DNA of 39,953 nucleotides from positions 1-39,953 of the forward strand of contig JAABTX010000020.1 in the NCBI GenBank assembly GCA_011389655.1. The letters are read 5' to 3'. The notes beneath the pieces are model-generated. The model had not been told where the DNA came from and searched no databases. It saw nothing but the letters and a program-made list of their open reading frames with translations. A program made the position numbers and the translations under genes. The DNA comes from Thioalkalivibrio sp. Its GTDB lineage: Bacteria > Pseudomonadota > Gammaproteobacteria > Ectothiorhodospirales > Ectothiorhodospiraceae. Positions 1 through 39,953 of the stretch are shown piece by piece (position 1 is the first letter of the stretch; the number at the start of each line of letters is the position of its first letter).

Positions 1-441
1 GATGATGTATTCCTGCGGCAGCACGTGCAGGATCTTCTGGTCTGCCGGGATGGCGATGGCGCGGGCGGCGTCGATCACGCGCTCGACGTCGCTGATGCTG
101 ACCTCCTGCACGCGGATCGCGACCACGCCGGTGGAGTTGTAGCTCTTGATGTGGCTGCCGGCGATGCCGGTGTACACCGAGTGGATCTCGCAGCCGGCCA
201 TAAGCTCGGCCTCCTCGACCGCGCGCTGGATGGACTGGACGGTGGACTCGATATTGACCACGACCCCCTTCTTCAGCCCGTGCGACGGCGAGGACCCGAT
301 CCCGATGATCTCGATCACGCCGTCCTCGTTGACCTCGCCGACGATGGCCTCGATCTTCGACGTACCGATGTCCAGGCCCACGATCAGGCCCTGCTCCACC
401 GCCTTCTTCGCCATCACGTTGCGTCCCGTGTTCCGTTTCAT
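1..441 (-). CDS. ftsA: FtsA, cell division actin homologue (partial, N-terminal 147 residues)
   Basis: FtsA is the actin-like ATPase that tethers the FtsZ ring to the inner membrane and recruits later division proteins. The frame is open from an ATG at 439-441 to the left edge, so the C-terminal two-thirds, including the membrane-binding helix, lie outside the window. Seen: the first actin-type phosphate loop near residue 20 (LIVGLDIGTSKIEAIVGEV), then the GIGSSPSHGLKKG and AGSHIKSYNSTG regions typical of FtsA domains 1A and 1C. The ATG overlaps the ftsQ stop by 4 bases (ATGA), indicating translational coupling at the distal end of the dcw operon. ftsZ would be expected next, outside the window. 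Confidence 0.97.
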   Translation of the reverse strand, partial: MKRNTGRNVMAKKAVEQGLIVGLDIGTSKIEAIVGEVNEDGVIEIIGIGSSPSHGLKKGVVVNIESTVQSIQRAVEEAELMAGCEIHSVYTGIAGSHIKSYNSTGVVAIRVQEVSISDVERVIDAARAIAIPADQKILHVLPQEYII

Positions 442-1226
442 CGCGTCGTTGCCTCCGGGTCTTCGCCGGCGGAGGCCGTCTGCCAGGCCACCGCGGCGCC
501 CCGTGCATAGCGCAGGTCCACGCGCGCCAGGGGCTTCGGGGACCGCTCGCGCAGCACCGGCATCAGCGGCACCAGCTGTTCCAGCCGGGACAGGTCGCTG
601 TCGCGTCCCATCAGGATCTCTCCGCCGTTCTCCAGCCGTATCGTCCAGGCCCTGCGGGCGCTCTCCCTGACACCGGAGACGGCCAGACCGATGTCGGCGA
701 GCCGTGCGGACACCTCCAGGTACCGCTGCATCAGCTCGAGATGGCGGCCCGCGGCGCCCTCCAGCGCGGGCAGGAAGTCCCAGTCCGCGAGGTCCACGGG
801 GCCGAAGACTCCGCCCTGGCGGTCCAGAAGATGGTCCTCGCCCCAACGCGCGACCGGCACCGGCTCGGTGATCGCGACCTCGATGGTGTCCGGCCAGCGC
901 CTGCGCAGCCGGACCGACTCGACCCAGGGCATCGCCTCCAGTTCCTCGCGCACGCGATCGAGGCTGATCACGAAGAAACCGCGCCGATGACCGGCCAGCA
1001 CCGACTCGACCTCTTCCGGCCGCACCTGCCGGAGCTCTTCGGTGAACTCCACCCGCTCGATACGCAGCAGGGTGTCGAGGTCCATGCGCGCGACCAGGCC
1101 CACGGTCAGCACCACCGCGCCGGCCAGCGCCATCCCGGCGGCAACGCGAACACCCGCTCCCAGTACCGGCCGGGCCTTCTGCAGCAGGGGTGCGCGCTGC
1201 TCGCGCCTGCGATTACGCGTCGCCAT
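438..1226 (-). CDS. ftsQ: FtsQ, divisome membrane protein
   Basis: FtsQ is a bitopic inner-membrane protein that links FtsB/FtsL to the rest of the divisome. The 262-residue product has a basic cytoplasmic tail (about residues 1-20), one membrane segment (about 28-48), then a POTRA domain opening with IERVEFTEELRQV and containing the PWVESVRLRRRWPDTIEV segment usual in the FtsQ/DivIB family. The frame stays open further upstream, but I chose the ATG at 1224-1226 because a GGAGAGG ribosome site sits 7 bases before it and homologues begin at this basic tail. It overlaps the ddl end by 14 bases and shares ATGA with ftsA. Confidence 0.95.
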   Translation of the reverse strand: MATRNRRREQRAPLLQKARPVLGAGVRVAAGMALAGAVVLTVGLVARMDLDTLLRIERVEFTEELRQVRPEEVESVLAGHRRGFFVISLDRVREELEAMPWVESVRLRRRWPDTIEVAITEPVPVARWGEDHLLDRQGGVFGPVDLADWDFLPALEGAAGRHLELMQRYLEVSARLADIGLAVSGVRESARRAWTIRLENGGEILMGRDSDLSRLEQLVPLMPVLRERSPKPLARVDLRYARGAAVAWQTASAGEDPEATTR

Positions 1227-2172
1227 CGGTATCCCTCTCCGAGGGTCGGAAACTGGTGTCGAGGATGCGCAGGCAGAGTTCATCGAAGCCGATTCCCGCC
1301 TGCGCCGCGGCCTTCGGCACCAGGCTGTGCGCGGTCATGCCCGGCACGGTATTGACCTCGATCAGGTAGTTCTCGCCATGGGCATCCTGGAGCAGGTCCA
1401 CCCGTCCCCAACCGTAGCCGTCGATGGCGGCAAAGGCGCTCAGGGCCAGGGTCTGGAGTTCGATCAGGGCAGCGGAATCGAGCGGCGGCGGGCACAGATA
1501 GCGCGTGGTGTCCGCCTCGTATTTCGCGTGATAGTCGTAGAAGCGGCCGGGCGTCTCGATCTGGATCACCGGCAATGGCTGGTTGTCGAGAATGGCGACC
1601 GTGAACTCGCGGCCGATGATCCACTCCTCCGCGAAGACCGCACCCGGCTGCCGGCAGGCCTCCTCGTAGGCGGGCTGCAGTGCGGCGACGCTCTCGACGC
1701 GGGTCAGGCCCTGGCTGGATCCGCCCCGGGATGGCTTCACGATCATCGGCAGCCCCAGCGCATCGGCGACGGCCTCCGGATCGAAATCCCTGGACAGCAG
1801 CCGATAGGGCGCACTGGGCAGGTTGCTGCCGGCCCACAAGCGCTTGCAGGCCAGCTTGTCCATTCCCAGCGCCGAGCCCAGCACGCCCGAGCCGGTGTAT
1901 GGCACACCCGCGATGTCCAGGCAGCCCTGAAGCGTTCCGTCCTCCCCTCCCTCGCCATGGAGGACGACGAAGGCCCGATCGAAGCCCAGCAGGTCCAGGT
2001 TGCGCGCCCGCTCCGTCGTCAGGTCGATCGGCACCGCGTCCACGCCGCTGCGGAGCAGCGAGCGCAGCACCGCATCCCCGCTCAGCAGCGAGATCTCCCG
2101 CTCCCCGGACCAGCCGCCCATCAACACGGCCACCCGCCCGTAGCGGCGCGATCGTTCCGCTCTCTTCGTCAT
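1213..2172 (-). CDS. ddl: D-alanine--D-alanine ligase (DdlB type)
   Basis: This ATP-grasp enzyme joins two D-alanines to make the dipeptide that MurF adds to the peptidoglycan precursor. The 319-residue product has the N-terminal VLMGGWSGEREISLLSG loop (about residues 17-33), LHGEGGEDGTLQG (71-83), the ATP-grasp lid VKPSRGGSSQG, and the C-terminal EVNTVPGMT motif that holds the metal ligands and binds substrate. The ATG at 2170-2172 overlaps the murB stop (ATGA) and follows AAGGAGAG by 6 bases. A longer open frame upstream was not used because it only extends antisense-like into murB. The location between murB and ftsQ matches DdlB of other proteobacterial dcw clusters. Confidence 0.97.
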   Translation of the reverse strand: MTKRAERSRRYGRVAVLMGGWSGEREISLLSGDAVLRSLLRSGVDAVPIDLTTERARNLDLLGFDRAFVVLHGEGGEDGTLQGCLDIAGVPYTGSGVLGSALGMDKLACKRLWAGSNLPSAPYRLLSRDFDPEAVADALGLPMIVKPSRGGSSQGLTRVESVAALQPAYEEACRQPGAVFAEEWIIGREFTVAILDNQPLPVIQIETPGRFYDYHAKYEADTTRYLCPPPLDSAALIELQTLALSAFAAIDGYGWGRVDLLQDAHGENYLIEVNTVPGMTAHSLVPKAAAQAGIGFDELCLRILDTSFRPSERDTDGDA

Positions 2173-3077
2173 TGCTGGCTCTCCTTGCGACCGATTACCC
2201 GAACCTCCGGGATCAGGCGGATCCCGGAACGGGCCTCGACCCGCCGCTGGACCTCCTCGATCAGCCATTCGATGTCGGCCGCGCAGGCGGTCCCGTCATG
2301 CGTGATGAAGTTCGCATGCTTGCGCGACACCTCGGCGCCGCCGCGGCGCAGGCCCTTCAGGCCCGCCTGCTCGATCAGCACCGCCGCGTGGCGCCCTTCG
2401 GGGTTTCTGAAGACCGAACCGCCGGAGGGCAGGCCCAGAGGCTGCTTCTCCGAGCGTTCACGCAGCAGTTCCTGGATGCGCGCGCGCGCGGCCGACGGAT
2501 CGCCCTGCTGCAGGCGCAGCACGGTGCGCAGAAAGAACTCCGCCCCGGAACCGGTGACACTGCGGTAGGCGATCCGGAAGTCCGCGGGGGTGCGGACCAG
2601 GCGCAGGCCCTGGTGGTCCATGGTCTCCACCCACTCGACCAGGGGCCAGATCTCGCCGCCCCATGCGCCGGCATTCATCGCCAGTGCGCCGCCGATCGTG
2701 CCCGGTATGCCGGCGAGGAACTCGGCCCCCGTCAGGCCCTCGGCGGCGCAGAACCGCGCCGCCTGGGCGCAGGCCAGCCCGGCACCGAGTTCCACCCGCT
2801 CGGGATCCGGGCGCAGGCGCTGGTTCAGGGTCCCGGAGAGGTGGATCACCACGCCGTCGATGCCCCCGTCGCGGACCAGGACATTGCTGCCCAGACCCAG
2901 CAGCATGCGCGGAAAGGTCTCCGGCACGCACGCGAGAAAATGGGCGAGATCGTCCACGTCCTCGGGCTCGAACAGCCACTGCGCATGGCCGCCGACCCGC
3001 CACGAGGTCATCCCGGCCAGCGGCACGTCGCGCTCCAGTCTTCCGCGCACGCGGAGATTGGCGGGATGACCGATCAT
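2169..3077 (-). CDS. murB: UDP-N-acetylenolpyruvoylglucosamine reductase, short (type II-like) form
   Basis: MurB is the FAD enzyme that reduces UDP-GlcNAc-enolpyruvate to UDP-MurNAc. At 302 residues it is about 40 shorter than E. coli MurB and resembles the type II form. Seen: the FAD-binding [12 protein letters not shown] (61-72) and the [20 protein letters not shown] region (123-142). Proposed catalytic residues are Tyr171 in AYRS, Ser221 in SGGSVFRNP, and Glu291 in PEVRV. The type II signature [13 protein letters not shown] falls at 246-258. The ATG shares ATGA with the murC stop, and the gene end shares ATGA with ddl. murB is absent from the dcw cluster of E. coli and Pseudomonas but present in several other proteobacteria. 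Confidence 0.96.
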
Positions 3078-4495
3078 CGGCGCCCCTCCGTCAACAGGGC
3101 CGGAAGCCGCGCCGCGAGCTGTCCGATGTCCCCGGCGCCCTGGGTGATCACCACATCGCCGGGGGCCACCAGACCGGCCACCACACCGGGAACCGCGTGC
3201 ACCGACTCCACGAACACCGGCTCGACCCGGCCGCGCAGGCGGATCGCCCGGGCCAGGCTGCGCCCGTCGGCACTGGGTATCGGGGTCTCCCCGGCCCGGT
3301 AGACGTCGAGGAGCACGAGCCCATCCGGAGCCGACAGCACTTCGGCGAAATCCTCGAAGAGGTCGCGCGTTCGGGTGAAGCGGTGCGGCTGGAAGACCAG
3401 CAGGACGCGGCGCCCGGGCCAGGCGGCGCGCACCGCCTCAAGGGTTGCCGCGATCTCGCGCGGGTGATGTCCGTAGTCGTCCACCAGCATCACCGAGCCG
3501 CCCGCGATCGGGCACTCCTGCACCTGGAACCGCCGGCCGATGCCCTGAAAACCCTCCAGCGCGCGCTGCAGCGCGTCGGTCGGGACCTCGAGTTCGTGCG
3601 CTACCGCCGAGGCGGCGAGTGCGTTCAGGACGTTGTGCCGACCCGGCAGGTTCAGGGTCACCGGAACAGGATCCCGGTCCGGCAGGTGGAGATCGAAGTG
3701 CGTGCGCACCCCCGCCTGCCTCAGGTTCGCCCCGCGCACGTCGGCGGCCGGATCGAAGCCGTAGGTGATGCGCGGCCGCTCGAGGCGGCTCAGCAGACGG
3801 CGTACCTCCGGGTCGTCGATGCAGAGCACCGCCAGCCCGTAGAACGGCAGGTGATGCAGGAACTCCAGGAAGGTGTCGCGCAGGCGCGCGAAATCGCCCT
3901 CGTAGGTGCCCAGGTGGTCGGCGTCGATGTTGGTGACCACGCTGATCATCGGTTGCAGGTGCAGGAACGACGCGTCGCTCTCGTCCGCCTCCGCGACCAG
4001 GTACTCGCTCTGACCGAGGCTGGAGTGGCTGGCGGTGCTGTTCAGACGTCCCCCGATCACGAAGGTGGGGTCGAGACCGCCCTCTCCGAGGATGCTGGCG
4101 ACCAGGCTGGTGGTGGTCGTCTTGCCGTGCGTGCCGGCCACCGCAATACCGAAGCGGAAGCGCATCAGCTCGGCCAGCATCTCGGCGCGACGCACGATCG
4201 GAATGCCACGCGCCCGCGCGGCCGCGACCTCGGGATTGGCCGGGTCGATCGCACTGGACACGACCAGCACGTCCGCATCCGCGACATGCTCGGCCGCGTG
4301 GCTCGGCCGCACCGGGATCCCCAGGCTCCCGAGACGCCGGGTGACGGCGGAATCCTGCAGGTCCGAGCCGGAGACCTGGTAGCCCAGCTGGTGCAGCACT
4401 TCGGCGATGCCCCCCATTCCGGAGCCCCCGATGCCCACGCAGTGGATCCTGCGGATCCTGCGCATGGCCTGGCGGGAGGCGTGCGGGCCGGTCAT
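3074..4495 (-). CDS. murC: UDP-N-acetylmuramate--L-alanine ligase
   Basis: MurC is a cytoplasmic ATP-dependent ligase that adds L-alanine to UDP-MurNAc, the first amino acid of the stem peptide. The 473-residue length is usual for the family. Seen: an N-terminal Rossmann-like UDP-binding domain opening with [16 protein letters not shown] (about 17-32), the Mur ligase ATP loop [10 protein letters not shown] (121-130), and the central-domain motif DDYGHHP. The ATG at 4493-4495 overlaps the murG stop (ATGA). An internal ATG ten codons later (MRRIRR) is possible, but the overlap pattern of this operon favours the first. Confidence 0.97.
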
Positions 4496-5595
4496 CGGGT
4501 CTTCCTCCGCGACCGTTCCGGGGCCGCCGCGATGCAGGCCTCTGCAAGCTTTTCGGCCGCGTGCGTCCTTGCCTCGGCACGGGCCCGCTCCGCACGCTCC
4601 AGGAGCGTCGGACGATCGAGGCTGGCCAGCAGCCCCCCGAGGCGCCCGGCGGAGAGTTCCGGGTCCGGGATGGACCAGGCCGCGCCGGCGCTCACCAGGA
4701 AGCGGGCGTTCGCGGTCTGGTGATCATCGACCGCGTGCGGGTAGGGCACGAACACGGCCGCCAGCCCGACGGCCGCGACCTCGGACACCGTCAGCGCGCC
4801 GGCCCGGCAGACCACCAGATCGGCCCAGGCGTAGGCCGCCGCCATGTCCGCCATGAATGCGGTGATCTCGGCATCCACGCCGGCGGCAAGGTAGGCCTCC
4901 CGCGCCGTGTCCAGCGTGCGTTCTCCCGCCTGGTGCCTCACCTGCGGGCGCGCGTCGGGCGCGAGGGTTGCCAATGCGGCCGGGACCACCTCGTTCAGTT
5001 TCCGCGCCCCCAGGCTGCCGCCGAGCACCAGCAGGCGCAGGGGTCCCTTCCGTCCGCTCCAGCGGCTCCCGGGCGCGGGAATCGCCGCGATATCGCGCCG
5101 GATCGGGTTGCCGATCGTCCGGCAACCCACCGATTCCGGAAAGCTGTCCGGGAACGCGGCAAAGACCTGATCGGCGATCCGCGCCAGCCAGCGATTGGTG
5201 AGCCCGGCCACCGCGTTCTGTTCGTGCAGCAGCAGCGGCCTACCAAGGGCCGACGCCATCAGTCCGCCCGGTCCGGAGGCGAAACCGCCGAAGCCGACGA
5301 CCACGTCCGGGCGCAGTCTCAGCATCAGTGCCAGCGCGGACCACAGCGAGATGCCCAGACGCCACGGAGCGAGCAGCCGGCTGACCAGGTCCTTCCCGCG
5401 CAGCCCGGTGACGGGCAGGGTGAAGAGCTCGAGGCCTGCCTCCGGTACCAGCCTCGTCTCCATCCCCCGCGCGCTCCCCAGCCAGGAGACCCGGCAGCCG
5501 TCCCCGCGCAGCACCGTGGCCACCGCGAGTCCCGGAAACACGTGGCCGCCGGTCCCGCCCGCCATCACCAGCACGTGGGGTTTCGCCGCGGTCAT
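4492..5595 (-). CDS. murG: MurG, lipid II-forming N-acetylglucosaminyltransferase
   Basis: MurG is a GT-B glycosyltransferase on the inner face of the inner membrane. It transfers GlcNAc from UDP-GlcNAc to lipid I, giving lipid II. The 367-residue product carries the N-terminal glycine loop GGTGGH (13-18), a second glycine-rich segment [10 protein letters not shown] (101-110), the HEQNA motif (124-128), and a C-terminal donor-binding region with [10 protein letters not shown]. These are the standard MurG landmarks. It is coupled to ftsW upstream and murC downstream through 4-base ATGA overlaps. Confidence 0.97.
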
Positions 5596-6764
5596 CGCCC
5601 GCCCCTCCGGACCCGGGGCACCGGCACCTGGGCCTCCCAGTTCACCCGCAGCAGCAGACCGATGGCCGCAAGGGTCACGATCAGTGAACTGCCTCCGTAG
5701 CTCAGTAACGGGAGGGTCAGTCCCTTGGTGGGCAGCAGACCCATGTTCACGGCAAGATTCACGGCCGCCTGCAGGCCGATCCAGATGCCGATGCCGAAGG
5801 CCACGTGGGAGCCGAAGGCGTGCCCTCCCCGTTCCGCGAGCAGACCGATCCGGAAGGCGCGCCAGACCAGCAGCAGAAACAGCGCGATCAGGGCCAGCAC
5901 GCCCACGAAGCCGAATTCCTCGGCAAAGACCGCGAACAGGAAGTCGTTGTGAGCCTCGGGCAGGTAGAAGAGCTTCTGCACGCTACCCCCCAGGCCGGCG
6001 CCCAGCCAGGATCCGGACCCGATCGCGATCAGGGACTGGGTCAGCTGGAATCCCGATGCAAAGGGGTCCTCCCAGGGATCGAGGAAGGCGGTCAGGCGGG
6101 CGACCCGGTAGGGTGTCGCGAGCGCGATTACCGCCATCGCCCCGAAGATGGTGGCACCGAGGGCCAGGAACTGCCAGAGCTTTGCGCCGGCAAGGAACAG
6201 CATCCCCATCCCGATGGCCAGCATGATCGCGGCACCGCCGAAGTCGGGCTGCAGCAGCAGCAGCACCGTGCCGAGACCCAGCACGATCAGCGGGCGCACG
6301 AAGCCGACGAAGTGCAGCCGAAGATTGGAGTAGTGGCGCACGATGTAGCCGGAGAGATACAGCACCACCATCAGCTTCACCGGCTCGGAGACCTGGAGAT
6401 TGAAGACGCCGAGCGGTATCCAGCGCGTGGCTCCGTTCACCGTGCGTCCGACCCCGGGCAGCAGCACCGCGATCAGCAGCAGCATGATCAGCAGCAGCAG
6501 GAGCGGACCGGCGCGCTCCCAGCGGTCCAGGGGCACGGCGAGGAAGAACAGCGCGGCGCCGCTGCCCAGCACCGCGAACAGCAGCTGCCGGTGCAGGAAG
6601 TGATAGGGGTTGCCGAAGTCCCGCCCGGCGAGTTCCATCGACGAGGAGGCCACCATCACCAGCCCCAGGGCCAGCAATGCGAACACCGCGAGCAGCAACG
6701 GCGCATCGATGCCCGCCGCCACGCGCGGCGCGGTGAGATGCGGTATCGACAGACCCCGGATCAT
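5592..6764 (-). CDS. ftsW: FtsW, septal SEDS glycosyltransferase
   Basis: FtsW is the polytopic SEDS-family protein that polymerises lipid II into glycan strands at the septum together with FtsI. The 390-residue sequence is strongly hydrophobic, with about ten predicted membrane segments. It contains the family hallmarks VGRTVNGATRWIPLGVFNLQVSEPVKL, LLLLQPDFGGA, the periplasmic stretch with SQSLIAIGSGSWLGAGLG, and the C-terminal GLLPTKGLTLPLLSYGGSS. The ATG at 6762-6764 overlaps the murD stop (ATGA). Position and sequence distinguish it from the elongation paralogue RodA. Confidence 0.96.
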   Translation of the reverse strand: MIRGLSIPHLTAPRVAAGIDAPLLLAVFALLALGLVMVASSSMELAGRDFGNPYHFLHRQLLFAVLGSGAALFFLAVPLDRWERAGPLLLLLIMLLLIAVLLPGVGRTVNGATRWIPLGVFNLQVSEPVKLMVVLYLSGYIVRHYSNLRLHFVGFVRPLIVLGLGTVLLLLQPDFGGAAIMLAIGMGMLFLAGAKLWQFLALGATIFGAMAVIALATPYRVARLTAFLDPWEDPFASGFQLTQSLIAIGSGSWLGAGLGGSVQKLFYLPEAHNDFLFAVFAEEFGFVGVLALIALFLLLVWRAFRIGLLAERGGHAFGSHVAFGIGIWIGLQAAVNLAVNMGLLPTKGLTLPLLSYGGSSLIVTLAAIGLLLRVNWEAQVPVPRVRRGGR

Positions 6765-8104
6765 GTGCCGAGCCCCCGTACCGCGGCGGCGAAACGGTCG
6801 CCGCGCTCCGCGTAGTCAGCGAACATGTCCAGGCTGGCGCAGGCGGGAGACAGCAGCACGGTGTCTCCCGGCTCCGCCCACTCGGCGGCTCCCGCCACCG
6901 CCGCCTCCATGCTGTCGACCATCCGCACCGGCACCGAGCCGTTCAGGGCCTGGGCGATCGCCGGGGCGTCGGCGCCGAGCAGCAACACCCCCCGCGCCTT
7001 GCCGACCAGCGCATCCGCCAGCGGCGTGAAGTCCTGCCCCTTGCCCTGACCGCCCGCGATCAGGATCAGCGGACCGGCCACGCCGCGGATGGCGGCCAGG
7101 GTGGCGCCCACGTTGGTACCCTTGGAATCGTCGACATAGTCCACGTCCCGATGCCGCGCGACCGGCCGGGAGCGGTACGGCAGCCCGGCGAAGTTCGCCA
7201 GGGCGGTCTGCCATCGCGCCGGGTCCTCCAGCCACGGCCAGCAGAGCGCCAGCGCCGCGAGGGCGTTGAGCCAGTTGTGACGACCCTGCACGGACAGATC
7301 GGCGGTCGGGAACAGGGGCGTCGCGCCGCGAGCGAGCCACGTCCGTCCCCCTCGCTCGAGGGTGCCGAAGTCCTCCGGAGCCGCCGGCTCGTCGAGGCCG
7401 AAGGTCACCGCGCCGCGTCCGGCCGCGAGACCGGCGACCACAGGGTCCTGCCGGTTCAGCACGATGCGCTGCGCGCCCTTCAGGATCCGCGCCTTGGCCG
7501 CGGCATAGGCGTCCAGGTCCGCATAGCGGTCGAGGTGATCGGCGGAGATGTTGAGGATCGCCGCGCTGGCGGGGGCCAGGCTGTGCGTGGTCTCGAGCTG
7601 GAAGCTGGAGAGCTCCAGCACGTAAAGCTCCGCATCCGCGTCAAGCAGGTCGAGTGCGGGCGTGCCGAAATTGCCACCCACGGCCACGCGGCGGCCCTGC
7701 GCCTCGAGCAATGCACCCGACAGCGCGGTGACGGTGCTCTTGCCGTTGGAACCGGTGATGCCGAGCACCGGCTGCCGGACGCAACGGGCGAAGAGTTCGA
7801 TGTCCCCCACGATCTCGGTGCCTGCAGCTGCGGCGCGCTCCAGCGCCGGCAGTGTCAACGGCACCCCGGGCGAGATCACGATGCGCCTCCAAAGCCCGGG
7901 ATCCAGTGCCGCGAGGGGTCCGGCCCAGCGGGTCTCCGGGCCCGGAATCTCCGCGAGTCGCGCGAGTCCCGCCGGCGCGTCACGGGTGTCGGTGATCGCG
8001 AAGGTCTCGCCCCGGCCCGCCAGGTGGCGGGCGACCGAGAGACCGGTGGCGCCCAGCCCGACGACCAGGGTATCCGGTTGCGTGATGGTGGCCGTGTTGC
8101 TCAT
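6761..8104 (-). CDS. murD: UDP-N-acetylmuramoylalanine--D-glutamate ligase
   Basis: MurD adds D-glutamate to UDP-MurNAc-L-Ala in the cytoplasm. The 447-residue protein opens with a Rossmann-type segment [18 protein letters not shown] (about 13-30), then has the Mur ligase ATP loop [10 protein letters not shown] (115-124) and the C-terminal-domain region [13 protein letters not shown], which is characteristic of MurD. The frame stays open far upstream across mraY, but the ATG at 8102-8104 shares ATGA with the mraY stop and places the family's conserved N-terminus correctly, so the longer reading was rejected. Confidence 0.97.
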
Positions 8105-9186
8105 CGGATCTTCAGGGTGGCCAGCCCGATCAGCACGAACACCACCGTCAGGATCCAGAACCGCACGATCACCCGCGGTTCCGGCCAGCCCTGGAGTTCG
8201 AAGTGATGGTGAATGGGCGCCATGCGGAACATGCGGCGCCCGGTGAGTTTGTAGGAGGCCACCTGCAGCATCACCGAGACGGTCTCGATCACGAAGATGC
8301 CACCCATGATCAGCAGCACCACCTCCTGGCGGCTCAGGATCGCGAGCATCCCCAGCGCGGCACCGATGGCGAGCGCGCCGACATCCCCCATGAAGACCTG
8401 TGCGGGATAGGCGTTGAACCAGAGAAACCCGAGCCCCGCGCCCACCAGCGCCCCGGTGAAGACCACCAGTTCGCCGACGCCGGGCACCGCCGGGATGCCG
8501 AGGTATTCGGCGAACACCGCGTGCCCGGCCGCATAGGCGAAGACGCCGAGCGCGCCAGCCACCAGCACCGCGGGCATGATCGCGAGCCCGTCGAGCCCGT
8601 CGGTCAGGTTCACCGCGTTCGACGACCCCACGACCACGAGCCATACCAGCGGAACGAAGAGCCACCAGGCGAGATGGATCTGTACGTCCTTGAATACCGG
8701 AACGAAGAAGGTGGTCTCGACCGGCGACTGTGCGGTGGCGACGATCACCAGCGCGGCCCCGAGCGCGAACACCGTCTGCCAGATGAGCTTCACGCGCGCG
8801 CTCAGCCCCTGGCTGTTGCCGTAGCGCAGCTTCAGGTAGTCGTCCCAGGCGCCAAGCGCACCAAAGGCAAGGGTCGTGAGCAGCACGATCCACACGAAGC
8901 GGTTGCTCAGGTCGCTCCACAGAATCGTGGCGACGGCCACCGCGACCAGGATCAACGCCCCGCCCATCGTCGGCGTGCCGGCCTTGGACAGGTGGGACTC
9001 CGGGCCGTCGCTGCGAATCTGCTGCCCGATCTTCTGGATCGTCAGACGCCGGATCATCGCCGGACCAACCAGCAGCGCGATGACCAGGGCCGTCACCACG
9101 CCGAGGATGGCGCGCAGGGTCAGGTACTGGAACACGGTGAATCCGCGGTAGTACTGGGTGAGCCAGTCAGCGAGCGCCAGCAGCAT
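8101..9186 (-). CDS. mraY: Phospho-N-acetylmuramoyl-pentapeptide transferase
   Basis: MraY transfers phospho-MurNAc-pentapeptide to undecaprenyl phosphate, forming lipid I in the inner membrane. The 361-residue product has about ten membrane segments. Seen: [13 protein letters not shown] near residue 67, the magnesium-binding DDYLK (115-119), [25 protein letters not shown] and the HHHFELQG histidine cluster. All are invariant landmarks of the family. The ATG at 9184-9186 lies 20 bases inside the murF end, the longest overlap in this operon. Confidence 0.98.
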
Positions 9187-10543
9187 GGGCCACCCCTCCG
9201 TCTGCCTGCGCGGCCTCCAGCTCGAGAGCGGCGAGAACGGCCTCCATGCGCTGACTGCGCGAACCCTTGATCAGGACGGCCATCCCGGGTTGCAGCGACG
9301 CGCGCAGCGAGCTTGCGAGAGCCGCGTGACTCGGGAACCACTCCGCTCCCGGGCCGAAGGCCTCCACTGCCGCCGGCGTCAGGCTTCCCAGCGCGAGCAG
9401 CCGGTGCACCCCCAGTTCCCGGGCCTTGCGGCCCATCTCCGCATGCATCTCCCGGGCGCCGTGACCCAGTTCGCTCATGTCGCCGAGGACCAGCACCGTC
9501 TCCCCCGAGTCCGCGGCGAGCACCTGGAGGGCGGCCACGAGGCTCTCGGGGTTCGCGTTGTAGGTGTCGTCCCAGATTCGGGCCCCGGAGGCCTCGCGGA
9601 ACACGCGCATGCGCCCCGCGACCGGACGCCAGTCCTCCAGTCCGCGCGCGATGTCCTCGATTCCGCAGCCCACGGCAGTGGCCGCTGCCGCCGCCGCGAG
9701 CGCGTTCTGGGCGATGTGACGGCCGGGTGCGGCCAGGGTCAGCTGGCGCCGTGCCCCGTGCAGATCCAGTTCGAGCCGATCCGGATGCTGCCATACCCCC
9801 CGGACATCCCCGAGCCCCTGCAGCGAAAAGCCGGTGCACCGGCGATCGCGGTTCAGCGACAGCCAGTAGTCCGCGAAGCGATCGTCGAGGTTGACCACGG
9901 CCGTGCCGCTACCCGCGGACAGCCCCTGGTAGATCTCGCCCTTCGCCCGCGCCACGCCGTCGAGGCTGCCAAACCCGTCGAGGTGGGCGCGGCCGGCATT
10001 GGTGATCAATGCCACGTCCGGTTGCGTCCACTGCGTCAGTTGGGCGATCTCGCCGCCGTGATTGGCCCCCATCTCGATCACAGCGAAATCGGCGTCCGCG
10101 GGCAGTTCGAGCAGGGTCAGTGGCACGCCGATGTGATTGTTCAGGTTGCCCCGGGTCGCGTGAACCCGGCCGACCCGGGACAGAACCGCACGGAGCATCT
10201 CCTTCGTCGTCGTCTTGCCGTTGGACCCGGTCAGCGCCAGGACCCGGGCAGGGCAGCGAGCGCGCCAGGCGCTGGCCAGACGGGCCAGCGCGGCCAGGGT
10301 GTCGTCCACCAGGATCCAGGGTCGCGGGTCGTCCACCCTGCGCTCGACCATCAGCGCCGCCGCCGCGAGCTGCGGCCCGATGAAGTCATGGCCATCGAAG
10401 CGCTGGCCGCGCAGTGCGACGAACAGGGCCTGTGGCCTCTGCTCACGGGAATCGCGGCTGACGCCCAGGATCCGGACGTCATCGGGTCCATGGAGCTCAC
10501 CCCCGACCAAGCGGGCCACCTCGCCAGTGAGAAGCTCGATCAT
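9167..10543 (-). CDS. murF: UDP-MurNAc-tripeptide--D-alanyl-D-alanine ligase
   Basis: MurF attaches the D-Ala-D-Ala dipeptide made by Ddl to the UDP-MurNAc-tripeptide, finishing the cytoplasmic precursor. The 458-residue protein has an N-terminal substrate-binding domain with [20 protein letters not shown], the ATP loop [10 protein letters not shown] (106-115), the central region [13 protein letters not shown], and [11 protein letters not shown], the segment that separates MurF from the other Mur ligases. The start overlaps murE by ATGA, and the end overlaps mraY by 20 bases. Confidence 0.97.
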
Positions 10544-12033
10544 GGGCCGGCACTCCTCGACGCCAGCCGCTGCGCCAGCTCGCGGTCACTGAACGGGAAC
10601 TCCGTTCCGGCCAAGTTCTGGGTCGTCTCGTGTCCCTTGCCGGCGATCAGCACGACGTCGCCTGCACCGGACTCGGCCACGGCGGTCTCGATGGCCGTGG
10701 CCCGGGATCCGATGTCGCGCACCAACGCCGTTTTGGAACAGCCGCGCAGGACCTCGCGGCGGATCGCTCCGGGCTCCTCGTCGCGCGGGTTGTCATCGGT
10801 CACGATCACCTCGTCGGCCAGCCGGCTGGCCACCTCGCCCATCATCGGACGCTTGCCGGGATCGCGGTTGCCACCACACCCGAAGACCACCCGGAGGCGT
10901 CCCTCGGCATGCGGCCGCAGCGCCAGCAGCGCCGACTCCAGCGCTCGCGCGGTATGTGCGTAGTCCACGACCAGGGCCGGACCGCCCGGCACCGTGAACC
11001 GCTCCATCCGGCCCGGCACTCCCCGCACGCGTTCGAGCGCGCGCATGGCGGGCTCCGGCGGATGTCCCAGGGCCATCAGGGTGCCCAGGGTGGCGAGCAG
11101 GTTGGCCACCTGAAAGGTCCCGAGCAGCGGCGCCCGTACCCGCCCGTGCAGGGATCCGATCGTCACGTCGAAGGCGAGCCCGTCGCCGCTGGCCTGGACG
11201 TGGTCCGCGCGGATGTGACGATCGGCCGCGCCAGGCGCCGGCCCGCCGCCGTAGGTCCAGCAGTCGGCGATCCGTTGCGGTCCCCGGCCGATCTCCTCGA
11301 ACAGGCGGCGGCCGAGGGCGTCGTCGGCATTGAGCACCGCCGCCCGGAGCCCGGGCATCCGGAACAGCCGGGACTTGGCCTCGCCGTAGGCCGCCATCGA
11401 TCCGTGGTAGTCCAGGTGATCGCGTCCGAGATGGGTCAGCACCGCAACCGTCGGGCGCAGACCCTCGAGACGTCCCTGGACCAGTGCATGGGACGAGGCC
11501 TCCAGTGCCACCGCGTCATATCCGTCGCGGGCCAGTTCCCCGAGATACCGGTGGAGCCGCAGCACATCGGGCGTCGTGTGGCCGGTGGGAGTCAGCGTCT
11601 CCGGGGAGCCGACACCCAGGGTTCCGATCACCGCGCAGCGGACGCCCAGTCCGGTGAGTGCACTGCTGACCTGGTGGCTGACGGAGGTCTTTCCGTCGGT
11701 ACCCGTGATCGCGATCAGCGGCCTGTGCGCGGGCCAGGCGCCGAAGAGGCGGCGCGCCAGGTCGGGCAGTCGCCCGCGCAGGCCGAATACGCGCACGAAT
11801 CGCGGATCCTCGAATCCCGGATCCGCCCGCTCGTCCCAGAGCACCGCGACCGCACCCCGCGCCAGCGCGTCGGCGGCAAAGTCCAGACCGTGGGCCCGCG
11901 TGCCCCTCAACGCGACGAAGGCCCAACCCGGCGCCAGGTCCGCGCTGCTCATCGACAGACCCCGCACCCGGATCTCCGGCAAGGCCCGCCCTTCCGGCAG
12001 CAGGGACGAGAGTGGCAATGCCGCGCCGGTCAT
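10540..12033 (-). CDS. murE: UDP-MurNAc-L-alanyl-D-glutamate ligase, meso-diaminopimelate type
   Basis: MurE adds the third residue of the stem peptide. The 497-residue sequence has the ATP loop GTDGKTS (111-117), the TPTGHTTPD region (148-156), the RDHLDYHG segment (204-211), and VTDDNPRDEEP, with DNPR at 414-417. In known MurE enzymes DNPR marks specificity for meso-diaminopimelate, whereas lysine-adding enzymes have a different motif. The cell wall is therefore inferred to be of the Gram-negative DAP type. The ATG at 12031-12033 shares ATGA with ftsI, and the stop shares ATGA with murF. Confidence 0.97.
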   Translation of the reverse strand: MTGAALPLSSLLPEGRALPEIRVRGLSMSSADLAPGWAFVALRGTRAHGLDFAADALARGAVAVLWDERADPGFEDPRFVRVFGLRGRLPDLARRLFGAWPAHRPLIAITGTDGKTSVSHQVSSALTGLGVRCAVIGTLGVGSPETLTPTGHTTPDVLRLHRYLGELARDGYDAVALEASSHALVQGRLEGLRPTVAVLTHLGRDHLDYHGSMAAYGEAKSRLFRMPGLRAAVLNADDALGRRLFEEIGRGPQRIADCWTYGGGPAPGAADRHIRADHVQASGDGLAFDVTIGSLHGRVRAPLLGTFQVANLLATLGTLMALGHPPEPAMRALERVRGVPGRMERFTVPGGPALVVDYAHTARALESALLALRPHAEGRLRVVFGCGGNRDPGKRPMMGEVASRLADEVIVTDDNPRDEEPGAIRREVLRGCSKTALVRDIGSRATAIETAVAESGAGDVVLIAGKGHETTQNLAGTEFPFSDRELAQRLASRSAGP

Positions 12034-13748
12034 GATCGCGGCCCTCCCTGCTCCTGCGCCATGCGCAGCTCCGGTGCCTCGAGCCGGTCCGGCGGCACGT
12101 TGAACAGTCGCAGGGCGCTCTCCACCACGGTCGAGAAGACCGGTGCCGCAACCGCGCCGCCGTAGTACACGCCGTCGTCGGGTTCGTCGATCACCACCAC
12201 CATCACGAAACGCGGACTGGACACCGGGGCAACGCCGACGAAGGTGGAGTAGTAGCGGTCCGAGGCATACCCGCCGGCGATGGCCTTGCGGGTGGTTCCG
12301 GTCTTGCCGGCGACCCGATAGCCGGCGATCGCCGCCTGGCGCGCGGTACCCTCGGCGCCGGTCACATGCTCCATCATCGCCAGGATCTGCCGTGCGGTGC
12401 CACGGCTCATCACGTCTTCGGGCCGGCGTTCATCACCGGCCGTTTCCACCAGCCGCAGCGGTATCCGCTGTCCGTCATTGGCGAAGACGGTATAGGCGGC
12501 GGCGAGATGCAGCGGCGTCACCGACAGCCCGTAGCCATAACCGAGCGTGGCCTGCTCGACGCGGCGCCAGGTCGGGAAGTCCCGCAGCAGCCCTCTGGTC
12601 TCGCCGGGCAGCCCGGTCTCCAGGTGGCGCCCGAATCCGGCCCGGTCCAGCATGCGCCAGAAATCTTCGGGGGGTGTCTCCAGCGCGAGCTGCGTGGAAC
12701 CGACGTTCGAAGAGCGGGAGATCAGCGTGGTCAGGTCGATGCGTCCGAAGTCCCGGATGTCGCGCACCGTGTGCCGACCGACCCGCATCGTGCCCGGAGC
12801 GGTATCGAGTTCCACGTCCGCGCTCACGGTGCCCGTCTCCAGCGCTGAGGCCACGGTGAACGGCTTGATCACGGAGCCCGGCTCCAGCGTGTCGGTGACC
12901 GCGCGGTTCCGCGTCAGTGACAGATCCAGCCGGACCCGGTTGTTCGGATTGAAGCCGGGCTGGTTCACCAGGGCGAGGATGTCGCCGCTGAGGGCGTCCA
13001 CCAGCACCGCGGAGCCTCCGCGGGCCTGGTGCGCCTGCACCGCGGCCTTCAGCTCGCGGTAGGCGAGATACTGCAGGCGCTGGTCGATGGTGAGGCGCAG
13101 ATCGTGCCCGTCCTCGGCGGAGCGGATCGCGGCCACGTCACGGATGCTCTGACCGTGACGGTCGCGCAGCACGCGCTTGGCGCCGGGCCTTCCGGAGAGC
13201 CAGCCGTCGAACGCGAGCTCCATGCCCTCCTGGCCGCGCTCGTCGATGTCAGTGAAGCCGATGATGTGCGCGGTGGCCTCGCCGTGGGGATAGTAGCGGC
13301 GGAATTCGCGCATCAGCGCGACGCCCGGCACACCGAGCGCGGACACCTGCTGCGCCTGCTCCGGCGGCAGATGACGCCTGAGGTACACGAATTCGCGATC
13401 GGCGCGCGTCTCGATACGGGCCCGAAGCATGGCCGGCTCGAGCTCCAGCACGCGCGCCAGCTCGGGCAGCCGTTCGGCCGCGGCCAGCAGCTCGCCCGGA
13501 TGCGCCCAGACGGTCTCCACCGGGCCGGAGATCGCAAGGGGCTCGCCGTTGCGGTCGGTGATCATCCCCCGGTGCGCCGGTTCCTGGACGGTGCGGACCT
13601 GCCGTGCCTCGCCCTGCCCCTGCAGGAACTCCTGCTTCAGCACCTGGAGGTCCATTGCTCGGAGCACCAGCAGCGCGGTGAAGACGAGCAGACCGGCCGC
13701 GAGCACCTTCAGGCGCCAGTGGCTGACCTCGCGTCTCAGCGCCCCCAT
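12030..13748 (-). CDS. ftsI: FtsI (PBP3), septal peptidoglycan transpeptidase
   Basis: FtsI is the class B penicillin-binding protein that cross-links septal peptidoglycan with FtsW. The 572-residue product has a short cytoplasmic tail, one membrane anchor (about 14-32), a pedestal domain, and a transpeptidase domain with the three active-site motifs: SVIK (292-295, catalytic Ser292), SSN (346-348) and KTG (482-484). The start is the ATG at 13746-13748, preceded by GAGGGTGG. The open frame upstream of it overlaps ftsL and is not conserved sequence. The gene overlaps ftsL by 13 bases and murE by 4. Confidence 0.97.
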   Translation of the reverse strand: MGALRREVSHWRLKVLAAGLLVFTALLVLRAMDLQVLKQEFLQGQGEARQVRTVQEPAHRGMITDRNGEPLAISGPVETVWAHPGELLAAAERLPELARVLELEPAMLRARIETRADREFVYLRRHLPPEQAQQVSALGVPGVALMREFRRYYPHGEATAHIIGFTDIDERGQEGMELAFDGWLSGRPGAKRVLRDRHGQSIRDVAAIRSAEDGHDLRLTIDQRLQYLAYRELKAAVQAHQARGGSAVLVDALSGDILALVNQPGFNPNNRVRLDLSLTRNRAVTDTLEPGSVIKPFTVASALETGTVSADVELDTAPGTMRVGRHTVRDIRDFGRIDLTTLISRSSNVGSTQLALETPPEDFWRMLDRAGFGRHLETGLPGETRGLLRDFPTWRRVEQATLGYGYGLSVTPLHLAAAYTVFANDGQRIPLRLVETAGDERRPEDVMSRGTARQILAMMEHVTGAEGTARQAAIAGYRVAGKTGTTRKAIAGGYASDRYYSTFVGVAPVSSPRFVMVVVIDEPDDGVYYGGAVAAPVFSTVVESALRLFNVPPDRLEAPELRMAQEQGGPRS

Positions 13749-14020
13749 GAACCACCCTCGACGTAGATGATCCGGTCCGGTCCGGGGCGGATCATGTTCA
13801 GGCGTTCCCGTGCTCCGGTCTCGATCCTCGCCTGTGTCGCCCAGGTGGCCTGCTCGAGCTGCAGCTGTGTCCACTCTAGGTTCAGCGCATCGCGCTGCTG
13901 CAGCTGCGCCTGGTGCTCGATGAAGGCCTGGCGTGCCTCGTGACGCGCGACGACCACGCCGATCGCCGACGCGAAGACCAGCGCCGCAAGCAGGATCTGG
14001 AGGATCAGCACCCGGCTCAC
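13736..14020 (-). CDS. ftsL: FtsL, divisome bitopic protein
   Basis: FtsL forms the FtsQLB complex that activates FtsWI. The 94-residue product consists of a very short cytoplasmic end, one membrane helix (about residues 3-22), and a periplasmic coiled coil rich in Gln, Leu and Glu. It closes with ARERLNMIRPGPDRIIYV, like other gammaproteobacterial FtsL proteins. I chose the GTG at 14018-14020, which shares GTGA with the rsmH stop and follows GGAGAGGA by 4 bases. A longer ATG start 19 codons upstream would add a cysteine-containing tail inside rsmH and is less likely. Identification rests on position, size and topology as well as sequence. Confidence 0.9.
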   Translation of the reverse strand: MSRVLILQILLAALVFASAIGVVVARHEARQAFIEHQAQLQQRDALNLEWTQLQLEQATWATQARIETGARERLNMIRPGPDRIIYVEGGSWGR

Positions 14021-14952
14021 GGGTTCCTCTCCGCGACCCGCATCACCGCAGAGCGTGCACGCGGATTGCGCGCGCATTCCTGCGGGCCGGGACGCACCGG
14101 CTTGCCCACGGCCCGGAGCGGGGGCTTCACGACCCCGGGCTCGACCGGAAGACCGCGCGGCAGGCGCGGCCCAGCGACATCCGTGCGTCCCTGGAACGCG
14201 CGCTTGACGAGGCGGTCCTCGAGCGAGTGAAAACTGATCACCACCAGCCGCGCGCCCGGCCTGAGCACCGCCGGAATGGTCTGCAGCCAGGCCCGCAGCT
14301 CGCCCAGCTCATCGTTTGCCAGGATGCGCAGCGCCTGGAAGGTGCGGGTCGCCGGATGCCGGCCGGGTTCCCTGCGCGGCACCGCGCGGCCTACCAGATC
14401 CGCGAGCTGGGCGGTGCGGGTGATCGGGGCGCTGCGCCGGGCATCGACGATCGCGCGGGCGATGCGGCGGGAATAGCGTTCCTCGCCCAGCGTGTAGATG
14501 GTGTCGGCAAGCGCCTTCTGGTCGGCCCGGTTGAGCCACTCGCAGACCGGGACACCGGCGTCCGGGTCCATGCGCATGTCCAGCGGGCCGTCCTGCTGAA
14601 AACTGAAGCCGCGCGACGGCTCGTCCAGCTGCGGCGAGGAGACCCCGAGGTCCAGCAGCACCCCGTCGACCCCGTCTTCGGGCCAGTGTAGCCGGACCGC
14701 CTCAACCATGTGCGAAAAGCGCTCCCTTGTGAACGTGAATCGGGGATCGGCCGACAATTGCCGGGCGGCCTCGTGAGCGGCCGGGTCGCGGTCCATCGCC
14801 AGGAGTCCACCCCGAGGGCCCAGCCTCGAGAGGATGGCCCGACTGTGCCCGCCCCGGCCGAAGGTGCCGTCCACGTAGCGGCCGGCAGGCTGGATCGCGA
14901 GGCCCTCCAGTACCGCCTCCAGCAGCACCGGTATATGCGGGACGCCGTTCAC
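14017..14952 (-). CDS. rsmH: 16S rRNA (cytosine-1402 N4) methyltransferase
   Basis: RsmH (MraW) methylates N4 of C1402 in 16S rRNA using S-adenosylmethionine, in the P site next to the base modified by RsmI, whose gene lies just beyond rnpB. The 311-residue length is typical. Seen: the SAM-binding motif DGTFGRGGHSRAIL (about 29-42), LLAMDRDPAA, DGVLLDLGVSSPQLDEPSRG, the SFQQDGPLDMRMD segment, and VISFHSLEDRLVK. The start is a GTG at 14950-14952, five bases after the mraZ stop. No good ribosome site is visible, so it probably depends on coupling with mraZ. Confidence 0.96.
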   Translation of the reverse strand: MNGVPHIPVLLEAVLEGLAIQPAGRYVDGTFGRGGHSRAILSRLGPRGGLLAMDRDPAAHEAARQLSADPRFTFTRERFSHMVEAVRLHWPEDGVDGVLLDLGVSSPQLDEPSRGFSFQQDGPLDMRMDPDAGVPVCEWLNRADQKALADTIYTLGEERYSRRIARAIVDARRSAPITRTAQLADLVGRAVPRREPGRHPATRTFQALRILANDELGELRAWLQTIPAVLRPGARLVVISFHSLEDRLVKRAFQGRTDVAGPRLPRGLPVEPGVVKPPLRAVGKPVRPGPQECARNPRARSAVMRVAERNP

Positions 14953-14957
14953 GGGAT

Positions 14958-15407
14958 TCAGAGCGCGATGGATTCGAGCGCTTCGCTGAGTGCTTCATCC
15001 GCATCCTCCCCGAACCAGAGTTCGCGGTTGCGGGACCAGGTATCCTCGTCCCATATCTCGAACTTCTTGCCCTGTCCCACCAGCACCACCCTCTTCGACA
15101 GTCCCGCGAACTCGCGCAACGGCGGCGGCAGCAGCAGCCGGCCCTGCCCGTCCAGGTCGCATTCCGTCGCATGCCCCACCAGCAGGCGCTGCAGCTTGCG
15201 CACGTGGGAATTGATGTTCGGGCGCGACATCAGGGCCTGTTCGATGCGCTCCCACTCGGGTGCCGGGTACAGAAGCAGGCAACCGTCGCGGTCGACGGTG
15301 ATCACCATGTGACCACTGCAGTCCTCGATGAGGGCATCACGATAGCGCGCGGGTACGGCGACACGCCCCTTCGCGTCCACACTCAGTTGGCTGACCCCTC
15401 GGAACAT
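14958..15407 (-). CDS. mraZ: MraZ, transcriptional regulator of the dcw operon
   Basis: MraZ is an AbrB-like DNA-binding protein that represses its own dcw promoter by binding repeated TGGG boxes. The 149-residue product has the expected two SpoVT/AbrB-type half-domains, DAKGRVAVPARYRDAL near residue 12 and DGQGRLLLPPPLREFAGL in the second half. The ATG at 15405-15407 follows GAGG by 7 bases. A longer frame through the promoter was rejected. It is the first gene of the operon, directly downstream of three GTGGG boxes at 15427-15451. Confidence 0.96.
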   Translation of the reverse strand: MFRGVSQLSVDAKGRVAVPARYRDALIEDCSGHMVITVDRDGCLLLYPAPEWERIEQALMSRPNINSHVRKLQRLLVGHATECDLDGQGRLLLPPPLREFAGLSKRVVLVGQGKKFEIWDEDTWSRNRELWFGEDADEALSEALESIAL

Positions 15408-15426
15408 TTGAGTGCCTCGTCGGGGA

Positions 15427-15451
15427 CCCACTTGTCCCCACGCTCCCCCAC
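15427..15451 (-). promoter_or_regulatory. MraZ operator: three GTGGG boxes at 10-base spacing
   Basis: On the minus strand GTGGG occurs at 15451-15447, 15441-15437 and 15431-15427, exactly ten bases apart. This places the boxes on the same face of the helix. Known MraZ operators are short TGGG-containing direct repeats separated by five bases, which gives this same ten-base period. The array starts just downstream of the -10 element, near the predicted transcription start, so bound MraZ would block the promoter. Confidence 0.75.
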
Positions 15452-15459
15452 TTTCCGAC

Positions 15460-15489
15460 ACTATATGGACGGCCCGCAGCACCCGTCAA
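15460..15489 (-). promoter_or_regulatory. Sigma-70-type promoter of the dcw operon (mraZ)
   Basis: Minus strand: -35 TTGACG (15489-15484), 18-base spacer, -10 TATAGT (15465-15460). Both hexamers match 5 of 6 consensus positions. Upstream, A/T runs at 15492-15497 and 15510-15516 (T runs on the transcribed strand) stand out in this GC-rich sequence and resemble an UP element. The predicted start, near 15453, is about 45 bases before the mraZ ATG. No other strong promoter is visible inside the tightly overlapped operon. Confidence 0.72.
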
Positions 15490-15684
15490 GCAAAAAATGC
15501 AGGGATCCCAAAAAAATAAGCGTTCGGCGACAAAGACTTACGCACGCGGATTGCAACGGATGCGGGAGCCGTAAAACGTCCCAAAAGCGGAGTCTTGGGG
15601 GGCTAAGTTAAGAGTTCACTTGAGCTATATGAGGCATTGAGGGGACAGGGGGTCCCGCAGCCGGGGGCATGGGTGGGGAAAAGT

Positions 15685-16038
15685 GGGAGCCGGCCTGTAA
15701 GCCGGGTTCTGTCGAGGACCGTCATTCCTCTGGGACGCCTGTCACCAGACGCCTCGAGCAGCCTACCCGGGTGCGATGCGGGCCACATCATGGCACCCCT
15801 ATTTGGCCTTGCTCCGGACGGGGTTTACCCTGCCACGCACTGTTGCCAGGCGCGCGGTGCGCTCTTACCGCACCATTTCACCCTTACCTGTGGACCGGAC
15901 ACTGCCGGACCCATCGGCGGTATGTTTTCTGTGGCACTTTCCGTCGGCTCGCGCCGCCCAGGCATTACCTGGCGTCCCGCCCTGCGGAGCCCGGACTTTC
16001 CTCCACGCTGGCGCGCAGCGACGATCCGGCCGACTCCC
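15685..16038 (-). ncRNA. rnpB: RNase P RNA (type A)
   Basis: This is the catalytic RNA that trims the 5' leader of tRNA precursors. Conserved segments are visible on the minus strand in the correct order: GAGGAAAGTCCGGGCTCC near the 5' end, ACAGAAAACATACCGCC, GGTAAGGGTGAAATGG followed by GGTAAGAGCGCACC, GGTAAACCCC with GGAGCAAGGCCAAATAGGG, AGAGGAATGACGG, and ACAGAACCCGGCTTAC near the 3' end. The ends were placed by the P1 helix: GGGAGTCGGCC (16038-16028) pairs with GGCCGGCTCCC (15695-15685) with one G-U pair. A matching promoter lies just upstream. The location between rsmI and mraZ is the same as in Pseudomonas. Confidence 0.95.
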
Positions 16039-16045
16039 GCCTCTT

Positions 16046-16074
16046 CTTTTACGCGCCGCCGGGTCCGGACGCAA
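16046..16074 (-). promoter_or_regulatory. Probable rnpB promoter
   Basis: Minus strand: -35 TTGCGT (16074-16069), 17-base spacer, -10 TAAAAG (16051-16046). The hexamers are only moderate (3 and 4 of 6 matches), but the predicted start falls at about 16039, next to the 5' end deduced independently from P1 pairing. Confidence 0.45.
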
Positions 16075-16082
16075 CCGGTGGC

Positions 16083-16164
16083 GCGTCATGCGCAAGCCGC
16101 CAATCGGCGGTGCAGCGCAGCCTGCGCCGAGAAGGCCAGGATGGCTTTACCTTCCGCATGACGC
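16083..16164. repeat. 82-base inverted-repeat unit upstream of rnpB
   Basis: The unit is bounded by GCGTCATGCGCAAG (16083-16096) and its near-perfect inverted copy CTTCCGCATGACGC (16151-16164), 13 of 14 positions matching. Inside are a small hairpin around CCGCCAATCGGCGG and the sequence GCCAGGATGGCTTTAC (16135-16150). The latter recurs as a perfect 16-base inverted copy at 16181-16196, inside the neighbouring palindromic element. It contains no gene. It may be a second small element or part of a larger composite one. It sits just upstream of the proposed rnpB promoter. Confidence 0.55.
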
Positions 16165-16165
16165 A

Positions 16166-16324
16166 CTAGGGAAGCGCTGAGTAAAGCCATCCTGGCTTTC
16201 TCAGCGCACACTGCGCTGCAAATGTGATTTGCAGCTTGCTTCAGAATCAACCACCTGCGGCGGTCGATTCTGGCGGCACTTCCGTGTGCCGCAGGGAAAC
16301 GCCGATAAATCAGCGTTTCCCTAG
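16166..16324. mobile_element. Palindrome-rich MITE-like element between rsmI and rnpB
   Basis: The ends are imperfect inverted repeats: CTAGGGAAGCGCTGA (16166-16180) and TCAGCGTTTCCCTAG (16310-16324), 14 of 15 matching. If CTAG is a 4-base target duplication, the element proper is 16170-16320 (151 bases). Inside are five consecutive dyads: 16174-16207 (15 pairs, one bulge), 16215-16235 (9-base perfect arms), 16242-16272, 16273-16292 (7-base perfect arms) and 16294-16321 (13-base arms, one mismatch). There is no coding capacity. Small size, terminal repeats and a possible target duplication fit a non-autonomous miniature transposable element. The rsmI stop codon TAG lies inside the right-hand CTAG. 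The family is not recognised, and copies elsewhere in the genome cannot be seen from here. Confidence 0.6.
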
Positions 16325-17208
16325 GAAGCCGGGTCCCCGGCTGCGAGCTGCAGGGCGCGAGCGTACAGCCGATTGCGTGCGACTCCGGTGATCCGCACCG
16401 CCAGGCGGACCGCCTGCTTCAGGGGCAGCTCCCCGACCAGGGCACCGAGCACCCGTTCGACCTCTTCCTCCAGTTCCGGATCGCCCCCGGCATTCTGCAT
16501 TGGCCGGTGCGGCGCGATTACCAGCACGAATTCGCCCCGGGTCCGGTTCGGATCCCGCTCGATCCAGCCGGCCAGCATCGACGCCGGGCCGAAGAAGTGT
16601 TCCTCGAACTGCTTGGTCATCTCCCGGGCGAGGAAGATCCCGCGTTCCGGCGCAAGCTCCGCCAGATCCGCCGCGGCGCCAGCAACCCGGTGCCCGGATT
16701 CGAAACAGACCACGGTAACGGGATAGCCCAGCAATGCCCCGAGCCGTTCCCGTCGGGCCGGCCCGGAGGCGGGCAGAAAACCCTCGAAACAGAAGCGGTC
16801 GGAGGGCAGGCCGGCAACGGACAACGCCGCGAGCGCAGCACCGGGACCGGGCACCGGCAGCACCTCGAGCCCCGCCTCGCGGCAGGCCCGCACGAGCCGG
16901 TAACCGGGATCGGAAAGCAGGGGCGTCCCGGCGTCCGACACCAGCGCGAGGTCCTGACCCTGCCGCAGGCCCTCCACGAGCCCGGGGACCCGGGCCTCCT
17001 CGTTGTGCTCGTGCAGGCTCATCAGGGGCGTCGAGATTCCCAGTCGGGACAGCAGGCGCCCGCTGTGACGCGTATCCTCGGCCGCGATCAGATCGACACC
17101 TGCCAGCACCCGACGCGCGCGCGGCGCCAGGTCTTCGAGATTTCCTATTGGCGTGGCGACCACCCAGAGTTTCCCGGGTCGCGTTGACAGCGTGTGGCGC
17201 TCTTTCAA
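16321..17208 (-). CDS. rsmI: 16S rRNA (cytidine-1402 2'-O) methyltransferase
   Basis: RsmI methylates the ribose of C1402 in 16S rRNA, the same nucleotide whose base is modified by RsmH. Seen: an N-terminal tetrapyrrole-methylase-like fold with KLWVVATPIGNLEDL, DLIAAEDTRHSGRLL, SLHEHNE, LVSDAGTPLLSDPGYRLV and VPGPGAALAALSVAGLP, then a C-terminal RsmI extension. No ATG or GTG exists at a suitable place. I chose the TTG at 17206-17208, preceded by GGGGGAG six bases away, which gives 295 residues (E. coli 286). Upstream in-frame codons would run into the divergent lpoA gene. The stop codon lies within the border of the adjacent palindromic element. Confidence 0.92.
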   Translation of the reverse strand: MKERHTLSTRPGKLWVVATPIGNLEDLAPRARRVLAGVDLIAAEDTRHSGRLLSRLGISTPLMSLHEHNEEARVPGLVEGLRQGQDLALVSDAGTPLLSDPGYRLVRACREAGLEVLPVPGPGAALAALSVAGLPSDRFCFEGFLPASGPARRERLGALLGYPVTVVCFESGHRVAGAAADLAELAPERGIFLAREMTKQFEEHFFGPASMLAGWIERDPNRTRGEFVLVIAPHRPMQNAGGDPELEEEVERVLGALVGELPLKQAVRLAVRITGVARNRLYARALQLAAGDPAS

Positions 17209-17212
17209 TACT
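17184..17212 (+). promoter_or_regulatory. Probable lpoA promoter
   Basis: Plus strand: consensus -35 TTGACA (17184-17189), 17-base spacer, -10 AATACT (17207-17212, 4 of 6). The predicted start near 17219 gives a leader of about 24 bases before the lpoA GTG at 17243. The promoter covers the first codons of the divergent rsmI gene. Confidence 0.55.
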
Positions 17213-17242
17213 GGCTCCCCCTCATTGGTCCAAGAACCTGTC

Positions 17243-19129
17243 GTGACTCTAACCCACACCACCCCCTCCACGCCCCGGGCCGCGACAGTGCGGATCCTTG
17301 TGGCCGGGTGCCTCGGCATCCTGCTGGCCGCATGTGCCGCACCCCGACCCGCCCCGCCACCCGCAGCGCCGGAGCCCGAGACGGTCGCGATGAGCCCCGT
17401 GGAACGGGCCGGGAACCTGCTGATCGAGGCCGAGTCCACCCCCGATCCGGGGCCCGCCCGGACCGCGATCGACGCGGTGCTGGTGCTGGACGAACCGAGC
17501 GGTGACCTGGTGCTGCGCGCGGACAGGCTCTGGACGCTGCTGCCCGAGGAAGGGCGCGGCACCCTCGCGGATCGTTACCGCGGGGCGCGTCTGGCGATGC
17601 TGCGCGGCGAATCCGGGCGCGCGTTCGAGCGCCTGCCGCCGGTGGACGAGTCGCCGGACACCCGGCTGTACAGGGACGCGCTGGCACTGCATGCGGAACT
17701 GCTGACGGCGCACGGACCGACGATGGATGCCCTGCTGGCACGGGTGGAACTGGACCCGTACCTGGTCGACCGGCCCGAGAGGCAGAACGCGAACCAGCAG
17801 GCGATCTGGCGGCTGCTTGCAGCGCTGGATCCGGCGGGGCACCGCAGGCTCGGCGCGCTGGAGGAACCGGCGCAGATCCACGGATGGACCGAGCTGTTCC
17901 ATGGGCTGCGCGAGGCCGGCACCGATCCTGACGCCTTCGCAGAGGCGGTCGCTGACTGGAACCGGGTGCATCCCCGCCACCCGGGTCAGCTCCTGCTGCC
18001 GGAACTGCGCGATGCCGCGCTGCGCCCGGTCGATCCACCGGGACGCGTTGCGGTACTGCTGCCACTGACGGGACCTCTCGCCGACCTGGGCAATGCGCTG
18101 CTCGAGGGCATCGCCGCGCAGTTCTACCAGGCCCACGGCACGGGCACCTCCCTGCTGATCCTGGATACCGCGGGTGAGGAGGGTCTCGCGGATGCGGCCT
18201 ACCGCAATGCCCTGCAGCAGGGCGCGGACCGCGTGATCGGCCCGCTGGTGCGCGAGGCGGTGGACCGGGTCGTGACGATCGACTCCAGCGTGCCCACGCT
18301 GCTGCTCAACCATCCGTCCCAATCTCTGCGGGCCCCCTTCTGGGTGCTGTCGCTGTCGCCCGAGGACGACGCCCGGGCCGTCGCGCATCGCGCGCACCGG
18401 CTGGGCCGCGAGAGGGCGCTGGTACTGGTGCCGGAGGGATCGTTCGGCGACCGCGTCGCCACCGCCTTCAGGGAGTCCTTCGAGCACCAGGACGGACGCG
18501 TAACGGCCGAACATCGCTTCGAGGCGCGGGCGCCGGACATCAATGCCCGGATCGGGACCGCGCTGGGCATCGACGCCAGTGAACAGCGCATCCAGCGGGT
18601 GCGGCGCGAGACGCAACTGGAACTGGAGGCGGACGCCCAGATCCGGAGCGACATCGACATGATCTTCGTCGCGGGATCGGCTGCGGACCTGCGGCTCGTG
18701 GTGCCGCACCTCCACTACCACCGGGCGGGACGGCTGCCGATGCTGGCAACGTCGCACGTTTACGAGGGCCGGCCACAGCCTGACCTCGACGTCGACCTGA
18801 GCGGAATCCGTTTCCCGGATGCGCCCTGGCTGCATCCCGACGTCAACCCGGAACCCGGGCTGCTCGCGGAACTGGCCTCCACGGAAGAGGTCGATACCGC
18901 GGCCTCGCGTCTGCCGCGGTTCGCCGCACTCGGGATCGACGCGATGGACGTCGCGGCAGAGCTCCCGCTCTACGGGCGCGCCCCGCATCTCGAGATAGGC
19001 GGGGTCGCCGGAACCTGGCAGCAGCACCCGCCGACGCGGAACTGGGTGCGGCAGCCGGCCTGGCTGGAATTCCATGCCGGACGCATCCGGCCGGCGTCGA
19101 TGCATGCCGCCGCGCCGCAGGAGGATTGA
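17243..19129 (+). CDS. lpoA: LpoA-like outer-membrane lipoprotein activator of PBP1A
   Basis: LpoA is an outer-membrane lipoprotein that reaches through the periplasm to activate the peptidoglycan synthase PBP1A. The 628-residue product has a lipoprotein signal peptide ending in LGILLAAC, so Cys31 would be lipidated. A helical repeat-like N-terminal half follows. The C-terminal half (about 265 onward) is a periplasmic-binding-protein-like domain opening with VAVLLPLTGPLADLGNALLEG. Length is close to E. coli LpoA (678) and Pseudomonas homologues (about 600). The start is a GTG at 17243; a second in-frame GTG at 17288 would leave a shorter signal peptide. The order rsmI, lpoA, yraN is widely conserved and supports the call. 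Confidence 0.88.
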   Translation: MTLTHTTPSTPRAATVRILVAGCLGILLAACAAPRPAPPPAAPEPETVAMSPVERAGNLLIEAESTPDPGPARTAIDAVLVLDEPSGDLVLRADRLWTLLPEEGRGTLADRYRGARLAMLRGESGRAFERLPPVDESPDTRLYRDALALHAELLTAHGPTMDALLARVELDPYLVDRPERQNANQQAIWRLLAALDPAGHRRLGALEEPAQIHGWTELFHGLREAGTDPDAFAEAVADWNRVHPRHPGQLLLPELRDAALRPVDPPGRVAVLLPLTGPLADLGNALLEGIAAQFYQAHGTGTSLLILDTAGEEGLADAAYRNALQQGADRVIGPLVREAVDRVVTIDSSVPTLLLNHPSQSLRAPFWVLSLSPEDDARAVAHRAHRLGRERALVLVPEGSFGDRVATAFRESFEHQDGRVTAEHRFEARAPDINARIGTALGIDASEQRIQRVRRETQLELEADAQIRSDIDMIFVAGSAADLRLVVPHLHYHRAGRLPMLATSHVYEGRPQPDLDVDLSGIRFPDAPWLHPDVNPEPGLLAELASTEEVDTAASRLPRFAALGIDAMDVAAELPLYGRAPHLEIGGVAGTWQQHPPTRNWVRQPAWLEFHAGRIRPASMHAAAPQED

Positions 19130-19132
19130 TTG

Positions 19133-19486
19133 ATGGCACTGCCCGTCGAGCAGGGTCGGGTAGCCGAGGACGGCGCCGAGCGCTTTCTGGTGGATCAGGG
19201 CCTGCGCGTGATCGAGCGCAACTTCCGGCGGCGCTTCGGCGAGATCGACCTGATCGCGATGGAGGACGACGTTCTTGTCTTCGTCGAGGTGCGCAAGCGC
19301 AGTCACCAGGCCTTCGCCGACGGCGCGGAGAGCATCACCCGGCGCAAGCGGCAGCGCCTCCTGCGCACCGCCGAGGCCTACCTGCAGCAGCGGCGCTGGC
19401 GCGGTCCGGTGCGTTTCGACGTGATCGTGATGGATGCCCGCGACCGCATCGAATGGCTGCAGGACGCGATCCAGGCCGACTGGTGA
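19133..19486 (+). CDS. yraN: YraN, UPF0102 endonuclease-fold protein
   Basis: This is a 117-residue member of the UPF0102 family, whose biochemical role is not settled; the fold is related to Holliday-junction resolvase-type nucleases. Seen: GAERFLVDQGLRVIERNFRRRFGEIDLIA near the N-terminus and VFVEVRKRSH. Together these hold the Asp, Glu and Lys positions of the nuclease-like core (GEIDL...FVEVRKR). The ATG at 19133 follows AGGAGG by 8 bases; an in-frame TTG just before it was not used. It begins 3 bases after the lpoA stop, and its stop overlaps the next gene (TGATG), so the three genes are probably co-transcribed. Confidence 0.93.
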   Translation: MALPVEQGRVAEDGAERFLVDQGLRVIERNFRRRFGEIDLIAMEDDVLVFVEVRKRSHQAFADGAESITRRKRQRLLRTAEAYLQQRRWRGPVRFDVIVMDARDRIEWLQDAIQADW

Positions 19487-20871
19487 TGACGCCGCTGCAG
19501 CGCGAACTGGAGCGGCTGCTCCCCGAGCGGGACCGCCTGCTCGATCCGGCGGACTGCTGGGCCTACGGCGCCGACAACTCCCGCCTGCACGCGCCCCCCG
19601 AGGCAGTGGCCTTCGTCACCGACGAGCAGATGGCGGTGGAACTGGTCCGGCTCTGCCGGCGGCTGCGCAGCCCCCTGGTGGTGCGCGGCCGCGGCACGGG
19701 CACCACCGGCGCGGTGGTCCCCGTGGCGGGCGGCCTGGTGATCTCGATGGAACGCATGAACCGCATCGTGGAGATCGACCCGGACAACCGCTGGCTGGTC
19801 GCGCAGCCGGGCGTTACCAACGCCGAGGTGCAGGAGGCTGCGGGCCGGCACGGATTCTTCTGGCCCCCCGACCCGACCAGCAGCGCCTATTGCACCATCG
19901 GGGGCAACCTGGCCTGCAATGCAGCCGGTCCACGGGCGGTAAAATATGGCACGCCACGGGACAACACCCTGGGCCTGGCCGCGGTCGCCGGAACCGGAGA
20001 CGCGTTGCGCACCGGCGTGTACACGACCAAGGGAGTGGTCGGCTACGACCTGACGCGCCTCCTGATCGGTTCGGAGGGCACCCTGGCGCTGCTCACCGAG
20101 GCGACCCTGCGGCTTACGCCGGTACCCGAGGCACGACAGCTGCTGCAGGCCGTCTACACCGACATGGCGGCGGCGGCCGCCGCCGTCGCGAGGATCATGG
20201 CGCAGCCGGCCACTCCCTGCGCACTGGAGTTCATGGACGCCGGGGCGATCGGGATGATCCGGGGATATGCCGACACCGACCTGCCCGAGCACGCAGGTGC
20301 GCTGCTGATGATCGAGGTCGACGGCTCGCAGGCGCAGATCGGCCTGGCCGCGGACGCGGTCCGCGCCGCCGCCGGCGGCCACGGTTGCCTCGGAATCGAG
20401 GTCGCGGCCACCGCCGGGGATGCCGAACGCCTGTGGCGGACCCGCAAGGCCCTGTCACCGGCGCTGCGCAATGTCGCGCCAAAGAAGATCAACGAGGACG
20501 TCGTCGTCCCGGTGACGAGGATCCCGGCACTGATCGACGGCCTGCAGGCACTGAGCCGCCGGCACGGGATCACGATCGTGAACTTCGGGCATGCGGGCAA
20601 CGGCAACATCCACGTGAACCTGCTGGTCGACCCGGACGACCCGGCGCAAATGCGCTCGGCGGAGGCCTGCCTCGACGGCGTCTTTGCGCTGGTGCTGGAG
20701 CTGCGGGGCACGCTCTCGGGCGAACACGGAATCGGGCTGGTAAAGAAGGAGTTCGTGCGCCGCGAGCTGGATCCGGTGGCGCTGGGACTGATGCGCGGAC
20801 TGCAGCGGGTCTTCGATCCCGACGGGATCATGAATCCTGGCAAGAGCCTGCCCGACGCCGCCGCTACTTGA
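19486..20871 (+). CDS. FAD-linked oxidase of the GlcD / D-lactate dehydrogenase family
   Basis: This is a 461-residue flavoprotein of the VAO/PCMH superfamily that probably oxidises a 2-hydroxy acid such as glycolate or D-lactate. Seen: an N-terminal FAD-binding domain with VVRGRGTGTTGAVVPVAGG (about 62-80), CTIGGNLACNAAGP, and GVVGYDLTRLLIGSEGTLAL. A C-terminal FAD-oxidase domain carries NFGHAGNGNIHVN (metal-binding histidines), SGEHGIGLVKKEF and the terminal FDPDGIMNPGK. The substrate cannot be assigned: no glcE or glcF subunit genes are next to it. It starts at an ATG overlapping the yraN stop by one base, so translation is coupled. It lies convergent with sspB, with an 8-base overlap of coding ends. 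Confidence 0.88.
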   Translation: MTPLQRELERLLPERDRLLDPADCWAYGADNSRLHAPPEAVAFVTDEQMAVELVRLCRRLRSPLVVRGRGTGTTGAVVPVAGGLVISMERMNRIVEIDPDNRWLVAQPGVTNAEVQEAAGRHGFFWPPDPTSSAYCTIGGNLACNAAGPRAVKYGTPRDNTLGLAAVAGTGDALRTGVYTTKGVVGYDLTRLLIGSEGTLALLTEATLRLTPVPEARQLLQAVYTDMAAAAAAVARIMAQPATPCALEFMDAGAIGMIRGYADTDLPEHAGALLMIEVDGSQAQIGLAADAVRAAAGGHGCLGIEVAATAGDAERLWRTRKALSPALRNVAPKKINEDVVVPVTRIPALIDGLQALSRRHGITIVNFGHAGNGNIHVNLLVDPDDPAQMRSAEACLDGVFALVLELRGTLSGEHGIGLVKKEFVRRELDPVALGLMRGLQRVFDPDGIMNPGKSLPDAAAT

Positions 20872-21289
20872 CGACCTTGAGACTCGGACCCTTGCGTCCG
20901 CCGGGCTTCTTGCCCGCATCGGCCGCTTCGCCTTCCCCGGCGCCCTGCCCCTGACCGGTATCCGCGTCACCCCCCGGCTCGCTGCCGAACATCATGCCCT
21001 GCCCGTTCTCCCTGGCGTAGATTGCCAGCACCGCCCCGACCGGCACGCTGACCTGCATCGGCTGCCCGGCGAAGCGCGCGGAAAAGGAGATCCAGTCGTT
21101 GCCCATATCGAGCCCCTGCACCGCGGCAGGACCGATGTTCAGCGTGATCCTGCCGTCCTGAACGAACTGGGTCGGGACGACCACTCCGGGGCGGGTGGCA
21201 TCGACCAGCAGGTGCGCGGTCTGCCCGTTGTCGCTGATCCAGTCCAGCAGCGCGCGCAACAGGTACGGGCGTGAGGAGGTCATGGTCAT
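20864..21289 (-). CDS. sspB: SspB, ClpXP specificity adaptor
   Basis: SspB delivers ssrA-tagged peptides from stalled ribosomes to the ClpXP protease. The 141-residue product has the N-terminal substrate-binding domain beginning RPYLLRALLDWISDNGQTAHLLVDA, a flexible Gly/Glu/Asp-rich linker (about 103-132), and the C-terminal ending GPSLKVVK. That ending matches the short ClpX-binding tail of SspB (E. coli ends in LRVVK). Two ATG codons (21289 and 21283) precede the domain; I chose the first, which overlaps the sspA stop (ATGA). The sspA-sspB pairing is typical. Confidence 0.95.
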   Translation of the reverse strand: MTMTSSRPYLLRALLDWISDNGQTAHLLVDATRPGVVVPTQFVQDGRITLNIGPAAVQGLDMGNDWISFSARFAGQPMQVSVPVGAVLAIYARENGQGMMFGSEPGGDADTGQGQGAGEGEAADAGKKPGGRKGPSLKVVK

Positions 21290-21912
21290 TCCCGCAGTTC
21301 CCGCTCGGTGTCGGTCAGGCTGATCTGGAAGGACTCCCGCCCGCAGACGCGGTCGGCGTAGAGCTGGATCGACCTCGGCAGACTGTCGAGCGCGATCCCC
21401 GCCGAGGGCAGGCGCCACATCACCGGGGCGATGGCGCTGTCAACGATGCTGAACTCGTCGCTCAGGAAGAAGGGCTTCAGGTCGAAGATCTCGGTGGCGT
21501 TCAGCAGGCTCTCGCGCAGCATCTTCCGGGCCCGGGTCAGCGCCGCGCCACTGGACTGGGCGATCAGGTCCATGCCGGCATACCAGTCCCGCTCCACCCG
21601 GTACAGCGCAAGGCGGGCCGCCGCCCGGGACACGGGATCGACCGGCATCAGCGGCGGGTGCGGAAAACGCTCGTCCAGATACTCCGTGATCACGTGCGTG
21701 CCGTACAGCGCGAGATCACGGTCGACCAGGGTCGGGACCTCGTTGTAGGGGTTCAGGTCGGAGAGGTCCTCCGGCAGCTCATCCGGCGCCAGGCTGACCA
21801 CGTCGATGGCGATGTCCTTCTCCGCCAGGATGATGCGTATGCGGTGGCAGCGCACGCAGTCATGCGCGGAAAAGAGGGTCATCACTGAACGGCGGTTGGC
21901 GACCAGCGCCAT
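21286..21912 (-). CDS. sspA: SspA, stringent starvation protein A (GST-fold)
   Basis: SspA binds RNA polymerase and helps cells in stationary phase and under acid stress. It has a glutathione S-transferase fold but no known GST activity. The 208-residue product shows an N-terminal thioredoxin-like part (MTLFSAHDCVRCHRIRIILAEK, NPYNEVPTLVDRDLALYGTHVITEYLDERFPHPPL) and a helical C-terminal half. The ATG at 21910-21912 is used; MTLFSA, ten codons in, would be an alternative. It is preceded by a 91-base gap after the cytochrome bc1 genes and is translationally coupled to sspB, the same order as in Pseudomonas. Confidence 0.95.
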   Translation of the reverse strand: MALVANRRSVMTLFSAHDCVRCHRIRIILAEKDIAIDVVSLAPDELPEDLSDLNPYNEVPTLVDRDLALYGTHVITEYLDERFPHPPLMPVDPVSRAAARLALYRVERDWYAGMDLIAQSSGAALTRARKMLRESLLNATEIFDLKPFFLSDEFSIVDSAIAPVMWRLPSAGIALDSLPRSIQLYADRVCGRESFQISLTDTERELRE

Positions 21913-22003
21913 GGCTTTCTCCCGATGCCGCGGGACACGCGGAGTGGTGCGGAAACTGGGGACCGGGCGGATCCAGACTGCGAATCGACACCCGATCCGG
22001 GCC

Positions 22004-22744
22004 TTAGTGTACGTCTTTCCAGTATTCCTTTTTCAACAGGTAGGCCAGCACCAGGAACACGAGCAGGAAGCCCAGCACGTACATTCCGAGCCGCTGACGC
22101 TCGATCTGCATGGGTTCCCCGAGGTAGACAAGGAAGGTCACGAGGTCGCGGATCGCGCGGTCGTACTCGGGCCCGCTCATGCTGCCGGCCTCGATTACCT
22201 GCAGGCGCGTCTCCCCGTCCGCATCGACCTGCTTCTCCTGCCAGCCCTGCAGTTCCCACAACGGATTCGGCATTCCGACATTCTCGTACACCGCATTGTT
22301 CACCCCCAGCGGCCGGGAGTCGTCGAGGTAGAAACTGCGCAGAAAGGTGTACAGCCAGTCCTTGCCCCGCACCCGCGACACCAGCGTCAGATCGGGAGGC
22401 GCCACACCGAAGGCCTCCTCGGCGTAGACCGGGGTCATCGCGTTGGTGATCAGGGAGCCGACACCGACGGGTTCGCCCTGCTCGTCGGTGGTAAAGATCA
22501 GGGATTGGGCGACCTGGTTCTCGGTGAGTCCGAGGTCACGACCCAGCCGGTTGTAGCGCATGTATTCCGCGGAATGGCAGCCCACGCAGTAGTTGAAAAA
22601 CAGCTGCGCGCCGCGTTGCAGCGAGGCCTGGTCGGTGACGTCCACCGGGGCCCGGTCCAACGACACGGAAGGGTCGGCGGCCTGCAGCGACACGGGCATC
22701 AGGGCCACGAAGACCATGGCGATCAGAGCGATTGACGGTTTCAT
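22004..22744 (-). CDS. petC: Cytochrome c1 subunit of the bc1 complex
   Basis: This is the membrane-anchored c-type haem subunit of ubiquinol-cytochrome c reductase. It receives electrons from the Rieske protein and passes them to soluble cytochrome c in the periplasm. The 246-residue product has a signal peptide ending near LQA-AD, a single haem attachment motif CVGCH (53-57), the probable haem-ligand methionine in NVGMPNPLW, and a C-terminal membrane anchor (LGMYVLGFLLVFLVLAYLL) followed by a short basic tail. The ATG overlaps the cytochrome b stop by one base (TGATG). Confidence 0.96.
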   Translation of the reverse strand: MKPSIALIAMVFVALMPVSLQAADPSVSLDRAPVDVTDQASLQRGAQLFFNYCVGCHSAEYMRYNRLGRDLGLTENQVAQSLIFTTDEQGEPVGVGSLITNAMTPVYAEEAFGVAPPDLTLVSRVRGKDWLYTFLRSFYLDDSRPLGVNNAVYENVGMPNPLWELQGWQEKQVDADGETRLQVIEAGSMSGPEYDRAIRDLVTFLVYLGEPMQIERQRLGMYVLGFLLVFLVLAYLLKKEYWKDVH

Positions 22745-24153
22745 CAGGCGGTCACCCTTTCCGGAACGGCACGGTCTCGGCCAAGGCCGCGTGCCAGCAC
22801 GGGCACGAGCATCGTCACGAACAGATAGGCGGTCGGCAGCAGCCACATGGTCATCACCAGCGCCCCGTCGGTGCTGCCGATGCGGAGGGAATCGTAGTAG
22901 GTATAGATCCCGACGATGACTGCGAAGGCGATCGCGCTGAAGGCCGCCGAGCGTTCCCGGCTGTGGAACCAGAGCAGCCAGAAGAACAGGAAGTACATCG
23001 TGCTCAGCCGCAGACCCAGTTCTCCGTACAGGGCGCTGACCGGCTGTGCCCCCAGGTAACCCAGCACGATGAAGGTCACCGCGAACACGCCGAGGTTGAT
23101 GCGATGGACGGGAGCGCGGTACCGGATCGACTTCACCGGGTTGCGGTCCAGCCAGGGCACGAAGAACAGGATGACGACCGCAGCCCCCATCGCCACCACG
23201 CCGAGGAACGGGTCGGGCACGGCCCGGAGCACGGTGTAGAAGGAGGTGAAATACCAGACCGGCGCGATGTGCTCGGGCGTTGCGAGCGGATCGGCCGGCT
23301 CGAAGTTCGCGTGCTCCAGGAAATAGCCGCCCATCTCCGGCGCGAAGAACACCACGGCGAAGAACGCGATGAAGAACACGCCGACACCGACCAGGTCCTT
23401 CACGGTGTAGTAGGGATGGAACCGGATGCCGTCGCGCGGCACACCGTTTTCATCCTTGTCCTTCTTGATCTCCACACCGTCGGGGTTGTTGGACCCGACC
23501 TCGTGCAGGGCAATGATGTGCGCGACCACCAGCAGCAGCAGCACCAGAGGCAGCGCGATCACATGCAGCGCGAAGAAGCGGTTCAGCGTCGCGTCCGAGA
23601 TCAGGAAGTCCCCGCGAATCCACGTCACCAGATCGGGGCCGATATAGGGAATGGTCGCGAAGAGATTCACGATCACCTGCGCCCCCCAGTAGGACATCTG
23701 GCCCCAGGGCAGCAGATAGCCCATGAAGGCCTCGGCCATCAGCACCACGTAGATCAGTACACCGAAGACCCAGATCAGCTCCCGGGGCTTCTTGTAGGAG
23801 CCGTACAGCAGCGCCCGGAACATGTGCAGATAGACGACGATGAAGAAGAATGAGGCACCGGTGGAGTGCATGTAGCGGATCAGCCAGCCCCACTCGACGT
23901 CCCGCATGATGTACTCGACGGAGGCAAAGGCAAGCGCCGCATCCGGCTTGTAGAACATGGTCAGGAAGATGCCGGTAACGATCTGGATCACGAGAACCAG
24001 CAGCGCGAGCGACCCGAAGTAGTACCAGAAATTGAAGTTCTTCGGCGCGTAGTACCGCGCGAGGTGTTCGTTCCAGAGCTGTGACAACGGAAAGCGGGCA
24101 TCCACCCAGCCCAGCAGCCCACCCTGGATCTTGTCAGCGGAATTGCCTGCCAT
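22744..24153 (-). CDS. petB: Cytochrome b subunit of the bc1 complex, C-terminally extended
   Basis: This is the core membrane subunit of ubiquinol-cytochrome c reductase, carrying hemes bL and bH and the Qo and Qi sites. Seen: the haem-ligand histidine regions RYMHSTGASFFFIVVYLHMFR and ALHVIALPLVLLLLVVAHI, GYLLPWGQMSYWGA, and the Qo-site region with the EW-type motif replaced by TPEHIAPVWYF. At 469 residues it is longer than most bacterial cytochrome b proteins (about 400-430). After the usual last helix it adds two hydrophobic segments, near AIAFAVIVGIYTYY and ALVMTMWLLPTAYLFVTMLV. It overlaps petA and petC by one base each. Confidence 0.96.
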   Translation of the reverse strand: MAGNSADKIQGGLLGWVDARFPLSQLWNEHLARYYAPKNFNFWYYFGSLALLVLVIQIVTGIFLTMFYKPDAALAFASVEYIMRDVEWGWLIRYMHSTGASFFFIVVYLHMFRALLYGSYKKPRELIWVFGVLIYVVLMAEAFMGYLLPWGQMSYWGAQVIVNLFATIPYIGPDLVTWIRGDFLISDATLNRFFALHVIALPLVLLLLVVAHIIALHEVGSNNPDGVEIKKDKDENGVPRDGIRFHPYYTVKDLVGVGVFFIAFFAVVFFAPEMGGYFLEHANFEPADPLATPEHIAPVWYFTSFYTVLRAVPDPFLGVVAMGAAVVILFFVPWLDRNPVKSIRYRAPVHRINLGVFAVTFIVLGYLGAQPVSALYGELGLRLSTMYFLFFWLLWFHSRERSAAFSAIAFAVIVGIYTYYDSLRIGSTDGALVMTMWLLPTAYLFVTMLVPVLARGLGRDRAVPERVTA

Positions 24154-24755
24154 TATGCGGTGCCTCCATCGGCGTGTTCACCCACGATGATCAGGTCATC
24201 ATTCACGAAGCGGTACGGGGGTACCTCGAGGTTCAGCGCCGCAGGCACGTTCCGGTAGACCCGTCCCGCCATGTCGAACCGCGACCCGTGGCAAGCGCAG
24301 AGCCAGCCACCCGGCCAGTCCTCACCGATGTCCGCCACCCCGATCTCGGGGCGGAAGGCGGGCGAGCAGCCAAGGTGCGTGCAGATGCCGATCAGTACCA
24401 GGATCTCGGGCTGGATCGAGCGGTGCGGGTTGCGGGCGTAGTCGGGCTGCTGGGTGACCACCTCGGAGTCCGGATCGCGCAGCCGGTCGCGGATCTCGGG
24501 GAGCAGCTCCAGCATCTCCGGCGTGCGTCGGACCACCCAGATCGGGCGGCCGCGCCAGGCCACGCTGATGCGCTGCCCCGGCTCGATCTCGGCGACATTG
24601 ACTTCGACAGGAGCACCGGCCGCCTGCGCACGGGCGCTGGGTTTCCACGACACCAGGAGGGGTGTCGCCAGGGCCACGACGCCCGCACCACCCACCACCG
24701 AGGTCGCTGCCACAAGGAACCTGCGGCGACCTCGATTCACGCCTTGGTTTGCCAT
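24153..24755 (-). CDS. petA: Rieske iron-sulfur subunit of the bc1 complex
   Basis: This is the Rieske [2Fe-2S] subunit, which takes the first electron from ubiquinol in the bc1 complex. The 200-residue product has a twin-arginine signal anchor (GRRRFLVAATS near residue 9, then a hydrophobic helix), so it is probably exported folded by Tat and stays anchored. The cluster is bound by CTHLGC (125-130) and CACHGSRF (153-160), with the two box cysteines that form the stabilising disulfide. GGAGAG lies 7 bases before the ATG at 24755. It is the first gene of petABC. Confidence 0.97.
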   Translation of the reverse strand: MANQGVNRGRRRFLVAATSVVGGAGVVALATPLLVSWKPSARAQAAGAPVEVNVAEIEPGQRISVAWRGRPIWVVRRTPEMLELLPEIRDRLRDPDSEVVTQQPDYARNPHRSIQPEILVLIGICTHLGCSPAFRPEIGVADIGEDWPGGWLCACHGSRFDMAGRVYRNVPAALNLEVPPYRFVNDDLIIVGEHADGGTA

Positions 24756-24996
24756 CTTCGCTCTCTCCAGCTGCTGTTTCCGGTGCGTTCACGCTGGCGG
24801 TGGCTCGGCGGCGTCCGGCAAAGCCGGCGATCAGGCCTGCGCGCCATCGTGGCGCCCTCTTCGGGGCCGATGTAATCAAATAGAATTCCCTAAAACGCTA
24901 ATGGGGTCAACCCGCGTGCCGGTGGGGACAAGCCCGTGGCGCCAGGGAACGGCCACAGGGACTGTGACCCGGTCGCTGAATGCCGGTTCGGATGGC
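24756..24996 (-). promoter_or_regulatory. Intergenic region holding the petABC leader and probable promoter
   Basis: This 241-base gap separates the NIF3-family gene from petA; both read on the minus strand. The AT-rich part around 24870-24900 contrasts with its surroundings. A possible promoter on the minus strand is -35 TTGACC (24910-24905), 17 bases, then AATTCT (24887-24882), a weak -10. Downstream, the leader contains short hairpins: GCGCCA/TGGCGC at 24841-24855 and CCGGC/GCCGG at 24815-24827. A further dyad at 24951-24969 (8-base arms, one mismatch) follows the NIF3-family gene but lacks a U tract, so it is not called a terminator. Confidence 0.35.
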
Positions 24997-25755
24997 TCAG
25001 GCCGGGTTGGGTATATCGATGAAGCGGTGGTCGACTCCGAAGCGTTCGGCGCACCAGGCGCCGAGGGCCCGGGGTCCGTAGCGCTCCGTTGCGTGATGAC
25101 CGGCGGCAAAGTAGTGCACGCCGAGTTCCCGGGCCTCGTGGGTTGTCTGCTCGGAGATCTCGCCGCTGATGAAGGCATCGACCCCATGCCCGGCGGCGGT
25201 CGCGAGCATGGACTGCGCCCCTCCGGTGCACCAGGCCAGGCGGCGCACGGGGTGCGCACCCCCCTGAACCCAGGTCGGCTGGCGTCCGAGGACTGCGCCG
25301 ATCCGGATGGCAAGCTGTTCCGGCGGGCATGGCTCCGGAAGCCGGCCGACCAGTCCGATGCCGTCCGGGCGCAATGATCCCTCCGGCACCAGGCCCAGTT
25401 CGAGCCCGAGCTGCGCGTTGTTGCCGAGTTCCGGGTGCGCGTCCAGCGGCAGGTGGTAGGCAACGAGATTGATGTCATGCTGCAGGAGCGCCTGCAGCCG
25501 GCGCCGCTTCATGCCCACCACGGGCTGCGGCTCGCCGCGCCAGAAATATCCGTGATGCACCAGGATCAGGTCGGCTTCCTGCTCCGCCGCGGCGCGAATC
25601 AGCGCATGCGAGGCGGTCACGCCGCTGATGATGCGCCGGATCTCCGGGCGCCCCTCGACCTGCAGCCCATTGGGGCAGTAATCCTCGAAGCGCTCCGGCT
25701 CCAGTATCCGGTCAAGCGCTTCGAGAAGGGTGTCACGGGCGATGGTGGCCGGCAT
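24997..25755 (-). CDS. NIF3 / YbgI family metal-binding protein
   Basis: This is a 252-residue member of the NIF3 (DUF34) family of dinuclear metal proteins. Members are often annotated as GTP cyclohydrolase I type 2 or Nif3-like hydrolases; the true substrate is unresolved. Seen: ERFEDYCPNGLQVEG near the N-terminus, DLILVHHGYFWRG (metal-ligand histidines), NLVAYHLPLDAHPELGNNAQL, and the C-terminal GEISEQTTHEARELGVHYFAAGHHATER. I chose the ATG at 25753-25755, which has GAGG 7 bases upstream. It is divergent from algW, 89 bases away, as in Pseudomonas. Confidence 0.93.
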   Translation of the reverse strand: MPATIARDTLLEALDRILEPERFEDYCPNGLQVEGRPEIRRIISGVTASHALIRAAAEQEADLILVHHGYFWRGEPQPVVGMKRRRLQALLQHDINLVAYHLPLDAHPELGNNAQLGLELGLVPEGSLRPDGIGLVGRLPEPCPPEQLAIRIGAVLGRQPTWVQGGAHPVRRLAWCTGGAQSMLATAAGHGVDAFISGEISEQTTHEARELGVHYFAAGHHATERYGPRALGAWCAERFGVDHRFIDIPNPA

Positions 25756-25844
25756 CAGGGGACCTCGCGGATCAGGCGCTGATGTGCCCGGGAACAGCAG
25801 GCGCACGGGCACTCGAGAGAGATTGACAGTAATATATCGGCATC

Positions 25845-26978
25845 ATGGTGAAGCTTTCGCGTTTCCTGCTGCAAGCGACCCTGGCCGGCATCGCGGTCGC
25901 GGTGGTCATTGCACTGCTCTTCCCCGCACTGCTCGACGGCGACCGCAGCGGTACCGCTGCCGGGCCGCCGCCGGAGGAGCCGCGGCAAACCCTGCAGGGT
26001 CCGGTCTCCTATGCGCCCGCGGTGGCCCGGGCCGCACCGGCGGTGGTGAACATCATGACCTCCCGCATGGTGGAGGTGCCGCATCCACTCACCGACGAAC
26101 CCGAAGCGGACCCCTTCTTCCCGGAGATGCCTCACGGACCCCGGGACCGCGAGCAGGCCAGCCTCGGCTCGGGCGTGATCATGACGCCGAACGGGCACAT
26201 CCTCACCAACCATCACGTGATCGAGCAGGCCGAGGCCATCGCCGTGGTGCTCGCGAACGGAGACGCGCACCCCGCTGCGATCATCGGCATCGACACGGAG
26301 ACCGACCTCGCGGTCCTGCGCATCGCTGCCACGGAGATCACCGCGGCCACCGTCGGACAGTCCCGGAACCTGGAGGTCGGGGACGTCGTACTGGCGATCG
26401 GCAATCCCTTCGGCGTGGGCCAGACCGTCACCAAGGGCATCGTCAGCGCCACGGACCGGACCGAGCTGGGGATCAACCTCTTCGAGGACTTCATCCAGAC
26501 GGACGCGGCCATCAACCCCGGGAACTCCGGCGGTGCGCTGATCAACGCACTCGGTGAGCTGGTGGGCATCAATACGGCGATCTTCACCCGCTCGGGCGGA
26601 TCTCACGGCATCGGTTTCGCGATCCCGGTGGACCTGGCGCGCGAGGTGATGACAGAGATCATCGAAAAGGGCTACGTGACGCGCGGCTGGCTGGGTATCG
26701 AGGTGCAGGCGATGGACCGTGCCCTGGCCGAGTCCTTCGGACTGGAACGTCCCCGTGGCGTCCTGATTGCCGGCATCCTCAAAGGCGGACCGGCCGCGCG
26801 GGCCGGCCTGCAGCCGGGAGACGTGGTCGTCCGCCTGGACGATCAGCGCGTGGACAATGCGCGCGAGGCCCTCAACGCGATCGCCCGCAAGCGCCCTGGC
26901 GAGAAGATCGGCATCGAGGCGCTGCGCGAAGGAGAGACACTGCAACTCGAGGCCACTGTGGATCAGCGCCCGGTCTGA
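25845..26978 (+). CDS. algW: AlgW/DegS-type periplasmic serine protease
   Basis: This is a trypsin-like HtrA-family protease tethered to the inner membrane. In the DegS/AlgW group it senses misfolded outer-membrane proteins through its PDZ domain and cuts the anti-sigma factor that holds sigma E. The 377-residue product has an N-terminal membrane anchor (about 10-30), a protease domain with His124 (TNHHVI), Asp154 (TDLAVL) and Ser228 (GNSGG), and a single PDZ domain (about 275-370). One PDZ and a membrane anchor favour AlgW/DegS over DegP/DegQ, which have two PDZ domains. The gene position next to hisC matches algW. No clear ribosome site precedes the ATG. Its end is 18 bases from hisC, converging. 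Confidence 0.92.
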   Translation: MVKLSRFLLQATLAGIAVAVVIALLFPALLDGDRSGTAAGPPPEEPRQTLQGPVSYAPAVARAAPAVVNIMTSRMVEVPHPLTDEPEADPFFPEMPHGPRDREQASLGSGVIMTPNGHILTNHHVIEQAEAIAVVLANGDAHPAAIIGIDTETDLAVLRIAATEITAATVGQSRNLEVGDVVLAIGNPFGVGQTVTKGIVSATDRTELGINLFEDFIQTDAAINPGNSGGALINALGELVGINTAIFTRSGGSHGIGFAIPVDLAREVMTEIIEKGYVTRGWLGIEVQAMDRALAESFGLERPRGVLIAGILKGGPAARAGLQPGDVVVRLDDQRVDNAREALNAIARKRPGEKIGIEALREGETLQLEATVDQRPV

Positions 26979-26996
26979 TCTGCGTCCGGCAGCGGT

Positions 26997-28082
26997 TCAG
27001 GCGGGATTCGGGAGGGCGCTGGCGAGCGCCGCGAGGAAGGCATCGTTCTCCGCCGGGGCTCCCACCGTGACCCGCAGATGATCGGCGAGCACCCCGCCAC
27101 CGCGCCCCACGTCCTTGATCAGGATGCCCGAGGCCAGCAGGGACTCGAAGGCCGCGCGTCCCTGCCCGGACGCGACCTCGAAGAGGATGAAATTGGCCTC
27201 GCTCGGCACCACCCGGCGCACGCCCGGAAGCGCCCCGAGTGCCGTTGCAACCCTGGTGCGCTCCTGGCGCAGCAGCCCGGCCTGTCGTTCCAGCCTGCCC
27301 CCGTGCTCGAGCGCGAACAGGATCGAGCGCTGGGTCAGCGTGTTCACGTTGTAGGGCAGGCGCAGTCGGTCCAGCGCATCGACCCAGTCCGCGGAAGCCG
27401 CCAGGTACCCGAGCCGCAGCCCCGCGAGCCCGAGCTTCGACAGCGTGCGCATCACCATCAGGCCCGGGGGCGTGCCGGCCCGGGGCAGGAAGCTGTGACT
27501 GGCGAAGGGGGCGTAGGCCTCGTCGATCACCGTGACGCCCGGGTTGGCCGCCACCAGTTCGGCGACCATTGCGGGATCGTACAGGCGACCCGTCGGGTTG
27601 TTCGGAAACGCGAGAAACAGCAGCGCCGGCCGTTCCCGCTCCAGCACCCGCAGCAGCGCCGGCAGGTCGAGGTCGAAGTCCGGCGCGAGCGGAACACCGA
27701 TGAAGGGAACGCCGGCCGCACGCGCGAGCACCTCGTACATCACGAAGGTGGGCGCTGGCGAGACGACCGGTCGGCCACTGCCCTGCACGGCCGTGATCAG
27801 GATCTGGATCAGCTCATCGGAACCGTTGCCGAGCAGGCACCCGGCCTCCACGGGCACCCCGTGCGCGGCGCGCAGGGCCGCGGTCGTCTCCCGCCCTCCC
27901 GGGTCGGGGTAGCGGTTCAGCTCCACCCCGCGCAGGGCCTCGAGCCACGCCGCCTCGAGTTCGCCGGGCCAGGGGAAGGGATTCTCCATCGCGTCGAGCT
28001 TGATCAGTCCGGCGGCATCCGCGACCGCGTAGGCGGCACGCTCCAGCACCTCGGGACGCATCAGTTCAGACGGACGGGTCAT
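26997..28082 (-). CDS. hisC: Histidinol-phosphate aminotransferase
   Basis: HisC is the PLP enzyme of histidine synthesis that converts imidazole acetol phosphate to histidinol phosphate. The 361-residue class I/II aminotransferase shows LNRYPDPGGRETTAAL, LGNGSDELIQILI, FPNNPTGRLYD (substrate and PLP contacts), IDEAYAPF, and the PLP lysine Lys216 in TLSKLGLAGLRLGY. The ATG at 28080-28082 follows GGAAGGA by 5 bases and lies 30 bases after the hisD stop. It is the last gene of the minus-strand his/mla transcription block. Confidence 0.96.
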   Translation of the reverse strand: MTRPSELMRPEVLERAAYAVADAAGLIKLDAMENPFPWPGELEAAWLEALRGVELNRYPDPGGRETTAALRAAHGVPVEAGCLLGNGSDELIQILITAVQGSGRPVVSPAPTFVMYEVLARAAGVPFIGVPLAPDFDLDLPALLRVLERERPALLFLAFPNNPTGRLYDPAMVAELVAANPGVTVIDEAYAPFASHSFLPRAGTPPGLMVMRTLSKLGLAGLRLGYLAASADWVDALDRLRLPYNVNTLTQRSILFALEHGGRLERQAGLLRQERTRVATALGALPGVRRVVPSEANFILFEVASGQGRAAFESLLASGILIKDVGRGGGVLADHLRVTVGAPAENDAFLAALASALPNPA

Positions 28083-28112
28083 GCGGGTCCTTCCGCTGCT
28101 GCCGACGACGCG

Positions 28113-29414
28113 CTATTCACCACGCATCTCGGCCGAACGGGCGTGGGCGATCAGGCCCTCGCCCCGCGCGAGCACCGAGGCCGTGCGCCCCAGTTCCGCG
28201 GCCCCTTCCGGCGAACACTGGATGATGCTGGAACGCTTCTGGAAGTCATAGACACCCAGCGGCGACGAGAAGCGCGCGGTGCGCGAGGTCGGCAGCACAT
28301 GGTTCGGCCCGGCGCAGTAGTCGCCCACGGCCTCGCAGGTGTAACGCCCCATGAAGACCGCACCGGCATGGCGCAGCCCGGCGTCGAGCAGCGCCCGGGG
28401 ATCGGCGACCGAGAGCTCGAGGTGTTCGGGAGCGATGTGATTGGCCACGCGGATCGCCTCGTTCAGATCGCGGACCCGGATCAGCGCACCCCGATCACCG
28501 AGGCTCGCCCGGATGATCTCCTCACGCGGCATCTCCTGCAGCAGCCGGTCCATCGCCGCGGCGACCCGGTCGAGGAAACTCGCGTCCGGGGAGAGCAGGA
28601 TGGACTGGGCCTGCTCGTCGTGCTCGGCCTGCGAGAAGAGGTCCGCGGCGATCCAGTCGGGATCGGTCTGCCCGTCGCAGACCACCAGGATCTCCGAGGG
28701 GCCCGCGATCATGTCGATGCCGACGGTTCCGAAGACCTCGCGCTTGGCGGCGGCGACGAAGATGTTCCCCGGCCCGACGATCTTGTCCACCGCCGGAACC
28801 GTCTGCGTGCCGTAGGCCAGCGCCGCCACCGCCTGCGCCCCACCGAGGGTGAACACACGATTCACGCCGGCAATGGCCGCGGCCGCCAGCACCATGTCGT
28901 TCAGCTCGCCATCCGGCGCCGGAACCACCATCGCCAGCAGGGGCACGCCGGCAACCTTCGCCGGAATCGCGTTCATCAGCACCGAGGAGGGGTAGGCCGC
29001 CTTGCCTCCGGGTACGTACAGACCGACGGAGTCGAGCGGCGTCACGCGCTGCCCGAGCAGCGTGCCGTCCGGCTCCTCGATCACCCAGTCCTGCATGCGC
29101 TGTTGTTCCGCATAGCGGCGGATGCGCCCGGCGGCCTGCTCCAGGGCATCGCGCTGGACGGCCGGGATGCGCTCCAGCGCCTGGCGCAGCCGTTCCGGCG
29201 GGACCTCCAGCTCGCCGGCACTGGCCAGGTGCAGGCGATCGAAGCGTTCCGTGTAGCGGAGCAAGGCGGCGTCGCCCTCTCTGCGCACCGCTTCCAGGAT
29301 CTCGTCCACGATGGCACGGACCCCGTGGTCGGCCACCGACTCCCACGCCAGCAGGCGGTCCAGTTCGCTCCAGAACCGCTCGTCCCGGCTGTCGAGGCGC
29401 TTGATCTCAGGCAT
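28113..29414 (-). CDS. hisD: Histidinol dehydrogenase
   Basis: HisD is a zinc enzyme that oxidises histidinol to histidine in two NAD-dependent steps, the end of the pathway. The 433-residue length is typical. Seen: [33 protein letters not shown], the [16 protein letters not shown] region, [49 protein letters not shown]-like IAPEHLEL, and [15 protein letters not shown]. The ATG at 29412-29414 follows GGGAG by 9 bases. Upstream is the DAHP synthase gene rather than hisG, which is unusual. Confidence 0.97.
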
Positions 29415-29619
29415 GGCTGCTGACTCCCGTCACTGTCGGACGAACGGCCCGATGGCCGTCCGGAGTTCCACGATGATGGCGCTCCGCGCGGTCTTCGTTT
29501 TACCCGGTGATCACGAAGACTCCGCAGACCGTCCTGTTCGCGCGCGCACGGTTGGCCCGTCGCGTTGTATTCGGCATGGCCTTCTCCAGCGCCGGCGCAT
29601 TGGTGATGACCAGACCGTG
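29415..29619 (-). other. 205-base gap between the DAHP synthase gene and hisD
   Basis: No gene is supported here. A stem-loop at 29437-29462 (arms CGGAC/GTCCG and GGCC/GGCC with a 4-base bulge) lies in the hisD 5' leader. There is no run of histidine codons, so a classical his attenuator is not visible, and I found no convincing promoter. It is the largest gap inside the minus-strand block from mlaF to hisC. Confidence 0.4.
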
Positions 29620-30678
29620 TTATCCGGACTCGCGGCGCCGGCGCGCGGCGGTGGCCAGCACGCGCAGCGCCGCCTCGGAATCATCCCAGCCCATGCAGGC
29701 ATCGGTGATGCTCTGCCCGTAGACCAGCGGCCTGCCCGCGACGATGTCCTGCCGGCCGGGCTGCAGGTGACTCTCGAGCATCGCGCCGATGATGCGCCGG
29801 TCCCCGTCACCGACCTGGTCCGCGATCGTGCGCACCACATCGACCTGTCGCGCCGGATCCTTGCGGCTGTTGGCGTGGCTGCAATCCACCATCACCGTCT
29901 CCGGCAGATCGGCCGCCTGCAGCTGACCGCAGGCCCGGGCGATGCTCTGCGCATCGTAGTTGGGCTGACGTCCGCCGCGCAGGATGATGTGGCAATCCTC
30001 GTTGCCGGCGGTGGAGAAGATCGCCGAACGCCCCGCCTTGGTCATGGACAGGAAGTGGTGAGGCCTCGACGCGGAGCGGATCGCGTCGATCGCGATCTGC
30101 AGACTGCCGTCGGTCGAGTTCTTGAAGCCTACCGGGCACGACAGTCCCGACGCCAGCTCGCGGTGCACCTGACTCTCGGTGGTCCGGGCCCCGATCGCGC
30201 CCCATGACACCAGGTCGGCGATGTACTGCGGGCTGATCAGATCAAGGAACTCGGTGGCCGCGGGCATGCCGCGCTCGGCCAGGTCGCGCAGCAGGCCGCG
30301 CGCGATGCGCAGCCCCCGGTTGATCTGGAAGCTGCCATCCAGGTCGGGATCGTTGATCAGCCCCTTCCAGCCCACGGTGGTGCGCGGCTTCTCGAAATAG
30401 ACGCGCATCACCACCTCGAGGGCGTCGCCGAACTCCTCGCGCAGCGCGCCCAGCCGCCCGGCGTACTCCAGAGCCGCATCGACATCGTGGATCGAGCAGG
30501 GTCCGACGACCACCAGCAGACGGTCGTCCTCGCCATGCAGGATGCGGTGGATCGCGGCCCGGGCGCTGTAGACCGTGTCGGCGGCCGCGTCGGTCAGCGG
30601 CAGCTCCCCGCGCACGGCGTCCGGAGGGGAGACCTCGTCGATGGACTTGATTCGCAGATCGTCGGTGGCGTGGCTCAT
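29620..30678 (-). CDS. 3-deoxy-7-phosphoheptulonate (DAHP) synthase, class I
   Basis: This enzyme condenses phosphoenolpyruvate and erythrose-4-phosphate, the first step of aromatic amino acid synthesis. The 352-residue product matches the E. coli AroF/AroG/AroH type in length and motifs: VVGPCSIHD, YFEKPRTTVGWKGLINDPDLDGS, the GARTTESQVHRELASGLS segment, VGFKNSTDG, and DCSHANSRK with metal and substrate ligands. Which isoenzyme it is, and which amino acid inhibits it, cannot be told by eye. It begins 16 bases after the hisG stop with a weak ribosome site (TGGAT), and sits between hisG and hisD, where relatives such as Pseudomonas have no gene. Confidence 0.95.
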   Translation of the reverse strand: MSHATDDLRIKSIDEVSPPDAVRGELPLTDAAADTVYSARAAIHRILHGEDDRLLVVVGPCSIHDVDAALEYAGRLGALREEFGDALEVVMRVYFEKPRTTVGWKGLINDPDLDGSFQINRGLRIARGLLRDLAERGMPAATEFLDLISPQYIADLVSWGAIGARTTESQVHRELASGLSCPVGFKNSTDGSLQIAIDAIRSASRPHHFLSMTKAGRSAIFSTAGNEDCHIILRGGRQPNYDAQSIARACGQLQAADLPETVMVDCSHANSRKDPARQVDVVRTIADQVGDGDRRIIGAMLESHLQPGRQDIVAGRPLVYGQSITDACMGWDDSEAALRVLATAARRRRESG

Positions 30679-30694
30679 CGTGAATCCAGTGGCC

Positions 30695-31321
30695 TCAGGA
30701 GGCCGGCGTCAGGGCGGGTTGCAGGCCCTCGATCAGCTGTTGAATGCGTGCATGCTGCATCTTCATCGCAGCCTTGTTGACCACCAGCCGGGAACTGATC
30801 CGGGCGATCAGCTCCAGCGGCTCGAGGCCGTTGGCCTTCAGGGTGTTGCCGGTGTCGACCAGGTCGACGATATAGTCGGCCAGCCCGACCAGCGGCGCCA
30901 GTTCCATCGATCCGTACAGCTTGATGATCTCGACCTGCCGCCCCTGGGCCGCGAAGTGGCGCTGGGTGACGTTCACGAACTTGGTCGCGATGCGCAGGTG
31001 CCGGGCGCTGGCCGCGTGTCCCGGCCGGCCCGCGAGCATCAGGCGGCAGCGTGCGATGCCGAGGTCCAGCGGCTCGTACAGACCGGTCGCTCCATGTTCC
31101 ATCAGCACGTCCTTCCCGGCAACGCCGACCGCGGCCGCGCCGTACTGGACGTAGGTCGGCACGTCGGTGGCGCGCACCACGACGATGTTCACGTCGGGAC
31201 GGCTGGTGCCGATGATCAGCCTGCGCGTCTTCGCCGGATCCTCCAGCGGCACGATCCCCGCACGTTCCAGCAGCGGCAGCGTCTCCTCCAGGATGCGCCC
31301 CTTCGACAGCGCGATGGTCAT
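30695..31321 (-). CDS. hisG: ATP phosphoribosyltransferase catalytic subunit, short form
   Basis: HisG catalyses the first committed step of histidine synthesis, joining ATP and PRPP. The 208-residue product is the short form, which lacks the C-terminal regulatory domain and in known systems works with HisZ. No hisZ lies in this window. Seen: [34 protein letters not shown], and the PRPP-binding region [17 protein letters not shown] chose the ATG at 31319-31321 because homologues start at this point. A GTG at 31337-31339, sharing GTGA with the murA stop and following GGGAG by 8 bases, is a real alternative and would add six residues. Confidence 0.93.
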
Positions 31322-31335
31322 GGCCTCCGCGGCGT

Positions 31336-32649
<1,314 letters not shown>

Positions 32650-32695
32650 TCATAACCGAAAGCATCGGTGGCCGCCCATCCGGCCCGGTTGCGGA

Positions 32696-33004
32696 TCAGT
32701 CCGAGGCTGCCACGCCGAACACCGGCTCGAGCGCGTAGAGCTGCAGGAGCGGCTGCAGGTCCGCCGGTATCGCCGCCAACCGGAGACTCGCGCCCGAGCG
32801 TTCGCGGTGGCGCCAGAACTCGACCAGCATCGCGGCACCGGCACTGTCGATCCGCGTGACCCCCGAGAGGTCGAGCGTGCCCGCCTCCGGCAGCCGGGCC
32901 AGCAACCGGCGACCCCGCGACAGCAGCGGGGCGACGGTGTTCAGGGTGACGGGACCGGACAGCCGCAGCACGCTCCCGTCGAGCGCCAGCGAGGGTTCAG
33001 CCAC
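32696..33004 (-). CDS. mlaB: MlaB, STAS-domain subunit of the Mla lipid transporter
   Basis: MlaB is the small cytoplasmic STAS protein that stabilises the MlaFE ABC transporter, which moves phospholipids between the inner membrane and outer membrane. The 102-residue product shows the STAS pattern: strands around LALDGSVLRLSG, and LDLSGVTRIDSAGAAMLVEFW, containing the conserved DS pair. It starts with a GTG at 33002-33004, overlapping the mlaC end by 8 bases. It is the last mla gene. In Pseudomonas and E. coli an ibaG gene separates mlaB from murA, but no such gene is present in the 97 bases here. Confidence 0.9.
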   Translation of the reverse strand: MAEPSLALDGSVLRLSGPVTLNTVAPLLSRGRRLLARLPEAGTLDLSGVTRIDSAGAAMLVEFWRHRERSGASLRLAAIPADLQPLLQLYALEPVFGVAASD

Positions 33005-33659
33005 GGTCTTCGTTGCCTTCCGGAACGGCCTCCTCGATCAACGAGCGGTCGCCCTCCTCGAGGCGCACGATCAGGGCGTCCAGACCATCGCGGCGGATCT
33101 CGGTGTTGAAGGTCGAGCGGAAGTTGCCCACGAAGCTCAGGCCCTCCGCCTCGACGTCGAAGACCCTCCATTCGCCGCCCACCGGACGCAGCCGGTAGTT
33201 CACGACGATGTTCGGCTGGCCGCTGCCGCCCTCGATCTCGGTGGCGACCAGCGCCATCCGGTCATCCTGTCGGGACCGCCGCGGAATCACCATCACGCGC
33301 CGGTCCAGATAATCAGCCAGCCGCACGCCGTAGGCGTTGAGCAGGGTGCTCCGGAAGGCCTCGATGAAGCGGCGGCGCTGTTCGGGGCTGGCATCGCGCC
33401 AGTGGCGGGCGAGGATCAGCCGGGCCATACCGTCGACGTCCACCAGCGGCAGGATCTCGTCCTCGATCACCTCCAGCACGAAATCGGGGTCCTCCTGTGC
33501 CCGGGCCTCGTTGGACCTGAGCGTGTCGAGAACACGGTTGATCGCCTCCTCGACGAGTTGCGTGGACTCCGCGGCCTGCAGGGGCGACGCGCCGAGGGCG
33601 CACGCGAACAGGAGCAGCATGCCCGCCAGCGCGGCGTGCAGTCGTTTTCTCATTTCCAT
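32997..33659 (-). CDS. mlaC: MlaC, periplasmic phospholipid shuttle
   Basis: MlaC carries phospholipid between the outer-membrane MlaA complex and the inner-membrane MlaFEDB complex. The 220-residue product has a signal peptide (basic RKR then a hydrophobic run, cleavage near LQA-AE) and an MlaC/Ttg2D domain with IEDEILPLVDVDGMARLILARHWRDASPEQRRRFIEAFRSTLLNAYG and WRVFDVEAEGLSFVGNFRSTFN, both conserved family regions. Two ATGs (33659, 33653) are possible; GGAGG lies 4 bases before the first. The spacing to mlaD is 45 bases. Confidence 0.95.
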   Translation of the reverse strand: MEMRKRLHAALAGMLLLFACALGASPLQAAESTQLVEEAINRVLDTLRSNEARAQEDPDFVLEVIEDEILPLVDVDGMARLILARHWRDASPEQRRRFIEAFRSTLLNAYGVRLADYLDRRVMVIPRRSRQDDRMALVATEIEGGSGQPNIVVNYRLRPVGGEWRVFDVEAEGLSFVGNFRSTFNTEIRRDGLDALIVRLEEGDRSLIEEAVPEGNEDRG

Positions 33660-33704
33660 TTCGCCTCCATCGTCATCCTCGGACCGCCGGCCTGGTCCGG
33701 CCGT

Positions 33705-34163
33705 TCAATCACTCGAGAGGTCGGTCAGCACACGGCCGATCATGTTCTCCAGCACCAGTGCCGACTGCGTCAACAGGACCTCGTCACCATCCGCCAGCAC
33801 CTCGAAGTCCCCCCCGGGCTCCAGCGCGACGTACTGCTCGCCGAGCAGCCCGGCGGTGAAGATGCTGGCCTGCGTATCCGCGGGAAGGTAGTCCTGTCCG
33901 GACTGGATGGCCAGGGCCACGCGCGCCTGGAAACGCTCGGCATCGTAGGCGATCGCCGACACGCGGCCGATGCGCACGCCCGAGACCGTCACCGGGGAGC
34001 GCACCTTCAGGCCGCCGATGTGATCGAAGTAGGCGATCACCTCGTAGGTGTCAGCGTCCCGATACTCTCCGATGTTGCTGACCTGGATCGCCAGGTAGAA
34101 CAGCGCCGCGATGCCCAGCAGCACGAACAGGCCCACCGAGATTTCCAGATAGCGCAGCTTCAT
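33705..34163 (-). CDS. mlaD: MlaD, MCE-domain subunit of the Mla lipid transporter
   Basis: MlaD forms the hexameric periplasmic ring of the Mla transporter that binds phospholipid. The 152-residue product has a single membrane helix (about 7-28) and one MCE domain (VIAYFDHIGGLKVRSPVTVSGVRIGRVSAI) plus the segment with ASIFTAGLLGEQYVALEPGG, as in MlaD. It is somewhat shorter at the C-terminus than E. coli MlaD (183). The ATG at 34161-34163 is preceded by AGGAGG 7 bases away. A longer open frame upstream was rejected. Confidence 0.95.
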   Translation of the reverse strand: MKLRYLEISVGLFVLLGIAALFYLAIQVSNIGEYRDADTYEVIAYFDHIGGLKVRSPVTVSGVRIGRVSAIAYDAERFQARVALAIQSGQDYLPADTQASIFTAGLLGEQYVALEPGGDFEVLADGDEVLLTQSALVLENMIGRVLTDLSSD

Positions 34164-34204
34164 TGCGTTTCCTCCTGATGACGTGGCCGCGTCGCGGCGG
34201 CCGG

Positions 34205-34981
34205 TCAGGTAAACATCAGTCCCGTCAGGGCGAAGTCGAGTCCGAGTACCGCCAGCGCCGACATCACCACGGTCTGGGTGGTGGCGAGCGAGATCCCCTC
34301 GGAGGTCGGCTCGGCGTCGAAGCCCTGGAAGATCGCGATCCACGTGACCACGAAGCCGAACACGATGCTCTTGATCACGCCGGAGAGCACGTCCTCGCGC
34401 CAGTCCGTCACCGACTGCATCTGCGAAAAGTAGGATCCGCTGTCCACACCCAGCAGTCCCACCCCCACCAGATACCCCCCGATCACGCCCACCGCGCTGA
34501 ACATCGCTGCCAGCAGCGGCAGGGACAGGAATCCGGCAAAGAATCGCGGCGCGAACACCCGACGGTAGGGATCGACCGCCATCATCTCCATCGCCGAGAG
34601 CTGCTCGGTGGTCTTCATCAGGCCGATCTCGGCGGTCAGGGCGGAGCCCGCGCGACCCGCGAACAGGAGCGCGGTGACCACGGGACCCAGTTCCCGGACC
34701 AGCGACAGGGCCACCGCGCCACCGAGGGCCTCGGCCGCGCCAAAATTGACCAGCGTGATGTACCCCTGGTAGGCGAGCACCATGCCGACGAAGAGGCCCG
34801 AAACCACGATGATCAGCAGCGATCGCACGCCGACGGAATGAATCTCGGCCAGCGTCAGCCGATACCTGCGCACGACCGCGTCCTGGGAGCGCAGGACCCG
34901 GAAGAGGAAGATCGACGCGCGCCCGAGCAGCGACAGCCAGTTCAGGCCGGAACGCCCCAGATTCGCGAGGAAGTCACCCAT
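34205..34981 (-). CDS. mlaE: MlaE, permease of the Mla lipid transporter
   Basis: MlaE is the inner-membrane permease that works with the ATPase MlaF. The 258-residue product has an amphipathic N-terminal segment and about five membrane helices, with the family motifs [66 protein letters not shown] and [21 protein letters not shown]. It overlaps the mlaF end by 8 bases. The order mlaF-mlaE-mlaD-mlaC-mlaB is the standard one. Confidence 0.96.
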
Positions 34982-35807
34982 GTCCGGATTCGCGCTCGCG
35001 CATCAGATCGTCGCGGTAGCTGTCGCCGGGATAGTGGAAGGGCACCGGCCCGTCCGGACGGCCGTCGAGGAACTGCTCACTCCACTGCGAGGCCCCCGCG
35101 CGCACCTGGTCCACGGTTCCGGCGTCCATCACGCGTCCCTCCGCGATCAGCACGACATGATCCGAGATCTCCATCGCCTCGGCCACGTCGTGGGTGACCA
35201 GCACGCTGGTCAGACCCAGGGTGCTGTTGGTGCGCCGTATCAGCGTCACGATCTGGCCCATCGTGATCGGATCCAGACCGGCGAAGGGCTCGTCGTAGAG
35301 GATCATGTCGGGGTCCAGCGCGATGGCCCGGGCCAGCGCGACGCGCCGCGCCATGCCTCCCGAGAGCTCGGCCGGACTCAGGTCACGCGCCGCGCGCAGT
35401 CCCACCGCCTCGAGCTTCATCAACACCAGGTTGCGGATCAGTTCCTCCGGCAGGTCCGTGTGCTCGCGCAGCGGAAAGGCGACGTTCTCGAACACGTTCA
35501 TGTCGGTCAGCAGCGCGCCGGTCTGGAACAGCATTCCCATGCGCTTGCGCAGCGCGTACAGGCGGCGGGTCGACAGCCGTGCCACCTCTTCCCCGTCCAC
35601 CCAGATCCGGCCGCTCTCGGGGCGCAGCTGCCCCCCGATCAGGCGAAGCAGCGTTGTCTTGCCGGTACCGCTGGGACCCATCACGGTGGTCACGCGACCG
35701 CGCGGAACCGTCATGGACAGGCCGTCGAAGACGACCTTTCGCCCGCGCCGGAACACGAGGTCTTCGACCACCACGTGCGGCGTATCGTCGCCCCGGGCAT
35801 CGTTCAC
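34974..35807 (-). CDS. mlaF: MlaF, ATPase of the Mla lipid transporter
   Basis: MlaF is the cytoplasmic ABC ATPase of the Mla phospholipid transporter. The 277-residue product has Walker [10 protein letters not shown], a Q-loop in MLFQTGALL, the ABC signature [14 protein letters not shown], Walker [14 protein letters not shown], and the switch histidine in LVTHD. The frame stays open upstream, but I chose the GTG at 35805-35807, after an AAGGA site, because similarity begins there ([19 protein letters not shown]). A promoter-like pair lies about 35-60 bases upstream. It is the first gene of mlaFEDCB. Confidence 0.95.
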
Positions 35808-35840
35808 CTTGCAACCATCCTTGTGAAAATCCAGCGGCTC

Positions 35841-35869
35841 AGTCTGAGAGCGCCCCGGCCCGCCGTCAA
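35841..35869 (-). promoter_or_regulatory. Probable mlaF operon promoter
   Basis: Minus strand: -35 TTGACG (35869-35864, 5 of 6), 17-base spacer, -10 CAGACT (35846-35841, 3 of 6). The predicted start near 35834 would leave a leader of about 27 bases before the mlaF GTG. The weak -10 lowers confidence. Confidence 0.42.
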
Positions 35870-35905
35870 CCTGTGGGCCGTCCGGTCCGGAGCCGGGGGC
35901 ATGCC

Positions 35906-36511
35906 TCAGTCCCGTTTCCAGTCGAGACCGCCGAGCCGAAGAATGGTCTGCGCCTGCTCGAGTTCTCGCGGGCCGCTGCGCAGGAAGGCCAGGGTGTCGC
36001 GACCCGGCGTCGCGGCGGCATGCAGCGATTCCAGCAGGGCCCGCCACTGCCGCGGGTCCAGTCCGGTCTCCGGTTCCAGCACCAGTACCGTCTCGAGCCC
36101 GTTCGTCCAGGCCTGCGCGGACCTCACACCGGCAACCACCGGGTCCTCCACCCGGCGGAAGACCTTTGCCGGTTCCAGTGACAACGGGGCCTCGGCGGCC
36201 GCGTCCGGGAACAGGAAACCGCCGAGGCGCTCCCCGAGCCGAGCCGCAACCCGGAGACAGTCGGCGCCGGCGCGCGCCGGGACCTCCAGGTACAGGCGCA
36301 GTTCCTCAGGCACCTCCTGCAGCCGGCAGTCATCCGCGGCCCAGCTCGGCCAATGGTCGACCGGTGACAGCAGGTCTGGCCAGAAGTGGGCGTAATAGGC
36401 AAGCCTCCAGTCGGCGGGCAGGTCCTCCGGGTAAAACGACCGCCAGGCGGGGTTCTCATCGTCCTCCACCGCAGCCACGCGCAATCCGCCGTGGGGGGCT
36501 TCCGCTGACAT
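35906..36511 (-). CDS. Uncharacterised protein, possibly a short DUF72-like relative
   Basis: I do not recognise this 201-residue protein with confidence. It is acidic, rich in Trp, Leu and Ala, and has no signal peptide or membrane segment, so it is probably cytoplasmic. The N-terminal stretch NPAWRSFYPEDLPADWRLAYYAHFWPDLL recalls the opening of DUF72/YecE TIM-barrel proteins (a Trp, then FYPEGLP and LAYYA). However, the expected following motifs are missing and the protein is shorter than the family (about 240-270). The start ATG at 36509-36511 has GGAGA 7 bases upstream, and codon use fits its neighbours, supporting a real gene. It lies 98 bases before mlaF and is divergent from kdsD. Pseudomonas has no gene in this place. 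Confidence 0.75.
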   Translation of the reverse strand: MSAEAPHGGLRVAAVEDDENPAWRSFYPEDLPADWRLAYYAHFWPDLLSPVDHWPSWAADDCRLQEVPEELRLYLEVPARAGADCLRVAARLGERLGGFLFPDAAAEAPLSLEPAKVFRRVEDPVVAGVRSAQAWTNGLETVLVLEPETGLDPRQWRALLESLHAAATPGRDTLAFLRSGPRELEQAQTILRLGGLDWKRD

Positions 36512-36591
36512 CAGGCAATCTCCGGGCGTTGGTTCTCCGCGGATGCTAGCGGCTCGACCCCGTGGCGGAAAGCCTGCAATGGCCGGGACGC

Positions 36592-36620
36592 TGGAAAACG
36601 GGATGCCGATACGGGATTAT
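36592..36620 (+). promoter_or_regulatory. Possible kdsD promoter
   Basis: Plus strand: TGGAAA (36592-36597), 17-base spacer, GATTAT (36615-36620). Each hexamer has four or five consensus matches. It would start transcription near 36627, about 23 bases before the kdsD ATG, in the 138-base divergent gap. The other strand shows no clear promoter for the unrecognised gene. Confidence 0.33.
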
Positions 36621-36649
36621 CACCGCATGACCGGCCCGGACACCGACTG

Positions 36650-37642
36650 ATGGACGCTCCCCGCACGCACCTGGATTCCGAAAACACCCGCAATCTCGCG
36701 CTGGCGGTGATCGCGACCGAGGCCGAGGCGATCGGCGCCCTGGCGCATCGGGTCGACGCAGATTTCCTCCGCGCCTGCGAGCATGTGCTGGATTGCCGCG
36801 GGCGCGTGGTGGTGACCGGCATGGGCAAGTCCGGGCACATCGGCGGCAAGTTCGCGGCGACGCTGGCCTCCACCGGCACGCCGGCATTCTTCGTCCATCC
36901 CGGCGAGGCGAGCCACGGCGACCTGGGAATGATCACCCGGGACGACACCGTGATCGCGCTGTCCAACTCCGGCGAGACGGACGAACTGCTGCTCATCCTT
37001 CCGATCATCCGCCGCCTGGGGGTGCCGCTGATCGCGCTGACCGGCAACCCGGGATCGCGTCTGGCGCGCGAGGCCACGGTGCACCTGGACGTCAGTGTGG
37101 CCCGGGAGGCCTGTCCGCTCGGCCTGGCGCCCACTTCGAGCACCACCGCGGCACTGGTGATGGGTGACGCGCTGGCGGTGGCGGTCCTCGACGCGAGGGG
37201 ATTCACCGCGAACGATTTCGCCCGCTCGCACCCGGGCGGCCGGCTGGGGCGACGGCTGCTGATCCACGTCGGCGACATCATGCGCACCGGAGACGCGGTG
37301 CCCTGCATTCATGCCACCGCCCTGCTTCGCGATGCCCTGCTCGAGATCTCGCGCAAGGGGCTGGGCATGGTGGTCGTCTGCGACGACTCGGGTCGGGTGG
37401 AAGGCGTCTTCACCGATGGCGACCTGCGCCGCACGCTCGACCGTGGCCTGGACCTGCACCGCCTGACCATCGGTGAGGCCATGACCCGGGACGGTTTCAC
37501 CGGACGGGCACAGTGGCTCGCGGTCGAGGCCCTCGAGCTGATGGAGAGCCGCCGGATCAACGCCCTGCCGATCGTGGACGACGCGTTGCACCTGGTCGGC
37601 GCACTGAACATGCACGATCTGCTCCGGGCCGGGGTGGCCTGA
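36650..37642 (+). CDS. kdsD: Arabinose-5-phosphate isomerase
   Basis: KdsD converts ribulose-5-phosphate to arabinose-5-phosphate, the first step of KDO synthesis for lipopolysaccharide. The 330-residue product has an N-terminal SIS domain (about 40-185) with VVVTGMGKSGHIGGKFAATL, FFVHPGEASHGDLGMI, ALSNSGETDELL and LGLAPTSSTTAALVMGDALAV. Two C-terminal CBS domains (about 210-325) include EGVFTDGDLRRTLDRG and INALPIVDD. The ATG follows only a weak ribosome site. The stop overlaps kdsC by one base (TGATG). Confidence 0.96.
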   Translation: MDAPRTHLDSENTRNLALAVIATEAEAIGALAHRVDADFLRACEHVLDCRGRVVVTGMGKSGHIGGKFAATLASTGTPAFFVHPGEASHGDLGMITRDDTVIALSNSGETDELLLILPIIRRLGVPLIALTGNPGSRLAREATVHLDVSVAREACPLGLAPTSSTTAALVMGDALAVAVLDARGFTANDFARSHPGGRLGRRLLIHVGDIMRTGDAVPCIHATALLRDALLEISRKGLGMVVVCDDSGRVEGVFTDGDLRRTLDRGLDLHRLTIGEAMTRDGFTGRAQWLAVEALELMESRRINALPIVDDALHLVGALNMHDLLRAGVA

Positions 37643-38181
37643 TGCCGCTGGAGTCCGGAATCCTGCTGCAACGGCAACGGCAGATCCGCCTCCTGATCCT
37701 CGACGTGGACGGAGTGCTGACCGATGGCAGCCTGTTTCTCGGGGACGGCGGAGAACAGTACAAGGCCTTTCACAGCCGCGACGGCCACGGCATCCGGATG
37801 GCCCAGCAGGGCGGTCTGGAGCTGGCAATCCTGACCGGACGCAACTCCGAGGTGGTGCTGCACCGCATGCGCGATCTCGGAGTAAGGCACCTGCTGCAGG
37901 GACGCCGGGACAAGGGCGAGGCGCTCGAGGAACTCCTCGGACAGACCGGTTTTGGACCGGAACAGAGCGCCTTCGTCGGAGACGACGTCGTCGATCTGCC
38001 CGCCATGCGCCGGGTTGCACTCGGCATCGCGGTCGCCGATGCGCACCCGCTGGTCCTCGAACACGCCGACTGGCACACCTGCGAGCGGGGCGGCCGCGGT
38101 GCCGTCCGCGAGGTCTGCGAGACCCTGCTCGCCGCGCAGGGCCGGCTGGAGGACATCCTCCGTGCCTATCTCGACACGTAA
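37642..38181 (+). CDS. kdsC: 3-deoxy-D-manno-octulosonate 8-phosphate phosphatase
   Basis: KdsC is a tetrameric HAD-superfamily phosphatase that releases KDO from KDO-8-phosphate. The 179-residue product has the catalytic DVDGVLTDG near residue 20 (nucleophile and acid aspartates), AFHSRDGHGIRM, ILTGRNSEVV, the lysine region RDKGEALEELL, and GDDVVDLPAM with the magnesium-binding aspartates. Type C0 HAD enzymes of this length lack a cap domain. The ATG shares its first base with the kdsD stop. The upstream open frame inside kdsD was rejected. Confidence 0.96.
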   Translation: MPLESGILLQRQRQIRLLILDVDGVLTDGSLFLGDGGEQYKAFHSRDGHGIRMAQQGGLELAILTGRNSEVVLHRMRDLGVRHLLQGRRDKGEALEELLGQTGFGPEQSAFVGDDVVDLPAMRRVALGIAVADAHPLVLEHADWHTCERGGRGAVREVCETLLAAQGRLEDILRAYLDT

Positions 38182-38764
38182 CGGCGGCCGCCGACCGCTT
38201 CCGGCACCCCGGACGCGCGGCCCGGTGCGCGCCGCTGCACTGCTTCTGGCAGTCGCGGCGGCAGCCGTTCCAGCGTCGCCTGCGGCCGTGGAACCGGACC
38301 CCCAGTTCGACATCCTGGGGTTCACGCTGCGCATCACCGACGCGGAGGGCACAGTCACGCATGTGCTGAAGGGGGAGCGCATGCAGCAGTTCCAGGACCT
38401 TGGAATCCAGCGTGCGCAGGAGCCCCGGCTGGAGCTGCTGACCGAGGGCCGCGTGGACTGGATCTGGACCGCGCCGGCGGCGGTGCATGATCCGGCGGAA
38501 GAGCGGCTGGAAACGGTCGGGATCACCGAGGGCGTCCAGTTGCCCGGGCCAGCGAACCCGCGGACCGAGATCGAAACGGCGGACGTGACCATCCTGACCG
38601 GAACCCGCGAGGTGATGACCAACGCTCGGGCGACGGTGCTCCGCCCCGGGCTGTTCATGACCGGCATCGGGATGCATGCCGACGTGCAGGCCGACATCAT
38701 CGAGCTCCGGAACGAGGTCGAGACCGTCTATGCTCCTCAGGAGACAGAGGAAGATCCGCAATGA
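38162..38764 (+). CDS. lptC: LptC, LPS export inner-membrane protein
   Basis: LptC is the bitopic inner-membrane subunit that passes LPS from LptB2FG to LptA. The 200-residue product has a basic cytoplasmic tail, one hydrophobic segment (about 23-43, rich in Ala and Leu) and a beta-jellyroll LptC domain (FDILGFTLRITDAEGTVTHVLKGERMQQF onward). I chose the GTG at 38162 because GGAGG lies 9 bases upstream, so the gene starts 20 bases inside kdsC. A GTG at 38225 would also leave a signal-anchor but has no ribosome site. The stop overlaps lptA by 4 bases. Sequence similarity in LptC is low, and operon position is a large part of the evidence. Confidence 0.88.
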   Translation: MPISTRNGGRRPLPAPRTRGPVRAAALLLAVAAAAVPASPAAVEPDPQFDILGFTLRITDAEGTVTHVLKGERMQQFQDLGIQRAQEPRLELLTEGRVDWIWTAPAAVHDPAEERLETVGITEGVQLPGPANPRTEIETADVTILTGTREVMTNARATVLRPGLFMTGIGMHADVQADIIELRNEVETVYAPQETEEDPQ

Positions 38765-39264
38765 ACCAACGGACATTGCCGCTGCGCATCGCCGCCGGCG
38801 CGCTGCGTGGCCTGCTTCTGGCCTGCCTGCCTGCGATCCTCGCCGCCCAGACGCCGACGCTGCCGGTGCAGATCACCGCCGACAGCGCCGAGATGGACGA
38901 ACGGCGCGGAATCGGCACCTACACCGGCGACGTCGTCGTCACCCACGGTGACATGACGCTGTGGGCGGACCGTATCGTGATCCACGCTCCGGACCGGCGC
39001 CCGACCCGAATGGAGGCCCAGGGCAAGCCGGTGCGCGCAGAGGCGCCCGACGCCGACAACCAGCCGCGGGTCGCGACATCCCTGGAGATGGAATATCACC
39101 TCGAAGACGAGGTGCTGGTGCTGCTGGGCGAGGCGCGGGTGCAGACCTTGACGGAGGACGCACGCGGCGAGCGGATCCGTTATGACCTCGCACAGGATGT
39201 CATCCGCATCGAAGGCACGCCGGAAGAGCGCGTCCGGATCACCATCCAGCCGGAAGCCGAATGA
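38761..39264 (+). CDS. lptA: LptA, periplasmic LPS bridge protein
   Basis: LptA forms the periplasmic bridge along which LPS moves from LptC to LptD. The 167-residue product has a signal peptide (basic start, hydrophobic run, cleavage near ILA-AQ) and an OstA-type domain with [40 protein letters not shown], the conserved core of the family. ATGA overlaps link it to lptC and lptB. Confidence 0.95.
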
Positions 39265-39953
39265 CGGCCGCCGCGGATCCCAGCGGCACGGCCCGCGCGG
39301 AGCCGGCCCCGGATGATCGTCTGGTGGGCATCGCGCTGACCAAACGCTACGGCACGCGCACGGTGCTGGACGGGGCCGACGTCGACGTCGCCCGGGGCGA
39401 GGTGGTCGGTCTGCTGGGACCGAACGGTGCCGGCAAGACCACCTGCTTCTACATCCTGGTGGGACTGATACAGGCGGACGCGGGCCGCATCATGCTGGCC
39501 GGCCGCGAGCTCACGCGCGCGCCGGTCCATCTGCGCGCGCGACTCGGAATCGGTTACCTGCCCCAGGAGGCATCGATCTTCCGCCGTCTGACGGTCTGGC
39601 AGAACCTGCAGGCCGTGCTCGAGTTGCGCCGGGACCTCGATGCGGCCGGACGCCGGGAGATCGGGGACGCACTGATCGAGGAATTCCAGCTGAATACAGT
39701 GCGCGACAGCGCGGGGATCGCGCTGTCCGGCGGCGAGCGGCGGCGCGCCGAGATTGCCCGCGCGCTGGCGGGCAACCCGCAGTTCGTCTGCCTCGACGAA
39801 CCGTTCGCGGGCGTGGACCCGATCTCGGTGGTGGAGATTCAGGAGGTGATCGCCCACCTGAAACAACGGGGCATCGGGGTGCTGATCTCGGACCACAACG
39901 TGCGCGAGACACTGGGCATCTGTGACCGGGCCTACATCCTCAGCGAGGGCCGC
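39261..39953 (+). CDS. lptB: LptB, LPS export ATPase (partial, 231 residues, runs off right edge)
   Basis: LptB is the ABC ATPase that powers LPS extraction from the inner membrane with LptF and LptG. The frame is open from the ATG at 39261, which overlaps the lptA stop (ATGA), to the window end. Seen: Walker [10 protein letters not shown], the Q-loop [18 protein letters not shown], the signature [16 protein letters not shown], Walker [14 protein letters not shown], and the switch histidine in [11 protein letters not shown]. The [12 protein letters not shown] and SDHNVRETL segments are typical of LptB. It has about 15 extra residues before the core at the N-terminus. Only the extreme C-terminus is missing; rpoN usually follows. 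Confidence 0.97.

Follow-up and report, generated by a model that had tools for sequence, protein, structure and literature searches.

An IS5-type MITE inserted at the stop codon of rsmI in Thioalkalivibrio sp., and its predicted mobile CsrA/RsmA-binding RNA module

The window analysed here, a stretch of 39,953 nt from Thioalkalivibrio sp., contains a 151-bp MITE of IS5 type inserted at the stop codon of rsmI. We read the element as a mobile RNA module predicted to bind CsrA/RsmA, and give this reading a probability of about 0.6. That the feature is a mobile element is practically certain, and a nucleic-acid fold with strand-specific loops is very probably under selection. Across at least two classes, members of the family keep the fold and have GGA loops that are specific to one strand, and the five-hairpin module occurs with two kinds of ends.

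Insertion site and structure of the window copy

The gene order on the minus strand is rsmI, element, rnpB, in a host genome of 3.46 Mb (assembled in 367 contigs); rsmI, whose ORF is listed from its most upstream GTG, is the upstream neighbour of the element on the strand bearing the GGA loops (Table 1). An earlier note on this DNA had described imperfect 15-base terminal inverted repeats (TIRs) ending in CTAG, with five dyads and no gene between them. All of this was borne out. The arms at 16166-16180 and 16310-16324 are 15 nt long, agree at 14 of 15 positions (93%) and both end in CTAG. The dyads are five minus-strand hairpins, and the folding energy is -94.5 kcal/mol versus -51.1 (sd 3.67) for shuffled sequences (z -11.8; 0 of 200 shuffles were equally stable). 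Of the ORFs that lie entirely within the element, the longest encodes 31 aa (16229-16324, plus strand); two others, of 54 and 55 aa, merely overlap it, as do three that are longer still. The GGA of H1 and that of H4 lie 91 nt apart in sequence. At gathering score the sole Rfam match in the whole window was RNase P (15682-16037, minus); the segment 16267-16321 (minus) matched ivy-DE weakly, at 24.9 bits against a cut-off of 41.4, and the ivy-DE consensus also shows ACAGGGA.

Table 1. Coordinates of the insert, its parts and its neighbours in the window
Feature	Position	Strand	Basis or remark
Left copy of target duplication, CTAG	16166..16169	.	Twice in window, once in closest relative
Right copy of target duplication, CTAG, holding rsmI stop codon TAG	16321..16324	.	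TAG at 16323..16321, minus
MITE proper, 151 bp	16170..16320	+	Multicopy; missing from orthologous site of closest relative
Left TIR, GGAAGCGCTGA	16170..16180	+	Repeat comparison
Right TIR, GGAAACGCTGA (read on minus)	16310..16320	-	Same end on 1208-bp IS
Hairpin H5, right TIR plus internal inverted copy of right TIR	16293..16322	-	Fold, covariation
Hairpin H4, loop ACGGAA, CsrA/RsmA-type context ACACGGAAGU, GGA at 16283..16281	16273..16292	-	Consensus (available part of PMC7652899)
Hairpin H3	16242..16272	-	Fold, covariation
Hairpin H2	16213..16239	-	Fold, covariation
Hairpin H1, includes part of left TIR; loop GGA in CCAGGAUGG, GGA at 16192..16190	16174..16207	-	Predicted fold
Degenerate inverted 59-bp fragment of a second element copy (81%)	16092..16150	-	Between insert and rnpB
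rnpB promoter-like hexamers TTGCGT and TAAAAG, 17 bp apart	16069-16074 and 16046-16051	-	Sequence only
rnpB, RNase P RNA class A, downstream neighbour	15682..16037	-	Rfam
rsmI, host gene	16321..17562	-	TP_methylase, RsmI_C

The closest relative (G003; RsmI 92.8% identical to that of the window genome) has an empty site at the orthologous position, reading TCC TAG TGG, with a single CTAG that already holds the rsmI stop codon. Each CTAG of the window is thus one copy of a 4-bp target duplication, the element proper spans 16170-16320, and the duplication kept the rsmI stop codon in place. The earlier note had proposed a non-autonomous element inserted at a CTAG at the 3' end of rsmI, with the stop codon inside the right-hand CTAG, and had looked to relatives for an empty single CTAG; this is what we found, together with copies in varied flanks and an IS with the same ends. 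Its idea that the element supplies the border of the rsmI stop codon has to be dropped, since the stop codon predates the insertion and was its target, not its product; creation of the stop codon by the element is ruled out by the same empty site.

The covariance model R1, built from 41 copies aligned without structure (alignment A3), matched the window element over its full length at 175.3 bits. In the rsmI-rnpB spacers R1 found no match in the closest relative or in 15 further readable congeners (those spacers being 47 to 433 nt), and two weak matches outside the window genome, at 19.8 and 15.7 bits, both fell within rsmI. A fixed structural RNA of this spacer is ruled out by the lack of an R1 match in the spacers of all 16 other congeners in which it was readable. 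The earlier note had named a single fixed copy with compensatory changes as the case that would speak against mobility: the element is mobile and not fixed, and compensatory change is nevertheless strong across the family.

Together the insert and the 59-bp fragment on its rnpB side can pair as a 59-nt inverted repeat; the stretch occupied by the fragment is absent from the spacer of the closest relative. The rnpB promoter-like hexamers lie beyond the element, are uninterrupted by it and are also found in the empty-site relative, so that no direct effect of the insertion on rnpB is expected.

Copies, target sites and the IS5-family partner

Several further copies with the same ends and different flanks turned up in the genome-wide search that the earlier note had called for. 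In the window genome they show 98, 96 (truncated where its contig ends), 80, 82 (right end not reached) and 73% identity, in addition to two partial copies and the inverted fragment beside the window element. At E 0.001 the element matched 25 of 30 Thioalkalivibrio genomes, its own included, and 6 of 28 genomes of other relatives. Exact 4-bp duplications flank 22 of 59 copies examined (15 of the 22 are YTAR) and 45 of 94 class-wide matches (36 of the 45 are YTAR), two sets that overlap in part. As to the 59 copies, the poorly bounded L090, L120, L124, L125 and L138 were left out, and 16 more, 12 of which are 176-bp-type variants, stood outside A3.

In the class sample R1 matched 56 of 274 genomes at E 0.001 (41 of 221 genera) and 37 of 274 at E 1e-15; among the matches listed, the class-wide ones are full-length and mostly 149-153 bp. 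The phylum sample of 299 genomes gave 44 matching genomes at E 0.001; of these, 41 lie outside the class, and 23 of the 41 also match at E 1e-15. Because chance matches in GC-rich genes reach E 0.00027, the counts at E 0.001 include some chance matches and those at E 1e-15 are the safe ones. Sequence searches of plasmids and phages and an exact pattern scan of viral contigs gave no match.

Some loci deserve mention in their own right. In a single-contig genome (G160, contig C1) we counted 93 and 109 exact YTAR-type ends, with several copies of identical model score, a pattern suggestive of a recent burst. Positions 1077-1708 of L305 (G055) hold three copies that face the same way and start ∼240-250 bp apart. 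A Thioalkalivibrio-type copy in a Halanaerobiaceae MAG (L185, PWFW01000216.1) sits on a contig that is possibly mis-binned, and a lone hairpin in a Lachnospiraceae MAG of another phylum (L180), its core identical to H5, is either a chance match or a terminator. L028, L042 and L045 of the window genome, and perhaps L036 and L037, belong to another repeat family with similar ends, adjoining CTCGCGATGACGG-like sequence.

A pattern search for the ends revealed two 1208-bp units in a congener (G029), identical at 1207 of 1208 positions, with ends of the same type and CTAG at both borders (the target copy on either side is included in the length). They code for a transposase of 321 aa with DDE_Tnp_1 and DUF772 domains (PF01609 and PF05598), which scored 319.3 bits against the NCBIfam model IS5_4 (NF033581; cut-off 140). 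Homologues with at least 70% identity occur in G007 (a fragment), G011, G013, G021, G022 and G029; at E 1e-40 no homologue of this transposase was detected in the window genome, an assembly of 367 contigs. The earlier note had suggested comparing the ends with those of full-length insertion sequences of the genome, and the same ends were indeed found on an IS, but one in a congener rather than in the window genome. The first 15 end bases of this IS and of the MITE are nearly identical (CTAGGGAAACGCTGA and CTAGGGAAACACTGA) and both have CTAG flanks, whereas blastn gave only end-type matches of 14-20 nt plus chance-like words; with similarity confined in this way, the window element is a type II MITE. 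The IS5 family prefers YTAR targets. The MITE duplications show this preference, and both IS copies found in the congener sit in CTAG. From the shared ends and target, an IS5-family DDE transposase is the most likely mover of the element. Altogether the family has TIRs, a target duplication with an empty site, multiple noncoding copies and a partner IS in a congener, as expected of a MITE. REP elements, described in the available part of PMC3733652 as palindromes of 20-40 bp with a GTAG or CGTC tag, were considered and rejected as an identity for the window element, which has 151 bp, TIRs and 4-bp duplications.

G029 also carries other MITE-like units, among them L142, L143 and L144 (288-318 bp), with CTAGGGAGACGCTGATTG ends, nearly the same as those of the window element. 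Dozens of CTAGGGAGACGCTGATTG-type ends occur in this genome and in G005; the TIR type is common and the interior differs.

Conservation of the fold and its combination with different ends

One alternative to a functional RNA is an ordinary type II MITE, in which the TIRs alone matter and the hairpins are by-products of its formation, kept perfect by template switching and unselected. TIRs and YTAR duplications explain the mobility in full, and one control element from another MITE family of G029, with nearly the same TIRs, has long palindromes and no GGA loop on either strand. The fold of the present family can be followed in two alignments. In A3, which was not fitted to a model and on which the counted structure derives from folds of the same copies, 90.2% of cells pair, and the 151 double-change cells compare with 38.5 (sd 4.7) in shuffles, none of 500 reaching the observed count. 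In the alignment of 88 distinct elements, whose fitting to the model favours pairing, 92.4% of cells pair and 774 double-change cells were counted versus 219.7 (sd 12.3) in shuffles (0 of 500) and at most 179 with slid partners. The five hairpins thus persist despite heavy compensatory change of nearly all stem pairs, at a length that stays mostly within 149-153 bp, which argues against unselected by-products. The mismatches are symmetric between the strands, as an ordinary MITE would have them: G-U versus A-C mismatches showed no excess on the proposed RNA strand, with 64 versus 60 in 34 elements (p 0.79) and 150 versus 161 in 94 matches. In A3 less one pair the counts were 70 versus 102 (p 0.018), from cells that are not independent, and this was not repeated in A5.

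The earlier note had expected strong RNA hairpins in either direction. This holds for the stems, but the conserved GGA loops are specific to one strand. The minus-strand sequence of H4 is CA-N-GGA-N-G across the family, and that of H1 is mostly CAGGAUG or CANGGAUG, the H1 loop frequently having just three nucleotides in the predicted fold. In predicted folds GGA lies in both the H1 and H4 loops of 30 of 30 elements. Among 34 non-redundant elements (<80% identical), 33 have at least two GGA apical loops on the rsmI-sense strand, compared with none on the opposite strand (one such loop in 1 of 34) and 6 of 680 dinucleotide shuffles; CA-N(0-1)-GGA-N-G stands at two loops in 25 of the 34 and in 0 of 680 shuffles. 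The three loop columns are 97-100% conserved in these 34 elements, the N positions 53% and 59%, and many stem columns vary. Neither the count of 30 nor that of 34 elements includes L251, a weak match of ambiguous strand. Of all 94 class-wide matches, decayed copies included, 86 keep two or more GGA loops, and both loops were present in 9 of 9 out-of-class elements examined. R1 was trained on copies that already had GGA loops, and its matches may lean towards such loops; the 34 non-redundant elements all score at least 71 bits, which we take to be far above the cost of losing one loop. The R1 run behind these scores covered 88 source loci, with L251, L275 and L306 left out. Template switching would not hold GGA on one strand, in two apical loops, across two classes.

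The interior and the ends can be separated. Nine regions with GAGGG-type ends (GAGGGTGTCGC) were picked out by end pairs spaced about 130-165 bp. Eight of them hold the five-hairpin module, with GGA in two loops of a single strand and in no loop of its complement; the ninth (L350) has a different interior. Clear 5-bp duplications flank five of the eight module regions (L344, L345, L346, L349 and L354). Retention of the module when the TIRs changed is a further point against an ordinary MITE, which we consider unlikely.

Conversely, bare palindromes of YTAR-type ends measure 28 bp in G160 and 26 bp in G148; in two of the four examples the tetramers to the left and right are identical. Such bare TIR palindromes of ∼26-28 bp (L340 and L341 in G160, L352 and L353 in G148, and L188), flanked by YTAR or nearly so, may be the smallest units of this system able to move, and they suggest that the interior is not needed for transposition.

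The interior also varies in length. At one orthologous insertion shared by four congeners, two have the 151-bp form and two the 176-bp form (L100 and L108 versus L116 and L119), as though one interior had been swapped for the other at the same locus; the 176-bp form has an extra hairpin in the H2 region. A longer variant in G160 has, in its predicted fold, an extra GGA hairpin GCCC-AGGGAG-GGGC (GUCC-ACGGAU-GGAC could form too); its ends pair together and H1 is not formed.

Comparison with Csr/Rsm RNAs and proposed role

The loops were compared with known CsrA/RsmA sites, for which the available part of PMC7652899 gives RUACARGGAUGU as the SELEX consensus, CAGGA(U/A/C)G as the repeat that CsrB presents in hairpin loops and ANGGAN as the hexaloop of RsmE. 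The H4 loop closely fits these consensuses, and the H1 context CCAGGAUGG resembles the CsrB-type repeat CAGGAUG. On this analogy CsrA/RsmA is the probable ligand of the loops. The H1-H4 spacing exceeds the 10-63 nt bridging range between CsrA sites given in the same source, unless H2 and H3 shorten the path. The Rfam model of RsmW (RF02809) gives a full-length alignment with the GGA strand at E 0.00037 and 32.3 bits, under its cut-off of 52; searched against the 274 genomes it gave 0 matches, but likewise 0 in control genomes, which makes this zero uninformative. No Rfam Csr/Rsm family matched at gathering score in 8 class loci. With the RsmW score below its cut-off and CsrA binding putative, we do not class the element as a Csr/Rsm sRNA. 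The window genome has csrA, but csrA was not enriched among carriers (49 of 56 carrier genomes versus 186 of 218 non-carriers, p 0.83).

CsrB, RsmY, RsmZ and RsmW share with the element GGA in hairpin loops, a CAGGAUG-type repeat and a ACANGGANGU-type site, and RsmW itself derives from a 3' untranslated region (available part of PMC4950607). The element differs in having two sites instead of many, in being transposon-borne with many copies and in being a putative RNA. TwoAYGGAY (RF01731) and Bacillaceae-1 are RNA families of unknown function, proposed from motif matches alone, that likewise have two CsrA-motif hairpins; the available part of PMC4333381 does not describe them as mobile. RF01731 was not among the matches listed at E 1, where one overlapping match of the RsmW clan is unnamed. 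Correia elements, QMITE2, ERIC and other bacterial MITEs resemble the element in small size, TIRs, target duplications, stable hairpins and possible RNase processing; class-wide covariation or CsrA-type loops are not reported for them in the available part of PMC10969869. No report joining MITEs with CsrA/RsmA binding was found in the open-access journal literature.

The gene neighbourhood of the copies bears on a second alternative: a bidirectional 3'-end structure (a terminator, an exonuclease block or an RNase III/E site) that renders insertions harmless, the GGA loops serving another protein or none. The following counts are noisy, since neighbours were assigned with a rough longest-ORF criterion, which put even the left neighbour of the window copy in the wrong place, and 23 of 138 copies lie inside a called ORF. 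Within 150 nt, 89 called gene ends point at copies versus 61 gene starts, and in 18 of 138 copies the stop codon of a called ORF is the three bases adjoining the element; RNase III is also described as cutting at Correia elements (available part of PMC10969869). The preference for gene ends may simply follow from YTAR containing TAA or TAG, which lets an insertion spare the gene and hairpin clusters abut stop codons, and a 3'-end structure would give no reason for GGA to sit in exactly two loops, both on a single strand; we consider this alternative more doubtful still than the ordinary MITE. The copies showed no orientation bias (45 genes reading into the GGA strand versus 44 into the other), a point that fits the ordinary MITE, and intact loops were not commoner in gene-sense orientation (20 of 25 versus 21 of 24). 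If copies are mostly dead after insertion, this may blunt both the mismatch and the orientation tests.

The least likely alternative, that the fold acts as single-stranded DNA in a transposition complex whose loops are read by transposase or a host replication protein, would likewise give strand-specific loops and covarying stems and agrees with the lack of an RNA-type G-U excess and the TIR sequence in both terminal hairpins, but the 4- or 5-bp duplications and the DDE transposase point to double-strand cut-and-join, the bare 26-28-bp palindromes between YTAR tetramers suggest a dispensable interior, and that interior is common to two different TIR systems.

A mobile module binding CsrA/RsmA therefore stays the preferred reading, and the following course can be proposed. 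The MITE inserted at the CTAG holding the rsmI stop codon, with duplication of the CTAG, and would have brought with it a small structured RNA. Host transcription across the element on the GGA strand would expose the two apical GGA hairpins. It may come from rsmI: this gene and rnpB are both transcribed in the sense of the GGA strand, and read-through from rsmI would make RNA of that strand. CsrA/RsmA could then bind both hairpins, and the element would serve as a binding site or decoy in 3' untranslated RNA or in released fragments, in the manner of CsrB, RsmY or RsmW. An actual decoy or regulatory effect in the cell is a doubtful part of this proposal.

In its general form, the proposal is that CsrA-loop RNA travels as transposon cargo with at least two sets of ends in at least two classes of Pseudomonadota, sowing CsrA-binding sites or decoys across 3' untranslated regions and tuning the Csr/Rsm network; we hold this tentatively, with slightly more confidence than the decoy effect itself. 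One genome has about a hundred elements with such ends, in several lengths. If the general proposal is true, RsmW and some other known Rsm sRNAs could be settled copies. MITEs are usually regarded as two ends plus neutral filler. Here the conserved part is the filler, whose fold and two loops persist when nearly everything else, even the ends, has been replaced. If CsrA/RsmA binds the loops, transposition would act directly on the wiring of a global post-transcriptional regulator, and it would be a source of new Rsm-type sRNAs.
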